Assembly (NCBI RefSeq): GCF_039904985.1
Contig: NZ_CP157005.1
Location: 4,235,501-4,299,500, forward strand
Source of the DNA: Methylomonas sp. AM2-LC
GTDB lineage: Bacteria; Pseudomonadota; Gammaproteobacteria; Methylococcales; Methylomonadaceae
DNA length: 64,000 nucleotides
Direction: 5' to 3'
Every line of letters starts with the position of its first letter. The stretch's first letter is position 1. The translations under genes were made by a program, and so were the position numbers. Under the pieces are notes generated by a model that saw only the letters and a list, made by a program, of their open reading frames with translations, searched no databases and was not told the origin of the DNA. Shown here piece by piece: positions 1-64,000 of the stretch.

Positions 1-338
1 AACGGCGATTTCAATGCTAGCACCGCAGAATGAATGGCGCTACACAACTCATTGTACAAGCTTAATAATTTATTAGCATCAGCCTGTTTTTCAGCTCGTA
101 ACCAGTCTTCAAAACGTAATAGCAGAATATTAATTCCACCCTGGTTTTTGTGCATCAGGCTCAACGGATCCAGTAGTTGCTGGAAAATTTGATTATATGG
201 CGCAAACTCAATTCCCCCATATAAATGCAAAGTACTCATCCAAGCTGATAAAATACTCTCAACGGGTTCTGCAGTAAAACTGGATACTATTACGATTGGA
301 GTTGGAGTGCTTTCCTGAGAAGTTTTAGTGCGTATCAT
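1..338 (-). CDS. FkbH/NRPS-PKS-associated protein, N-terminus (partial)
   Basis: The minus strand is open from an ATG at 336-338 to the window edge, giving the first 112 residues of a longer protein. The readable sequence contains SSFTAEPVESIL, EFAPYNQIFQQLLDP and INILLLRFEDW. This pattern is what I know from the N-terminal segment of FkbH-type (HAD-IIIC) proteins and of NRPS/PKS proteins that begin with such a segment. The catalytic HAD part, and any adenylation or ketosynthase domain, would lie beyond the window, so it cannot be told whether this is a stand-alone FkbH protein or a megasynthase. There is no strong ribosome-binding site before the ATG. It is divergent from the glycan cluster at 783. 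Confidence 0.6.
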   Translation of the reverse strand, partial: MIRTKTSQESTPTPIVIVSSFTAEPVESILSAWMSTLHLYGGIEFAPYNQIFQQLLDPLSLMHKNQGGINILLLRFEDWLRAEKQADANKLLSLYNELCSAIHSAVLALKSP

Positions 339-782
339 AGGGTGTTATTTAGGTAAAAATGAGTCATTGACGGTGACAACAATAAAATTCTGTCTTGGAC
401 GTAACAATCCTAAAACTTACCCGAAAAGATATTTGTAGAATAGTTATCTAATTTTAGCCATTATCAGCATTACACTTTCAACAACACTATTATTAAACTG
501 ATAGTATACCAGTATAGCTTATCTTGCAATGGCGACAACCCTATAGGGCAAGCTTAACTTTCAGCTAGGTAAACACTCTTTTTTATGTAAACAAATGTCA
601 TCGTAAACAAGTGAAAACCTTAGATAACTTTATGCTATTGGCCATTTTCAACCTAAGCAGTTATAAGGCTAATTAGTTGTTGCCATAGCATTATAAAGAA
701 AATTTTGAGAAACTAACCAGCCAACTCCTTGTTTAAATAGTATGCATAACCGATAGTTTTTCAGCTTTTATTAGCTGCATCC
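339..782. other. Intergenic region, divergent promoters expected
   Basis: 444 bases between two divergent genes with no open frame I would support. It is AT-rich. A short palindrome CCCTATAGGG lies near 539-548, flanked by CTTGC and GCAAG, which could be an operator or a small hairpin. No RNA gene or transposon end was recognised. Confidence 0.4.
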
Positions 783-2696
783 ATGCCTATCGCAGTCAAA
801 CATTATTTATCATCGAACATCAATAAATTAACATCAAATGTGAGTAGCGTGCTCAGTAAGTTTTTATCATTTGCATTAGTAGGCATTCTGGGAACGTTAG
901 CACACTATACGGTTTTGTTCGCTTTGGTAGAATGGCAAAACATACAGCCCTTATCTGCAACAGCTTACGGAGCAATAGCCGGGTTATTAGTCAATTATTT
1001 TTTAAATTTTAAGCTAACTTTTAATTCTGGGCAGCGACATACTCAAACTTTCCCGAAATTTGCTTTAATTGCTTGCTGTGGAATGGGATTTAATGTGGCC
1101 TTTATGGCAATATTAATTCCTCATTTCTATTACCTTTATGCTCAAATCATGACTACCGTGTTGGTCTTGGTCTGGAATTTTTTTGCCAATATACTTTGGA
1201 CTTTTAAGATGGATAAGACGTCGGAAACGTCTCTACTGAAAATCACTGCCCTTATCAAAAAACCCTATTTTATTATAGGGTTGGTACTAACAATGTTATT
1301 GATACGCTTACTCACCTTGAGTTTGTATCCTTTATACGATCCTTCCGAGTCACGTTATGCCGAGATGGCTCGCAAAATGGTGGAAACAGGCAACTGGGTA
1401 ACACCTATGATTGAATATGGGGTGCCATTTTGGGGGAAACCCCCCCTAACCATATGGTTAACCGCTGGTAGCTTAAACTTGGTGGGTATCAATGAATTTG
1501 CAGCTCGACTACCTTCTGTAGTGCTCAATGTTGGCGTGGCTTGGATTATTTACTATCTAGTTAGAATACAAAAAGGCAGTGAAAAAGCGCTATCAGCACT
1601 GTTAATTTTATCTAGTACCGTGCTGTTTTTCGTAATGACAGGCACAGTGGCTATGGATTTAGCCATGAATTTTGGCATTACTTTAGCGCTTGCGGCCTTT
1701 TGGCTGGCTTTACGTGGAGAAAAAGCGCTATGGGGTTATCTGTTTTTTTTCGGTCTTAGTATTGGTTTAATGGCAAAAGGACCTATCACACTGGTGTTGT
1801 GTGGCACGAGTATTGGCTTGTGGACTTTGCTTACTGGTCGATGGCTGGATATTTGGCAACGTATACCGTGGATTCGAGGTACATTATTAATGTTGTGTCT
1901 CTGTGCGCCATGGTATTGGTTGGCAGAACTGCGTACACCTGGGTTTCTGGAATATTTTTTTATCGGTGAACACTGGAAACGTTTTACAGAACCCGGCTGG
2001 AAAGGTGATCTTTATGGCGTTGGTCGAGGTCACGCACATGGAATGATCTGGCTTTACTGGTTAGGCGGTAGTTTTCCATGGTCATTCATATTACTGTATA
2101 AACTCAGCAATAAATTGCTACATAAGGAAGCCAAACAACTATTTTATTCTGGCGATGGTTGGTTATTATATGGTTGGCTATGGATGCTAACACCACTCCT
2201 ATTTTTTAGTATTTCTGCTAATATAATCTGGACTTACGTTTTACCTAGCTTGGCTGGCTTAGCCCTGGTACTCGCCGACAGCCTGACTGGTTCAAGAGTT
2301 CAGCGCGCTATTTTAAGCTTATTGGTGCCTTTGCTGTTTTTAGGTCTAGTCTTTAGTTATCAACGTCCTGAATCCGATTTCTTCCCTTCCCAAAAACGCT
2401 TAGTAGAAGCATATTCAGCATTAGCCAATACGGGTGAGCGATTAATTTATCTGAATGAAAAAATAGACTATTCTGCACAATTTTATTTACGTGGCAAAGT
2501 CATAGAAATCCCTAATCTTGAAGCGCTGCAACAGCATTTAGCAACTGCAAACCACGATTATTATGTCATACGCAACCCCATATTAGATAGCTTACCAGAT
2601 AGCGCAAAAGCTTATTTGCAGCCGGTAAAAACCTATGGACGCTATACCTTATTTCACGCAACTGACAATACAAATGACCAAGCGTTTGCCCATTAA
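783..2696 (+). CDS. GtrA-like flippase domain fused to GT39/ArnT-type glycosyltransferase
   Basis: The 637-residue polytopic membrane protein has two parts. Residues about 25-145 form a four-helix GtrA-like domain (FVGxLGT-type start, NYFLNFKLTF after helix 2, WNFFANILWTF in helix 4). From about residue 160 it becomes a GT39/ArnT-like glycosyltransferase, with DPSESRYAEMARKM at 186-199 followed by WGKPPL, matching the first periplasmic loop of ArnT where the catalytic acidic residue sits. GtrA proteins are thought to flip polyprenyl-phosphate sugars; GT39 enzymes transfer the sugar on the periplasmic side. The fusion would join these two consecutive steps. The deacetylase gene overlaps its 3' end and a GtrB-type gene follows, so the three probably act on one lipid-linked sugar. 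The acceptor (lipid A, hopanoid, protein) cannot be told from the sequence. Confidence 0.85.
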   Translation: MPIAVKHYLSSNINKLTSNVSSVLSKFLSFALVGILGTLAHYTVLFALVEWQNIQPLSATAYGAIAGLLVNYFLNFKLTFNSGQRHTQTFPKFALIACCGMGFNVAFMAILIPHFYYLYAQIMTTVLVLVWNFFANILWTFKMDKTSETSLLKITALIKKPYFIIGLVLTMLLIRLLTLSLYPLYDPSESRYAEMARKMVETGNWVTPMIEYGVPFWGKPPLTIWLTAGSLNLVGINEFAARLPSVVLNVGVAWIIYYLVRIQKGSEKALSALLILSSTVLFFVMTGTVAMDLAMNFGITLALAAFWLALRGEKALWGYLFFFGLSIGLMAKGPITLVLCGTSIGLWTLLTGRWLDIWQRIPWIRGTLLMLCLCAPWYWLAELRTPGFLEYFFIGEHWKRFTEPGWKGDLYGVGRGHAHGMIWLYWLGGSFPWSFILLYKLSNKLLHKEAKQLFYSGDGWLLYGWLWMLTPLLFFSISANIIWTYVLPSLAGLALVLADSLTGSRVQRAILSLLVPLLFLGLVFSYQRPESDFFPSQKRLVEAYSALANTGERLIYLNEKIDYSAQFYLRGKVIEIPNLEALQQHLATANHDYYVIRNPILDSLPDSAKAYLQPVKTYGRYTLFHATDNTNDQAFAH

Positions 2697-3504
2697 TTTA
2701 ATAGTGAATGCTGATGATTACGCTTATTTTCCAGCTGTTAGCCGCGGTATCCTGGACGCTGCTAAAGCTGGAAAATTAAGTGCTACAGGTATTATTGCAA
2801 ATAAACCGAATTTAACTACGCAACTAGAACAACTGGATACTTTGCAGAATATTGATTTAGGTGTGCATCTGAATTTAACGAGCGGAGAACCTTGCACCGA
2901 GCAGATGAGAATGCTACTAGATAAAAATCAAGGTTTATTTCCTAGTGCTTATCGCATGAGCTTGATGATTTTAAATCAAAAAATCAGTATCCAACACATA
3001 CGCCAGGAGTGGCATGCACAAATAGAAGCCTGTGGAGGGAGACGATTAGTATTTTTGAACTCTCACGAACACATCCATATGTTACCGATTCTGTTTCCTT
3101 TAATATTACAACTTGCCAACGATTTTAATATTCCTTTTGTACGTCTAACCAAGGCAGACTGGTTATTACCAATGAGCGGTACCGCATTAGTACGCAATAT
3201 ATTGATGCAAGGAATGGCAAGCATTAACCAGTGGCACATCACCCGACCGATGCCGATTTTTTTGGGTTTGGGTAGTAGTGGTAAGCTTACAATTCAATAT
3301 TTGGACAAACTTTTTGCAACCTTGAAACCGGGTCAAACCTATGAGCTGATGTGTCACCCAGGCTATTTTGCAGCCGATGAAATCATCCATCCGCAATTAA
3401 TTGCCTATCATCACTGGGAACAAGAACTAGCACTCTTACAGAGCGCTGAACTGCAAAATTTGTACGATAAATTTGGCATTTTTTTAGGGCGTTATCACCA
3501 TTAA
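2674..3504 (+). CDS. YdjC/ChbG/HpnK-family carbohydrate deacetylase
   Basis: From the ATG at 2674 this is a 277-residue protein, starting MTKRLPINLIVNADDY; the frame extends 13 codons further up, but that part has no family similarity. It overlaps the previous gene by 23 bases. Family signs: D14-D15 in NADDY, H65 in GVHLNLTSG, H131/H133/H135 in SHEHIHMLP and a late CHPGY. The Asp and His residues are the metal ligands in YdjC-family deacetylases, which remove N-acetyl groups from amino sugars and include HpnK of hopanoid clusters. Placed between a GT39 transferase and a GtrB-type synthase it may deacetylate a lipid-linked or already transferred HexNAc, comparable in role to ArnD though from a different fold. 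No signal peptide is seen, so cytoplasmic action is likely. Confidence 0.88.
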   Translation: MTKRLPINLIVNADDYAYFPAVSRGILDAAKAGKLSATGIIANKPNLTTQLEQLDTLQNIDLGVHLNLTSGEPCTEQMRMLLDKNQGLFPSAYRMSLMILNQKISIQHIRQEWHAQIEACGGRRLVFLNSHEHIHMLPILFPLILQLANDFNIPFVRLTKADWLLPMSGTALVRNILMQGMASINQWHITRPMPIFLGLGSSGKLTIQYLDKLFATLKPGQTYELMCHPGYFAADEIIHPQLIAYHHWEQELALLQSAELQNLYDKFGIFLGRYHH

Positions 3505-3513
3505 AATAAACAC

Positions 3514-4512
3514 ATGATGAATTTAGAAAACACAACAGCCTATTTATTAAGTGTCGTGGTACCTGCCTACAATGAGGAACAAGGTATTCGCATCGCTATT
3601 CAACATATCATCGAAATTTTAGCCACCTGTAAAATTAACTGGGAAATTATTGTTGTAGACGACGGCAGTCACGATCAAACCTTTCAGTGTATCAGTGAAC
3701 TAGCTAGGCAAGACTCGCGCATTAAAGCTCTGGCACTTAGCCGTAACTTCGGTAAAGAAGGTGCAATGTTAGCTGGATTAGAACATAGTAAAGGTGATGT
3801 CATCATTACTATTGATGCTGACCTGCAACATCCTCCAAAATTAATACCCGAGATGTTAAATAAATGGCAAGATGGTATACAAATCGTCCATGCAGTTAAA
3901 CGCAGCCGTGACACTGATACTCTGGCAAAAAAAACCACTGCGTATTGCATCAATAAAATGATTTCTGGGCTAGGTGGAATTAATATTAATAATTCCTCAG
4001 ACTTTAAGTTGATGGATAGAGAAATCGTGGATATTATCATCCACCAGTTACCGGAACGACAACGGTTTTTTCGTGGTTTAACTAGCTGGATAGGATTTAA
4101 CGAAGCTTATATTTACTTCGATGTTGACAACCGACTGGAAGGTAATAGTAAATGGTCTTTCTGGTCACTATTAGAATTATCGATAACCGCCCTCACTTCC
4201 TTTACCTCACTACCCTTACGTATTATTACGGTATTGGGCATTGCTACCCTGATTTTAGGCTTTTTTGTAGCGAGTGACGCGATTGTATCTTTAATTCAAG
4301 GTCAAGCCGTGTCTGGATTTGCTACCACCATTATCAGTTTGTTGCTTATTGGAAGTTTTATTATGATTAGCTTGGGCATTATTGGTGAGTATATTGCCAA
4401 AATCTATGAGGAAGTAAAAGCTAGACCACACTATTTGATACGCGCGAGTGTAGGGGTAGAGCGAAGATCAAGAAACGCCAAAACACACACAGGTGACCAA
4501 CATTTTAATTAA
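3514..4512 (+). CDS. GtrB/ArnC-type polyprenyl-phosphate glycosyltransferase (GT2)
   Basis: A 332-residue GT-A fold glycosyltransferase: VVVPAYNEEQG near the N-terminus, VVDDGSHDQT, and the DADLQHPP metal-binding segment. Two C-terminal transmembrane helices (about residues 230-310) are followed by a basic cytoplasmic tail, which is the DPM1/GtrB/ArnC layout. The expected reaction is transfer of a sugar from a nucleotide donor to undecaprenyl phosphate on the cytoplasmic face. It starts 9 bases after the deacetylase gene, in the same operon as the GtrA-GT39 fusion, and would supply that protein's substrate. Confidence 0.9.
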   Translation: MMNLENTTAYLLSVVVPAYNEEQGIRIAIQHIIEILATCKINWEIIVVDDGSHDQTFQCISELARQDSRIKALALSRNFGKEGAMLAGLEHSKGDVIITIDADLQHPPKLIPEMLNKWQDGIQIVHAVKRSRDTDTLAKKTTAYCINKMISGLGGININNSSDFKLMDREIVDIIIHQLPERQRFFRGLTSWIGFNEAYIYFDVDNRLEGNSKWSFWSLLELSITALTSFTSLPLRIITVLGIATLILGFFVASDAIVSLIQGQAVSGFATTIISLLLIGSFIMISLGIIGEYIAKIYEEVKARPHYLIRASVGVERRSRNAKTHTGDQHFN

Positions 4513-4638
4513 AAACAGCAAATAAACTAATAGCTTTAAAATTAAAAAAGATTTTAATTTTTCTAGACGTAGGACCAGTTTTATTGTTTCTATGTAATAT
4601 GGTTTTATTTCTTATTATTTTGATGGCTTATTGATAGA

Positions 4639-6819
4639 ATGCAGACACGTTTTATGACCCCCTTTGCCATGTCCAGGATATTGTCTAAATTAATTATTCG
4701 TAACCTGTATTTAATATTACTTACGGTTTCACAAACTGGTTGCGATATATCAGAGCTTAATAACCCCTATGCTGACGAGGGTAATGGGCAAATTATAGTA
4801 TATTCTTCGTTTGCAGAGCGCCCTAAACATCTAGACCCTGCTATTGCTTATAGTTCTGATGAATATGGTTTTATTTGTCAAATCTATGAACCTCCCCTGC
4901 AATATGACTATCTAAAACGCCCTTATCAATTGCAAGCTTTAACAGCCGCACAACTACCCAAGGTGCGATATTTGGACCAGCAAGGTCAGGTTTTGCCTGA
5001 AACGGCTAACGAAAAAGACATTATTTTCAGTGAATACATCATTGATATTAAACAAAAAATATACTACCAACCTCACCCGGCTTTCAGCAAAAACGATAAG
5101 GGTAACTTTTTATATCACCAACTGAGTGCAGAACAATTATCTGATATTACTACTTTAGGCGATTTTAAAATTCAGCAAAGTCGAGAATTACTGGCTGCTG
5201 ATTATGTTTATCAGATAAAACGTTTAGCTTTTCCGAAAATTCATTCCTCTATAGCCGAATTGATGGCTGGATATATTGATGGCTTTGCCGAGTTTGCCAA
5301 AAACAGTGCCACGCTGGATATTAAAGACCTGAAAAGTCTAAATATGAGTGGAGTACAAGTATTGAGCGACTATCAGTACAGTGTACGTATCAAAGGCAAA
5401 TACCCTCAGTTTCAATTCTGGTTAGCAATGCCATTTTTTGCTCCAATGCCCTGGGAAGCGGATGCCTTTTATGCACAGCAAGCTTTAAAAAATAAGAACA
5501 TTAGCTTAGATTGGTTTCCAGTAGGTACAGGCCCCTATTTATTGGCAGAGAATAACCCAAATAAACGAATGATATTAAGCAAAAACCCAAATTATCATTC
5601 AGACTTTTACCCATCCGAGGGTGAAGCAACAGATAAAGAACAAGGTTTGCTGGATGATGCTGGCAAACAATTACCGTTTGTAGATAAAGTCATTTTTACC
5701 TTGGAAAAAGAAACTATTCCGTATTGGACAAAGTTTTTACAAGGTTATTATGACGCATCAGGCATTAGCTCAGACAGCTTTGATCAGGCAGTTCAGTTCT
5801 CTGGTAGCGGCGACCCACAACTGACACCCATGATGCATGAAAAACACATTCAGTTACAAACTTCAATAAGCTCCTCAATTTTCTATATGGGCTTTAACAT
5901 GCTGGATAACGTGGTAGGTGGCGATTCTGATCGAGCTCGCAAACTACGACAAGCTATTGCCATTGCTGTCGATTATGAAGAGTTTATCGCCATATTTGCT
6001 AATGGACGGGGTGTCGCAGCGCAAGGCGTGCTTCCACCCGGCATCTTTGGATATGAAGAGGGACAAAAAGGGATTAATCCCATTGTATATGATTGGCATA
6101 ATGGTAAACCAGAACGTAAATCCATCAATATTGCCAAACAACTGCTTACCGAAGCTGGATATACTAATGGCATAGATCCACAAACTAATGAAGCCTTGTT
6201 ACTCTATTTTGATACTTCCTCCGGTGGCGACGATCAAGCCATGATGAACTGGTATCGTAAACAGTTTGCCAAACTAGGGATTCAATTAGTGGTAAGAGGA
6301 ACGGATTACAATCGATTTCAAGAGAAAATGCGTACGGGGGCTGCGCAGATATTTGTTTGGGGTTGGAACGCCGATTATCCAGACCCCGAAAATTTCTTTT
6401 TCTTACTATATGGCGCTAATGCCAAAGCCAAACAAGGCGGAGAAAATGCTGGCAATTATATAAACCCCAAATTTGATCATTTGTTTGAAGAAATGCGTAA
6501 TTTGGAAAATGGTGCTGAACGGCAGCATATAATTAATCAGATGCAGGATATAGTGCGAGAGGATGTTCCGTGGTTATTCGGTTATTATCCCAAAGAGTTC
6601 GCCCTATATCACGCTTGGTATAAAAACCTCAAACCTGGAAAATTAATTAATAATCGCCTTAAATATATCCGCATAGATCCGGCACTGAGAGAAGCAGAAC
6701 GTCACCAGTGGAATCAACCACTATTCTGGCCCTTATTGCTAATCGCGGCGGCAATGGCTGTCGTCATTTATCCAGCAATCCGAGCATATCGTCGACGTCT
6801 TCAGGAAACGCAATTATGA
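4639..6819 (+). CDS. Oligopeptide ABC transporter substrate-binding protein (family 5) with C-terminal membrane helix
   Basis: A 726-residue SBP_bac_5-type protein (DppA/OppA/YejA class). The N-terminus is basic then hydrophobic and ends at C35 in SQTGC, a lipobox-like site with an unusual residue at -3. Typical family elements are FAERPKHLDPA near the start, FPVGTGPYLL and WGWNADYPDPENFF. An odd extra is the C-terminus: LFWPLLLIAAAMAVVIYPAI is a clear transmembrane helix followed by RAYRRR, so the receptor would also be anchored in the inner membrane. Two nearby in-frame ATGs (4654, 4669) are alternative starts. It is first in a four-gene operon and overlaps the permease gene by ATGA. The cargo is unknown; peptides are the family default. 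Confidence 0.87.
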   Translation: MQTRFMTPFAMSRILSKLIIRNLYLILLTVSQTGCDISELNNPYADEGNGQIIVYSSFAERPKHLDPAIAYSSDEYGFICQIYEPPLQYDYLKRPYQLQALTAAQLPKVRYLDQQGQVLPETANEKDIIFSEYIIDIKQKIYYQPHPAFSKNDKGNFLYHQLSAEQLSDITTLGDFKIQQSRELLAADYVYQIKRLAFPKIHSSIAELMAGYIDGFAEFAKNSATLDIKDLKSLNMSGVQVLSDYQYSVRIKGKYPQFQFWLAMPFFAPMPWEADAFYAQQALKNKNISLDWFPVGTGPYLLAENNPNKRMILSKNPNYHSDFYPSEGEATDKEQGLLDDAGKQLPFVDKVIFTLEKETIPYWTKFLQGYYDASGISSDSFDQAVQFSGSGDPQLTPMMHEKHIQLQTSISSSIFYMGFNMLDNVVGGDSDRARKLRQAIAIAVDYEEFIAIFANGRGVAAQGVLPPGIFGYEEGQKGINPIVYDWHNGKPERKSINIAKQLLTEAGYTNGIDPQTNEALLLYFDTSSGGDDQAMMNWYRKQFAKLGIQLVVRGTDYNRFQEKMRTGAAQIFVWGWNADYPDPENFFFLLYGANAKAKQGGENAGNYINPKFDHLFEEMRNLENGAERQHIINQMQDIVREDVPWLFGYYPKEFALYHAWYKNLKPGKLINNRLKYIRIDPALREAERHQWNQPLFWPLLLIAAAMAVVIYPAIRAYRRRLQETQL

Positions 6820-7793
6820 TAAGTTATATAATTCGCCGCTTTCTCTATGCCATTCCTGTACTAATGGCTGTAAATATACTCACTTTTGTATTATTTTTTG
6901 TAGTCAATAGTCCTGATGATATGGCACGTATGCAATTAGGACAAAAACGTGTTACTGAACAAGCGATACAAAACTGGAAACATCAGCATGGTTATGATTT
7001 ACCCTTGCTGTGGAACCAAGATCAGCAGAATGGAAAACAACTGACAGAAACTATTTTTTATCAAAAATCAATCAATTTGTTCTGGTTTGATTTCGGCATA
7101 TCCGATAGCGGCAGCAATATCAGTGCTGATATTAAACAACGTATGTGGCCAAGTCTGGCACTGGCTTTACCCTCTTTAGTCATTGGCCTGGTAGCCAATA
7201 TCAGTATGGCATTGTTACTGGTATTGTTTCGATACAGTTATCTGGAATTACTAGGCAGTATAGGCTGTGTAGTGCTGATGTCGGTATCGTCTTTGTTTTA
7301 CATTATAGGTGGACAGTTTTTTATCAGTAAGGTCTTAAAATTACTACCTATTTCTGGCTACGATGAAGGCTTAGTCGCCACTAAATTTCTACTGTTGCCA
7401 GTCATCATAAGTGTGTTAGCGGGTATTGGCTCTGGCGTGCGTTGGTATCGGACCTTATTTTTAGAAGAAGTGGAAAAAGACTATGTACGCACTGCACGAG
7501 CCAAAGGTCTCAGCGAAACTGAAGTATTGTTTAAACATGTCTTGAAAAACGCCATGATTCCCATTTTGACAGGCGTGGTAGTGATATTACCGCTTTTATT
7601 TATGGGTAGCTTAATTATGGAATCATTTTTCAGCATACCGGGTTTGGGTAGCTACACCATTGATGCCATCAATCGTCAGGATTTTGCTATTGTCCGTTCG
7701 ATGGTGTTTTTAGGTTCAACCCTATATATTATTGGCCTACTACTCACTGATATTTCTTATACTTTAGTGGATCCACGCGTGAGGTTAAACTAA
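6816..7793 (+). CDS. DppB/OppB-type ABC transporter permease
   Basis: A 326-residue permease starting MISYIIRRFLYAIPVLMAVN, which is the standard start of DppB/OppB proteins; the frame is open further up but that part lies inside the binding-protein gene and has no similarity. The ATG overlaps the previous stop as ATGA. Six membrane helices are visible, with the cytoplasmic EAA loop DYVRTARAKGLSETEVLFKHVLKNAMIPI region (about residues 225-255) that docks to the ATPase. It forms the membrane channel together with the next gene. Confidence 0.93.
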   Translation: MISYIIRRFLYAIPVLMAVNILTFVLFFVVNSPDDMARMQLGQKRVTEQAIQNWKHQHGYDLPLLWNQDQQNGKQLTETIFYQKSINLFWFDFGISDSGSNISADIKQRMWPSLALALPSLVIGLVANISMALLLVLFRYSYLELLGSIGCVVLMSVSSLFYIIGGQFFISKVLKLLPISGYDEGLVATKFLLLPVIISVLAGIGSGVRWYRTLFLEEVEKDYVRTARAKGLSETEVLFKHVLKNAMIPILTGVVVILPLLFMGSLIMESFFSIPGLGSYTIDAINRQDFAIVRSMVFLGSTLYIIGLLLTDISYTLVDPRVRLN

Positions 7794-7794
7794 G

Positions 7795-9132
7795 ATGTTG
7801 GTGTTATGGACTGATGCACTGGTTTATTTATTAGTGGTGAGCAGCGCTCTGTTTGCCTGGCATTTATCACGGCAACGGCATATGCGCCGCCCCCTAAAAA
7901 AAATTGCCAGTAATTCAGTAGCTATGGCATCTTTGACAATTTTATTGTGTTTTGTATTAATCGGTTTGGCTGACTCGATACATTTCAAAGATGCAAACAG
8001 TCAGGCTAACGAAGCAATTAGCCTAATGGATATGGGGGTAGCGGTATTGCGCACCAGTAGTGAAAAAACTTATTCTGCCCCATTTGCAGCCTATTTATAC
8101 AGCAAAGAAACCGTCACTAATCCCGATAACTCAACAAACTGGGATTATCCGCGCTTAGTTCATGGCGGTCGGCATTTGCAAAATCCTGATACCGATAAAA
8201 CGGCAGATATTATCAGTAAAACTATGGTTGCAATCATGCAATCTACGGGAGTAATGGTATTTATTTACTTTGTCATTCGCCATGCTTATCTTCGTCGCCA
8301 CCCTTCTCTTCTGGATAACTCAAGCGCCAAAGCAGTATGGATAAGCTTATGCGCACTGATAGTGATTGCATACACCCTACTTTATTTATCCAATTACTAT
8401 CACGTATTCGGAACGGACAAAATTGGGGAAGATGTGTTTTATCAAGCACTGAAAAGCATACGTACTGGCTTGGTGATTGGCACCCTGACAACGCTGGTGA
8501 TGCTGCCTTTTGCGATTGTGCTTGGTATTATGGCTGGTTATTTTAAAGGCTGGATAGATGATATGATTCAATTTATCTATACCACTCTTAACTCTGTACC
8601 TAGTGTTTTACTGATTGCGGCCTCGATTCTGATGGTGCAAGTCTACATGAGTAATCACGCGGAAAACTTTACCAATCTATTGGTAAGAGCGGATATGCGT
8701 TTACTATTTTTATGCCTGATCCTGGGTGTGACCAATTGGACGGGCTTATGTCGATTGCTTCGCGCAGAAACGCTGAAATTGCGCGAAATGGAATATATCC
8801 TGGCCGCACGGGCCATGGGCGTCAAGCCTGCAACAATTTTGTTCAGACATATTTTTCCAAACGTAATGCATATCGTATTGATTTCCGTGGTTTTAGATTT
8901 TAGTTCGCTCGTATTAGCTGAAGCAGTATTATCCTATATTCACATTGGTGTCGATCCTACTACTCATAGCTGGGGCAATATGATTAATAGTGCACGACTG
9001 GAACTAGCACGCGAGCCCTTAGTATGGTGGTCTTTGGTTGCAGCTTTTGTATTTATGTTTACACTGGTACTGGCGGCTAATCTCTTTGCAGATAGTGTCC
9101 GGGATGCGTTTGATCCCAAACGTGTTTCTTAA
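7795..9132 (+). CDS. DppC/OppC-type ABC transporter permease with long N-terminal extension
   Basis: A 445-residue permease, starting one base after the DppB-type stop codon. The C-terminal 280 residues are typical: a GIMAGYFKGWIDDMI segment, the EAA loop EYILAARAMGVKPATILFRHIFPN, and the LAEAVLSYIHIGVDP segment. It is longer than usual DppC (about 300), because of an N-terminal part with two or three additional membrane helices and a periplasmic loop (about residues 60-160), as also seen in YejE-like proteins. Second permease half of the same transporter. Confidence 0.92.
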   Translation: MLVLWTDALVYLLVVSSALFAWHLSRQRHMRRPLKKIASNSVAMASLTILLCFVLIGLADSIHFKDANSQANEAISLMDMGVAVLRTSSEKTYSAPFAAYLYSKETVTNPDNSTNWDYPRLVHGGRHLQNPDTDKTADIISKTMVAIMQSTGVMVFIYFVIRHAYLRRHPSLLDNSSAKAVWISLCALIVIAYTLLYLSNYYHVFGTDKIGEDVFYQALKSIRTGLVIGTLTTLVMLPFAIVLGIMAGYFKGWIDDMIQFIYTTLNSVPSVLLIAASILMVQVYMSNHAENFTNLLVRADMRLLFLCLILGVTNWTGLCRLLRAETLKLREMEYILAARAMGVKPATILFRHIFPNVMHIVLISVVLDFSSLVLAEAVLSYIHIGVDPTTHSWGNMINSARLELAREPLVWWSLVAAFVFMFTLVLAANLFADSVRDAFDPKRVS

Positions 9133-9146
9133 AATAGACAAATTAT

Positions 9147-10772
9147 ATGAATTCACCCAATCCGCTTCTTGAAGTCAAAAATTTGCAGGTGAGCTTTGCA
9201 TCACAGAATAAAGTGGTTGACGATATCAGCTTTAATATTTATCGAGGTGAAACTTTTGCATTAGTTGGCGAGTCAGGTTCGGGTAAATCCATCACCGCTT
9301 TGTCAGTTCTGCGATTATTACCCTATGCAGCCAAAATGCGGGCAGGTATATTGTCTCTACAAGGTACCAATTTACTGGCCATTCCTGAAATAGATTTTGC
9401 AAAGATACGTAGCCGCAGAATTGGTTTAATTTTTCAGGATTCAATGTCCGCGCTTAACCCTGTAATGACCATAGGAGAACAGATTGCCGAAGTTCTTAAC
9501 CTGCATTTCCAGCTAGCGAAACAGAATTGTCAACAACAGGTTTTAGAACTATTAGAACAAGTAGAAATTCCAGACCCAAAGCGACGAATTAACGAATATC
9601 CTCATCAAATGTCGGGTGGACAACGGCAAAGGGTGATGATTGCTATGGCTTTAGCAGGCAAGCCCGATCTACTCATTGCTGATGAGCCTACCACTGCGCT
9701 GGATGTGACTATCCAGGCTCAAGTTTTGACACTCATGAAAAACCTGCAGAAAAAAACAGGCATGGCATTATGGATAATTACTCATGATTTGGCACTGGTA
9801 TCCAATATTGCAGATCGTATTGCTGTGATGCAACAGGGTAAAATCGTGGAGACGGCAAACACGCGAACATTCTTTGAACACCCGCAACATCCATATAGTT
9901 TAAAACTATTGGCAGCTCAACCCGATATGAACAGCTGTTTGCAAAAAAACAATGACGCAAGTAGCACTTTGCTACAAGTAAATGATTTAAAAGTATATTA
10001 CCCGATAAGAGCAGGTATTTTCAAACGCATTGTTGGTCATGTTAAAGCTGTCGATGGTGTTAGTTTCTCCTTGCAAAAAGGAAAAACATTGGCAATGGTA
10101 GGAGAGTCCGGCTGCGGAAAAACCAGTCTGGGTAAAAGTCTACTGAATTTGACCGAAGCAGGAGAAGGTCACATAGTGTTTGATGGCGTAGAACTTCAGC
10201 AATCGCGAAGTTCGGATTTGCATCGTCGTTGTACTGAAATGCAAATCATTTTTCAAGACCCTTTTTCAGCAATGAATCCGCGCATGCTGGTGGGTGATAT
10301 CGTAGAGGAAGGCTTACGTTCTTTACGACCCGAATTTAATGACGAACAACGAAAAAGTCGGGTAGCTAAATTGTTACAACAAGTGGATTTGCCCGCAAAC
10401 TCTGCCCTGCGTTATCCTCATGAATTTTCAGGTGGACAGAGACAACGCATCTGTATTGCACGAGCATTGGCAGTTGAACCAAAATTAATCATCTGTGACG
10501 AACCGACCAGCGCTCTAGACGTATCCGTTCAAGCCCAAATTATTGCATTGCTGAAACAGCTACAAAAAGAACAGGGTTTAAGCTATTTATTGATTACACA
10601 TAATTTTGGTGTGGTGGCAGAAATGGCCGACGAAGTAGCGGTAATGTATAAAGGAAAAATTGTTGAACAAGGCATGGTAGAACAAGTATTAATGCATCCT
10701 CAGCATGAATACACTCAATCCTTATTGCAAGCAGTACCGAAAATAGATTTTTCCAAATCGAACTTGCAATAA
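9147..10772 (+). CDS. Fused DppD-DppF-type ABC transporter ATPase (YejF-like)
   Basis: A 541-residue protein with two ATP-binding domains in tandem. Domain 1: Walker A GESGSGKS (41-48), signature MSGGQRQR, Walker [13 protein letters not shown]. Domain 2 begins at about residue 275: Walker A GESGCGKT, signature FSGGQRQR, Walker [13 protein letters not shown]. Each half ends with the oligopeptide-transporter C-terminal segment ([22 protein letters not shown]). Both catalytic sites look intact. It is the last gene of the operon and energises the two permeases; the single fused ATPase matches the yejABEF layout rather than dppABCDF. Confidence 0.94.
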
Positions 10773-10853
10773 GTGTCTATTAGGGGACAAATAGGGTACT
10801 TGTAGTAAGCCATGATAGCTTCACCCCCCGTGGGTTTAAAATGATTTCGATTG

Positions 10854-12452
10854 TTAACCTGCAGATTGCCCAGTTTCAATAGTGAGTTTTAAAACAGTAC
10901 CGGGTTTAATATCAGCTTTATTTTTCGGTACGTTATTCCACTTACGTAATTCGGTGACATTCACATTGAATTTTTTTGATATTTGACCCAATGTGTCACC
11001 CGATTTAACGGTATATTTTATCTGCTTAAAGGCAGGTGCCACAGAAGCAACCGTGATATCACCACTCTTTTTAATTAGAATTTTTTGCCCTACTTTCAAT
11101 GATGATTTATCAGACAATTTATTCCAATTAACTAAATCATCTTTATCTACGCCAAAATGTTGGGATACACTCCAAAGCGTATCGCCTTTTTTAGTCATAT
11201 AAATTTGTTTAGACGGCAGTTGCGGCTGACTATGATTACTAGGTACGGTTGAGTCACTGGCAACAGCATTACCAGAATCGCCTTTTAATGATTGATAAGA
11301 GATGGGGATCAGTAACACATTACCTTGAGCAACATTGTCAGTGTCTAAATGATTGACCTGCTGAATATCATCAACACTGGTGTTGTGTTTTTTTGCGATA
11401 GTCTTAATATTTTCGTGTTTGCCAACCGTGTGATGTACCCATTTTATTCTTTCATGATGAGGTAATTCAGCCAGTTTTTCTTTAAACGAACCCGCTTTAT
11501 CTACTGGAATCAATAAACGATGCGGCCCTGCTGGATCTGTACTCCAGCGATTAAAACCTGGATTAAGTTTAAAAAAATCATCTATGGGTGTTTGCGCCAT
11601 TTCGGCAGCTTTACCCAAATCTATCTGTGACTGAATATCAACCAATTCGAAGTAAGGTTCATTCGGGTATCGATGTAAATTGAGGTTATACTTTTCAGGG
11701 TTAGCAAAAATTTTTGCAATTGCCAACAAACGCGGCACATAGGCTGAAGTCTCGTTATTAAGATCCAGTGACCAAAAATCAGTAGGCAAGCCGCGATCAT
11801 TATTTTTCTCAATGGCGTTTTTAATATTCCCTTTGCCGGCATTATAAGAAGCTAAAGCCAATAACCAGTCGTTATTAAACCATTCCCCCAGTTCTTTCAG
11901 AAAAGTGGTTGCTGCTTGCGTGGATTCAACCACATCTCGGCGACCATCATACCAACTGTTTTGTTTTAAGCCGTAAAGACGTCCAGTAGGCGCCATAAAT
12001 TGCCATAAACCGGACGCTTGCGCGGGCGATTGCGCATCAGGTCTAAAAGCACTTTCAATAACCGGTAACAACGCCATTTCACCAGGAATGTTTTTTGCCT
12101 CAATTTCATTGAGAATAAAATACAGATAGGGTTCTGCTCGCTGTTGAATGCGCGACAAGTATTCGGGGTTTTTTAAAAACCAAGTTATTTCCCGATCAAT
12201 TCTGGCATTATCTATATCTGGCAACGCATAAAGGGATTGCATACGATCCCAAATAGTTGCATGTTCCTTTGCTTGATTATCTCCATCCTTGCGACGTTTT
12301 TCAGTGTTACCATGCGTAAAAATTGAAAATTTGCTACTAGAAAATTCTGCCAGCTGATCTTTACGGGCAGTTTCACTACAACCTGTTAATAATAAAATGG
12401 GCAGTAAATAGGACAGATGTCGAGCCGATTTTTGTGAAATTGAGCGGGGCAT
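10854..12452 (-). CDS. mltD: Membrane-bound lytic transglycosylase D
   Basis: A 532-residue lipoprotein. The signal peptide ends in a lipobox LTGC (C25). An SLT domain follows (about residues 110-260) with the catalytic Glu in LLPVIESAFRP and the ASGLWQFM and ALASYNAGKGN motifs. Three LysM peptidoglycan-binding repeats lie at about 345-390, 415-460 and 480-525 (for example YMTKKGDTLWSVSQHFGV and YTVKSGDTLGQISKKFNV). It cleaves peptidoglycan to 1,6-anhydromuropeptides at the outer membrane. It is divergent from the methyltransferase and rnhA genes, a neighbourhood also found in enterobacteria, although gloB is absent here. Confidence 0.95.
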   Translation of the reverse strand: MPRSISQKSARHLSYLLPILLLTGCSETARKDQLAEFSSSKFSIFTHGNTEKRRKDGDNQAKEHATIWDRMQSLYALPDIDNARIDREITWFLKNPEYLSRIQQRAEPYLYFILNEIEAKNIPGEMALLPVIESAFRPDAQSPAQASGLWQFMAPTGRLYGLKQNSWYDGRRDVVESTQAATTFLKELGEWFNNDWLLALASYNAGKGNIKNAIEKNNDRGLPTDFWSLDLNNETSAYVPRLLAIAKIFANPEKYNLNLHRYPNEPYFELVDIQSQIDLGKAAEMAQTPIDDFFKLNPGFNRWSTDPAGPHRLLIPVDKAGSFKEKLAELPHHERIKWVHHTVGKHENIKTIAKKHNTSVDDIQQVNHLDTDNVAQGNVLLIPISYQSLKGDSGNAVASDSTVPSNHSQPQLPSKQIYMTKKGDTLWSVSQHFGVDKDDLVNWNKLSDKSSLKVGQKILIKKSGDITVASVAPAFKQIKYTVKSGDTLGQISKKFNVNVTELRKWNNVPKNKADIKPGTVLKLTIETGQSAG

Positions 12453-12540
12453 TGTCTGTACTCGCTAAAATAAAAAAACTCGATACTATCATGGCTTGCC
12501 TTAAAATACCAAATAAACGTTCCCAATTGGGCAGAGTCCG

Positions 12541-13263
12541 ATGAAAAGAAAATTCTTATTTACTTTATACCAAACACCTCGCGGTAAGCTATTGCAAACC
12601 ATGGAAGCACGTTATTTAAAACGCTCCATTACGAGTAGTTGCAAACAAAAACAATTACAAGTGGGCGGCTTAGGTTGGGAAACCGATTTTATCGATTGCT
12701 CGCTGTATGAGAACTATTTAATACTTGATGGCAAGGGTGTGGGTTGCGATTGTGCGCTAAAAGTAAATGCTAAAGCATTCAGCTTGCCCATCATGACGGA
12801 ATCAATGGACTTGGTGATTTTACCGCATATTTTGGAATTTGACGCCCATCGCTTTCAGACTATGCGCGAAGTTAATCGAGTATTAAAACCGGGTGGAGAA
12901 TTAATTATTTTGAATTTTAATCCGTTCAGTTTTTCTGTGCGCTGCCAGTTTCTATGGGATAGAAAATTAGCAGATTCTTGGCGAGCCCATTTTATTCCCC
13001 GCTCAAGAATTCTGGATTGGTTAAAACTAATGAATTTCGAAGTAACGGCTACGGTCGAATTTGGTCTTGATACGTTTAAAATCAACTATAGTTCATTTAA
13101 ATTTAACTCCATGACTTTGTTTGGCATGGCTTATGGCGTAAAAGCAGTCAAAAGACAATATTCCTTAATCCCTTTAACCCCAGTGAGACAAGAGCAGAAA
13201 AATAGGGTAGCAGCAGGCATTATTTTGGAATCCAACTCATTAGAAGAACAACAGTATGAATAA
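12541..13263 (+). CDS. YafS-like class I SAM-dependent methyltransferase
   Basis: A 240-residue protein with a Methyltransf_11-type core: [40 protein letters not shown] contains the acidic strand, the helix and the VLKPGG loop that identify this family. The first glycine-rich SAM-binding loop is poorly conserved, as in YafS. The substrate is unknown. It overlaps rnhA by 8 bases, and the pair next to mltD repeats the yafS-rnhA arrangement of other gammaproteobacteria. Confidence 0.82.
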
Positions 13264-13699
13264 TAAAGTCAGCATTTACACAGATGGAGCCTGTAAAGGC
13301 AATCCAGGCCCCGGCGGATGGGGAGTGTTTTTAAAGTATAAAGACCACGAGAAAGTGATGTGTGGTGGGGAGATGGCGACCACAAATAATCGCATGGAAT
13401 TGATGGCAGCCATTCAAGCCCTGGAAAACCTGCATTCTTGTTGCCAAATTCAACTTTACACTGATTCCAAATACGTCTTACAAGGGATCACCGAATGGAT
13501 GAATAATTGGAAAAAGCGCGGCTGGAAAACATCTGCAAATCAATCGGTAAAAAATGAAGACTTATGGCGTCGCCTGGATACGGCCATTCAACGGCATAGC
13601 ATAGAATGGATTTGGGTGAAAGGACACGCGGGTGACTTCGGTAACGAGAGGGCCGACGAACTTGCCAATCAAGGCATATCATCCATAAAACAACCTTAG
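13256..13699 (+). CDS. rnhA: Ribonuclease HI
   Basis: A 147-residue protein, close to the usual 155. All four catalytic acids are visible: D10 in [15 protein letters not shown]48 in NNRMEL, D70 in YTDSKYV and the late Asp in ERADELA. KGHAG carries the histidine of the active-site loop. It degrades the RNA strand of RNA-DNA hybrids. It overlaps the methyltransferase gene by 8 bases and is probably cotranscribed with it. Confidence 0.97.
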
Positions 13700-13705
13700 T
13701 ACAAC

Positions 13706-13966
13706 ATGACTTGGTCAGTTTATATCATACTCTGCAGTGACAACAGTTTATATACAGGCATTAGTACTGATGTCGAAAGACGTTTTCGGCAACATGCGAC
13801 TCAAAAAGGAGCAAAATACTTCAGGCATTGCCAACCATTGAGCATCGTTCATATCGAACAGGGTCACAATCGAAGCTCAGCCAGTTGCAGGGAAGCAGTT
13901 ATTAAAAAAATGCCACATCATTTAAAACTAAAGTTAATTTCCCATGCATTATCAATACATTCGTAA
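13706..13966 (+). CDS. GIY-YIG nuclease-fold protein (YhbQ/UPF0213-like)
   Basis: An 86-residue protein beginning WSVYIILCSDNSLYTGISTDVERRFRQH. The VYI and YTGI strands, the conserved Arg in ERRFRQH and a late Glu in SCREAVIKKM are the GIY-YIG core, and the size is that of YhbQ/UPF0213. Members of the group are small nucleases of uncertain role. It starts 6 bases after rnhA and is probably cotranscribed with it. Confidence 0.85.
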   Translation: MTWSVYIILCSDNSLYTGISTDVERRFRQHATQKGAKYFRHCQPLSIVHIEQGHNRSSASCREAVIKKMPHHLKLKLISHALSIHS

Positions 13967-14204
13967 AACAAGCCATTATTGACTAAGACCTTAAAACCAG
14001 AAATATTGTGGCTAAAAAAGCAAATTTAAGTAAAGACACCCTGCTTAATCTGAATCCAATACTATACTGAAAGCTGAAAGTTTTGAAGCGAGTTAATTCA
14101 ATCTTAATCATCAACAATTAATTTATTTTTATTGGTTTAAGAAACGATTCTCACATTTAATTGATAATCCTGTGTTAATCCTGCTGCTTAAGTAAAGGGG
14201 TATT

Positions 14205-15446
14205 ATGATTGATAAATCGACTGACAAAATTCTCTTCGTGGATGACGAAGAGAACATCTTGTCTATGTTTCGGCGCACCTTAGGCCGAGAATACGATTTA
14301 TACACCTGCAAATCAGCAGCAGAGGCACTTGCATTGATTGAGGATCATAGTGACTTTGCCGTCATAGTGTCCGATTATTCCATGCCATCAATAAACGGAA
14401 TGGATTTTTTGATGCAATCCAGACATCTGACACCAGACACCGTATTCATTATGCTAACCGGTAATATGGAACTCGATATTGCCATCAAAACGATCAATGA
14501 AATTAATATATTTCGCTATTTACCTAAACCGTTTCCCACTGATGAATTGCGTAAAGTCATTATTGCTGCAATTAGCCAATACCATTTGATCATCGATAAA
14601 CGTGCACTATCAATCGCATTGGAACGCAAGAATTTCGAGTTGGCTGCCAACAATGTAAAATTAGCTCAACAAAAAGAATTGCTAGAATATGAACTGGAAA
14701 TGGCAAAAACCGTTTATAAAAAAATTTTTGCATATGGACATAGTGAACCGGATGGACTGGATTACATTAATATAAGTAAAGAAGAAACGGGTGGTGATTT
14801 TTTACTGACGCATACCAATAATAATGAGCTAACTTTTTTTTTGATGTTGGGTGACTTCACAGGGCATGGGCTATCTTCTGGCTTAGCGATACTTTTAGTC
14901 ACCGAAATTTTTGAAACCTTATGCGCTGAAAATCCAAATATAGAATTGCTTGCTTGCGACATAAACGAAAAGATGTGCCGTAAATTACCAACAGAATTAT
15001 TCTGTGCAGCATTGTTACTCAGAATGGATTTACGGACCGGTATTTTACAAGTTTGGCAAGGAGGAATGCCAGAGGCTTATCTTTTGGATAGTCAGGGACA
15101 CATTGTTAATAAAGTTTTATCAAATAATTTGCCTTTAGGGGTACTTGCTAATCAAGACTTTTCTGAAACAGTCAATTTCTACAACAGCAGTGATGCAACC
15201 TCAATATTTGTGTATAGTGACGGCGTGGTTGAGCAATGCGATCCTCAAGAATTAATGTTTGGCTATGAACGCCTTCAAAAAACGTTGTGCACCACTGAAC
15301 CAGAAATACGTCGAGTAGACCAACTAATTAAAAATTTAACTCATCATCAGCAGGATAATCCACAATGCGATGATATATCCATGCTAGAACTCAGTTTTTC
15401 TCGTGTAACTAAAGCTTTGCAAAATAATAATCAAGCACTCAAGTAA
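14205..15446 (+). CDS. Response regulator with PP2C/SpoIIE-type phosphatase output domain
   Basis: A 413-residue two-domain protein. Residues 1-125 are a receiver, with acidic pair D13-D14, phosphoacceptor D57 in VSDYSMP, and the conserved Lys in YLPKPF. A helical linker (about 125-175) may form a coiled coil. The output is a PPM/SpoIIE Ser/Thr phosphatase with metal-binding Asp residues in ETGGDFLL, GDFTGHGLSSGLA and FVYSDGVVEQ. Proteins of this RsbU/HsbR-like design usually dephosphorylate an anti-sigma-factor antagonist; no such antagonist or anti-sigma gene is adjacent. A strong ribosome-binding site, AAAGGGG, precedes the ATG. The next genes concern polysaccharide export. Confidence 0.9.
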   Translation: MIDKSTDKILFVDDEENILSMFRRTLGREYDLYTCKSAAEALALIEDHSDFAVIVSDYSMPSINGMDFLMQSRHLTPDTVFIMLTGNMELDIAIKTINEINIFRYLPKPFPTDELRKVIIAAISQYHLIIDKRALSIALERKNFELAANNVKLAQQKELLEYELEMAKTVYKKIFAYGHSEPDGLDYINISKEETGGDFLLTHTNNNELTFFLMLGDFTGHGLSSGLAILLVTEIFETLCAENPNIELLACDINEKMCRKLPTELFCAALLLRMDLRTGILQVWQGGMPEAYLLDSQGHIVNKVLSNNLPLGVLANQDFSETVNFYNSSDATSIFVYSDGVVEQCDPQELMFGYERLQKTLCTTEPEIRRVDQLIKNLTHHQQDNPQCDDISMLELSFSRVTKALQNNNQALK

Positions 15447-15646
15447 ACTTATTAAACATAGGTTTTTCACCAAAGCCTAACTAAAATTTTTGCCCATACT
15501 GCAAAAGGACTCCAAATACTATATGAACAATATTTAATGACCATTTATGTGACGCTATTAGTTAAATAAGGCTAAGTATAGACATATTTGTTTTATATAA
15601 ATCGAAGCCTTTTATTATTTTCTTAATTAATTTTTTAAGTGATTGA

Positions 15647-17068
15647 ATGTTTAATACCCCAAACTGGTTCGCCTATACCGCTTTATTGCTTTGGCCAATT
15701 ATTGTTTTTCGACTATTTCGCAAATCATCTGCAATCGAGGGAACATTTTGGGCTATTTTTGGTGGATTAATGTGGCTGCCCGTCAATGTGGGCATTGATT
15801 TACCTCTAATTCCAGAGTTCAATAAAGAAAGCGTACCTGCTATAAGTGCTTGCCTAGCTTGCATGCGAATAGCTAAAGTCCGAATTTTGTTTTTCGGCAA
15901 GAAAGGACTTGCACAGTTTCTATTAATCACCACCTTATTCTCACCTTTTATTACAGTCTTATTAAACGGGGATATATATCAAGTAGCAGGAAGAGTTTTA
16001 CCCGGAGTGACACTATACGATGCCATATCGACATTAATGACTCAGTTTATTTTATTTTTGCCCTTTATACTGGCCCGGCAAATTTTTAAAACCAAAGAAG
16101 ATCATATCTTACTTTTCAAAATGTTGATTAAAGCAGGCTTAATATACTCGTTATTTATTTTGCTAGAAATTCGTTTAAGCCCACAACTACATAGATGGGT
16201 ATATGGTTTTTTTCCACATAGTTTTGAACAACAAATGCGTGATGACGGATTCAGAAGTGTTGTTTTTATGTCGCACGGCTTAAGGGTAGGCATTTTTTTA
16301 ATGACCGCAGTTTTATCCGCCGCTTTATTTTGGAAGTTGAAACAGCGTATAAATCGCTTCTCTCCCCTGTTAGTGATGCTGTATTTGTTTATAGTACAAT
16401 ATTTACAAAAAAGCACTACTGCATTACTACTGGCAACAGCATCTATATTGGCAATTAACTTTACCCCACCCAAAATTACTGCCTTTATGGTTAAAATAAT
16501 ATTGTTTATAGGGCTTTTTTATCCCATTTTATGCTTATTGCAAATTTTTCCCCATCAATACTTAATCAACTTTGCAGATATTTTTGGTCCAGATCGTGCC
16601 GCATCACTCGCATTCAGATTTAATAACGAGGAAGTTTTATTAAAACATGCTGCAGACCGATTACTTTTTGGATGGGGAGCATGGGGAAGAAATCGTGTTT
16701 ATGCAGAAGATATGGGTAATGAGTACGGAGTAACTGACGGTATTTGGATTATTACCTTAGGCACTTATGGTCTGGTTGGATTCATCTCACAATTTGGTTT
16801 ATTAACATTACCTGCATTTAAAGCAATAAATCTTATTAAAACATTAAAATCAGATATTGAAATCCGCTTATTACTTGCTCATTGTTTACTACTAGCATGC
16901 ATTTTAGTTGATCAACTACCTAATTCTTCGTTAGGAGGATGGGCATGGTTGCTTTGTGGGGCTTTACTGGGCCGTTGCGAATATATAGCTAATAACCCAC
17001 AAGAAAAAACAGTTAAGCAATCTACAGCTATGACAATAGCTCCGTATAATTCAACTGAAAAACTTTAG
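15647..17068 (+). CDS. O-antigen ligase/polysaccharide polymerase-like membrane protein
   Basis: A 473-residue protein with 10-12 predicted membrane helices and a large periplasmic loop (about residues 300-370, containing the segment GWGAWGRNRVY). Length, helix pattern and the late W-G-W-G-x-x-R loop are reminiscent of Wzy/O-antigen-ligase-type polymerases, but there is no diagnostic motif I can name with certainty. The following gene encodes a Wzx-like flippase, which supports a role in polysaccharide assembly. It is AT-rich like its neighbours. Confidence 0.6.
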   Translation: MFNTPNWFAYTALLLWPIIVFRLFRKSSAIEGTFWAIFGGLMWLPVNVGIDLPLIPEFNKESVPAISACLACMRIAKVRILFFGKKGLAQFLLITTLFSPFITVLLNGDIYQVAGRVLPGVTLYDAISTLMTQFILFLPFILARQIFKTKEDHILLFKMLIKAGLIYSLFILLEIRLSPQLHRWVYGFFPHSFEQQMRDDGFRSVVFMSHGLRVGIFLMTAVLSAALFWKLKQRINRFSPLLVMLYLFIVQYLQKSTTALLLATASILAINFTPPKITAFMVKIILFIGLFYPILCLLQIFPHQYLINFADIFGPDRAASLAFRFNNEEVLLKHAADRLLFGWGAWGRNRVYAEDMGNEYGVTDGIWIITLGTYGLVGFISQFGLLTLPAFKAINLIKTLKSDIEIRLLLAHCLLLACILVDQLPNSSLGGWAWLLCGALLGRCEYIANNPQEKTVKQSTAMTIAPYNSTEKL

Positions 17069-17178
17069 CAACAGGACATGATTAGTTCTTTCTCATCAAT
17101 ATTAGATAAATATCTTAGCTGTTAAACTCCATCAGTTTATATTGACATCACTTATACTTATCAAAAAAATTAAAACTA

Positions 17179-18600
17179 ATGGATAATAAAACAGGTTTTG
17201 CTAGAAGAATAATGAACGCCGGATCCTGGAGCGTGATTGGTTACGGCGCAGGACAAATATTACGATTCGGAAGCAACCTGATTTTAACCCGACTCTTATA
17301 TCCCGAAGCGTTCGGAATCATGGCGATTGTTCAAGCCATCATGTTTGGTCTAATCATGCTTTCGGATTTTGGCATAACACATTGCATTATTCGCAGAGAA
17401 CGCGAACTTGACCCTGAGTTCATAAATACAGCATGGACTTTTCAGATAATTCAAGGGTTTATAATTGGCGCAATTTTTTGTGTATTACCTCCATTTATCG
17501 CTTCCATTTACTCCGAACCATTATTGGCTCAAATTATGCCTTTAGTCGGTGTAAATGCCATTGTTAGCGGATTTAATTCGACTAATACAGCAATTTTAAC
17601 TAGACAGGTCGTCATAAAAAAAGTGGTTTTGTTTGAATTATTTTCAGCATTTATTTCCACTATTATAATGATCGTCCTGGCTTGGTTTGAGCAGTCAGTA
17701 TGGTCTTTGGTATGGGGAGGCGTACTAGGATCTTTATTTAAAATGATAACGAGTCATACCATGCTTGAAGGTATTCGTCATCGGATATATTGGGACAAAA
17801 AGTCAGTTAAAGAACTGGTAGATTTTGGAAAATGGATAATTATACGCTCTTGTTTAACCTTTGTAGACGGAGAGGGTAACAAACTCATCATGGGCGGATT
17901 TCTAGGTGTAAAAATACTTTCTTTTTTTAATTTAGCAAACACCATAAATATGATGACTTGGCAACTCGTCCAAGCGGTCAGTGGTAGGGTATTGATTTCT
18001 GTTTATGCAGAAGTCTTACGTGAACGCCCAGAACGCATACAGTCAGTCTTGACTAAGTGTCGATTAGTTTTTATCAGCCTAGTTTGGTCAATTGCATTAT
18101 TTTTTATCTTTTTTGGCAATAAACTGATGAGTTTTCTTTATGATCAACGTTACGTAGAATCAGGAAAAATACTGCAAATGTTGGCATTGGGTTCTTTATT
18201 GGGTATTTTAAGCGGATCGTATACCCATTTATTAACAGCTATGGGAAAAATACGCGCAAGCACTATACTGCTGGTTATAAAAATACTTATTCAGTTAATG
18301 ACTATCTTATCTGGATATTATTTATTTGGTGAATTAGGCGTTGTTCTCGGCGTAGCGGTTGCCGAATGGTTTTACTATCCTTTTAATACTTATTATTATG
18401 CAAAAATTGGATTCTGGCAGCCAAGGATTGATATTCCATTTCTAACATTATCTATAATTGTAGTTTACTTTACTTTTGCAAATACCGATATTTTCACACT
18501 AGTCAAAGCAGAGGGTAGCCATGATATAAACATCTGGCAATTTTTCACTTACTGCCATGAATTAATCTTAGAAAAATATGAATATATATTTAAAAAATAA
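17179..18600 (+). CDS. Wzx-like polysaccharide/lipid-linked oligosaccharide flippase
   Basis: A 473-residue polytopic protein of the MOP superfamily (Polysacc_synt type). The N-terminus GSWSVIGYGAGQILRFGSNLILTRLLYPEAFGI is split by family-typical features: GxxxGQ helix 1, then N-L-x-L-x-R-L-L-x-P-E-x-F-G at the end of helix 2. About 12 helices follow, ending close to the stop codon. Such proteins move undecaprenyl-linked glycans across the inner membrane. It lies 110 bases after the polymerase-like gene; no glycosyltransferase genes adjoin the pair. Confidence 0.85.
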   Translation: MDNKTGFARRIMNAGSWSVIGYGAGQILRFGSNLILTRLLYPEAFGIMAIVQAIMFGLIMLSDFGITHCIIRRERELDPEFINTAWTFQIIQGFIIGAIFCVLPPFIASIYSEPLLAQIMPLVGVNAIVSGFNSTNTAILTRQVVIKKVVLFELFSAFISTIIMIVLAWFEQSVWSLVWGGVLGSLFKMITSHTMLEGIRHRIYWDKKSVKELVDFGKWIIIRSCLTFVDGEGNKLIMGGFLGVKILSFFNLANTINMMTWQLVQAVSGRVLISVYAEVLRERPERIQSVLTKCRLVFISLVWSIALFFIFFGNKLMSFLYDQRYVESGKILQMLALGSLLGILSGSYTHLLTAMGKIRASTILLVIKILIQLMTILSGYYLFGELGVVLGVAVAEWFYYPFNTYYYAKIGFWQPRIDIPFLTLSIIVVYFTFANTDIFTLVKAEGSHDINIWQFFTYCHELILEKYEYIFKK

Positions 18601-18674
18601 CCTGATTACCCATAAAAGCTTCAGTACATATAAAACTAGGGGGTCGTCAGCCATTCAGATTTTGCTGTTGGGGA

Positions 18675-18695
18675 CTGGCATGGATGCCATGCCAG
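18675..18695. repeat. Perfect hairpin, probable dispersed intergenic repeat
   Basis: CTGGCATGG and CCATGCCAG form a 9-bp perfect stem with loop ATG. It is followed by AGAGCCTACACGGACATATT and CACGGTG. Hairpins of this kind with an adjacent conserved tail occur as dispersed intergenic repeats in some methanotroph genomes, to my recollection. Only one copy is in this window, so repetition is inferred. It could also act as a transcript end for the convergent genes at 17179 and 18789, though no T-run follows. Confidence 0.5.
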
Positions 18696-18788
18696 AGCCT
18701 ACACGGACATATTCACGGTGTTCAGCTTATGGATAATCAGGAAAATAGTGGCTAGTTGCGTGCGTTTCAGTCTAAACACTAACTACTC

Positions 18789-20003
18789 TTAAATTAAACG
18801 TTCACCACGGGCTAACTTAGGAAGCTTTCCTTCCAATCCCATTGCCGCTTTCATCACCTTATTTCTCACCGGTGTAATATGCTGAGCAAATCCTAAACCT
18901 AAATTTCTGAGCAATTTTACAGGCAAGATGTCATTGCTAAAAAACCGATAAAAAACATCCATAACGGTCATCATTTTTAAATTTTCATTCCGCCGTTGCT
19001 TTTCATAGCTACGTAATATATTGACATCAGCTATATCTTTACCTTCCACACTAGCCTTGATCAACACTTCAGCCAATGCGGCCGCGTCTAATAAACCAAT
19101 ATTTACACCCTGCCCTGCCAAGGGATTAATCATGTGCGCAGCATCCCCTACTAACGCAATGCCTTGCTTCACATAATGCTGTGCATGCTGTCTTTTTAGC
19201 GGAAAACTGACCACACCTAAAATCTGCGAAACTTCACCTAAACATTTTGGAAAAGCGTTTAATAACTCCACTTTTAACTGATCAAACGTTAAAGCTTGTA
19301 AGCGCCTCACTTCATCGGGAGAATTGTACCAAACCAATGACGCATAATTTCCAGTTAAGGGAAGGAATGCTTGCGGACCACTGGGTACAAAACGTTGCCA
19401 AGTAATGTCCTGCTGGGCATAAGCTGTTTCAATGTAAATCACTAAAGCATGTTGGTTATAATCCCAGCTGGTCACCCCTAAACCAACTGTTTGTCTAACT
19501 CGAGAATGCCCTCCATCCGCAGCAACCAATAATTTTGCTTGCAAGATCGTTCCATCGCCAAGCACTAATTTTGATGCATTTCCACTGTATTCGATCTTAT
19601 TAATAGTTTGCGGCATCAACAATTTAACATTATCGAAACTGGTAAGCCTATCCAACAACGCCAACTGAGTAACTCGATTTTCGACAATATAGCCCAATTC
19701 AGGCTGGCTGATCTCATCACTGTCGAACGTGGTATCTCCCATATTTTCCCAAACTCTCATGCGCCGAAACGGACAACTGCGTCGTGAAATTACGCCTTGC
19801 CATGCCCCAACTGCATCAAGAATGTTTTTAGAGGCTATGCTTAATGCCGAAACGCGCAAATCATGTGGTTGCTCTGAAGAAAAGACATCCGGTGCCTGTG
19901 CCTCAATAACCGCCACCTGCAAATTGCTTCCACCTAAACAACAGGCCACCGCAGCACCGACCATACCACCACCAACAATCACTACATCAAAATCTTCATT
20001 CAT
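18789..20003 (-). CDS. UbiH/UbiF/UbiI-family FAD-dependent ubiquinone hydroxylase
   Basis: A 404-residue flavoprotein monooxygenase. The FAD dinucleotide-binding motif VIVGGGMVGAA is at residues 8-18, the second conserved segment is LLVAADGGHSRVR (DG fingerprint), and the third, LVGDAAHMINPLAGQGVNIGL, is the GD motif of the Ubi/COQ6 hydroxylases. It hydroxylates the ring of a ubiquinone intermediate. Which of the ring positions (UbiH, UbiF or UbiI type) cannot be settled by eye. It is transcribed alone and divergently from the glutamate synthase gene. Confidence 0.9.
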   Translation of the reverse strand: MNEDFDVVIVGGGMVGAAVACCLGGSNLQVAVIEAQAPDVFSSEQPHDLRVSALSIASKNILDAVGAWQGVISRRSCPFRRMRVWENMGDTTFDSDEISQPELGYIVENRVTQLALLDRLTSFDNVKLLMPQTINKIEYSGNASKLVLGDGTILQAKLLVAADGGHSRVRQTVGLGVTSWDYNQHALVIYIETAYAQQDITWQRFVPSGPQAFLPLTGNYASLVWYNSPDEVRRLQALTFDQLKVELLNAFPKCLGEVSQILGVVSFPLKRQHAQHYVKQGIALVGDAAHMINPLAGQGVNIGLLDAAALAEVLIKASVEGKDIADVNILRSYEKQRRNENLKMMTVMDVFYRFFSNDILPVKLLRNLGLGFAQHITPVRNKVMKAAMGLEGKLPKLARGERLI

Positions 20004-20076
20004 ATTGACACTTCACTAAGTCATAAATATTTGGGTACAGGCCAACAATTCGCTGCTAATTTTCATTCGCATGGAT

Positions 20077-20105
20077 ATGACATAGCAGCTCGTAGCTGTT
20101 ATAAT
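20077..20105 (+). promoter_or_regulatory. Sigma-70 promoter for the glutamate synthase gene
   Basis: ATGACA at 20077-20082 (5 of 6 to TTGACA), a 17-base spacer and a perfect TATAAT at 20100-20105. Transcription would begin near 20112, giving an untranslated leader of about 145 bases before the start codon at 20258. Confidence 0.65.
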
Positions 20106-20257
20106 TAAAAAGTTTCGCTAACCGAAAATTCCACAAGGATTTCGCTGCTATTAAGTGACTCTAACACGCAACAAACAGAAAGACCATAAACAGCACTACT
20201 GGCAAGGTAAATTCTCCGGCTAGCGCATTAACCCGGCAAGACAGGATCTGGATAGCT

Positions 20258-23200
20258 ATGATTAAAAACGCCCAGAAAAACAACACTGCACTCACACTTT
20301 ACGATGCCAATCTATCTCAGGACAGCTGCGGTGTTGGATTTATTACACGTAAAGATAGCAAACAAACCCACGAACTACTGACTATATCCCACGAGGCGCT
20401 CTGTACTATTCCGCATCGCGGCGGCATGAGTGCAGAAGGCATTGGCGATGGCGCGGGGGTCAACATTGATCTGTCTTTGACTTTTTTCCGCAAGGTGACG
20501 GGCGATCCCTCCCTAGAGTTAGGTCAGTTTGGCGTTGCCAATTTCTTTTTCCCTGAAAACCACGCTCATTATGACTCAGTAGCTGCACAACTGGTAGAAG
20601 AACAATTTAAAGCTTATGATTTACCCATTATCAAGTGGCGTGAAATTCCGGTAGATAATTCTGTTATCAATGCCGCCGCACTCAAAGCACAATTACCGAT
20701 AAAACAGGTTATTTTTGGTCGACCAACCGCTTTACAGCATGCCAGCCACGCTGAATTTGAAAAACATATCCAATCAGCTTTGCTGACGATTGAAGTATCA
20801 GGATTTACTCGTCCTGAACTGAATGGTTTTTATCCTTTGTCTATGAGTTCTCACACACAGGTTTACAAAGGCCGACTTAACTCTTTTGAAGTTATACCCT
20901 ATTTTGTTGATTTGTATGATAAAGATCACGAAATCAACACGCTGTTCTTTCACACGCGTTTTTCTACCAATACTGCGCCAGCAACTATTATGGCTCAGCC
21001 TTTTCGGTATATGGCGCATAATGGCGAATTAAATACCGACAAAAAAAACCGTCTGAGCGAAAACGCTATTGCCCGGCAAAACAATAAACATATAGTGTTT
21101 CCTTGCGGACAATCCGATTCTAGCCGATTGGACCAAACACTGACGCGTCGCATCAACGAAGACGGGCTAGACATCGTTACAGCCATTCTGGCCATGATGC
21201 CCCCTGCCTGGGAAAATGACTCGTCGTTATCCCCCGGTGTGCGAGCCATGCTGGAATACTTCAGTCTTTATGAAGAAAAAAATGATGGTCCAGCAGCGCT
21301 GATCTTTAACGATGGCATCCGTGTTGGCGCACGTCTTGATCGTCTTGGCTTGCGCCCCCTACGCTCTGTTGAAACCAAAGAATATCTGGCAGTAATGTCC
21401 GAAGCCGGACAAATTGATTTTCCAGCAGCAGAAGTATTACGTCGTGGGCGCATTGAAGCAGGCGGTATGCTTTATTTCGATCACAGCACAGGTGAGTCAT
21501 ACAATACTCGCCAAGTACTGGAGAATCTGGCAAAGGCAAAAGACTACCCAGCGTTGTTAGAGCAAAGCAGAATACATATTAACGATCTGCCAAAAGTTAG
21601 TTTGTCGGAAATTAATAATGTACACGAATTCAATTTCAACCAACGCCATACAGCTTATTCGCTGAATCAGGAAAGCTTTAAATTTCTTCTAGATCCTATT
21701 CTGCAAACAGGTTTAGAAAAAGTCTCGGCCATGGGATATGGACTCACGCCCAATGCATTAAGCGCGGCTGAAGGCGGCATGTTCCGCTATTTTAGCCAAC
21801 GCTTTGCACAAGTCACCAACCCGCCGCTGGATTCTTTACGTGAAAGCGATGGCATGACGCTAAGAGTCGCTTTGGGCGCAAAACCCACTTTCTCAACTGA
21901 AAACAGCAAACAGTTGATGATAGAAACCCCTATTTTGCAACGCACTCAATTAGAACAGATCCGGCGTCAAAATCAGGTGCGCAATATCACTTTAGACATG
22001 CTTTATACGCCAGACTTTGATTGTGCAATTAAAAACGAAAGCGCATTGGAAGAAGCGATCAATTCAGTATGCCTACAAGTCGAACAAGCAGCCAGAAATA
22101 ACATTGGTATTATTATATTGAGTGACTTCAATATTAATACGCACAAAGCAGCTATTCCAGCACTATTAATGGTAGCTGCAGCAAACCAACATCTGGTTAA
22201 ACTTGGCTTGCGTTTTAATTCTTCGCTGATTTTAGAAACAGGACAAGCTGTAAGCCCTCACGATGTAGCGACCATACTAGGATTTGGTGCTTCCGCACTC
22301 TGCTCTCTTAGCGTGCACAATCGGGTAATGAGCGAGTATAGTGATAGTGAAGCTCAACAAAAAGCTTTGTATAATTTTCAAAAAGGCATTGAAAAATCCT
22401 TAATGAAAACCATGGGAAAATTTGGCTTATGTACAGTGGAAAGCTACATAGGCGGTGAGTTCTTTGAATCCAATTATTTAGATACTGACGAACCAAAATT
22501 AAAACCCTATTTTCCCAATATTCATGCTTCTGTTGGTGGCGCAGGTTATAGTGATATCGCAGCTAGCGCTATGGAATGGCATCATAAAGCCAAAAGCGTT
22601 AAAGACGAAAACGACATTCCTTTTCTAGGTCTGTTTAAAGAACGTCAGGAAGGCGCAGGTCACACGTTTGGCAATACCGCAGTTCGGGAATATATTAATA
22701 TGACCGACGAAGCCATTCTATATATACCACAACCTCAAGCTCATACCGCCAGCGACACCGCCTATCTGGATTTTGGCTATGAAAAACGCACACCCAAACA
22801 GATAGATGCGTTTGGCATTACCCCTGCCTACCGCAATTTTACCCGTAATTTGTCTCTGGAACGCGCTAAACGTCCAGCAGCATTACGGGATGTAATGGAA
22901 TTTCCAATTGATATTTCTGCCGCTAAAACACAGGCAGAATTTGATCGTTTACTGGGCAGCCAGAACTTGAGAGGTAATCTCAATTTCGTCATTCGAGGCC
23001 TGATTGTAAAGCAAACGCGTGATCTACACTTCAGCATCACCTTTAGTGACAATATCAGCAATGCGCGCTTACAAAATCTTGCCGCACATTTAACAACGCG
23101 TTTCACTGATGACGACTATACGCTTAGCATTAGCGAGCAAAGCATTAACTTACAAAGCAATAATACAGATAGCTTAATATACAACTACCTGTCGGCTATC

Positions 23201-25741
23201 CGTAGCGCTCGGCCACGACTGGCTCTTCAAGAAGTACAGGCCGCACACAAAATTACACCAACATTTGCTTCAGGTGCTATGAGCCACGGCGCATTGTTAG
23301 CCGAAGCGCATGAAGCGGTCGCACAAGGCACCAATATTGCTGGCTGCATGAGTAACTCGGGTGAAGGTGGCGAACACTCCAGCCGTTTTAACACCTTACG
23401 TTCCAGCAAAATTAAACAGTTTGCATCAGGTCGTTTTGGTGTATGGGCAGGCTATCTTGCCGATCCCAATCTGGAAGAAATCGAGATTAAAATTGGTCAA
23501 GGTGCTAAACCTGGAGAAGGCGGCCAACTTCCAGCACCCAAAGTGTCCGTAGAAATTGCCGCCTTGCGCGGTGGCACACCCAAAGTAGAGCTGGTAAGCC
23601 CTCCACCTCATCACGACACCTATTCTATTGAAGATCTTGGCCAGCTTATTCACGACGCAAAAGCCGCTAGAGTGCGCGTTGTGGTAAAACTGGTGTCCTC
23701 GGAAGGAATAGGTACCATTGCTGTTGGTGTGGCCAAAGCAGGAGCTGATGTCATTAACGTAGCCGGAAATAGCGGCGGTACAGGTGCAGCAGCTGTTACC
23801 AGCCTAAAAAATACAGGTCGCTCACCGGAAATTGGTATCGCCGAAGTACATCAAGCCTTATCCGTCAATGGTTTACGCGAAAAAGTCATTTTGCGTTGCA
23901 GCGCAGCCCATCAGAATGGTGCGGACGTCGTTAAATCGGCCATTCTAGGTGGTGATTCTTTCGAGTTTGGCACTACAGCATTAATGATGTTGCGATGTGT
24001 GATGGCAAAAAACTGCAATATTCGCTGCCCTGCGGGATTAACGACTGCACATGAGGAATTTAAAGGAGATCCTCGTGTTTTAGCGCAATATTTCATGAAT
24101 CTTGCTCACGAAGTACGTGAAATATTGGCCGATTTGGGTTATACCAGTCTTCAGGAAATTCGAGGAAAAACCGAGTTATTGCATTTGGTCACACATGACA
24201 GCATGGTCGGTCAGATTTATTTACAAAAATTATTGGCAGAAGTAAAAGAAACTAAAATCGATAAGCCTATTTATTTGGAAAAAGATTTTAGCATTGACGA
24301 TTTAATTTTTGCACAAGTTAAAGCTCAACTATTTGAAAATAAAAAAACTCAAGTAGTGATCGAAGGCAAACAGTTCAAATTAAATAATCGCAACAAAACA
24401 GTGGGCGGACAAACCGCTATCGATTTGGAGCGTTTGTTAGCTTATGAACTTAACGCTGATCAAGTTGAATCCTTACCCTTTATCTATACCAACCAACTTG
24501 GTCGCCGTTATCTGACAGACGACACCATTATTGTGCGCACTCACGGCTCAGCGGGTCAAAGCTATGCAGCTTTCAACAATGATGGCATGCGCATGGAACA
24601 TACAGGCACCTGTAATGACGGGGTTGGTAAAACCGCTTGTGGTGGTATTATCGTGATTAAATCACCGGGAGGCGGCTCTAATTTGCCCGGAGAAAATGTA
24701 TTAATCGGTAACTTTGCCTTATTTGGCGCATCCGGAGGTAAAGTATTTATCAATGGCGAAGCGGGTGACCGATTTGCTGTACGTAACTCTGGAGCAATGG
24801 CTGTTGTAGAAGGTGTCGGTGACTTCGGCTGCGAATACATGATCAATGGCGCTGTATTAAATTTAGGTGGCTTTGGAAAAGGCTTCTGCACGGGAATGTC
24901 TGGCGGTAATGCCTACCAGTATGATCCAGATAACCGACTGCAAGATTTGTGTGATAACACTTCTGTCAGCATTCATAAATTGACCGATGATCACCCAGCC
25001 GCATACAGCCATGAGCAATTTATACTGTATATGCTGGAACAACACATTGAGGCAACACGCTCCGAAAAAGCTAGTTTCCTTCTAAAAAACTGGGCCGAAC
25101 AACGGCAGTATTTTAAATTTGCCCTGCCTTTATGGCTAAACAGAACCCAAACTGCCGAGTTTCTAAGCAAAGCGATGGATCGTAAGTCCATGATTGAGGA
25201 GCTTAGCGTGGCATTTGCTCAAAACCAGATAGCTGAAATTAAACACGCCTACCAATCCCAATCAGCTCTATTTTCTGGAGCTATACCCGGATATGGCGAA
25301 ACAGACACTGAACTGACTTTAAAGTTAATCAATAGTTATGCGGTGATCGACAAGGCACAGCAAATCGCTAAAGATCAACTTAGCAAAGCAGGGCAAACGC
25401 TTAGCCCCGGCTTAATCGATTCTCATGCCTACAAGCTTATTATGGAGCGTCCACGCAAATTACAGGATGCATTGATTAAAAACATCAGGGAAGCATATAG
25501 CCAGTATGAGGATAGCCAACTGGCCGCACTAATGGCTGAAAAAAGACTTAACGACTACAAAACAACACTAAAACTACGCGATGTACAAAGTATTTATTCA
25601 ATAGGCTCTACTGCTTGGATTATTGAGCAAGATACTATTAATCGTGCCGCTTTAAACGGCGTAGCATCGGTACAAAAAAATCTTGCTAGTCTGGAAAGTT
25701 TAGCAATTGTTACCGAGATGTTAGTGAGCGAGTCAACTTAA
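20258..25741 (+). CDS. gltB: Long-form glutamate synthase (GOGAT) large subunit
   Basis: An 1827-residue protein, some 300-350 longer than typical GltB. Residue C24 in DSCGVGF is the amidotransferase nucleophile after a 23-residue propeptide. The class II glutaminase domain is followed by a central domain, an FMN/2-oxoglutarate synthase domain (SGAMSHGALLAEAHEA, GAKPGEGGQLP) and a GXGXG beta-helix (GGxGKGFCTGMSGG near 1545). The Fe-S cysteines are C1247, C1253 and C1257, spaced C-x5-C-x3-C, whereas classical GltB has C-x5-C-x4-C. A C-terminal helical extension of about 250 residues follows the GXGXG domain. It makes two glutamate from glutamine and 2-oxoglutarate. No gltD follows; a diflavin reductase gene does. 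A sigma-70 promoter and a terminator bracket it as one unit. Confidence 0.92.
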   Translation: MIKNAQKNNTALTLYDANLSQDSCGVGFITRKDSKQTHELLTISHEALCTIPHRGGMSAEGIGDGAGVNIDLSLTFFRKVTGDPSLELGQFGVANFFFPENHAHYDSVAAQLVEEQFKAYDLPIIKWREIPVDNSVINAAALKAQLPIKQVIFGRPTALQHASHAEFEKHIQSALLTIEVSGFTRPELNGFYPLSMSSHTQVYKGRLNSFEVIPYFVDLYDKDHEINTLFFHTRFSTNTAPATIMAQPFRYMAHNGELNTDKKNRLSENAIARQNNKHIVFPCGQSDSSRLDQTLTRRINEDGLDIVTAILAMMPPAWENDSSLSPGVRAMLEYFSLYEEKNDGPAALIFNDGIRVGARLDRLGLRPLRSVETKEYLAVMSEAGQIDFPAAEVLRRGRIEAGGMLYFDHSTGESYNTRQVLENLAKAKDYPALLEQSRIHINDLPKVSLSEINNVHEFNFNQRHTAYSLNQESFKFLLDPILQTGLEKVSAMGYGLTPNALSAAEGGMFRYFSQRFAQVTNPPLDSLRESDGMTLRVALGAKPTFSTENSKQLMIETPILQRTQLEQIRRQNQVRNITLDMLYTPDFDCAIKNESALEEAINSVCLQVEQAARNNIGIIILSDFNINTHKAAIPALLMVAAANQHLVKLGLRFNSSLILETGQAVSPHDVATILGFGASALCSLSVHNRVMSEYSDSEAQQKALYNFQKGIEKSLMKTMGKFGLCTVESYIGGEFFESNYLDTDEPKLKPYFPNIHASVGGAGYSDIAASAMEWHHKAKSVKDENDIPFLGLFKERQEGAGHTFGNTAVREYINMTDEAILYIPQPQAHTASDTAYLDFGYEKRTPKQIDAFGITPAYRNFTRNLSLERAKRPAALRDVMEFPIDISAAKTQAEFDRLLGSQNLRGNLNFVIRGLIVKQTRDLHFSITFSDNISNARLQNLAAHLTTRFTDDDYTLSISEQSINLQSNNTDSLIYNYLSAIRSARPRLALQEVQAAHKITPTFASGAMSHGALLAEAHEAVAQGTNIAGCMSNSGEGGEHSSRFNTLRSSKIKQFASGRFGVWAGYLADPNLEEIEIKIGQGAKPGEGGQLPAPKVSVEIAALRGGTPKVELVSPPPHHDTYSIEDLGQLIHDAKAARVRVVVKLVSSEGIGTIAVGVAKAGADVINVAGNSGGTGAAAVTSLKNTGRSPEIGIAEVHQALSVNGLREKVILRCSAAHQNGADVVKSAILGGDSFEFGTTALMMLRCVMAKNCNIRCPAGLTTAHEEFKGDPRVLAQYFMNLAHEVREILADLGYTSLQEIRGKTELLHLVTHDSMVGQIYLQKLLAEVKETKIDKPIYLEKDFSIDDLIFAQVKAQLFENKKTQVVIEGKQFKLNNRNKTVGGQTAIDLERLLAYELNADQVESLPFIYTNQLGRRYLTDDTIIVRTHGSAGQSYAAFNNDGMRMEHTGTCNDGVGKTACGGIIVIKSPGGGSNLPGENVLIGNFALFGASGGKVFINGEAGDRFAVRNSGAMAVVEGVGDFGCEYMINGAVLNLGGFGKGFCTGMSGGNAYQYDPDNRLQDLCDNTSVSIHKLTDDHPAAYSHEQFILYMLEQHIEATRSEKASFLLKNWAEQRQYFKFALPLWLNRTQTAEFLSKAMDRKSMIEELSVAFAQNQIAEIKHAYQSQSALFSGAIPGYGETDTELTLKLINSYAVIDKAQQIAKDQLSKAGQTLSPGLIDSHAYKLIMERPRKLQDALIKNIREAYSQYEDSQLAALMAEKRLNDYKTTLKLRDVQSIYSIGSTAWIIEQDTINRAALNGVASVQKNLASLESLAIVTEMLVSEST

Positions 25742-25749
25742 TCTATTAC

Positions 25750-25772
25750 AGGGGTAGAAATACCCCTTTTTC
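25750..25772 (+). terminator. Rho-independent terminator after gltB
   Basis: AGGGGTA and TACCCCT form a 7-bp stem (25750-25756 with 25761-25767) closed by a GAAA loop and followed by a TTTTTCT run. It lies 9 bases after the gltB stop and implies that the diflavin reductase gene has its own promoter or depends on read-through. Confidence 0.85.
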
Positions 25773-25948
25773 TGATTAAATATTATTTAGAGTAACTATT
25801 CAGTTTTAAGGTTGCAGAATATCAAATATGAAATTCGTCAATCCTCCGTCACACGCCCATTGCTAAAGGCGTGCTATATGGTACAAAATAGTTACAAATC
25901 AAATTCAGTGACTGGACAGTTTGACACCTGTCTATAGATGGTAATGAA

Positions 25949-27685
25949 ATGAAAGCACCTTTTATCCCCCAAAACGCTCCATTTAGTGAAACACAACGCG
26001 CATGGCTAAGCGGCTTTTTCGCTGGCATGCACAGCCATATGCTACATAGTGCTAGCAGCATCAATTCGCAAAACACGAGGACATTACATATTCTTTACGG
26101 CAGTCAAACCGGCAACTCTGCCTCATTGGCCAACGATGTCGCGACTAGCGCTAAAAACCACGGTTTACAAGCTGTTGTTAAGAGTATGGACGAAGTTGAA
26201 ATATCACAATTGGCACAAATGCCTTATCTGCTAATTATTACCAGCACTTACGGTGAAGGTGCAATGCCAGATAATGCTGAAATACTCTGGGAAGCAGCCA
26301 ATCAAGAATCAGCTCCCCACCTTGATCAGGTTAAATACGCTGTTTTAGCTTTAGGCGATACCAGTTACGACTTATTCTGCCAGGCCGGCATTGATTGGGA
26401 TAATCGTTTGCATGCAATGGGTGCAACACGAATTTTTGATCGCGTTGATTGCGACACCGACTTTGAAGAAGCGGCTGAAAAATGGATTAGTGAAGTAGTT
26501 CCTTTAATGGCTGAAGGTGCAGAAACAATAGCCGTGATTGACAGTGGCAACCCGACCAATAAATCAGCTTATAATCGTAAAAACCCTTTTCCAGCCAAAA
26601 TGCTGGTCAATCGCATTATCACTGCTCTGGATTCATCAAAAGAGACACGACATTACGAAATATCGATTGCAGGGTCTGAGCTGAGTTATGAAGCGGGGGA
26701 CGCACTCTGCGTTATACCCAGCAACTGCCCGGATTTGGTAGCGGCTTTATTAAAAGCCATTAACTGCACAGGCGATGAAGATGAACCTGTTAACGGTGAA
26801 TTAATAAAATTATCTGAAGCCTTACGCAATCAATTTGAAATCAAATTGCCCAGTAAAGAATTGCTGGAAGAAATTGCTATTCGCTCTGGTGACCAAGAAT
26901 TACACAGCCTTCTCAACGGCGATAAAGACAAACTGTCTGAATATCTTTGGGGGCGAGACATTCTAGATCTTTTGCTAAAATTCCCTGCATTAGAGTTTTC
27001 TGCTGCTGAATTTCTACGCTTGTTAAAACCTTTACAACACCGCGCTTATTCTATTTCTTCAAGTGGCAAACAATATCCTGACACGGTGCATTTAACAGTT
27101 GCCAGTGTCCGTTATGATGCACATGGCCGTCAGCATAAAGGTGTTTGTTCCACTTATCTGGCTGATTTAGTGAGTGCTGAATCTGCTGTGAAAGTCTTTT
27201 TTACACCCAACCAAAGTTTCCGTGTACCTATGGACGATAGTCTGCCCATGATTATGGTAGGCCCCGGAACAGGTATCGCTCCTTTTAGGGCTTTTCTGCA
27301 AGAACGCCAATACCGTAAAGCAAGTGGCAAAAACTGGCTTTTCTTTGGTGATCGCAATGCTGCAACAGACTTCTTGTATCGAGATGAAATAGAAGCAATG
27401 CAAAGCAGTGGATTATTAACCCATCTGGATTTAGCTTTTTCCCGTGATCAGGAAGAAAAAATCTATGTTCAGGATCGTATGCTGGAAAATGGGGCGGAAT
27501 TGTATGCGTGGCTGGAGCAAGGCGGCTATTTCTTCGTCTGCGGTGACGCGTACCGTATGGCTAAAGATGTTGATCAGGCTTTACATACCGTTATCAAAAC
27601 TCATGGCAACAAAACACTCACCGAAACTGTTGACTATGTTAATCAACTAAAGAAAGATAAACGCTATGTAAGGGACGTGTATTAG
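25949..27685 (+). CDS. CysJ-like diflavin NADPH reductase
   Basis: A 578-residue protein. After an N-terminal PFSETQRAWLSGFFAGM segment, common in CysJ-like proteins, comes a flavodoxin-like FMN domain (about 48-190; YGSQTGNSASLA, TSTYGEGAMPDNA, LALGDTSYDLFC). The rest is an FAD/NADPH reductase: RAYSISSS for FAD, GVCSTYL, GPGTGIAPFRAFLQER and FVCGDAYRMAKDVDQAL for NADPH, ending YVRDVY. It would pass electrons from NADPH through FAD and FMN to a partner. The usual partner is sulfite reductase haemoprotein CysI, which is not nearby; the neighbour is the long glutamate synthase, itself lacking a GltD gene. A link between the two is inference. Confidence 0.9.
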   Translation: MKAPFIPQNAPFSETQRAWLSGFFAGMHSHMLHSASSINSQNTRTLHILYGSQTGNSASLANDVATSAKNHGLQAVVKSMDEVEISQLAQMPYLLIITSTYGEGAMPDNAEILWEAANQESAPHLDQVKYAVLALGDTSYDLFCQAGIDWDNRLHAMGATRIFDRVDCDTDFEEAAEKWISEVVPLMAEGAETIAVIDSGNPTNKSAYNRKNPFPAKMLVNRIITALDSSKETRHYEISIAGSELSYEAGDALCVIPSNCPDLVAALLKAINCTGDEDEPVNGELIKLSEALRNQFEIKLPSKELLEEIAIRSGDQELHSLLNGDKDKLSEYLWGRDILDLLLKFPALEFSAAEFLRLLKPLQHRAYSISSSGKQYPDTVHLTVASVRYDAHGRQHKGVCSTYLADLVSAESAVKVFFTPNQSFRVPMDDSLPMIMVGPGTGIAPFRAFLQERQYRKASGKNWLFFGDRNAATDFLYRDEIEAMQSSGLLTHLDLAFSRDQEEKIYVQDRMLENGAELYAWLEQGGYFFVCGDAYRMAKDVDQALHTVIKTHGNKTLTETVDYVNQLKKDKRYVRDVY

Positions 27686-27727
27686 TACGCTATACTTTCT
27701 AGGCTTTCGTCCCATTAAAAACTAGGC

Positions 27728-27769
27728 CAAACCTTGCTTTTTTAATAAAACTGCAAGGTTTGACTTTTT
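27728..27769 (+). terminator. Probable terminator after the diflavin reductase gene
   Basis: CAAACCTTGC (27728-27737) and GCAAGGTTTG (27753-27762) make a perfect 10-bp stem with a 15-base loop, followed by ACTTTTTG. The T-run starts two bases after the stem, so the terminator is plausible but not ideal. It separates this gene from the convergent gene at 27847. Confidence 0.65.
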
Positions 27770-27846
27770 GACAGTCAAGCTAGATTGGCAATGACATACT
27801 AATCATTTCAAACAAGCAAGACGTTATTGGTCAGCATAGAATTACC

Positions 27847-28203
27847 CTAACCCAAATGCTTACAACACGGGCATTTCCAACCTGATTCACTGGGTGGTGT
27901 TGGATGAATACTATTACCCAATTTCTTTATACCACCGAAATCATGGAAGTTTCTGCATACTTTTTCGAATGCCTCCAATGGTGTAGCGGCAAAACTGAAT
28001 TTAAATTTAGGATGTTTACCCACATGTTCTTTCAGTCGTGCATTAAGATCGGTTTCTGACCGTCCAACATATTTAACAACAAATTTATTAGTCTTTGGAC
28101 TGATAAGACCTAAGGCATAATTACCCACACAATCCTTAGCAATGAGTTCGTCAATTTTTACATTGGTCAAATCATAAGCTCCCTGCATTTCAAGTGAAGC
28201 CAT
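27847..28203 (-). CDS. Small GIY-YIG-like protein with C-terminal cysteine cluster
   Basis: Hypothetical protein of 118 residues. I choose the second ATG (28203) because GGAG then stands at a usual distance; the first is at 28206. GNYALGLI and VKYVGRSETDLNARLKEHV resemble the two GIY-YIG strands and the conserved Arg helix; FEKVCRNFHDF may carry the later Glu. The C-terminus SGWKCPCCKHLG has a CPCC cluster that could bind zinc. A nuclease fold is likely, a role unknown. It has no operon partner and converges on the diflavin reductase gene. Confidence 0.6.
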   Translation of the reverse strand: MASLEMQGAYDLTNVKIDELIAKDCVGNYALGLISPKTNKFVVKYVGRSETDLNARLKEHVGKHPKFKFSFAATPLEAFEKVCRNFHDFGGIKKLGNSIHPTPPSESGWKCPCCKHLG

Positions 28204-28425
28204 CATTACTCCGAATTATTAACGCATTGAAAAAACCAAACTCATATACAACTAAAACCTTGACTGTATTATTTAAAACAGTCACTTCAGGCAAAACAGG
28301 AAGTTTTTAAGAAGGTATTTGCATTAGGCAAACAAGAAAGGACTCTAGCGTTTAGATATTGCCCAAAATGGCATATCTTGAAAAATTGAGTTTTCAGAAT
28401 TTTAAACCTAAACGTTTAAAGTACA

Positions 28426-29025
28426 TTAATCTTCACGACTTAAATAGGCTCTTGGCCTTTGATGATTTAAGCGATAACGATGCCGCAACCATACTCCTGC
28501 CAAAGCAGCTATCATCAACCCACAAGACACAATAGTCAAGTATATCAAACCTTTGAGCTCTGACAGCTCTTTAATGACTGTCTTATCAACTGCCGTCTGT
28601 TCGGTTTTTGCAGTAGATTCCGGGGTATAAGAAGTGAGAATTTTAACATCACCCTTCAATTCCTGAAGAGACTCCAGTGAATCAGCAATACTACCCCGGC
28701 GCAAATTATCTTCTAATGATTTGATTTTGCTATCAATCGTACCACTCACCAAACCAAACATTTGACTTTTAAGCGTATTAATATCCGCCGAAATTGCAGT
28801 ATCCTGCTGAGTTGCACCACTCAAACGTTGACGACCGATTTGCTCTATAAAACTTTGCCTAGGTATTATGACCAAGCCCATAACAAAAACAACAGCCATT
28901 AAGGCAAACACCAGCATTAACAGAAGTCTGTTAGTTTTAACCAATGCATGATGTGGTTGAATAGTCTGCAGGACGACAACTTCACGCTTGCGGGGTTCTA
29001 CATCGTCCAGATTAAACTCGGCCAT
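28426..29025 (-). CDS. Hypothetical two-helix membrane protein with periplasmic coiled coil
   Basis: 199 residues, family not recognised. Residues about 30-52 (NRLLLMLVFALMAVVFVMGL) and about 160-182 are membrane helices. Between them is a stretch of about 105 residues rich in Gln, Ser, Leu and Lys that should be helical or coiled-coil in the periplasm. The N-terminus is acidic then basic; the C-terminal tail RHRYRLNHQRPR is strongly basic, so both ends are likely cytoplasmic. A TATAAT-like box lies on the minus strand at 29113-29118. No functional inference is justified. Confidence 0.7.
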   Translation of the reverse strand: MAEFNLDDVEPRKREVVVLQTIQPHHALVKTNRLLLMLVFALMAVVFVMGLVIIPRQSFIEQIGRQRLSGATQQDTAISADINTLKSQMFGLVSGTIDSKIKSLEDNLRRGSIADSLESLQELKGDVKILTSYTPESTAKTEQTAVDKTVIKELSELKGLIYLTIVSCGLMIAALAGVWLRHRYRLNHQRPRAYLSRED

Positions 29026-29143
29026 ATGCTTAATTATTGTTGTAGTGGTTACCGATTAATACACTATTTTGGAATAGCAATGCCAAGGCAAGATACTCCA
29101 GTAGAAGCACGCATTATACAAGCTTAATAGAAAATGTCCTGTT

Positions 29144-30361
29144 TTAAACTCGACGTTTCTTTTTTGCTGCAATTCGCATTCTCAATGCATTTAATTTAAT
29201 AAAACCTTCAGCGTCTTTTTGATTATAAGCGCCACCATCTGCCTCAAATGTAGCAATGTTTTCATCAAACAAACTATCAGTTTCAGAGCTGCGTCCAACT
29301 ACGACCACATTCCCTTTATACAATTTGACTCTAACCTTACCATTGACCGTTGCTTGCGAGTAGTCAATCATGGTTTGCAGCATTTGTCGTTCAGGACTCC
29401 ACCAGTAGCCATTATAAATGAGGGATGCGTAGCGTGGCATCAACTCATCTTTTAGATGCGCAACTTCCCTATCCAGGGTCAAAGATTCAATCGCTCTATG
29501 CGCTTTCAACATCACTGTACCTGCGGGTGTCTCGTAACAACCTCTGGATTTCATTCCAACATAGCGATTTTCAACGATATCCAAGCGACCCACTCCATTG
29601 GCTCCAGCAATCTTGTTAAGATTGTCCATGACTTCTGCGGGTGTATGAGGTACATCATCAATTGCCACAATATCGCCGTTGCGATACGTCAGTTCAATAT
29701 AGGTTGCTTGATCTGGCGCATTTTCTGGTGACAATGTCCATCGCCACATATCTTCTTCAGGCTCTGTCCAAGGATTTTCTAGCACGCGGCCTTCATAAGA
29801 GATATGCAGGGAATTAGCATCCATAGAGTAAGGTGAGGTCTTGCCTTTTTTCATTTCGACAGCAATACCATGCTTCTCTGCATAGTCGAGCAATTTTTGT
29901 CGGGAATCTAAATCCCACTCACGCCAGGGTGCAATCACTTTAATATCCGGGCGTAAAGCGTAAGCTCCAAGCTCAAAACGTACCTGGTCATTACCTTTGC
30001 CAGTAGCACCGTGCGAAATAGTGTCAGCACCGGTTTCATTGGCAATTTCAATTAGTCGTTTGGCAATTAAGGGCCGGGCTATCGAAGTTCCCAGCAAATA
30101 TTCACCTTCGTAAACAGTATTTGCACGAAACATGGGGAAAACGAAATCGCGGGCAAACTCTTCGCGTAAATCATCAATATAAATTTCTTTAATCCCAGCC
30201 GCTTTAGCTTTAGCGCGAGCTGGCTCCAACTCTTCACCCTGACCAATATCTGCTGTAAATGTCACCACTTCACATGCATAAACATCTTGCAACCATTTTA
30301 GGATGACCGATGTATCAAGACCGCCAGAATAGGCTAACACTACTTTTTTAATTTCCGACAT
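29144..30361 (-). CDS. argG: Argininosuccinate synthase
   Basis: 405 residues, the usual length. The ATP-binding P-loop [12 protein letters not shown] is at residues 10-21; other family segments are [10 protein letters not shown] (citrulline/aspartate site), [16 protein letters not shown] and the C-terminal KLYKGNV. It joins citrulline and aspartate with ATP in arginine synthesis. It appears monocistronic here; no other arg gene adjoins. Confidence 0.98.
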
Positions 30362-30460
30362 AATGCGTTTTACACCTTAAACGATAGAAATATACTTAAC
30401 CATTATAACGGAAAAAGCTAACATACCTAACCACTAACTGCAGGGATTTTTATAGATTAA

Positions 30461-31726
30461 TTAGAAGCGTTCTGCCAACAGCCGAACCATCCTGTCTACA
30501 GCCCCCTGATTCTGTTCAACAAATGCCTTTGCATTGACAATTAAAGCGTGTCGAAATTCCACATCTTCATACAAAGCTAACATCGCATCTCTCAATTCAT
30601 CCAGATTATGGCATTGGCGCGCAGCCCCTGCATCCAGCATACCTTGCGCAATATCTTGAAAATTAAACATATAAGCGCCAAATAAAACCGGCACACCTAT
30701 CGCCGCTGGCTCAAGTACGTTATGACCACCAACTGCGACTAAACTACCCGCCACAAATGCCACATCTGCAGCGGCATAAAGCATTTTTAACTCGCCCATG
30801 CTGTCGGCAATATAGATGTCAATATTTTCTGCTAAAACTGTCTCAGTTTGGTCACTACGCATAACAACTGTAAGACCCTGCTCTTCACAGAGCTTTTTAA
30901 CCACCTGAAAGCGCTCTGGATGCCTAGGAACTATCAGTAATAATAGAGAGGGAATATGCGCCTTCAAAATAGAAAACAGGCTTAGTATAAGCTCTTCCTC
31001 ACCCTGATGCGTACTGGCAACAATCCACACATAGCGTCCAACAAACAGCTTTTTGCGTATAGTTTGACCTGCTTCTAAAATTTGTTGGTCAATCAAAACA
31101 TCAAATTTAATATTACCCTGCACTTCAACCTGCTCAGGCTTGGCACCGATCTCAATAAACCGGGATTGATCATCTACAGTCTGCGCAGCAATAAGCTGAA
31201 TGTTGCTTAATGCTGGCTTCACCAATCGCGGAATTTTTAAATATGAGCGCGCTGAATTTGCTGACAAACGGGCATTTAGAATAAAAATAGGTATCTGCCG
31301 CGCAGCACAAGCAGCAAACAGATTAGGCCAAATCTCTTTTTCCATCATTACGGCTAGTTTAGGCTGAAAATTTGCCATAAACCGCCCTATTACATCCGGC
31401 AAATCATAGGGAAGATAAACATGTTCGACACTTTCCGCAAATAATGCCTGCACTCGTGCAGAACCGGTAGGTGTGGTAGTGGTCAATAAAATACGCTGCT
31501 GTGGATAACGCAACTGTAATTGCTTAATTAAGGGAAATGCTGCTTCTGTTTCGCCTACCGAAACTGCATGTATCCAAACGACATGGGAGCTAAGGGGGCG
31601 CTGATAAAAACCAAGTCGCTCTTGCCAACGCTGACGATACTGAGGCGCTTTAAATCCGCGCCAATAAAGACGGCAGAGTATGGCAGGCAATAACAGATAA
31701 AATAACAGCGTATAAAAGGTGCGCAT
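30461..31726 (-). CDS. waaA: 3-deoxy-D-manno-octulosonic acid (Kdo) transferase
   Basis: 421 residues of GT30. The N-terminal membrane anchor (FYTLLFYLLLPAILCRLYW) is followed by WIHAVSVGETEAAFPLI, the Kdo-transferase signature whose Glu is catalytic, and the C-terminal nucleotide-sugar half with GGHNVLEPAAIGVPVLFG. It adds Kdo from CMP-Kdo to lipid IVA at the inner membrane, an essential step of LPS core synthesis. It starts 25 bases after ilvA on the same strand. Confidence 0.96.
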   Translation of the reverse strand: MRTFYTLLFYLLLPAILCRLYWRGFKAPQYRQRWQERLGFYQRPLSSHVVWIHAVSVGETEAAFPLIKQLQLRYPQQRILLTTTTPTGSARVQALFAESVEHVYLPYDLPDVIGRFMANFQPKLAVMMEKEIWPNLFAACAARQIPIFILNARLSANSARSYLKIPRLVKPALSNIQLIAAQTVDDQSRFIEIGAKPEQVEVQGNIKFDVLIDQQILEAGQTIRKKLFVGRYVWIVASTHQGEEELILSLFSILKAHIPSLLLLIVPRHPERFQVVKKLCEEQGLTVVMRSDQTETVLAENIDIYIADSMGELKMLYAAADVAFVAGSLVAVGGHNVLEPAAIGVPVLFGAYMFNFQDIAQGMLDAGAARQCHNLDELRDAMLALYEDVEFRHALIVNAKAFVEQNQGAVDRMVRLLAERF

Positions 31727-31751
31727 AAACTTAAAGTGATTTTCTACATTC

Positions 31752-33287
31752 TTAAGGCACGGCTTTACTTACGCCGCCAGCAAACATACGATAGGCAGGA
31801 TTTGCAGTTTCTTCACGATAACTCAACCCCAACACATCAAGACAATGTACAAACGCCTTGCAATCCTTATCAGCAAGCTGTATCCCTATCAATACCTTTC
31901 CAAAAGCAGCGCCGTGATTACGATAATGAAATAAACTGATATTCCATTGGCTACCTAGAGACATCAAAAATTTTAATAATGCGCCTGGGCGTTCTGGAAA
32001 CTGCAAACTGTAAACTCTTTCGTGCAATTCGAAGGGCGCATGCCCGCCTACCATATAACGAATATGGTCTTTAGCCAATTCACTACAGGTCATATCCGTC
32101 ACAGCAAAACCATCCGCGCTCAATTGATCGATAAGCTGCTGCCTGTCTGTTTCCACACCACTACTGGTAATACCCACAAACACCTGGGCCTCATGACTAT
32201 CAAAATAGCGGTAATTAAATTCGGTAATACTGCGTTTACCCAACATTTTACAAAACCGCAAAAAACTACCAGGCATCTCTGGTATGGTAACTGCCAATAA
32301 AATTTCACGATGCTCACCCACCAGTGTTCTTTCTGCCACATAGCGCAGGCGATCAAAATTCATATTTGCCCCACTATCAATGGCTACCAAAGTGGCGTGA
32401 CTCAGATCCTGTTGCTCAACATATTTTTTTAAGCCAGCCACAGCCAATGCACCAGCCGGCTCTGCAACCGAACGGGTATCATCAAAAATATCTTTTATGG
32501 CCGCACAAATTTCATCCGTACTGACAGTAATCACCTGATCAACATAGAGGCGGGCTAAGCGAAACGTTTCTTCACCAATTTGTTTTACAGCCACACCATC
32601 TGCAAATAAACCGACTTGTGCCAGAGTAACGCGCTGACCTGCCAACATGGCCTGATTTAAACAATCAGCATCATCAGGTTCCACAGCGATGATTTTAATG
32701 TCAGGACGCACAAATTTAACATACGCGGCAATTCCAGCCAATAATCCACCACCCCCTACTGGTACGAAAATCGCGTGTATTGCAGCATTGTGCTGACGCA
32801 AAATTTCCATACCCACGGTTCCTTGGCCTGCAATGACATCGGGGTCATCGTAGGGGTGGATAAAGGTCATCGCTTTTTCTACCGCTATTTCCATGGCATG
32901 CACATACGCATCGTCATAAGAATCGCCATGCAATACAATTTTGGCACCATAGGCACGCACCGCTTTAATTTTAATGTCCGGCGTGGTTTTCGGCATTACA
33001 ATCAAGGCTTTGATACCCATTTTTTTTGCGGCTAATGCAACACCCTGGGCGTGATTACCCGCTGAAGCTGCGATAACGCCTTTCGCCATCTGCTCAGGGG
33101 TTAAGCCCGACATTTTGTTATAAGCGCCTCTTAGCTTAAAGGAAAATACTGGCTGCAAATCTTCGCGCTTTAGATAAACATGGTTGTTAAGCTTTTCTGA
33201 AAGGGTACGAGCAAAGTCCAGAGGCGTTTCCTGAGCAACATCGTAAACTTTGGCACGCAATATTTTTTCTATATAGTTCTGTATCAT
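31752..33287 (-). CDS. ilvA: Biosynthetic threonine ammonia-lyase
   Basis: 511 residues, matching the long biosynthetic form. The PLP lysine lies in FSFKLRGAYNKM (residues 48-59), the phosphate-binding loop is VGGGGLLAG, and the C-terminal third holds two ACT-like regulatory domains (ILLAVTIPEMPGSFLRF and RVYSLQFPERPGALLKF) that bind isoleucine and valine. It converts threonine to 2-oxobutanoate, the first step to isoleucine. It is divergent from rpiA, as in several other gammaproteobacteria. Confidence 0.97.
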   Translation of the reverse strand: MIQNYIEKILRAKVYDVAQETPLDFARTLSEKLNNHVYLKREDLQPVFSFKLRGAYNKMSGLTPEQMAKGVIAASAGNHAQGVALAAKKMGIKALIVMPKTTPDIKIKAVRAYGAKIVLHGDSYDDAYVHAMEIAVEKAMTFIHPYDDPDVIAGQGTVGMEILRQHNAAIHAIFVPVGGGGLLAGIAAYVKFVRPDIKIIAVEPDDADCLNQAMLAGQRVTLAQVGLFADGVAVKQIGEETFRLARLYVDQVITVSTDEICAAIKDIFDDTRSVAEPAGALAVAGLKKYVEQQDLSHATLVAIDSGANMNFDRLRYVAERTLVGEHREILLAVTIPEMPGSFLRFCKMLGKRSITEFNYRYFDSHEAQVFVGITSSGVETDRQQLIDQLSADGFAVTDMTCSELAKDHIRYMVGGHAPFELHERVYSLQFPERPGALLKFLMSLGSQWNISLFHYRNHGAAFGKVLIGIQLADKDCKAFVHCLDVLGLSYREETANPAYRMFAGGVSKAVP

Positions 33288-33396
33288 TATCCTAAAAACT
33301 GCTGAGAGAATGGCTATTATCGGTTATTATCCCACACAATGACTGGCGTATCGCCCCGTGTCAGATTTTATAGAGTAAACCATCAGGACAACAACA

Positions 33397-34056
33397 ATGA
33401 CTCAAGACGAATTAAAAAAACAAGTCGCCCAAGCTGCCCTTAAATACCTTAAGAATATCCCTATCATTGGCATGGGAACAGGCTCAACTGTCACACATTT
33501 AATTAACTTATTGGCCGATTGCGATTTTAAAGCCGATATTGAAGGTGCAGTTTCCAGCTCGATAAAAACCACTGAACATCTTAAAAAGATCGGCATTCCG
33601 GTACTCGAACTGAATCAAACCGGCGATCTGGATGTCTATGTGGATGGTGCTGACGAAGTCACTCCACATAAAAAAATGTTGAAAGGCGGCGGCGGCGCGT
33701 TAACACGTGAAAAAATTATTGCTGCAGCCAGCAGAAAATTTGTGTGTATCGTAGACGAAAGTAAATGTGTCGATGTAATGGGCAAATTTCCATTACCCAT
33801 TGAAGTTCTACCGCTGTCTCGCAGTTACGTAGCCAGACAATTGGTAAAACTGGGCGGACAACCCATATTGCGTGAAAATTATATTACCGATAATGCTTGC
33901 GAAATTCTGGATGTGCACAATTTAAGCATTGTTGACCCAGTTGAACTGGAAAAAACTCTAAATAACATTCCGGGTGTAGTGACCTGTGGTCTGTTTGCAT
34001 TGCGTGGTGCCGACGTGGTGTTGGTGGGTAAAGGTAGTGAAGTAATTACTTACTAG
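33397..34056 (+). CDS. rpiA: Ribose-5-phosphate isomerase A
   Basis: 219 residues, the normal size. The phosphate loop GMGTGSTV is at 26-33, DGADEV holds the catalytic Asp region, and [12 protein letters not shown] with the catalytic Glu in the next helix are intact. It interconverts ribose-5-phosphate and ribulose-5-phosphate. AGGA stands ahead of the start codon. A hairpin (34074-34110) follows the stop. Confidence 0.98.
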
Positions 34057-34073
34057 TACAATCCATCCTAAAA

Positions 34074-34110
34074 TAAGCACAAGCGGGGTTATTAACCTCA
34101 CTTGTGCTTA
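34074..34110. other. Long hairpin between rpiA and the DUF1415 gene
   Basis: TAAGCACAAG (34074-34083) pairs with CTTGTGCTTA (34101-34110), and inside it GGGGTT pairs with AACCTC (one G-U) around loop ATT. No T-run follows on the plus strand, while on the minus strand the stem runs into TTATTTTAGG. It overlaps the upstream region of the next gene, so it could be a processing site or a terminator read from the minus strand. Confidence 0.55.
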
Positions 34111-34134
34111 GCCAATGACTGCTTTTATCTAATC

Positions 34135-34704
34135 ATGACTTCGCAAGAAATTATCAACACCACACAAAACTGGCTGACATCTTTTATCATCACCTATAGT
34201 ATTTGCCCATTTGCCCGCCAAGTACATGAAAATAATAGTATTAGCTACGAAGTTATCAGTGACGACAGTTTGGAATCAGGTTTACTAGCGTTAATCAAAG
34301 CCTGTCAGCATCTGGATACAAACCCAGAGATAGTAACGACACTACAAATTTTTACTGCAATAGGCAGCAATTTTGACGATTTTCTTGATTTTGTGGCGAT
34401 TGCTGAACAACTTTTAATCGATCAAGGCTATGAAGGCATATATCAACTAGCCAATTTCCACCCTGATTACTGTTTTGCCGGTTCGACAGAAAACGATCCA
34501 GCTAATTACACCAACCGCTCACCCTACCCGATGCTGCATATCATCCGCGAAGACAGCATCACTGCAGCGCTACAAAGCTATCAAAACCCGGAATTAATTC
34601 CCGAACGCAATATAGAATTTACACGCAAATTAGGATTAGAAAAATTACAGGGATTACTAGCTGGAAGTTATTTGGATACTAGCTTAAACAAACACCTAAA
34701 GTAG
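34135..34704 (+). CDS. DUF1415-family protein
   Basis: 189 residues from the ATG at 34135; the frame is open 11 codons further up but that part falls in the hairpin and is not conserved. ICPFARQV near residue 25 and a later FHPDYCFAG and NRSPYPMLHIIRE are the DUF1415 hallmarks. The conserved Cys, His and Pro residues suggest a metal or redox site, but the family function is unknown. No signal peptide. It is 78 bases after rpiA and possibly cotranscribed. Confidence 0.85.
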   Translation: MTSQEIINTTQNWLTSFIITYSICPFARQVHENNSISYEVISDDSLESGLLALIKACQHLDTNPEIVTTLQIFTAIGSNFDDFLDFVAIAEQLLIDQGYEGIYQLANFHPDYCFAGSTENDPANYTNRSPYPMLHIIREDSITAALQSYQNPELIPERNIEFTRKLGLEKLQGLLAGSYLDTSLNKHLK

Positions 34705-34860
34705 TCTTTGATTATTCAAAGATGAAAAACCAAGCTAATCAACAGTTAATAAAAGGCAACCCCTGAAAGCTTTGCAATTAAGACAGAAAGTTCGCTCATT
34801 TAAATAACTGCTGGTTAATTTAGCACGTAGATGCGGTGGGGTAAGAGTTACATCTAAGTA
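34705..34860. other. Intergenic stretch, small hairpin only
   Basis: Together with the small frame at 34861-34995 this fills the 310 bases between two long convergent genes. It contains TCTTTGA-TTAT-TCAAAGA (34705-34722), a weak 7-bp hairpin without a T-run, right after the DUF1415 stop. Nothing else was recognised. Confidence 0.35.
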
Positions 34861-34995
34861 TTAACTTATCCGTTTGGCCACTTCGATATCTTTGCGCAAC
34901 CAATCATTGATCAAATTCCGAATCTTATCGGAGTCGAACTCACATTTTTGACTGAAAAACAAAAAAACGTCTTTGTCTAGATAAATTTGAATCAT
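34861..34995 (-). CDS. Possible 44-residue ribbon-helix-helix-like protein
   Basis: A short minus-strand frame starting 19 bases after the NDH-2-like gene, on the same strand, with GGA 8-9 bases before the ATG. It reads MIQIYLDKDVFLFF, then KIRNLINDWLRKDIE. A beta strand with alternating residues followed by two helices, the second starting with I-x-x-L-I-N-x-W-L, resembles the ribbon-helix-helix fold of CopG or BrnA-type antitoxins. At 44 residues it is short, and there is no toxin gene beside it. It may be a regulator cotranscribed with the flavoprotein, or chance. Confidence 0.4.
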   Translation of the reverse strand: MIQIYLDKDVFLFFSQKCEFDSDKIRNLINDWLRKDIEVAKRIS

Positions 34996-35014
34996 TTCTA
35001 TCCGTCACCAATAC

Positions 35015-36223
35015 CTAAGGAACTATGACGTAATCAGGATTGGCGATAGCGAAGGCCGCTTCACGATCCGCCTCAGGTGGATAAATCCATTGTGTGTTAA
35101 TCGCACGTTTGAGTGCCTTAGCCTCCTGTCGCGTCATTTTAACCTGTCGATCCCAACCTTCTGTGTAGAGCGCACCCCACGGACCAAGATCCAGACAGGT
35201 GACGTACTTAGGCTGGCTGTATGGATGAACTGGTAATCCGACTAACTCAGCGGCTGCGTTGTGGCCGGCAACACGACCCAGACTCAAGGCGTGTTGACAA
35301 GACATCAACGCTACGTGGCCTTCATGATCTGTCGCTGCGCGCGCCATATCTCCCGTAACAAAGATCGATTTTGCGCTGTTTGCACGCAGATACGCATCAA
35401 CCTGTATGCGACCAAAGGCATCATGTTCGCCTTCGATCTGAGCGGCAAGCCCATTGGCTCTGGCTCCTGCGGTCCAAACTACTGTATTGGTAGCGATGCG
35501 CTCACCTGTCGAAATAAGCACGCTTTCAGCATCAATCGCTACCACAGCAGCGGAAGTTTTCACTTCTACGCCACATTCTGCCAGTGCCTCCGTAATGCAG
35601 GGGCGCGGAACTGGTCCGAGATCTGGGCCGATATCCGATTCACGTTCCAGCACCACAACCTGAATATTTGCATCAGAGCCCAATATATTGCGTAAACGTC
35701 CAGGCATGTCTGCTGCTGTCTCTAAACCAGTGAAACCGCCACCTGCCACCACGACAGTGTTGCGGGCTATCGACTCTGGCTTAGTCGAGAGAGCCTGCAA
35801 GTGTTCATCAAGTTCTATTGCGCAAGATAGCTGATCTACGTTGAAGCTGTATTCCTTAATTCCTGGCAAGTTGGGCAGGAAGAGTTGACTGCCAGTCGCA
35901 AGTACCAAGCGATCAAAAGCTAATGTTGTGTGTTTCCCGTCAAAATTGACGACCTCTAATTCTTGCCTTGCTGCGTCGATTTTTACTACTGTACCTGGGT
36001 GGTGTTGAACCCCGATCACCTTTAAAAGCTCGCTAATATCCGGTGCCATTTCATTAAACACGGTTTCATAAAAACGTGGGCGAATATGAAGATGTGGAGT
36101 CGGTGAAATGCTAATGATTTCTAATTCACCGCACTTTCCTGCCAGGTAAACGGCGCGTGCAGCAGATATTGCAGCCCACATACCGGCAAAACCGCAGCCT
36201 ACTATTACAATTTTCTGGTTCAT
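35015..36223 (-). CDS. NDH-2-like NAD(P)H dehydrogenase (FAD/NAD-binding oxidoreductase)
   Basis: 402 residues of the pyridine nucleotide-disulphide oxidoreductase family. FAD motif VIVGCGFAGMWAA at 5-17; NAD motif VVVAGGGFTGLETAADM in the middle; the second FAD motif is SIFVTGDMAR. No C-x4-C redox pair is present, as in type II NADH dehydrogenases. No transmembrane helix is evident, so membrane contact would be peripheral. It would oxidise NADH to reduce a quinone or another acceptor. Two 60-base stretches I counted inside the gene have 52% and 62% G+C, against 40% in the neighbour at 36541, so recent acquisition is likely. An inverted-repeat element lies just upstream of the start. Confidence 0.85.
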   Translation of the reverse strand: MNQKIVIVGCGFAGMWAAISAARAVYLAGKCGELEIISISPTPHLHIRPRFYETVFNEMAPDISELLKVIGVQHHPGTVVKIDAARQELEVVNFDGKHTTLAFDRLVLATGSQLFLPNLPGIKEYSFNVDQLSCAIELDEHLQALSTKPESIARNTVVVAGGGFTGLETAADMPGRLRNILGSDANIQVVVLERESDIGPDLGPVPRPCITEALAECGVEVKTSAAVVAIDAESVLISTGERIATNTVVWTAGARANGLAAQIEGEHDAFGRIQVDAYLRANSAKSIFVTGDMARAATDHEGHVALMSCQHALSLGRVAGHNAAAELVGLPVHPYSQPKYVTCLDLGPWGALYTEGWDRQVKMTRQEAKALKRAINTQWIYPPEADREAAFAIANPDYVIVP

Positions 36224-36234
36224 TGCCTTTACCT

Positions 36235-36408
36235 TTAGGTACGCTTAACGCTAGAGTAATCGTACACATGTATATTGTCGCCATTAACTTACAAATTAAT
36301 TTCCCTATATCAGCAGATAAACTCCTTAGTCTGAAAACTCAAAAATACCAGCCCTCAACCTGATATAGATTTCATTCGTACGATTACAGTAACGTTAATC
36401 GTACCTAA
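36235..36408. repeat. 174-bp element bounded by 31-bp imperfect inverted repeats
   Basis: The left end (36235-36265) starts TTAGGTACG and ends GTAATCGTAC; the right end (36378-36408) is its reverse complement with 4 mismatches in 31. Inside, CTATATCAG (36305-36313) and CTGATATAG (36360-36368) form a second inverted pair. No reading frame fits. This looks like a MITE or the remains of an insertion sequence; no clean target duplication is visible (CCTTT against GCTTT at best). Its left end abuts the ribosome-binding site of the NDH-2-like gene, so it may carry that gene's promoter. Confidence 0.6.
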
Positions 36409-36479
36409 GCTTTGAACACATTATTTTCGGGTTAATGCGTACTTTGTCTAGGTATCGCTTGTTTAAATTTCGTTAACGT

Positions 36480-37181
36480 CTACTTGGAATAATAATCAAA
36501 ATCTTCCATTTTTTTCAGATTGATTTTAGGTTCTATGCTAATTGCCTCTTCGTTTCGCTTTAGTTCCGGCTCAGGGAGTATATGTAATTGTTCTATAAAC
36601 TCTTTAAACCATGGTTGCTGATGAATGCTTGCCAAATCAGCATCCTGCAACACAACTGGCTCGTCAGGCAAACTGCCACTATCTTTGGCTAGCTGCAATG
36701 CGGATAAACAAGCAGTTTCATCTCCGTTTAAAGCGTGGATACAAGCCAGATTATAGGCAGCACTGCCCTTTTGGATACTACCGGCCCGCTCGAAAAATTG
36801 TTTGGCTTTATGATAAAGGGCTGCTTTTGATACTTCGTCGCTTATACGCGCCAACGACATTAAAGCCACTCCGCCATCAATCGCCGCGCCCAGATAATTG
36901 GGAGCCATCAATAAACAAAACGAGAACTTGCCGACAGCATCTTCCAATGTGCTGATAGCCTGTTCTGTTTCTTGAGTTTCTGCTTCGTGCAACAAAGCAA
37001 ATCCCCAATGATAAAGTGCTTCAGAAACAATCAGATTATCAGCGATAACTTTGGCAAAGCCCTGATAGGCACCTTTATAAAGCTGCTCAGCTTTACCACC
37101 TGTATTTTTACGGGCCTGGGCAACCTGCTTAATGGAGGCATCCAGGGTTGAACGTTTTTGAAACGAACTAAATATTGACAT
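36480..37181 (-). CDS. TPR-type repeat protein of unknown role
   Basis: 233 residues without signal peptide. The helix pairs match tetratricopeptide repeats loosely: EALYHWGFALLHEAE (about 55-70), AAIDGGVALMSLAR, and AAYNLACIHALNGDETACLSAL (about 160-180). The end motif PWFKEFIEQL resembles TPR proteins in which the last helix caps the stack. It probably mediates protein contacts in the cytoplasm; partners are unknown. It is divergent from the DUF2288 gene. Confidence 0.7.
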   Translation of the reverse strand: MSIFSSFQKRSTLDASIKQVAQARKNTGGKAEQLYKGAYQGFAKVIADNLIVSEALYHWGFALLHEAETQETEQAISTLEDAVGKFSFCLLMAPNYLGAAIDGGVALMSLARISDEVSKAALYHKAKQFFERAGSIQKGSAAYNLACIHALNGDETACLSALQLAKDSGSLPDEPVVLQDADLASIHQQPWFKEFIEQLHILPEPELKRNEEAISIEPKINLKKMEDFDYYSK

Positions 37182-37288
37182 ATAACTCCTCTGACGGGCT
37201 ATTTAAGTTCCAAGAAAGCATAATAAGCTTTAGGTGCGATAAAATAAGCGCGAATACTACAGCATCCTATCAATTACAGACAATATTT

Positions 37289-37600
37289 ATGAGCGAAATC
37301 ACTGACCAACTTGATAAGACTAAAGTCAACTTGGAAACTTCACAAATCCCCTGGATTGAATTACAACGTTTCTTTGCAAGCGGTCTGGCCATTGCCGTAT
37401 GTAGCGAATTGGATTTAATTGAAGTTGCCTATCAGTTCTCTAAAGATAATAAATCCATAGTGGCGCAATGGCTAAAAGATAAGCAAATTGGTCATGTTAG
37501 CGATCAACAAGCCATAGACTGGCTGGCGCAACAGCGAGATGTGTGGGCTGTTGTGGTTAAACCTTGGGTTTTAGTGCAGTTAGCAAACAACAATAGTTAA
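37289..37600 (+). CDS. DUF2288-family protein
   Basis: 103 residues from the ATG at 37289 (MSEITDQLDKTKVNLETSQI). The frame is open 38 codons further up but overlaps the divergent TPR gene start and shows no family match. IPWIELQRFFASGLAIAV and late DWLAQQRDVWAVVVKPWVLVQ are typical of DUF2288. Function unknown. It stands 1 base ahead of the cupin gene, so the two are translated from one message. Confidence 0.8.
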   Translation: MSEITDQLDKTKVNLETSQIPWIELQRFFASGLAIAVCSELDLIEVAYQFSKDNKSIVAQWLKDKQIGHVSDQQAIDWLAQQRDVWAVVVKPWVLVQLANNNS

Positions 37601-37601
37601 T

Positions 37602-37934
37602 ATGACAATTCTGCCCTCAAACATTTTTACCGACATTCCTGCCGCGTTAAAACAAGAATTATTTCAAACTTTGCTTAGCACACCTACACTAAAAATCGAA
37701 CGCATTGTTTCCAAAGGCCATAATAACCCCTCAGACTTTTGGTATGAGCAATCTCAAGATGAATGGGTACTGATACTACAAGGTCAGGCCAGACTTCAAT
37801 TTTCTGATCAGCATTACGTTGAATTAGCAACTGGTGACTATTTACTCATCCCTGCGCATTGCCGACACCGAGTCGATTGGACAATAGCCGATATAGAAAC
37901 GGTGTGGTTAGCCATTCATATTACCAATTCGTAA
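37602..37934 (+). CDS. Small cupin-domain protein
   Basis: 110 residues forming one cupin barrel. The first motif is loose (WYEQSQDEWVLILQGQARL), the second gives PAHCRHRVDW with two histidines. The pattern DEW-x6-G and P-x2-C-R-H-R is the one seen in small metal-binding cupins associated with proteobacterial housekeeping clusters; substrate unknown. It is cotranscribed with the DUF2288 gene and ends 20 bases from the convergent rhlE. Confidence 0.8.
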   Translation: MTILPSNIFTDIPAALKQELFQTLLSTPTLKIERIVSKGHNNPSDFWYEQSQDEWVLILQGQARLQFSDQHYVELATGDYLLIPAHCRHRVDWTIADIETVWLAIHITNS

Positions 37935-37954
37935 GCAACTGCAAACTCTATACC

Positions 37955-39238
37955 TTAACGACTATTGGTTCTACTGTAATTCGATTTACGCGCGGGAGTC
38001 GATTGCTTGCCTGGGCTGGTAGCATGATTTCCCGGACGAGTTCGTTGTGCCGAGCGCGGCTGCTGCGGCTTGGGTTTTGGCTTGCTATTCACATTATCCA
38101 GAGAAACTTTTTCATAACCCGTATCCGCAACACGTGGAATTTCGCGTTTTAACAGTTTTTCTATGGCAGCCAGTAAATAGGCCTCTTCAGGATCAACCAA
38201 TGAAATTGCCTGTCCATCTGCGCCAGCCCGACCAGTACGACCAATACGATGCACATAATCTTCGGCAACTTGCGGTAAATCGTAATTAACCACATGCGGT
38301 AATTGATCAATATCTAAACCACGAGCGGCAATATCGGTGGCAACCAATGCAGTAATACTGCCGTCTTTAAACGCGTCTAAAGCCCGCACTCTTGCTCCCT
38401 GACTTTTATCACCATGCAATGCAGCGCAACGTATGCCATCCTGAATTAATTGCTTACACAAACGGTCCGCACCGTGTTTAGTTCTGACAAAGATCAATAC
38501 TTGCTGCCAATTACCGTTCCCAATCAAATAGGACAATAGCTCACGCTTATACTCTCGCTTAAGCCCATACACTAATTGCGAAACCGTTTCTGCAGCGGCA
38601 TTTCTTTTTGCAACTGAGATTTCCACGGGATTAGTTAATAACTGTTCCGCCAATTGACTAATTTCTGGCGCATAGGTAGCAGAAAACAATAAATTCTGCC
38701 GTTTTTTAGGCAAAAAACCAATTACTTTACGAATATCCCGAATAAAACCCATATCCAGCATACGATCTGCTTCATCCAGAACCAAATACTCAACCCGCGA
38801 TAAATCCAGATGTTTTTGTTGTATCAAATCCAATAAGCGACCTGGCGTCGCAATGACAATATCAGTACCACGCTTAAGATTTTGAATTTGCGGCAGCACA
38901 CTCACTCCGCCAAAAATTGCTTCGGCAAAGAAAGGCAGATGCTTGCCATAGGTTTTGACACTTTCATAAACCTGCATCGCCAATTCTCGGGTAGGGGTAA
39001 GAATTAATACACGTACTGGCCTGGGTTTTTGCGGGATGGCTTGTTGCTGCAATAATTGCAACAAAGGTAAAGTAAAACCAGCGGTTTTACCGGTACCCGT
39101 TTGTGCGCCAGCCAGTACATCTCGACCTTGTAATATAACAGGTATTGCCTGCGCCTGAATGGGCGTAGGTGATTGATAACCTTGTTCGGCAACGGCTTGG
39201 AGAAGTTGCGCGGACAAACCTAATTCTGAAAATTGCAT
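37955..39238 (-). CDS. rhlE: DEAD-box RNA helicase, RhlE type
   Basis: 427 residues. Q motif with F3 and Q28 in [14 protein letters not shown], Walker A AQTGTGKT (45-52), PTRELA, DEAD in [17 protein letters not shown] in [10 protein letters not shown], and the C-terminal [10 protein letters not shown] are all present. The tail after residue about 375 is basic and rich in Lys, Arg, Ser and Pro, as in RhlE, and should bind RNA. It acts in ribosome assembly and RNA decay in its relatives. Confidence 0.94.
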
Positions 39239-39392
39239 GCATGAACCTTATGGGGGTAATTTCGCCATTACAGGCACGAATAGGTAACTGAGCAATATAA
39301 TAATTAAATGCCAAATACAGTTACAAAAATTTGGTTTACAATTAAATGAAACAACTCTCACCGCAAAGTTTTCATTCAGTGGAACACTTCCT

Positions 39393-39752
39393 ATGCAAAA
39401 CGAAAAACGTAATCACCATCGAGTAAAACCTAAAGGCTTGCAAGCTGGAATCGTATTCAATTCACCTAGTCAGGAAGTTATCCTTGATGCCGATATTCTC
39501 GACATCAGCTATAGTGGTATTCGGGTTAGACTTAAACACCCAATTTCTGCTGAAATTAGCGGCCCGATCAAAATCAATATGCTATTACCCGAATCAAAGA
39601 CGCCATTCAGTGTACATGGCATCCTCAAACATCAACAAGGAGAACAGGAATGCGGCGTTCACTATGTGGATCATGTGGAAGGCTCTATAGATGATTTAAT
39701 GTTCGAGTGCATCGAGCTAGACGATTCGACTGTATTCATCAAAACCATTTAA
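39393..39752 (+). CDS. PilZ-domain protein, putative c-di-GMP receptor
   Basis: 119 residues, single PilZ domain. The two c-di-GMP-binding motifs are visible: basic KRNHHRVKP (RxxxR type, residues 5-13) and DISYSGIRV (D/NxSxxG, near 43-51). The HYVDHVEG turn is also family-typical. It could connect the second messenger to flagellar or surface-polysaccharide functions coded elsewhere in the window, but no direct partner adjoins. Confidence 0.88.
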   Translation: MQNEKRNHHRVKPKGLQAGIVFNSPSQEVILDADILDISYSGIRVRLKHPISAEISGPIKINMLLPESKTPFSVHGILKHQQGEQECGVHYVDHVEGSIDDLMFECIELDDSTVFIKTI

Positions 39753-39861
39753 TCTATATTAGTTTTATATGTTGATTTAACAAATTGAAATTTGTGTGCT
39801 GAGTGCCAGAGCATTCTGAAAGCAAACTTCTTAGCTGACAAATTAACATACTTAGGTGTGA

Positions 39862-42660
39862 CTAGCTAGTAATCACGAATCTCACCGCATCTAACCGCAA
39901 TTGAGCCTCTTGAATACTTTCATGTGACAGCAAGACTGTTTCCTTGAGTTGTTCAATTTCCAATTCTTTAATACCTGGATTTATTTGCTTTAAGCGTACC
40001 AAACGTTTAATTTCTGCCGTTAGGTTCTGAACCATTCGATTACTGCTTTCAGCAATAAGCTTCTGCATGTGCAAGGTGGCCTGTTTTTCAGCCACTTTAA
40101 TCATATCCAGAATATACTGACGCTGGCTATTCAGGAACTGACTAATCTGTGATTTATCAAAGTTCTCTTTAGTTTCCACCAACTCAGCATGAGATACGCT
40201 GCTACTTAAATCCTTTTTATTTTGATCTAATAAAACTCGAATGGGTGTGGGTGGTAAAAAACGCCCTAACTGTAATTGCGCAGGGGCACTACATTCCACC
40301 ACAAACAACAGTTCCAACATAAACTGCCCTGGTTTCAATTGTGGATGCCTGATAACACTGACAGCCGCATTGCCAGTTTCGCTGGACAACACCAGATCCA
40401 TAGCGGATAACACCATAGGATGTTCAACCGTAATGAATTGCATATCTTCTCGTGTCAAAGCGATGTCACGATTGATGGTTACCGTTAGGCCTTCATCCTG
40501 AAGCATAGGAAAATGGGCAATTCGCAAATTTTCGCTAGGCCAGAGAATATTGCAATCACGTGAATGATATTCTACATCTACACCATAACAATCGAAGAGC
40601 GCTTCCATATACGGCCATAAACTGCCATCATTTTCAGAGCGACGAATCTGTTCAACCAGATTACCTGCTTCTTCAGGTCGACACGAATTAAGTTCCAATA
40701 ATAAATCTCGTCCATTATGTAACTCTGCTTCAACCTGTTGATTAAGCTTTTGGGTTTTAGAGATCAATGCCTCAATTTCCGCTTCGTTACAAGTATTTAT
40801 CGCATTACTCAGTTCATCACCTAGTAATTTGTATACCTGAGCAGCACCAGAACAATTATGTCGAAACGCATCTAAACCTTCATCATACCAGCGAAACAAA
40901 ACCTGCTGAGCTGAGTTGTGCAGATAGGGGACATGAATTTGTATCACTTGTTTTTGCCCAATCCGATCCAGACGACCAATACGTTGTTGCAACAAATCTG
41001 GATTTTCTGGCAGATCAAATAAAATCAGATGCCTGACAAATTGAAAATTGCGTCCTTCGCTGCCGATTTCAGAGCAAATCAGCACTTGAGCGCGACTATC
41101 TTCATCTACAAAAAAGGCAGCCGCACGATCACGTTCTACGATACTCATGCCTTCGTGAAATACGGCGGCAGTATGTCCTACATGTTGACGCAGAATTTGC
41201 TCAAGCTGTACAACGGTTTCAGCTTGCTTACATATTAATAACGCTTTCTCATCACCTAAGGCTTTTAGCTTCTCAACCAGCCATAACAAATAAGGACTAT
41301 CCTGCAAATCAGTGTCTATATCACCCTGTAACAAATAACCATGGCGTTGACGATCAGGAAAACCTTTTACGGTTTGTCGAGAATTTCTAAACAGGATACG
41401 CCCCGTACCATGATGATCAAGCAATAATTTAATTAACTCTTCACGAGCATGGCTCAAACCTCCGACCAAATCACTACTGGTCGTTACTGACAAATTGTCA
41501 TTTACCTGAGCAAGCAGTTTATCGACTTTATCATCTTTCAATAAGGTTTTAAGCTGCTCTTGGGCACCGTCTTGTAAAGCCTGACCGGAGATCAATAAAT
41601 TAGCTAACCGTGCAACAGGTTCAAATTGACTTTCTTCCTGCAAAAACTGCTTAAATTGATAAAAACGATCAGGATCAAGTAATCGCAATCGAGCAAAATG
41701 ACTTTCTTTTCCAAGTTGTTCAGGAGTAGCGGTTAACAGGATCAGACCGGGACTTTCTTCTGCCAATTGTTCGACAAACAGGTAATCGGCACTGGGCGCC
41801 TCCTCACTCCACTCTAGATGATGGGCTTCATCAACCACGACCAAATCCCAGCCTGCATCCAACGCTTGCTGTTGACGTCCGGTATATTTCCCAAAAAAAC
41901 TTTGACTACAGAGTACCAACTGTTCGTTTAGGAACGGATTTTCATCCATTGAGGCAAGACAACGACTTTCATCAAATATACTGAAGCGCAAATTAAATCT
42001 ACGCAACATTTCTACCAACCATTGATGAAGCAAACTCTCTGGTACCAAAATCAGTACGCGTTGACTAAGATCATTAATCAAACGATGTTGAATGATCAAC
42101 CCCGCTTCTATTGTTTTACCCAGTCCTACTTCATCTGCCAACATAATACGGGGTTGACCTCGATTTGCGGCGTGCTGGGCAATATACAATTGATGCGGGA
42201 TCAATGCGACCCGTGCACCTTGCAAACCTTTTACTGCAGATTGCTGATGTTGTTGTTGGCGTAGCCAGGTTTCGTAGCGTAATAAAAACCAAGCTGTGGG
42301 ATCGAATTGACCTGTAAATAATCGATCTTGAGGCTTATTGAACTGAATATGGTGATTAAGTTCCATTTCGTCTATCTGTTGCAATAGACCCTCTTCATCC
42401 ACGCCAACATAAGTTAACAGACCACTATGCTGTTCAACCTGTTGTATAGTAATTTTGGCATAATCTGCAGATTCAATGACATCACCGACAGAAAATATAA
42501 CGCGTGTTAATGGCGCATTATCTCTCGCATAGATGCGTTTTTCGCCAGTTGCTAAAAATAACAGCGTGACACGATTGCTTTCTGCTTCCAAAACCAAACC
42601 CAAACCCAGTTCTGATTCTGTATTACTAATCCAGCGTTGGCCGGGAATAAAGTCGTTCAT
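39862..42660 (-). CDS. rapA: RNA polymerase-associated SWI2/SNF2 ATPase RapA
   Basis: 932 residues (968 in E. coli). The N-terminal Tudor-like region starts with FIPGQRWISNTESELGLG. ATPase motifs: DEVGLGKT (176-183), DEAH in VVVDEAHHLEW, LLTATPEQLG and the C-terminal helicase half with IGSEGRNFQF and QRIGRLDRIGQ. A C-terminal RapA-specific domain follows. It recycles stalled RNA polymerase. It is transcribed alone. Confidence 0.97.
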   Translation of the reverse strand: MNDFIPGQRWISNTESELGLGLVLEAESNRVTLLFLATGEKRIYARDNAPLTRVIFSVGDVIESADYAKITIQQVEQHSGLLTYVGVDEEGLLQQIDEMELNHHIQFNKPQDRLFTGQFDPTAWFLLRYETWLRQQQHQQSAVKGLQGARVALIPHQLYIAQHAANRGQPRIMLADEVGLGKTIEAGLIIQHRLINDLSQRVLILVPESLLHQWLVEMLRRFNLRFSIFDESRCLASMDENPFLNEQLVLCSQSFFGKYTGRQQQALDAGWDLVVVDEAHHLEWSEEAPSADYLFVEQLAEESPGLILLTATPEQLGKESHFARLRLLDPDRFYQFKQFLQEESQFEPVARLANLLISGQALQDGAQEQLKTLLKDDKVDKLLAQVNDNLSVTTSSDLVGGLSHAREELIKLLLDHHGTGRILFRNSRQTVKGFPDRQRHGYLLQGDIDTDLQDSPYLLWLVEKLKALGDEKALLICKQAETVVQLEQILRQHVGHTAAVFHEGMSIVERDRAAAFFVDEDSRAQVLICSEIGSEGRNFQFVRHLILFDLPENPDLLQQRIGRLDRIGQKQVIQIHVPYLHNSAQQVLFRWYDEGLDAFRHNCSGAAQVYKLLGDELSNAINTCNEAEIEALISKTQKLNQQVEAELHNGRDLLLELNSCRPEEAGNLVEQIRRSENDGSLWPYMEALFDCYGVDVEYHSRDCNILWPSENLRIAHFPMLQDEGLTVTINRDIALTREDMQFITVEHPMVLSAMDLVLSSETGNAAVSVIRHPQLKPGQFMLELLFVVECSAPAQLQLGRFLPPTPIRVLLDQNKKDLSSSVSHAELVETKENFDKSQISQFLNSQRQYILDMIKVAEKQATLHMQKLIAESSNRMVQNLTAEIKRLVRLKQINPGIKELEIEQLKETVLLSHESIQEAQLRLDAVRFVITS

Positions 42661-43089
42661 ATTTTCTTATTCTAAAAAAGCGTTTTGTTAACCCTAAGGC
42701 AAGCCGAGAATTTATCAGCATTTATAATGAACATTATTAACCACCTGAGTATGCAAAATCCTGGAATTACGCTGTACACCCCCAATAAACCACTGCGTCA
42801 AAACTGAGTTTATATAGGTGTGACGAAAAAAAATGACATTAACAATGCTATTATTAAATTCAATCACTTAAGCTTTGCTCTAACCAAGCACACTACGTAA
42901 GCTTTTAAATGCACTAACGCTTCAATTGTTGGGTTAGACCCAGTCTATAAAATCTAGACCGGGTCATTATTTTTCAGTCAGTTAGGTTGGCCTAGCTAAC
43001 CACTCTAATCTTACATAAATAATCAGGTATATAAATAAGCAGTTGAAATATTATCAATTTTAATATGCCAATCTTGCATGCTTAATTTT
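42661..43089. other. Intergenic region with an isolated terminator-like hairpin
   Basis: 429 bases between rapA and the Bax-inhibitor-like gene, both on the minus strand. It should contain the rapA promoter. The one clear structure is the hairpin at 42937-42975. A 26-codon plus-strand frame at 42727-42807 has no ribosome-binding site and is not supported. Confidence 0.4.
42937..42975 (+). terminator. Terminator-like hairpin on the plus strand
   Basis: GACCC-A-GTCTA (42937-42947) pairs with TAGAC-C-GGGTC (42955-42965), with one A-C mismatch and a 7-base loop, and is followed by ATTATTTTTC. On the plus strand no gene precedes it, which is odd; on the minus strand the stem lacks a T-run. Confidence 0.55.
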
Positions 43090-43758
43090 TCAATCGTCGC
43101 CGCCAAATACACCTAATAATTGCAACAAGCTGGTAAACAGATTAAAAATGGATACATATAAAGAGACAGTAGCCAAAATATAGTTAGTTTCTCCGCCATG
43201 AATAATTTGACTGGTTTGAAACAAAATCATCGCTGACATTAACAGCACAAACATTGCTGAAACAGCTAATGATAAAGCTGGAATGGAAAAGACCAAAGCA
43301 GCAATACCTGCAAAAAACGCCACTAACACACCTACCATCAGAAAACCAGCGATAAAACTGAAATCTTTGCGAGTGGTGAGTGCATAAGCCGATAAACCCA
43401 TAAAAATAACGCCGGTTCCACCCAATGCAGTTAATATAAGCTGATGACCATTACTAAATGCATGAAGATACATATTCAGCATTGGGCCTAATGTCATGCC
43501 CATAAAACCAGTTAGGGCAAAAACAAAAACCAATCCTAACGCACTATTGCTAAACATATTTGTTAAAAACAACAGACCAAAATAGCCAACCAGTGTAATA
43601 ATTAAACCCGGATGAGGTAAATCTAACACCATTGCAGTTGCCGCTGTAGCAGCGCTAAACAGCAGTGTCATCGACAACAACAAATAAGTATTTCTAAGCA
43701 CTTTATTGGTCGCCAGAACTCCAGCTTCCGAACGTACGGTAGCAGTATTTAAACGCAT
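43090..43758 (-). CDS. Bax inhibitor-1/YccA-family membrane protein
   Basis: 222 residues and seven membrane helices. NKVLRNTYLLLSMTLLFSA at the start of helix 1, GFMGMTLGPML after helix 3, and FQTSQIIHGGETNYILATVSLYVSIFNLF near the end are the YccA pattern; the last stretch includes the paired acidic positions typical of BI-1 proteins only in part. YccA in E. coli modulates the FtsH protease. It is divergent from the truncated haemoglobin gene by 127 bases. Confidence 0.92.
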   Translation of the reverse strand: MRLNTATVRSEAGVLATNKVLRNTYLLLSMTLLFSAATAATAMVLDLPHPGLIITLVGYFGLLFLTNMFSNSALGLVFVFALTGFMGMTLGPMLNMYLHAFSNGHQLILTALGGTGVIFMGLSAYALTTRKDFSFIAGFLMVGVLVAFFAGIAALVFSIPALSLAVSAMFVLLMSAMILFQTSQIIHGGETNYILATVSLYVSIFNLFTSLLQLLGVFGGDD

Positions 43759-43885
43759 AATAGATACCTCAATAATAGATTAAAGGACTAATTCGACCTT
43801 ACAATAATGCCATAGTTCCATGACATTGTCAGTCTCAAACTTATAGTATAACTCACCAAGCAGCGTATAAAAGAGGTTTAACATA

Positions 43886-44293
43886 ATGACAGCAGTAACG
43901 CCCTATGATTTACTAGGCGGCGAATCAAAATTACGTAGCCTAGTCGATCGTTTTTATTTTTATATGGATATATTACCGGAAACTCAAGGCATACGAGCTA
44001 TGCACGCCGAAAATCTTGCCGGAGCCAAAGAGAAGTTATTTAAATTTCTTTCTGGCTGGCTAGGAGGGCCTAATCTGTTTATTGAACAATATGGTCACCC
44101 CATGTTACGTAGACGACATTTTCCATTTGCCATTGGTCCAGATGAACGTGATCAATGGATGTTGTGTATGAATAAAGCTTTGTCCGAACTCGCTATGCCT
44201 GATCAACTCCATCACGAGTTACAATCGGCATTGCAAGGCTTGGCAAGTCATATGATTAACCAGGAGTCATTGGTTAATATCTCTAATACCTAA
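43886..44293 (+). CDS. Group II truncated haemoglobin
   Basis: 135 residues. The proximal histidine is H78 in RRRHFPFAI, and W91 in RDQWMLCM is the Trp at position G8 that marks group II (trHbO). FYFYMDILPET supplies the B-helix tyrosine. It binds haem and probably O2, NO or peroxide species in the cytoplasm. It is 12 bases ahead of the next gene and may be cotranscribed with it and the thioredoxin-like gene. Confidence 0.93.
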   Translation: MTAVTPYDLLGGESKLRSLVDRFYFYMDILPETQGIRAMHAENLAGAKEKLFKFLSGWLGGPNLFIEQYGHPMLRRRHFPFAIGPDERDQWMLCMNKALSELAMPDQLHHELQSALQGLASHMINQESLVNISNT

Positions 44294-44305
44294 CTGAGAA
44301 TTATT

Positions 44306-45043
44306 TTGAATCACAACACTCTCTCAGCAGCCATGACATACAAACTAAGACATAGTGCGCGCGCTAAATACTTGCGGATTATCATTAAACCTGGTGTTAT
44401 CGAAGTCGTTGCTCCACTTAAGACTACTGACAAGCAAATTCAAAGTTTTGTAACTTCACAACAGTCATGGATTCAATCCACTCTAATACGTGTGGCCGAA
44501 AAAGCTGAAGCCATTCCTGAATTGGCACCGAGTGACTATACAGATGGTGTATGCATCCCCTTTCAGGGCCAGAAGCTTCCTTTACTACTCAAACATCACG
44601 CAAGTAAAACGACACGTATTCAACTAAAAGCAGATACACATTTTATCGCAACCCTGGCTAACGACATACCCACGGAGCAGCGTTCCGAAGTCATCCGGCA
44701 GGCTTTAATCCGCTGGATGAAAAAACAGGCCCGACAACTCACCAACGAGTTAATTGAAAAACACGCCCCACAGCTCAATTTGTATCCCCGCAGCCTTAAA
44801 ATTAAAACCTTATCCAGCCGTTGGGGCAGTTGCGGCCCACATAACGATATTAATATGAATTGGCTCTTGTTACTAGCACCTCCTCAGGCTCTGGAATATG
44901 TTGTCATACATGAACTATGTCATATTAAACATAAAAATCACTCTCCAGATTTTTGGAACCTAATAGCAAAACATTTTCCAGACTATCAACAACAACGAAA
45001 CTGGCTTAAGCAGCACGGCGCCAGTTTGATGAAAGGACTATAA
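44306..45043 (+). CDS. YgjP-like zinc metallopeptidase (DUF45)
   Basis: Up to 245 residues. The zinc motif HELCHIKHKNHSPDFW, with two His and a catalytic Glu followed by a third His ligand, and the preceding RWGSCGPHNDINMNW are the DUF45/YgjP signature. The first possible start is TTG at 44306; the ATG at 44333 (MTYKLRHS) is an equally good choice. No signal peptide, so cytoplasmic. The substrate is unknown. Confidence 0.88.
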   Translation: MNHNTLSAAMTYKLRHSARAKYLRIIIKPGVIEVVAPLKTTDKQIQSFVTSQQSWIQSTLIRVAEKAEAIPELAPSDYTDGVCIPFQGQKLPLLLKHHASKTTRIQLKADTHFIATLANDIPTEQRSEVIRQALIRWMKKQARQLTNELIEKHAPQLNLYPRSLKIKTLSSRWGSCGPHNDINMNWLLLLAPPQALEYVVIHELCHIKHKNHSPDFWNLIAKHFPDYQQQRNWLKQHGASLMKGL

Positions 45044-45523
45044 ATGCTAAAAAAATATGCATTTTACTTTCTGGTGGGCTGCCTATTCTTCGCCGGACAG
45101 TTTTTGCATAGCAGTGACTTGGTTACCGGCAAACCACCCTCTATTGAACAGACCACTATCACAGGGCTACCTGCACAGGCCTTTATTGCCCAAGGCCCGG
45201 CTATCATTTATTTTTGGGCTGAATGGTGCGGCATTTGTGCCATGATGCAAAATGCCATTAGTGCTATGGCTAGTGATTATCCGCAATTGACCATTGCATT
45301 ACGCTCTGGAACTGATAATGCAATTAAAGCGCATTTACAAAAAAATCAATTACTTTGGTCTGTTGTCAATGACCAACAAGGTAAAGTTGCACAAAGCTTT
45401 GGCGTTAAAGCGGTACCCGCAGTTTTCTTCTTGAACAAGGACGGAACTATCGTTTTTACTTCAGTAGGCTACAGCAGCGAATGGGGATTACGTATACGTA
45501 CATGGTTAGCAGGGTTGATTTAA
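45044..45523 (+). CDS. Exported thioredoxin-like protein (ScsD/TlpA-like)
   Basis: 159 residues. Residues 1-22 form a signal anchor (FYFLVGCLFFAGQFL). The thioredoxin fold carries redox pair C62 and C65 in WAEWCGIC, and the cis-Pro is in VKAVPAVFFLNKDG. It would act on periplasmic disulphides. It follows the metallopeptidase stop codon directly (ATG at 45044), so translation is probably coupled. Confidence 0.87.
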   Translation: MLKKYAFYFLVGCLFFAGQFLHSSDLVTGKPPSIEQTTITGLPAQAFIAQGPAIIYFWAEWCGICAMMQNAISAMASDYPQLTIALRSGTDNAIKAHLQKNQLLWSVVNDQQGKVAQSFGVKAVPAVFFLNKDGTIVFTSVGYSSEWGLRIRTWLAGLI

Positions 45524-45670
45524 TGTGTAAAAATTGTCGCCTTTCACACAGAAGCTGTTTAAAATCGACTCCAAATTAGGGTTTTTACTAACCTCTTTTG
45601 CGCTTAAGCTGAATTACAGCCCAAGCTAAACTAACCCTTAATCAGTTATTTATTAAACTTCGGATTGCTT

Positions 45671-46366
45671 ATGTGTTTTAGTGCCAATATGTCTTTGAGT
45701 TTAGGTCTGGTAGGTCTGGCTGCCTCTTCAGTCACTTACCTTGATAAAACAGAACCATTCTGGGTTCGTGTGGCTCGAGCTTATGCCATTTTCCATTTTT
45801 CACTGATGGAATTCATTCAGTTTTTTGCCTATCCAGTTGCTGATCAATGTGGATATGGCACCAATATGCTTCTGAGTGAGTTATCAACCTACCACATCAG
45901 TTTACAGGCTTTTGCCATTATGCCTGCCTTGGCAACTTATTCTTCCGATGTCACATCGCTAAAAAAAGCTACTCTGATTGGTGCAACCTTGAGTGGACTT
46001 TTTTTACTGTGTAGTTTTTTACCTAACGAATGGCAACTTTTTGATATTGAACCTAATTTTATTGGCAAAATGGTGTCCTGTTTATACATGGGGATTTACC
46101 ACATAGGCTATTCTATCTCCAGCGCATTTGGCTTATTTGTTACACATGGCTCTTTGTTTGCACTGGCTATTAGCGGTTTTCTTTGGAAAAACAATTGGAA
46201 AATTGCCTCTTATCATTTTGTCATGGCCATTATGACCTTGTTTGTACCACAGTGGTTTTTCAAGGTATCAACGGGTGAAGCCGCAGCCATGTATTGTTTT
46301 TATTCAATCCCGATTACTGCCAGTTTTATGCCTTATTTCAAAACTTTTTGTAACTATTCAGCGTAA
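45671..46366 (+). CDS. Polytopic membrane protein, C-terminus altered by IS66 insertion
   Basis: 231 residues from ATG 45671 (MCFSANMSLSLG); a TTG two codons earlier is a less likely start. Seven or eight membrane helices are seen. MCFSA starts are shared with an uncharacterised membrane family; function unknown. The IS66-type element enters after codon TTT at 46346-46348, so the last residues are now CNYSA followed by a stop made by the IS end. Joining the two flanks across one target copy restores an in-frame end of 17 residues (FTVHTDNTDREPLKEWG) with stop TAG at 48147-48149. The core is intact, so the protein may still work. Confidence 0.75.
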   Translation: MCFSANMSLSLGLVGLAASSVTYLDKTEPFWVRVARAYAIFHFSLMEFIQFFAYPVADQCGYGTNMLLSELSTYHISLQAFAIMPALATYSSDVTSLKKATLIGATLSGLFLLCSFLPNEWQLFDIEPNFIGKMVSCLYMGIYHIGYSISSAFGLFVTHGSLFALAISGFLWKNNWKIASYHFVMAIMTLFVPQWFFKVSTGEAAAMYCFYSIPITASFMPYFKTFCNYSA

Positions 46367-46393
46367 TTTATCACGCTCAGCGAATTTTGGTCG

Positions 46394-47824
46394 TCACCGT
46401 ATAAAATCCGGCAATTTGCCATTAAAGAGCAGTGTCAACGCTTCGCTGGCTGATATGTTGTTTTTCCGGCATGTTGATAAATAACTTCGAACACGGCAAA
46501 AAATATCAGCACCTTCCTGACTACGAAAACAGCCTGAAATCTTTTGGTGAACCTTGGTCATTCTGATGTCGTTCTCTCCTTGGTTATTGGTAAAGGGTAC
46601 CTTGGCATCAGTCATAAACCTTAAGGTTTGCTGCTCAAAGTTGATTAACCGCTCCAATAAGTTTCGCGATTTACTGCGTTTAAGTCGTCCCCGTTGTCCT
46701 TCCTTTCTCTCTGGGAGCGGGGGAGGACATTCCTGCTCAGCCTCTTTAAGAATTGCCCGATATTGATCGGTATAGCCTGCCGCTATAGAATCGGATAAAA
46801 CACCGCCCTGGGCCTTAACAGCCTCATTGATAGAAACAAGCAACTCTCGCATATCCTTAGCCCATGCTTGGTTCTCTTGTTCTTCGGCATAGGTCAGCTC
46901 GCGCAAATGGTGAGCGTTACATAAGGCATGCAGGCAGTTCAACTGGAAATAGGGCTTCCAGTGATCGTGGCAGAGAATACCTGTAAAACGGGTTAAAACA
47001 TTCATAGCGGTTATTGCTTCCATGCCGCGTTTGGCGTGGGCGTAAAAGAGCGTCCATTGCTGGTTCGAAATACAGTGCAGCCAATGATTTTTCCCATTGA
47101 TGTTGATCCCGGTCTCATCGGAATGCAATAGGGACGAGGCGAGTATTTTCGTGATGAGTTTCAATTCAAATTGTTCGAGCAAATGATAAGCTTGCTGGTT
47201 AAATTCAAAGATTGAGCCGACACTGATCGGTAGTTGGAATTGATCCTGAAATTGCTCTTGAACACGTTGGTAGGGAATGAGTTGATATTGAGACAAATAC
47301 ACGGCCTGTGCTTTGACGCCATTCCCGTATTGCACCGCTTTAGTGACTTCAACCGGAAAAGAGGCTGTAAAACGTTTGCCAAATTGATCTTCCAGAACTT
47401 GAGCGCGGTATTCGGTCACAAGGCGCTGAATCTCAATATCAAATACTTGGCGGATCTCAAAACCAACTTCCTGATAGTTCCCTGGTGGTAAAGTCGCCCG
47501 ATCTAATTCCAGAATTTCAATTTCATCGGGATCGTCCACTTTTTTTAAAGTTGTACCTATCCGACCGAACTGCCCACCGCGCTTTCTATTTTTGCCTTTG
47601 TTCTCGTCATCGCCACTGACTTTGTCTTGATCTTTAAAACGATCCGTAGAAGGCGGTTTGCTGCTATTTCGGCTAGTCAGGCTTAAACGATTAGCCATTA
47701 TTTGAATCAGCATGATCATGACTTCTAAGGTCGCACGCAAAGCTGATGACATATGCTCTTCATCAGCGATCAGTTGCTGAACTTTTTTGATGGTGTCTTC
47801 AATGTTGATATTATCGACAGTCAA
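46394..47824 (-). CDS. tnpC: IS66-family transposase
   Basis: 476 residues, apparently intact. N-terminal leucine-rich helix, then SSKPPSTDRFK, typical of IS66 transposases; the DDE residues are in HSDETGIN, CHDHWKPYF and NNQGENDIRM. The frame begins with TTG at 47824; the first internal ATG is at codon 25 and would lose part of the helix. A strong hairpin stands just upstream (47831-47860). The C-terminal end lies 28 bases from the membrane-gene stop. Confidence 0.95.
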   Translation of the reverse strand: MTVDNINIEDTIKKVQQLIADEEHMSSALRATLEVMIMLIQIMANRLSLTSRNSSKPPSTDRFKDQDKVSGDDENKGKNRKRGGQFGRIGTTLKKVDDPDEIEILELDRATLPPGNYQEVGFEIRQVFDIEIQRLVTEYRAQVLEDQFGKRFTASFPVEVTKAVQYGNGVKAQAVYLSQYQLIPYQRVQEQFQDQFQLPISVGSIFEFNQQAYHLLEQFELKLITKILASSLLHSDETGININGKNHWLHCISNQQWTLFYAHAKRGMEAITAMNVLTRFTGILCHDHWKPYFQLNCLHALCNAHHLRELTYAEEQENQAWAKDMRELLVSINEAVKAQGGVLSDSIAAGYTDQYRAILKEAEQECPPPLPERKEGQRGRLKRSKSRNLLERLINFEQQTLRFMTDAKVPFTNNQGENDIRMTKVHQKISGCFRSQEGADIFCRVRSYLSTCRKNNISASEALTLLFNGKLPDFIR

Positions 47825-47830
47825 ACTAAT

Positions 47831-47860
47831 ATACCGCTAAACCGTTACTGTTAGCGGTAT
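47831..47860. promoter_or_regulatory. Hairpin at the transposase start
   Basis: ATACCGCTAA (47831-47840) and TTAGCGGTAT (47851-47860) form a perfect 10-bp stem with a 10-base loop, 6 bases upstream of the transposase TTG. Placed there it could cover the ribosome-binding region in read-through transcripts, as known for IS10 and IS50. Confidence 0.5.
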
Positions 47861-48141
47861 TATAAGGCCAGTTTTAAAAGTCGATTTTTGCCTTCGAGGT
47901 TGCGATGTAGGCCACGAACGACCAAGAGTCACTACCCTTCTATTTAATGTTGCAATTGAGGAATTGTAGTTGCCGAATGCGTAGCTAAATACGTCATTCC
48001 ACTACAAGCTGGCAGTTCACTGAATTTTTTATTTTTCGACCAAAAACCTTGTCAAGCTTTTTTTTAATTATTTACGCTGAATAGTTACAACTTTTTTTAC
48101 AGTACATACCGATAATACTGATAGGGAACCGCTAAAGGAAT

Positions 48142-48164
48142 GGGGCTAGTCACCCCCTTTTTTT
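48142..48164 (+). terminator. Terminator originally belonging to the interrupted membrane gene
   Basis: GGGG (48142-48145) pairs with CCCC (48154-48157) over a short loop and is followed by seven T. The stem overlaps the ancestral TAG stop at 48147-48149. The IS has separated it from its gene by 1.7 kb. Confidence 0.5.
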
Positions 48165-48227
48165 AATACCCGATGGGCTATAGAACTTTGATCGTTGGGT
48201 TACAAGTCTATACCACACATTTTAAAC

Positions 48228-50396
48228 TTAAGCCTCAGTTCCCTGTAAACGGGTAATCCATGCATCTCTGGCGTATGGATCAACATGATACGCCAGTGCG
48301 GCAGGTTTATGTAGCAAGCCTTCTTCACCGGAGGCATTGGGGTTTAACTGTCGCTTTTCGACAAAATCTATCATACGCCGAGTGTTGTATATCAACAGCA
48401 CTCGATTAATTTCACCACCTCGATATATTTGATAGCCGACATTATCTTCATTGAAAGCAGGATTACGCATTAGCCACACCTCAATAGCGGCTGCATCCTG
48501 AATAGATAGCTGTTTTAAAACCGAATCGTGGCGATTTCTACACACATCATGTAGATAGTCAGCCAAAACCCGCTGCCGTTGCCTATCTTGTAATTCCATT
48601 ACTTCGCTATCGGTAAATAAAAAACTTTCTGCCACCAAATAATGCTTATCTTTATCTCCGTCATTAGCAAACAAACAAATTTTCTGAAGGGCATCATCTC
48701 TTAGCGCATTCAAAAAAGAACGTGGAGCTCGGATATGCTTATCGATTGTTACCACCCACGGCAACGCCCGCCCAGTAGTTTCATAACGCGCTTTAACACT
48801 CTCAATTACACAGGAACGAGACAACTCCTCCTCACGCCCCAGAGGTTTTACCAAAAAAGCATCCACAGCGATGATTGAAGTATAAAAATCTGCCTCATTA
48901 AATTGTTTAACAATCGTGGCATAACGCGGCTGATAAGGGATGCCGGTACCATCGTACAAAATATTGACACCGATTTCTCTGGCATGCTGTGCCACCAAAT
49001 CTCGTAAGCGGTTGGCGAACGGTTCTATGTAAACATAATCATCACTATGATGATTAGCAGCCGTCATTACCCGGTACAAATCACTGAGTTTTCGAAATTC
49101 ATCCAACGAGGCAGTGACAAAGTTATCCCCGCAACAGGCCTTGGCCATTTCTTCGACCGCCGTTTTGCCTGAACCCGCTCCACCCATAGCCATAAACAAT
49201 CTTGGTTGTGAAACAGGTGTTTTATCGGCAAAAATAGTTTGTACCGCATCCGACAAAATACGATTAATTTTATTCAACCGTTCATAAGCAATCTCCACAG
49301 TGCGAGCCAAGCGGATTTCATCATCAGCAAAGCTTAGCATTCTATTTTTTAAACTTTCATTGGCAGCCAGACTGAATAAATTAGCTTGTTCGCCAGCGCA
49401 TTGGCGAAGTAAATCCAGTAATTCGGCATGACTGGGAGGACGTAAGCCAGTCAAGATGTTTACATCGAGACCAAACAAGGGCGCCACTCCATCCGCTCGA
49501 ATGGGTATGGCATCAATGCTGGTTTTTTCGGGAACACGCAAATCTTCTGTACCTGGCAAATAACCCACGACTACTTCTGAAGCGCTTAGTGGATTATCTG
49601 CAAAATGCTGACCTGCTATAAAATCCTGCACATTGATACTATTCAATGCCACCAAACCTCCATTCACAGTGACTAGACACTGAGTACCATCGGCCATAGT
49701 GTGGGACAAAAACGGAATACCTAACAAAAACCGTTTATTTTCCAGCCATTTGCCATAACTGTTAGCGATATTTTGCAAGCATTTAGTTCGGGTAGGATCA
49801 AGAGCATGCTTAAAAGCCGCTGCAATCTGTCGGTGCGGGCTGTTAATATCGTGTAATGCTCGGGCATCGTTTGAAGTTAGGCGTCTAAAATCAATGCCTG
49901 GCTCGTACACTGCTTTAAATGCTGGCAAATTACCCAAGGCCGTAATAAAGAAATCCAAAGCCAAACGATTTCCATAGCTAAAAGGACGAATACTTCGCAT
50001 GGCTCGATAGAAACCGGCTAAGCGTTCAGCGATGTCTTCACAGCGTATGACAAAGCCATTATTATCAAAAATAGCAGTATCCTGATTATTTTCATCGTCT
50101 AAAACCAGTCGTTCTATGGTCTCTCGAAATTGTTTACGCTTTTCGGCATCCAGCATACTGCCAGGCCTGTGATTGACGGTAATCTGGTCTTTCCAATCGC
50201 TATACATTTCGCGATGTATACGCGTGAATAATGCAGTTAAATAAGTAACTCGCTTGGTTTGATCATGGGATACCGTACTTTGCTGTTCTTGTGTAAGCGT
50301 GGCAATTAAACGCGTACCTTGCAATATAGCTAATACCGTCCGCAATTTTTTTAACGTTTTATAGCCAGAAATGATGGCGTTATTTTGCTGAATCAT
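48228..50396 (-). CDS. Fic-like/zeta-toxin-type kinase fusion protein
   Basis: 722 residues. The C-terminal half has a zeta-toxin/P-loop kinase core: Walker A GGAGSGKT (405-412), the Asp of ASLDEFR (D432), and YDGTGI (481-486), which corresponds to the EGTGR segment of zeta toxins. In the N-terminal part, residues 122-155 read FYRAMRSIRPFSYGNRLAL in the middle, resembling the Fic loop HPFxxGNGRxxR between two helices, but the catalytic His is Arg and the second Gly-Arg is changed, so AMP transfer is doubtful. Zeta toxins phosphorylate UDP-N-acetylglucosamine. AAGGA precedes the ATG well. No epsilon-type antitoxin gene adjoins, no signal peptide is visible, and both neighbours are unrelated. 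It could be a self-controlled toxin or a secreted effector; both are inference. Confidence 0.72.
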   Translation of the reverse strand: MIQQNNAIISGYKTLKKLRTVLAILQGTRLIATLTQEQQSTVSHDQTKRVTYLTALFTRIHREMYSDWKDQITVNHRPGSMLDAEKRKQFRETIERLVLDDENNQDTAIFDNNGFVIRCEDIAERLAGFYRAMRSIRPFSYGNRLALDFFITALGNLPAFKAVYEPGIDFRRLTSNDARALHDINSPHRQIAAAFKHALDPTRTKCLQNIANSYGKWLENKRFLLGIPFLSHTMADGTQCLVTVNGGLVALNSINVQDFIAGQHFADNPLSASEVVVGYLPGTEDLRVPEKTSIDAIPIRADGVAPLFGLDVNILTGLRPPSHAELLDLLRQCAGEQANLFSLAANESLKNRMLSFADDEIRLARTVEIAYERLNKINRILSDAVQTIFADKTPVSQPRLFMAMGGAGSGKTAVEEMAKACCGDNFVTASLDEFRKLSDLYRVMTAANHHSDDYVYIEPFANRLRDLVAQHAREIGVNILYDGTGIPYQPRYATIVKQFNEADFYTSIIAVDAFLVKPLGREEELSRSCVIESVKARYETTGRALPWVVTIDKHIRAPRSFLNALRDDALQKICLFANDGDKDKHYLVAESFLFTDSEVMELQDRQRQRVLADYLHDVCRNRHDSVLKQLSIQDAAAIEVWLMRNPAFNEDNVGYQIYRGGEINRVLLIYNTRRMIDFVEKRQLNPNASGEEGLLHKPAALAYHVDPYARDAWITRLQGTEA

Positions 50397-50579
50397 GATT
50401 TCATTCCTTGGTTTATATTTTTTTAACGGTATGGTAACTATTCTGGAAGATAGTTAAAAGCAGGTACGCCCAATTTTGGTAATGGCTGCCAGTCCGTTGA
50501 TCTGGCTATCTTTACATAACTAAGCGGATATTGCGCTAGGGGACATGCCATTAAAATACTAATCTGTCATAATGAAGTC

Positions 50580-52073
50580 ATGAAAAACCTATCACCAAAC
50601 CCACCTAAACCTTTCAAGGCTTTAATGGTTCAGGGTACTACTTCGGATGCAGGAAAAAGTACTTTAGTAACTGGCTTATGCCGTTACCTGTATAGACAAG
50701 GTGTATTTGTTGCGCCATTCAAACCGCAAAATATGGCACTAAATAGTGCGGTTACGAGTGATGGTGGCGAAATTGGCCGAGCTCAAGCCGTGCAGGCTGC
50801 TGCTTGCAGACTGGCTGCACATACCGATATGAATCCGATATTGTTAAAACCCACTGCTGATAAGACTGCACAAGTGATAATGCATGGCAAAGTATTAGCC
50901 AATCAATCCGCCCAGCAATATCACGATTACAAAAAAATCGCTATGCAAGCGGTACTGGCTTCTTGGCAGCGCTTGACTACTGAGTACCAAACGGTGATTG
51001 TTGAAGGCGCTGGAAGTCCTGCAGAAATTAATCTTCGCGATGGCGACATTGCCAATATGGGCTTTGCCGAGGCAGTAGACTGCCCGGTTATACTAATTGC
51101 GGATATTGATAAAGGCGGCGTATTTGCACACATTGTTGGCACATTAGCGTTGCTATCAACATCTGAACAGCAACGTGTATTGGGATTTGTCATCAACCGC
51201 TTTCGCGGAGACTTCAATCTGCTTAAACCGGGTTTGGATTGGCTTGAAGCCAAAACGGGCAAGCCGGTACTGGCAGTTCTGCCTTATCTGCATGATTTGT
51301 TTCTGGAGGCGGAAGACGCATTATCAACACGTCACGCACAACAATCATCAGCAGCATTTCGTATTGTGGTACCACATTTACCCAGTTTTAGTAATCATAC
51401 CGATTTTGACCCATTACAACTACATCCCGGCGTGCAAGTTAGTTTTGCTAAAAGCCCAGAACAAATTAATGGCGCAGACTTAATCGTATTACCGGGTAGC
51501 AAAAACGTGCAAGCAGATCTGGCTAGACTAAAAGAGCAAGGTTGGGAAACTTATATCCAGCGGCATTTACGCTTTGGTGGCAAATTATTCGGTATTTGTG
51601 GCGGCTTTCAGATGCTGGGGCAAGCTATTCACGACCCGCACCACATTGAAGGTTCTTCAGGTAGCGTAAAAGCATTGGGATGGTTAGATATGGAAACCAC
51701 TCTGGAAACTCATAAGGTTTTACGACAGGTAACCGGGCATTTTTTTAACGACACCATTCCGGTAGCAGGATATGAAATTCACATGGGAGTAAGCTATGGC
51801 CCGGCACTAGAACAACCGCTGTTCAGCTTGCCTTCTGGCAATGAGGGCGCGATGTCTATGGATAAACAAATAGCAGGCAGCTACTTGCATGGTTTGTTTG
51901 ATCTTCCCCAAGCCTGCGATGCTCTATTGGATTGGGCGGGTTATCAAACACCGCAAGCGGTAGATTTTAATGCCCTGCGCGAAGCAGGCATTGATAAACT
52001 GGCGGACAGCTTGGCAGAAAATTTCGACTTTGCTGAACTGGAAGCACAAATTGAACGGTTCCAGAACAGTTAA
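50580..52073 (+). CDS. cobQ: Cobyric acid synthase
   Basis: 497 residues, standard length. The N-terminal dethiobiotin-synthetase-like P-loop is [10 protein letters not shown] (19-28); [14 protein letters not shown] and [12 protein letters not shown] follow. The C-terminal glutamine amidotransferase has its nucleophile in [11 protein letters not shown] and a late His in GSYLHGLFD. It amidates four carboxyl groups of adenosylcobyrinic diamide in cobalamin synthesis. It stands alone, divergent from the zeta-type gene, and no cobalamin riboswitch was seen in the 183 bases between. Confidence 0.97.
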
Positions 52074-52091
52074 GTTGCTTTAGGTTAGGAT

Positions 52092-52514
52092 CTATATCCA
52101 CTCCGCCTGAATTTCGTGCGCTACGCACCATTCATCTGCCAATTGGGTATACCGTTGCAGTTCGAATGCATACCAGGCATCTTGAATGACCGGGTATTGG
52201 TACAAAAAATCTTTAAAACGACGAAAAGGTTTTGTTTGTTTTAAGATAGCACTTAGATTTAGGGCAACTTCATTATTATCAAGCTGTTCAACGAAATCCA
52301 GCATAATCTGAAATGCTTCGTCAGAACTTAGACCATCAATATGCACATACCGCGGATCATCTGGAAAATCTTCTGGAAAATCGTCAACACCTTCAGCATG
52401 TAATAACACCTCCCCGGTTTCGGTATCCAAAAACCAGCCTTCACCTAATAAAAAATCGATACCTACACTCAATGCCTCAGTAAAGTCGTCACGATTAATT
52501 TTTAGTACAGTCAT
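52092..52514 (-). CDS. UPF0158-family protein
   Basis: 140 residues from ATG 52514 (MTVLKINRDDFTEAL); a TTG two codons earlier is possible. The family pattern is DTETGEVLL, then DDFPEDFPDDPRYVHIDGLSSDEAFQIMLDF region, RRFKDFL and late WYAFELQRYTQLADEW. Very acidic. Function unknown. It begins 15 bases after fliK on the same strand, so it is likely read from the flagellar message, and converges on cobQ. Confidence 0.85.
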   Translation of the reverse strand: MTVLKINRDDFTEALSVGIDFLLGEGWFLDTETGEVLLHAEGVDDFPEDFPDDPRYVHIDGLSSDEAFQIMLDFVEQLDNNEVALNLSAILKQTKPFRRFKDFLYQYPVIQDAWYAFELQRYTQLADEWCVAHEIQAEWI

Positions 52515-52529
52515 ATTCAATAATTTTTT

Positions 52530-54179
52530 CTAGGCAAACAAATTTAACAGGCCATTGCCAGCATGCGCAGAACCTATTTCCGATGTTTCTACTTTATCAA
52601 CTGCTGATGAATTAGTCGAATTTTCTGTCTCATTTTGTGAACCAGTATTATTACCTTTACCTTGATCGCTTGCCATCTGGAAAAAACTCTGCGCAGGTTT
52701 CTGATCTGATTGTTGTTGAGAAACATTTACGTCAACCAAGTTCAATTGCTCACCCCCTAGCATTTCTCTTAATTTAGGGATAGAGGCTTCGATCGCCTCT
52801 TTAACTTGCTGATGTTGAGTGGTAAATGAAATAGTGGTTTGATCCTGTTGATCAAGCCCAATTTTGATAGAGATTGGACCTAAGTGAGGAGGGTTAATTT
52901 GTAATTCGGCTGTAGAAATGTCTTGTTTGTGCATCAATTGCAGCTTATCTGCTAATTCTGCATTCCAGTTTGGGTGATTCAAAGGTAAAGCTATGCCTGA
53001 CATGCTATTCACATGTGTTGTATTGGCTACCGACTGGTGAGGCTGTATTAGATTAATCGGCATATTGTCTGTCGCGTTAGCAGCCTGCTGACTTTTATTT
53101 TGCGTAGTAAAAGATTGCGTTAAACTCGTCAATTCACTATCCGCATCCACTTGAGTAACCCCAGTGCTATTACTGATTTCGGTTAATGTATTTACCGTTG
53201 CAGAGTTGCTGGTATTTGGGTCGGTGGTTAATGATGAATTTTCTGCAACTGGAGTTGAAACCGTCTGAACAATATTACTCAACGGAGTATCTGTTTGAGT
53301 CGATTTTTTATTAGACACAGCCTGATTTGCAGAAAATACAATGCTGCCAGACATACCTGACAGCATACTACTGACGGAAGAAGGCAACGGCACATCAGAA
53401 ATTGCTTGTGCTTTGGCAGCGGTTTGAGTGAGCGCTGCTTGTTGAGTGGCAGCTGAGACTGCCGCAGCTAATCGATTATCATTTTGCGTAATCGACTTTG
53501 TTGACGAATTTACTGCTTGATTAATTGCAAATTGCTGATCGTCTCCAGTTGTATTATCAGTCGATACAGAATTGACTGTTGAGTTCGGCACCGTTAACTG
53601 TAGTTGTTGAATTTGTTGCCCGGTAATCGCTAAAGCTTGTGCTAATGCATTAGGATCAGTCTGATCACTCAAAAGCGATTTTTTATTAGTCGCAGAACCA
53701 CTAGTACTGCTATTTGTTGTCGTTAAAGACGGTATTTCGACACTTGTATTCTGCGTGATTGCTGACTGATTTAAAAGTGTATTGGTCTGTGCAGACTGAA
53801 GCGGGTTAACTCCATCAGTTTTCAAACTTTGCAAATACTGCAACACATCCGTTAAGGCGCTGAGCGTATTATCAAGATTAATACTTTGATCAGTTTTATT
53901 TGCCAGCGGCGTGGATTTTCCGAATAAAGCGGCAAAACTTTGCAAGTCCTGCTCGATAGTACTTAAATCAGTCGTTGTATTATTTGCCTGGAAATTACTT
54001 AATAACGTGTTATCAGTGACGGCATTCTTACCTGCATTACCTTGTAACAAACTTAACTGTTCAAGCAAATTGGCAGTAAAAGCGGCGGTATTACTGAGAT
54101 CTATACCGACGTTGGTTGATTGGGTTACGCTATTATCTATACCTGTTACAAGGGATACTGGATTGGTTGTTTGAATCAT
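52530..54179 (-). CDS. fliK: Flagellar hook-length control protein
   Basis: 549 residues from ATG 54179; a GTG one codon earlier is less likely given GGGAGA upstream. Most of the protein (about 1-400) is low-complexity, rich in Thr, Ser, Asn and Gln and expected to be flexible, as in FliK molecular rulers. The C-terminal Flg_hook domain is clear: AELQINPPHLGPISIKIGLD and REMLGGEQLNLVDVNV. It sets hook length and switches the export apparatus to filament proteins. Confidence 0.92.
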   Translation of the reverse strand: MIQTTNPVSLVTGIDNSVTQSTNVGIDLSNTAAFTANLLEQLSLLQGNAGKNAVTDNTLLSNFQANNTTTDLSTIEQDLQSFAALFGKSTPLANKTDQSINLDNTLSALTDVLQYLQSLKTDGVNPLQSAQTNTLLNQSAITQNTSVEIPSLTTTNSSTSGSATNKKSLLSDQTDPNALAQALAITGQQIQQLQLTVPNSTVNSVSTDNTTGDDQQFAINQAVNSSTKSITQNDNRLAAAVSAATQQAALTQTAAKAQAISDVPLPSSVSSMLSGMSGSIVFSANQAVSNKKSTQTDTPLSNIVQTVSTPVAENSSLTTDPNTSNSATVNTLTEISNSTGVTQVDADSELTSLTQSFTTQNKSQQAANATDNMPINLIQPHQSVANTTHVNSMSGIALPLNHPNWNAELADKLQLMHKQDISTAELQINPPHLGPISIKIGLDQQDQTTISFTTQHQQVKEAIEASIPKLREMLGGEQLNLVDVNVSQQQSDQKPAQSFFQMASDQGKGNNTGSQNETENSTNSSAVDKVETSEIGSAHAGNGLLNLFA

Positions 54180-54220
54180 CACGACATTCTCCCGAAAAAC
54201 TTTATCTTTATTTAAGCAGT

Positions 54221-54667
54221 TTATATGCCATCTTTTCTTTGCGTGCGGGTAGCTCTTGCATCCATTTCAATTTGTTCTCGTCGATTTTCAGCTTTTAATT
54301 CTTCCGCTTTAGCTTGTGCACTGATTTTTTCCATACTTTGGGTACGATGATGACTTTCTTCCCAATTTTTTCGCGCCCTATGCAAATCTTGTTCATAGTT
54401 TGCTAATAAAGTTTGTTGACCGGCAATGGCTTTATCTAACTTATCAGCGAAAGCTCTCAACTCTTGAAACTGCATAATAGTCAAACCCGCGGCTTGTTGT
54501 TGCGCCAACCCCGCCCGATTTTCCAATCGATATTTTTGCAATTGCTCTAACTGAGTTTGTTGCTCTGTTAATTTCTGTTGGGTACGTCCTAAAAACTGTA
54601 ATGCATCGTGTTCCTGACGCGAATACAAATCAATAATAACCTTAAGCCGTTCTGATCTTTTGCTCAT
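54221..54667 (-). CDS. fliJ: Flagellar export chaperone FliJ
   Basis: 148 residues, almost entirely coiled coil with heptads of Leu and many Gln, Lys and Glu; LKVIIDLYSRQEHDALQFLG at the start matches FliJ. It works with the FliI ATPase in flagellar export. Its start overlaps the fliI stop by 4 bases. Confidence 0.9.
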   Translation of the reverse strand: MSKRSERLKVIIDLYSRQEHDALQFLGRTQQKLTEQQTQLEQLQKYRLENRAGLAQQQAAGLTIMQFQELRAFADKLDKAIAGQQTLLANYEQDLHRARKNWEESHHRTQSMEKISAQAKAEELKAENRREQIEMDARATRTQRKDGI

Positions 54668-56013
54668 TGTACGGCAAGCAAGCTTGTCAAATCGTTTAGG
54701 CTTCGGCTCATATCAACAGATTCGTCCATATCTTGCTGTAGAAATGTCAAGATTGACTGATTTTTTTCAATCGCCCTATCAATACGTGGATCGGCTCCAG
54801 CTCGATACGCGCCTACGCTGATTAAATCTCTGTTTTGTTGATAGGTGGAATACAATCGGCGTAACTCTCTGGCTAATTGCAGGTGTTCGGAATCAACAAT
54901 ATCCGGCATTACCCTACTAATTGAGGCTTCAACATCGATAGCAGGAAAATGGCCGGATTCAGCCAGACTTCTAGACAAGACAATATGTCCATCCAATACA
55001 CCACGAGCGGCATCAGCAACAGGATCGTTAGGATCATCGCCTTCTGTCAATACCGTATAAAACGCGGTAATTGAACCACCACCATGATCGCCATTGCCAG
55101 CACGCTCCACCAATTGCGGCAATTTTGCAAATACCGAAGGCGGATAACCTTTTGTGGCAGGAGGTTCATCAATTGCCAACGCAATTTCCCGACTCGCCTG
55201 AGCGTAACGGGTCAATGAGTCAACTAACAATAAAACATCCAGGCCTTGATCTCGAAAATATTCAGCAATACTGGTTGCTCGCAATGCCCCATGCACACGC
55301 ATTAATGGCGAATCATCAGCTGGCGATGCAACAACCACCGCCCGTCTTAAACCTTCTTCACCTAGAATTTTCAAAACGAATTCATTGACCTCACGACCCC
55401 GTTCACCAATCAGCCCCACCACAACAACATCGGCATTAGTAAATTTGGTCATCATCCCCAACAATACACTTTTGCCCACGCCAGTGCCGGCAAACAACCC
55501 CATTCGTTGACCACGACCAACACTAAACAAGGCATTGATTACTCTAACACCAACATCCAATGCCTCTCGAATGGGTTTACGAGCCAAAGGATTGATGGGA
55601 ACGCCCGTTAACGAGACTTTCGCATTGGTATCTAGCGGCCCCTTGCTATCCAGCGGATTACCAGCACCATCTATAACGCGCCCCAACAAACCAAAACCAA
55701 CGCTGCTTAGACTATTTTTTCCTAACGGGATAACTCGACAACCCGGCTCCAGCCCGTGTGTATCTCCAGTAGGCATTAAATACAAACGCGTACCAGAAAA
55801 ACCAACCACTTCTGCACCTATCTGCTTTCCACTTTTGGTTTCAACCTTACATAATGAACCGATAGCAGCTCGACAGCCTTCCGCTTCCAAAGTTAAACCG
55901 ACCATACGCGACAATTTACCTTCAACGACTAGCTCTGGACTATCTTGTATTTTTTGCCGATAGGGTTTTAATCGCTCTAACCAAATTTCAGCGCGTTGTG
56001 CCTGCGGTATCAT
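54664..56013 (-). CDS. fliI: Flagellum-specific ATPase FliI
   Basis: 449 residues. Walker A is in GLFAGTGVGKSVLLG, then VGLIGERGREVNEF, Walker B in VLLLVDSLTRYAQASREIALA, and GYPPSVFAKLPQLVERAGN; all F1-beta-like motifs are intact. It energises early substrate delivery in the flagellar type III export apparatus. It overlaps both fliH and fliJ by 4 bases. Confidence 0.97.
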   Translation of the reverse strand: MIPQAQRAEIWLERLKPYRQKIQDSPELVVEGKLSRMVGLTLEAEGCRAAIGSLCKVETKSGKQIGAEVVGFSGTRLYLMPTGDTHGLEPGCRVIPLGKNSLSSVGFGLLGRVIDGAGNPLDSKGPLDTNAKVSLTGVPINPLARKPIREALDVGVRVINALFSVGRGQRMGLFAGTGVGKSVLLGMMTKFTNADVVVVGLIGERGREVNEFVLKILGEEGLRRAVVVASPADDSPLMRVHGALRATSIAEYFRDQGLDVLLLVDSLTRYAQASREIALAIDEPPATKGYPPSVFAKLPQLVERAGNGDHGGGSITAFYTVLTEGDDPNDPVADAARGVLDGHIVLSRSLAESGHFPAIDVEASISRVMPDIVDSEHLQLARELRRLYSTYQQNRDLISVGAYRAGADPRIDRAIEKNQSILTFLQQDMDESVDMSRSLNDLTSLLAVQ

Positions 56014-56738
56014 GACGCAACATCCTGCTGACGCTCACCACCTAAAACATTTGCCACGACAGCAGAAAGCCGATTTTCCAGACTAGCATCAATATAGGAA
56101 GTGTCTGTTTCTATGGTGCAACCACCCCGTGTAAGCAATGGATTTTCAAGCAAACGCCATTGAGGCATACTGTCATCTAAATTCAAAGCAGCTCTAACTA
56201 ACTCGGCATCCTCTGGATGCAAGTTCAACGTAATTTTCTGAGCGGACAAGGGCAAAACTTTTATTGCCTCTCTGATCACCGCAACTATTTGACCAGGATC
56301 AAGCTTGATTTCGCGCCGAATAATTTGACTAGCAATCGCTATGGTCAATTTCACAAGCTCCTTTTCTACAGCAGCATCTAATTCTCGAAATGGCTCACTC
56401 AAAGACTCCATCAACAGCACTAATTCTGCCGCCTGTTTTTGTAACAGATGCTCACTTTCCAGGTATCCCTGTTTTCTACCCGATTCCAAGCCTTGCTTTT
56501 CTCCTTCTGCAAAACCTTCTGTCCTACCCTGCTCAAACCCCTCCTGCCGTCCCTGCTGAAAGGCTTCATCGTAAGCCTGCTTTTGCATAGCTTCAATTTC
56601 TTCTACTGTGAGGGTACGAGGAGCTTCGCTGGGCTCTATTGGCTCGGAGCGATGCCCACCCAATTCTTGCAAGGTTGTCCAAGTATGCAGGCTAAGTAGC
56701 TCAGCCTCAGTAAAATTGGCCGTTTTAGACGAACTCAT
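56010..56738 (-). CDS. fliH: Flagellar assembly protein FliH
   Basis: 242 residues from ATG 56738 (MSSSKTANFTEAEL); GTG codons up to 56747 are also in frame. The middle is a striking run of G-x3-G-type repeats, for example GRQEGFEQGRTEGFAEGEKQ, known in FliH as helix-packing motif. The C-terminal part (LTIAIASQIIRREIKLDP) is the FliI-binding domain. It regulates the FliI ATPase. It overlaps fliG by 14 bases and fliI by 4. Confidence 0.93.
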   Translation of the reverse strand: MSSSKTANFTEAELLSLHTWTTLQELGGHRSEPIEPSEAPRTLTVEEIEAMQKQAYDEAFQQGRQEGFEQGRTEGFAEGEKQGLESGRKQGYLESEHLLQKQAAELVLLMESLSEPFRELDAAVEKELVKLTIAIASQIIRREIKLDPGQIVAVIREAIKVLPLSAQKITLNLHPEDAELVRAALNLDDSMPQWRLLENPLLTRGGCTIETDTSYIDASLENRLSAVVANVLGGERQQDVAS

Positions 56739-57732
56739 CACCACCACCGCCCGCCAAGGCTATTTCACCGGCATCTGACAAGCGTTTGGCAATGGCCAGA
56801 ATATCTTTTTGTGCGGCTTCTACTTCGCTTAAGCGGGTGGGAGGAGCTGCCTCTAGATCATCACGCAACATTTCAGCTGCTCTTCTCGACATATTGGCAA
56901 ATATTTTGTCACGCAATAGAGTGTCAACACCACGTAAAGCTAATAATAATTGATCAGTGGAAACCTCACGTAACAGCGTTTGGATACCACGATCATCGAC
57001 CTTAACCAAATCACCGAACACAAACATTTTATCCTGAATACGCTGACTCAAATCGGCATTTTGTTCCGAAATATCCAGCATCATAGGATCACTAACTGCG
57101 CTTTCGATAAAGTTAAGAATATTTGCAGCTGCATCAATACCTCCAAGTTGTGAGGATTTAACACCTTCACTACCTGTCAGCTGTTTCTCCATAATATCGT
57201 CTAATTCGCGCAACGCAGCTGGTTGTACACCTTCCAGAGTAGCAATTCGCATTAAAATATCAGCGCGCATATTTTCCGGTAGTAAGGTCAAAATATCGGC
57301 AGACTGATCCGCATCCAGCAAGGACAAAATAATCGATATAATCTGCGGATGCTCCAGACGAATCAAATCGGCAATCGAGCGGGTATCCATCCATTTAAGT
57401 TGCTCGATACCTTTACTATTGGCACCTAACAATATACGATCAATAATACTACCCGCTTTATCTGCTCCCAAGGCGTTGGTGAGCATGTTACGAATATACT
57501 CATCTGAATCCAGCCCCAAACCAGTTTCATTTTTGATTTCAATGATGAACTCTTCCAGAACCTCGTCAACCAACTGTGAGGTGATAGGACCCAGTTGCGC
57601 CATTGTAGATCCCACCAACTGTACTTCTTTTGGCCCCATATGCCTCAATACCGTGGATGCACGATCTTGCCCTACCGCTAACAACAGTAAGGATGCTCGC
57701 TGTGCTTTACTGAATTCTTTTTCTTCAGCCAT
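56725..57732 (-). CDS. fliG: Flagellar motor switch protein FliG
   Basis: 335 residues. KAQRASLLLLAVGQDRASTVLRHM is the FliG N-domain; LKWMDTRSIADLIRLEHPQIISIILS and the EHPQ motif mark the middle domain; the C-domain has the torque residues in MFVFGDLVKVDDRGIQTLLREV. It forms the rotor ring with FliM/FliN. It overlaps fliF by 8 bases. Confidence 0.97.
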   Translation of the reverse strand: MAEEKEFSKAQRASLLLLAVGQDRASTVLRHMGPKEVQLVGSTMAQLGPITSQLVDEVLEEFIIEIKNETGLGLDSDEYIRNMLTNALGADKAGSIIDRILLGANSKGIEQLKWMDTRSIADLIRLEHPQIISIILSLLDADQSADILTLLPENMRADILMRIATLEGVQPAALRELDDIMEKQLTGSEGVKSSQLGGIDAAANILNFIESAVSDPMMLDISEQNADLSQRIQDKMFVFGDLVKVDDRGIQTLLREVSTDQLLLALRGVDTLLRDKIFANMSRRAAEMLRDDLEAAPPTRLSEVEAAQKDILAIAKRLSDAGEIALAGGGGDEFV

Positions 57733-59470
57733 CGTCTTTCAACCAAACTTTTATCACTTGAGCCACCAGTTTTGGATCTTCATCAATGAGTTTTTGCACA
57801 TATTCTAGGCGTTTTTCGTAACTTTGCGGTGCTTCCAGCAATAACAGATCTTCCACACTAGAAGTAATACCCAACACTTCGCCAGTCTCTTCATCGACTT
57901 TCACTGCGATAGGTTTGCCTGTCTCATCAAAGCGTACCACACCCCCAATTTCTTCAGCTTGTTTCTGTGCTTCTTCTAGCGCTTTCAGTTTGGCTTCATT
58001 CTCATCTATACCAATCAATGTAGCAATAGCTGGACGTAGAACTTTAAAAATGAGTAATGCTGCAACCATTAATGCCACCAGCACTTTAATCAAATCCAAA
58101 AACCAAGCTTTCTGCCAAAATCCTTCGCTGGCTACTTCCATAAATTCAGGCACTTTGAAAGCGACATTGGACACTGTCACCTGATCACCACGACTACTAT
58201 CGTATCCCACTGCCTGTTTAACCAATTCTCGTAATTGATTCAGTTCTTCCGGTGAATAGCTCAACTGTACCGTTTTACCATCCAGACTGCTTTTTTTATC
58301 ATCAACCACCACCGCTACCGATAGACGCCGTAGGGCACCCGTCGCTAAACGGGTATGAGTAATGGTTTTATCCAATTCAAAATTACGTGTAGCATTTTTA
58401 CTCACCATACCGTTACTGGCATTGGTTTGTTTTTCCTGTCCACTGGCTACTTCAGGTGCAACACCAGTCGGTGGAGGTTGATTAGACAAGGCGCCTGGAA
58501 CTCCTTGTACTTTGTTGATATTACTGTTTTCTTCTTGTGTTTGTTCGCTACGCAATGCGGGTAAATCCGGATTAAACATCTCCTGCGTTTTTTCGGTAAC
58601 GGTAAAATCCACATCAGCCGAAATTTGCGCACTCATTCCATCATTACCCACTAAGGGGGCCAGAATATTTTCTATTCGTCTACGCAAATGCTCTTCTATA
58701 TCTTTTTTGTATTCGAACTGTTTAGAGGATTGCGCCATATCCTCTGAAGATTCTTTGCTATTTAATAGTCGACCTTTCTGATCAACGACTGTTACCTGTC
58801 CTGCTTCCATCATAGGTACACTGGAAGCAACCAAATGCACAATAGATTCAATTTGTTCTTTTTCCAGAGCCCTACCCTGGTAAAGTTCCACTATAACAGA
58901 TGCACTGGGTTTTTTATGCTCTCGTACGAATACCGATTGAACAGGTAAAGCTAATAATACTTTCGCCGACTTAACGTTTTGAATGGTTTGAATGGTCAGT
59001 GCAATTTCACCTTCTAATGCACGTTGATAGCGTATATTTTCTACGCTCTTACTGGCACCAAAACCATTATCTTTGTCCAAAATTTCGTAACCCAAGCTAG
59101 AGGTACGTGGCAAGCCTTGTGCAGCCAATTTCAACTTTATATCGCGCCCGTTACCGGAGGGAACCATGATAGCCCCAGTGGCAGAGTCTATTTTGTATTT
59201 AACATTCAATTTATCCAGTGCTTCCAGAATTTCCGTAGCGTCTTTTTCGGCAACACCGGCATATAGCAAATCATAACTAGGTGCTTGTGCCCACAACACT
59301 ACCGCCACACCAATAGCCACACTCACCGCCAACGCTAACATCAACCCCATCTGCCGTGTCATTGAAAGACTTAAAAACTTTCTGACAGCAGGATGTAGCA
59401 TAGTATTGGCGGTTGCCACCTCTGTTTGCGGAGTGGCTTCCAGCGGGAAATTTTTGTCTAGTTCGCTCAT
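57725..59470 (-). CDS. fliF: Flagellar MS-ring protein FliF
   Basis: 581 residues. Two membrane helices (about residues 40-62 and 455-478) bracket the periplasmic ring-building region: YDLLYAGVAEKDATEILEALD, and ARVLLALPVQSVFVREHKKPSASV-type secretin-like segment (seen here as SAKVLLALPVQSVFVREHKK). The cytoplasmic C-terminus EKRLEYVQKLIDEDPKLVAQVIKVWLKDD binds FliG. It is the first structure of the basal body to assemble. Confidence 0.97.
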   Translation of the reverse strand: MSELDKNFPLEATPQTEVATANTMLHPAVRKFLSLSMTRQMGLMLALAVSVAIGVAVVLWAQAPSYDLLYAGVAEKDATEILEALDKLNVKYKIDSATGAIMVPSGNGRDIKLKLAAQGLPRTSSLGYEILDKDNGFGASKSVENIRYQRALEGEIALTIQTIQNVKSAKVLLALPVQSVFVREHKKPSASVIVELYQGRALEKEQIESIVHLVASSVPMMEAGQVTVVDQKGRLLNSKESSEDMAQSSKQFEYKKDIEEHLRRRIENILAPLVGNDGMSAQISADVDFTVTEKTQEMFNPDLPALRSEQTQEENSNINKVQGVPGALSNQPPPTGVAPEVASGQEKQTNASNGMVSKNATRNFELDKTITHTRLATGALRRLSVAVVVDDKKSSLDGKTVQLSYSPEELNQLRELVKQAVGYDSSRGDQVTVSNVAFKVPEFMEVASEGFWQKAWFLDLIKVLVALMVAALLIFKVLRPAIATLIGIDENEAKLKALEEAQKQAEEIGGVVRFDETGKPIAVKVDEETGEVLGITSSVEDLLLLEAPQSYEKRLEYVQKLIDEDPKLVAQVIKVWLKDDG

Positions 59471-59488
59471 AAATTATTATGCAACTGA

Positions 59489-59800
59489 TTACATCGGCAT
59501 GCTCATCACTGACTGATAAGCATCCACTAATTTATTTCGCACTTGTATCATAGCTTGAAAAGAGACATTGGCTTTTTGCGAAGCAATCATCACTTCCGCC
59601 AAACTTACGTCACTTTTTCCTATTTCAAAGTCCCTTGACAGATTTCCGGCGGTGGTTTGCGTCTGATTGACTGAATCAATTGATTGCTTGAGCATAGCGG
59701 CAAAGTCACCTGAACTGTCGCTCTGTGGTGATTTACCACTGGCTTCTACAGACATAGTGCGCATTTGACTTAATAATTGATTTACATTGATATCTGACAT
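59489..59800 (-). CDS. fliE: Flagellar hook-basal body protein FliE
   Basis: 103 residues. SGDFAAMLKQSIDSVNQTQ and SLAEVMIASQKANVSFQAMI are the FliE core; LVDAYQSVMSMPM closes it. FliE joins the MS ring to the rod. It is the first gene after a sigma-54 promoter and starts the fliEFGHIJK run. Confidence 0.96.
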   Translation of the reverse strand: MSDINVNQLLSQMRTMSVEASGKSPQSDSSGDFAAMLKQSIDSVNQTQTTAGNLSRDFEIGKSDVSLAEVMIASQKANVSFQAMIQVRNKLVDAYQSVMSMPM

Positions 59801-59830
59801 GATAGCTTCTCGTGTTTATTTATTTATAAG

Positions 59831-59849
59831 TAAGCATTTTTTAAGCCAA
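59831..59849 (-). promoter_or_regulatory. Sigma-54 promoter for the fliE operon
   Basis: On the minus strand TTGGCTTAAAAAATGCTTA has the invariant GG and GC separated by 10 bases, and TTGGC plus TGC match the -24/-12 consensus. Transcription would start near 59822, 22 bases ahead of fliE. It implies control by FlrC or FlrA/FleQ-type activators. Confidence 0.8.
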
Positions 59850-59853
59850 TTAA

Positions 59854-61245
59854 TTAACAAGGTACCATAATTCCAGATTCTTTCATTCGCGCAATTTTAT
59901 AACGCAAAGTACGAGGACTAATGCCCAGTTTTTCAGCGGTGGTTTTCCGACTACCGCTTGCTTCCGTTAACATCTGCAAAATAATTTTTTCTTCAGCAGA
60001 TCGCACACCATCTTCCAAACTAAGTGTTGAATTTTCATCAAGAAACTGCGTGTTATTTACAACTTCAGCTGCTTCTATTAGATAGGGTAATTGCTCCTGA
60101 AAAGTGGGCATTTGTAAAATCTCATCTTCAAAAATCAGATCATCAGCACCAATACAACCAGACGTTTGCAAAATCAGAGCGCGTTGTACAACGTTTTCTA
60201 GTTCACGCACATTACCTGGCCAAGCATAATTTTGCATTTTTTGCATTGCCGCAGCATCAAAACCACTGACGTGCCGACCAACACCCGCTTTATGTTTGTG
60301 TAGTAATGACGTTGCCAGCGGCAAAATATCACCGACTCGCTCACGCAGAGAAGGCAATTTAATTGGAAATACATTTAGCCGAAAATATAAATCCTCGCGA
60401 AAACGACCTTGCTGCACATATTCTTTTAATTTTCGATTAGTGGTTGCTAAAATTCTGACATGTAACTGAATTTTGCGATGACTACCCAACCGTTCAACTT
60501 CTTTTTCCTGCAACACTCGCAAAATTTTGGCTTGCAAACCAAGATCCATTTCCGAAATCTCATCCAACAATAAAGTACCTCCCTGTGCTTGTTCAAACTT
60601 ACCGGACATCGCTTGCAATGCACCGGTAAAAGCGCCTTTTTCATAGCCAAACAACATAGCTTCCAGCATATTTTCAGGAATTGCTGCACAATTAATGGCT
60701 TCAAAAGGCCCTGCATGATACTGCGAATTACGGTGAATATAGCGAGCCATAATTTCTTTACCGGTACCGCTTTCTCCTTCCAGCAGTATATTGACATCTG
60801 TTTTCGCCACTTTTGTAGCCAAGGCATACAGTTTTTTCATTTTTTCATCACCCACGATCTGCTCAGCAAATACCTGGGGTACATTTGCAATCAGCGAAGC
60901 CACTTTATCGGTGAGAGTACTCGCTTCAAAAGGTTTGATTAAGTAATCTGCTGCGCCTGCCTGCATAGCTTCAACTGCTTTGGCAATGGTGCCATAGGCA
61001 GTCATCAGTAAGATGGGAATCTGCTCTAAATGATGCTTCATATTATTCAACAGTTCCAATCCGTTCATCAGTGGCATTTGCACATCACTAATCACTAACT
61101 TAAAACTATGTTTATTGAGCAAGCTAAGGGCTTCTGTACCATTTTTGGCAGCTGCAACCCGGTAACCTTCCAATTCCAGTGTATCGAATAGCGCTTCACA
61201 TAACGCGGCATCGTCTTCGACAATGAGAATATCAAAGTGCTTCAT
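59854..61245 (-). CDS. flrC: Sigma-54-dependent flagellar response regulator FlrC/FleR
   Basis: 463 residues. Receiver domain with D54 in VISDVQMP; AAA+ domain with Walker A GESGTGKE (157-164), the sigma-54 contact motif GAFTGA (204-209), and LLDEISEMD; a Fis-type helix-turn-helix at the end (RKTTAEKLGISPRTLRYKI). It would be phosphorylated by the adjacent kinase and activate mid-class flagellar genes. Overlaps flrB by 14 bases. Confidence 0.96.
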   Translation of the reverse strand: MKHFDILIVEDDAALCEALFDTLELEGYRVAAAKNGTEALSLLNKHSFKLVISDVQMPLMNGLELLNNMKHHLEQIPILLMTAYGTIAKAVEAMQAGAADYLIKPFEASTLTDKVASLIANVPQVFAEQIVGDEKMKKLYALATKVAKTDVNILLEGESGTGKEIMARYIHRNSQYHAGPFEAINCAAIPENMLEAMLFGYEKGAFTGALQAMSGKFEQAQGGTLLLDEISEMDLGLQAKILRVLQEKEVERLGSHRKIQLHVRILATTNRKLKEYVQQGRFREDLYFRLNVFPIKLPSLRERVGDILPLATSLLHKHKAGVGRHVSGFDAAAMQKMQNYAWPGNVRELENVVQRALILQTSGCIGADDLIFEDEILQMPTFQEQLPYLIEAAEVVNNTQFLDENSTLSLEDGVRSAEEKIILQMLTEASGSRKTTAEKLGISPRTLRYKIARMKESGIMVPC

Positions 61246-62437
61246 GGCACATCTCCTGATTGGTGCTTATAGCTGACAAACCCAATGTATAGTGATTAAT
61301 ACAGGGTAAAATGATAATAAAAGTGCAACCAGCCCCAGGTTCCGAACAACAGTTTATGCTGCCGTTGTGCGCTCTAAGCACACTATCTACCACTGCCAAA
61401 CCTAAACCGGTACCATGTGTTTTGGTGGTATAAAATGGCTCAAACAATCGATCCTTCTGATGCAGTTCGATACCGGGTCCGTCGTCAAATATTATTAATT
61501 TCATACGTTCCGCATCCATTTGCTGCAGACTAAACTGAATATGCTTGGCTCCGGCTTCAACCGCATTATTGAGTAAATTCATCAATGCTCCAAACAAAGC
61601 ATCCTGATTACCAAGCAATTGATCTGCTTTAACATTATTATCAATTTTAAATACGCCAGTATAGGACTCCATGCTTTCAGCAACTTGCCGAAGGAGTTCT
61701 TGTAATGAAAAACATTGCATAGCCAAACGCCCTTGTTTGGCAAAAATCAGCATATCGTTTACTTGTCGTTCCAGATAATGTAGACGCTCCAGAATTTTCT
61801 GGGAAAAGAGTTGGCGTTTTTCGGGAATCACATTGGGATTACTGAGTTGAGAAGCATACAATAATGCGGTAGCCAGCGGCGTTCTAACCTGATGAGCCAA
61901 ACTAGCCACCATTTCCCCCATAGCGGTTAAATGCTTTTGTTGTGCCAGCAGATCCTGTAATGAGCGTAATTCACTCACATCTGACAATAAGATAATTTGT
62001 TCAGCATCGTTGCTAAGTAAATTACGCGTGATATTGACTCTTCGACCATCTATAAGCTGATGCTCTCTAGGAGAACCCGCCACAGCTTGCAAACTACGTG
62101 CTTTTACCGTTTGCCAATCCTGACTCAATAAAGGTTCGCCGAGATAATCAATAGCATGAATATTACAATCAATTACTTGCCCCAAAGTGTTAACAATAAT
62201 GACTGCAGCAGGTAGAGCAGCAAGAATTTGTTGTAATCGGCTGGCAAGTTTTTCTTTTTCAACTAAGGTGCTGACTCTTTCGCTACGAACTGCAGCCAGT
62301 TCACCATTTAATTTAGCAACCTGCTCTTCCAGTCCATGATAGGAATTGGCAAGATTTTCGGAAAGTTCATTAAAAATCCGAAACGCATTGGTCAGGCTTT
62401 CGGCTTTTTGGATTTGCTGAAGGTTGATAGTTGTCAT
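61232..62437 (-). CDS. flrB: Flagellar sensor histidine kinase FlrB/FleS
   Basis: 401 residues without membrane helices. N-terminal coiled coil (about 25-70), a PAS-like domain (70-155), the phosphoacceptor H182 in AHQVRTPLATALLYASQL, and an ATPase domain with NLLNNAVEAG, FDDGPGI and TKTHGTGLGLAVV. It senses some cytoplasmic cue, in relatives the state of basal-body assembly, and phosphorylates FlrC. Confidence 0.95.
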   Translation of the reverse strand: MTTINLQQIQKAESLTNAFRIFNELSENLANSYHGLEEQVAKLNGELAAVRSERVSTLVEKEKLASRLQQILAALPAAVIIVNTLGQVIDCNIHAIDYLGEPLLSQDWQTVKARSLQAVAGSPREHQLIDGRRVNITRNLLSNDAEQIILLSDVSELRSLQDLLAQQKHLTAMGEMVASLAHQVRTPLATALLYASQLSNPNVIPEKRQLFSQKILERLHYLERQVNDMLIFAKQGRLAMQCFSLQELLRQVAESMESYTGVFKIDNNVKADQLLGNQDALFGALMNLLNNAVEAGAKHIQFSLQQMDAERMKLIIFDDGPGIELHQKDRLFEPFYTTKTHGTGLGLAVVDSVLRAHNGSINCCSEPGAGCTFIIILPCINHYTLGLSAISTNQEMCHEAL

Positions 62438-62470
62438 AGCGGCTGTGAGCTAATTGAATATTAACTAGCA

Positions 62471-62490
62471 CAAAGCAATATTTAGGCCAA
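62471..62490 (-). promoter_or_regulatory. Sigma-54 promoter for flrBC
   Basis: On the minus strand TTGGCCTAAATATTGCTTTG matches the -24/-12 consensus well: TTGGC, then 10 bases between GG and GC, and TTGCT. Transcription would begin near 62463, about 26 bases ahead of flrB. In Vibrio and Pseudomonas the equivalent operon is class II, driven by FlrA/FleQ, whose gene is not in this window. Confidence 0.82.
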
Positions 62491-62912
62491 AATATTACAT
62501 TTTAAAAAACAATGCCTTAAAAACAGACGCCAACTTTTTGACTTTATATTTATGGATTTCAAAAAAGCGCCAACTACATCTGCGCGATAATTCGCGTTGC
62601 TGTCATAAGACAGCAGAACTCGATATGTTTGATGCTATGAGCTATTTAGATTGTCATTATTCACCGTAAAGATAAATATCGGCAGGATATGCAATACCAA
62701 CAGGTGTATCAATCGAAACAGATACGCTTCATCCCACCCAAAAAAACAACTTAACCAATTGATTTTAATTTATAAAAAAGTAAAATAAATCCTACTAACA
62801 CCCATTTTCAATATCTAAATCTTATCAATAAACAGATAATTTTTTGTCTAACCGGATTTACAAAAATGAGTGTAGCTTAACTTTTCGGCAGCTTGAATGT
62901 GGCGTAATTTGC
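62491..62912. other. Intergenic region between flrB and pcm, with two small hairpins
   Basis: About 420 bases with no gene I can support. CGCGA-TAAT-TCGCG (62583-62596) and TGCTGTC-ATAA-GACAGCA (62598-62615) are two adjacent perfect hairpins. The remainder is AT-rich. There is no nlpD or rpoS after pcm, unlike many gammaproteobacteria. Confidence 0.45.
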
Positions 62913-63584
62913 CTATACTCTTGCTCTACTTACCCCAGACAAAAACGGTACAAAGACGACTGGCTCTATCATTTCATACTCAAAACTATCCTCCTTACGC
63001 GTAACGCGGTAGAGGATTTGTTTACCTTCTCGGCCTATGGGTATTACCATCACCCCTCCGATTGCCAACTGATCTAATAGTGCGTTAGGTATCTCTTCCG
63101 CCGCTGCCGCCGCCAAAATACCATCAAAGGGCTTATGTACTTCCCAACCTAATCCGCCATCAGCATGTAAAAAACCCACGGTTTTAATATCAATCTCCCA
63201 GAGCCTGTCTCGTGCCTTTTTCATCAATGGAGCAATACGTTCTATTGAATAAACTTGGTCAACCAGTTTTGCCAGGATAGCTGTTTGATATCCACAACCC
63301 GTACCAATTTCTAACACTTTGCTAAGCGGCCCATTCTCCAGCAATAACTCGGTCATTTTTGCGACGATATAAGGCTGAGAAATCGTTTGATTATGTCCAA
63401 TAGGTAGAGCGGTATCTTCGTAAGCCCTACTTTCCAGAGCTTCATCAACAAATATATGCCGAGGAATTTCTGCCATAATCTGTAACACTTCAGTATTTTT
63501 AATGCCCTGCTCTCTAAGTCGAGAAATCATTCGTTCCCGTGTGCGGCGCGAAGTCATGCCAATGCCTTGAATACGTTGACTCAT
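62913..63584 (-). CDS. pcm: Protein-L-isoaspartate O-methyltransferase
   Basis: 223 residues. Motif I is LEIGTGCGYQTAILA, preceded by QTISQPYIVAKM; the latter holds the isoaspartyl-binding region. It methylates damaged aspartyl residues with SAM as first step of repair. The ATG overlaps the surE stop (ATGA). Confidence 0.96.
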   Translation of the reverse strand: MSQRIQGIGMTSRRTRERMISRLREQGIKNTEVLQIMAEIPRHIFVDEALESRAYEDTALPIGHNQTISQPYIVAKMTELLLENGPLSKVLEIGTGCGYQTAILAKLVDQVYSIERIAPLMKKARDRLWEIDIKTVGFLHADGGLGWEVHKPFDGILAAAAAEEIPNALLDQLAIGGVMVIPIGREGKQILYRVTRKEDSFEYEMIEPVVFVPFLSGVSRARV

Positions 63585-64000
63585 CCTTGTATCTCCATAG
63601 CCAGCCAGTCTCTTAATCCAGATAAACGTTCGTAGCGAGTCAAATCTAATTGTAAAGGTGTTATAGACACATAACCATTTCTAATGGCATCAAAGTCAGT
63701 ACCAGGACCGGCATCTTGTTCTGCACCGGGAGGACCAACCCAATAAATGGTTTTTCCTCTGGGATCGGCGGACTGAATAACAGCTTCGGCCTTATGTCGT
63801 TGTCCAAGCCTGGTGGACAAATATCCCTTCAATTCAGCAATTGGTACATCAGGCACATTAACATTCAACAAGGTATCTTCAGGTAATGGCTGTCGTTGCA
63901 TTTTTTTAAGCAGCGTCACTGCCACGTGGGCAGCCGTATCAAAATGTTTGGCATCACTGGAAGCCAACGAAATCGCAACGGCTGGCAAGCCTAAGAAGCG
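63581..64000 (-). CDS. surE: 5'/3'-nucleotidase SurE (partial, C-terminal part)
   Basis: The minus-strand frame runs in from the window edge, giving the last 139 residues; the N-terminus with the metal-binding NDDG motif is beyond the window. RFLGLPAVAISLAS, NVNVPDVPIAELKG, DFDAIRNGYVSITPLQLDLT are characteristic of SurE. It hydrolyses nucleoside monophosphates in stress. It overlaps pcm by 4 bases, the usual surE-pcm pair. Confidence 0.95.
   Translation of the reverse strand, partial: RFLGLPAVAISLASSDAKHFDTAAHVAVTLLKKMQRQPLPEDTLLNVNVPDVPIAELKGYLSTRLGQRHKAEAVIQSADPRGKTIYWVGPPGAEQDAGPGTDFDAIRNGYVSITPLQLDLTRYERLSGLRDWLAMEIQG

Follow-up and report, generated by a model that had tools for sequence, protein, structure and literature searches.

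A conserved fusion of a catalytically degenerate Fic-like domain with a zeta-type kinase in methane-oxidising Methylococcales

Introduction

Large solitary zeta proteins are known, most of them uncharacterised (PMC4803016, PMC4826407). In E. coli, EzeT is a solitary zeta kinase that is silenced by the N-terminal domain of its own chain (PMC4803016, PMC4826407): the full-length protein does no harm, whereas the kinase becomes toxic when its first 83 residues are removed and is neutralised by residues 1-82 supplied in trans (PMC4803016). A precedent from the Fic side is BepC, a Fic domain without detected activity that can act as a binding module (PMC8401265).

Here we analyse a protein of Methylomonas sp. 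AM2-LC that joins both domain types, encoded within the window, i.e., the whole stretch of 64,000 nucleotides under study. Like EzeT, this fusion has a C-terminal zeta-type kinase, an additional N-terminal part and no separate antitoxin gene. However, the regulator of EzeT comprises its first 82-83 residues (PMC4803016), whereas that of the fusion would be a 205-residue Fic fold with a middle region; the likeness meant here is one of architecture. Unlike epsilon/zeta and PezAT (PF06414; 1gvn, 2p5t), the fusion has no conserved partner gene, varies at the position of zeta E100, and possesses an HHSDD hallmark and a C-terminal extension. In comparison with class I Fic toxins and the Bartonella Bep Fics (EcFicT, VbhT, Bep8, BepC), the fusion has lost the catalytic His as well as the acid that binds Mg, has no conserved neighbour gene, and carries a fused kinase. 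Another zeta-like kinase, the effector AvrRxo1, is secreted by a plant pathogen and, to our knowledge, has no Fic domain. The titles of its structure entries describe AvrRxo1 in complex with ORF2, a separate protein; the fusion has no conserved neighbour.

Results

The fusion gene is complete and occupies positions 48228..50396 on the minus strand, where it reads from an ATG start at 50396, directly preceded by AAGGA, to 48228 and yields 722 residues plus stop; the same coordinates contain many stops in frame 1 of the plus strand. A preliminary description of the locus had announced this product, and its motifs RPFSYGNR (137-144), GGAGSGKT (405-412) and YDGTGI (481-486) as well as D432 are all found at the residues given there. 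The predicted model of the protein (pLDDT 85.5, pTM 0.85) is numbered one below the Met-1 numbering. In its own genome, the fusion protein has a single match, which lies on the 4.97-Mb contig. The upstream neighbour is a divergent CobQ-type gene at a distance of 183 bp, and an IS66-family transposase (46394-47824, minus strand) follows about 400 bp downstream of the stop; the claim that no antitoxin-like gene lies alongside was therefore correct.

A Fic-fold domain without catalytic residues is predicted for residues 1-205 (49782..50396, minus strand), as the structure matches of the N-terminal model were uniformly Fic, with a best Foldseek E of 4.6e-03 and with match lists that are a re-ranking of Foldseek's own matches. 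The Fido fold for which a check had been proposed was thus found, and so was the helix-loop-helix around RPFSYGNR (49965..49988, minus strand), with helices at 121-135 and 142-154 in model numbering. This motif had been read as a Fic motif that lost its catalytic His, and its exact register now bears out that reading: when the motif is aligned with three Fics encoded in the same genome, Arg137 faces the catalytic His and Tyr141 the motif Asp, and the alignment with EcFicT gave the identical register. RPFSYGNR stands in place of the catalytic motif HPFx(D/E)GN(G/K)R, with His replaced by Arg and Asp/Glu by Tyr, and His at position 137 was found in none of 165 distinct relatives (identical sequences dropped), nor in P0158. 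In these 165 relatives, G142 and N143 are invariant, R144 is present in 163, P138 in 162, R137 in 160 (Lys in four, Gly in one), Y141 in 159 (Phe in six) and F139 in 129 (Tyr in 36), a conservation far beyond chance, as is that of K411, D432 and D482 (see below). The most divergent member, the MAG fragment P0158 with 39 per cent identity, has ENFAYGNS and keeps F.YGN; as it retains neither R137 nor R144, a conserved ligand pocket is uncertain. The putative Fic pocket does keep the GN of the anion-binding loop. In FDNNGF (residues 110-115), conservation reaches 90 per cent or more at each position, and from its location this segment is probably the flap to which Fic proteins dock their targets.

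By sequence comparison, the Fic domain is barely visible. Pfam Fic (PF02661) did not match the window protein at E values up to 10 and matched 2 of 25 members with a best E of 0.0041, which does not reach the curated cut-off; EcFicT was matched at E 1.7, and hhalign against the three own-genome Fics gave a probability of 4.7 per cent, weak but in register. The N-terminal half of the window protein had no convincing match in Pfam, NCBIfam or PADLOC. A signal-peptide model (E 0.11) and Csn2 (E 0.02), which came up for this half, were judged to be chance matches. In 34 pairs at 85-97 per cent identity (31-34 pairs per domain), median dN/dS values were 0.047 for the Fic-like domain, 0.049 for the middle region, 0.047 for the zeta domain and 0.082 for the C-terminal part; purifying selection is thus equally strong on the Fic-like and zeta domains. 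As the site is conserved without the His and dN/dS is low, the Fic domain is not a remnant. The same genome contains four Pfam-Fic loci above the cut-off (C1:1957561, 3203911, 4850919, 1172000), three of which have the canonical motifs HPFSDGNGR, HPFIDGNKR and HPFPDGNGR.

The zeta-type P-loop kinase, together with preceding helices, comprises residues 306-600 (48597..49481, minus strand). The PF06414 profile covers the core at residues 391-578 with 56.8 bits against a cut-off of 22.3 and matches all 25 of 25 members, and a zeta toxin is the best fold match of the kinase half in the predicted model. The union of two toxin-type domains in one chain, which had been postulated, is hence upheld by the model. 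Predicted functional sites are the Walker A motif GGAGSGKT (49161..49184), D432 (49101..49103), and YDGTGI (48939..48956), all on the minus strand; in the alignment to zeta, K411, D432, D482 and T484 correspond to K46, the catalytic D67, E116 and T118. In zeta of S. pyogenes, the essential residues are D67, E116, R158 and R171; E100 and T128 are dispensable in part, and the E100A variant remains toxic (PMC6356619). K411, D432 and D482 are found in 165/165 relatives and in 50/50 proteins of a smaller set, and T484 in 162/165 and 50/50, which agrees with the P-loop core having been called intact. As to the zeta substrate pocket, the position of the UNAG-contacting E100 varies: its counterpart D466 is Asp in 40/50, and the remainder have G, H, S, Q or one further residue. 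Ile faces zeta R120 in 50/50; R521, R527, R537 and R543 are invariant in 50/50, and zeta R158 and R171 are beyond the reach of the alignment. By alignment, the kinase site is kept, whereas the substrate pocket is less certain. A family hallmark of at least 99 per cent conservation is HHSDD at residues 449-453 (49038..49052, minus strand), or HHSDDY if residue 454 is included (49035-49052), of which only D452 faces an identical residue in the zeta alignment; HHSDDY is a possible candidate for a substrate or metal site.

Between the two domains, the middle region (residues 206-305; 49482..49781, minus strand) contains several strands in the model and conserved PFLS and LVTVNGGL motifs. It gave no fold match in lists that were filled with Fic and zeta rows, which is no sign of novelty. 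The C-terminal extension (residues 601-722; 48231..48596, minus strand) contains a conserved RQLNPNASG. Three structures that we take to be class III Fics with a C-terminal inhibitory helix aligned over more residues with the full model than with the N-terminal model (6ep5, 164 vs 146; 5cgl, 154 vs 137; 8idv, 158 vs 142), and these additional 16-18 aligned residues end at model residues 717, 716 and 717, respectively. Judged by its end, the extra alignment may lie in the C-terminal inhibitory region of the class III Fics themselves (class definition in PMC8401265), which is a weak lead, and the C-terminal tail of the fusion may return to its Fic domain, again a lead only. The tail is modelled with moderate confidence (pLDDT 64, block 711-720) and is not helical. 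The lead is not specific, because the alignments of Bep1 and BepA, both outside class III, likewise extend to model residue 712.

The gene was found in 124/201 genomes and 22/29 genera of the family, and in 103/160 when only good genomes are counted. It is not essential, as 77/201 family genomes lack it, including two of the own genus (G126 and G159). A draw across the order gave 18/61 genomes, with 12/15 in the own family and 3/14, 2/2 and 1/1 in three further families; four families had no positive genome (0/14, 0/10, 0/3, 0/2). At class level, 3/369 genomes were positive, namely the own genome, another genome of the same family and one zeta-only match of 26 per cent, and a profile search of the phylum recovered the own genome only among 398 genomes. 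In named genome contigs, a relative is encoded in 169 of 204 candidate stretches. Those kept, 80 in number, are titled as Methylococcales methane oxidisers or unspecific proteobacterial MAGs, and 59 of these 80 loci were used, with 91 rows kept for A2 and 45 for A3. No match was found in plasmids or phages, and 0/100 candidate stretches in viral contigs encode a relative. In a gene tree of 50 proteins, seven of the eight genera with at least two rows form one clade each (presence lists and genus labels for the tree and for the vipB comparison below were assigned by hand), and the gene thus appears to be vertically inherited.

The sole hints of members outside Methylococcales are two divergent fragments from MAGs, P0158 (labelled 'Pseudomonadota') and P0210 (labelled 'Rickettsiales'; 55 per cent), which may stem from family members in other groups or from mis-binning. 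Searches with single domains, covering relatives that share 5-residue words within the length range (7990 candidates scored for zeta), gave 45 close relatives for the Fic-like and 78 for the zeta domain. Of the former matches, 20/45 continue beyond residue 215 into the middle region, and the other 25 end before it at scattered positions; of the latter, 75/78 extend outside 335-610 and three stop inside. Going by their extent, most of these matches are evidently pieces or fragments of the fusion. P0128, P0129 and P0142 end within 202-211, so that lone Fic-like domains are conceivable in these three cases. P0128 has 211 aa and no kinase half, and its longest contig is 18507; its early end may reflect the edge of the contig, a truncation or a domain that stands alone.

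No gene within seven ORFs of the fusion is common to more than 6 of 41 loci. In flanks of up to 900 bp at 121 loci, some genomes being counted twice, the largest sets of similar ORFs comprised 17/120 upstream and 7/116 downstream; L037 is the sole one of these 17 whose upstream gene was identified, as glycyl-tRNA synthetase alpha. As no flanking ORF is widely shared, an epsilon-like antitoxin is not a conserved neighbour, a statement that covers linked genes; the survey of homologues for an adjacent antitoxin, suggested beforehand, thus came out negative. Gene order is not conserved, and the context therefore gives no function.

Discussion

No account of a Fic-zeta fusion, or of this gene in methanotrophs, was found among the papers listed in literature searches of titles and abstract openings, and in this literature the combination is undescribed. 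The parts are already labelled, as databases name members 'zeta toxin family protein' or 'fido' (among the best 120 of 661 matches of a protein search that scored the 7998 candidates with the most shared words).

We lean towards a vertically inherited single-chain kinase that regulates itself, a reading to which we give somewhat less than an even chance. The target of the zeta domain would be a small nucleotide-linked molecule (either a UDP-sugar or some other nucleotide), which it phosphorylates, and the degenerate Fic domain, possibly aided by the C-terminal tail, would hold the kinase in check in cis. Binding of a ligand or partner to the Fic pocket, in which the GN of the anion-binding loop is kept, would then release the kinase. 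Such a mode of action would resemble the N-terminal silencing of EzeT, but with a different regulator, and we favour gating in cis by the pseudo-Fic domain because of the precedents of EzeT silencing and of BepC as a binding module. In a more specific scenario, one toxin fold would have become the inbuilt antidote and sensor of another: a Fic toxin of Methylococcales would have given up its catalysis to serve, under the control of a ligand, as cis-inhibitor of a zeta-type kinase, and the C-terminal tail of the same chain would lie near the place where some Fics have their inhibitory helix. On present evidence, this scenario is rather unlikely.

The pseudo-Fic domain could instead be an adaptor and not an inhibitor, binding a protein or nucleotide and bringing it to the kinase, which may modify this target. 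The strong conservation of the probable docking flap FDNNGF is in line with such a role, but the neighbourhood holds no conserved partner gene, although a partner could be encoded elsewhere; we regard the adaptor as rather unlikely. A housekeeping metabolic kinase of Methylococcales, which is no toxin and whose Fic domain is only structural or allosteric, would fit with a gene that follows the genera, has a low dN/dS, varies at the UNAG-contacting position and is present in the Gigantopelta aegis endosymbiont (L123). The absence from many family genomes, two of the own genus among them, and the zeta toxin as best fold match of the kinase half weigh against it, and make this explanation improbable.

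That the protein is an exported effector, as had been offered as an alternative, was judged by hydropathy and co-occurrence with T6SS. The raw association of the gene with vipB is positive (p 0.015, uncorrected for kinship), but 25/56 carriers lack vipB, including G024 with 99 per cent completeness in one contig, no hydrophobic segment stands out (the highest 19-residue hydropathy mean is 1.36), and no adjacent gene is conserved. Export for competition through a secretion system is therefore very improbable. Still harder to sustain is a chance resemblance or a decaying remnant: the weak Pfam, EcFicT and hhalign signals and the modest Foldseek E value speak for it, but all structure matches are to Fic, the motif is exactly in register and selection is strong.

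The fusion proteins form a defined family that spans several families of one methane-oxidising order, and in which the pseudo-Fic domain shows the same degree of conservation as the kinase fused to it. The family makes it testable what solitary zeta kinases do as stable chromosomal genes, and why a Fic domain is kept once its chemistry is gone.

A few further observations concern the genome and the window. Two T6SS vipB-type loci are present in the own genome (C1:1268455 and C1:3842185-3842943), the second being weak and in two pieces. A flagellar cluster with fliK-, fliJ- and fliI-like genes, recognised by eye from the translations, extends over 52530-59470 of the window on the minus strand. 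The large subunit of glutamate synthase, with 1827 aa, is encoded at 20258-25741 on the plus strand. GltB was tried as a marker of vertical descent and set aside as poor, with two GltB types and a Spearman coefficient of 0.44 (p 0.015) in 30 hand-picked genomes. In the genomes of the family, the two large glutamate synthase types have 1827 aa vs about 1530-1590 aa, are only about 30-48 per cent alike, and sometimes occur together in one genome.
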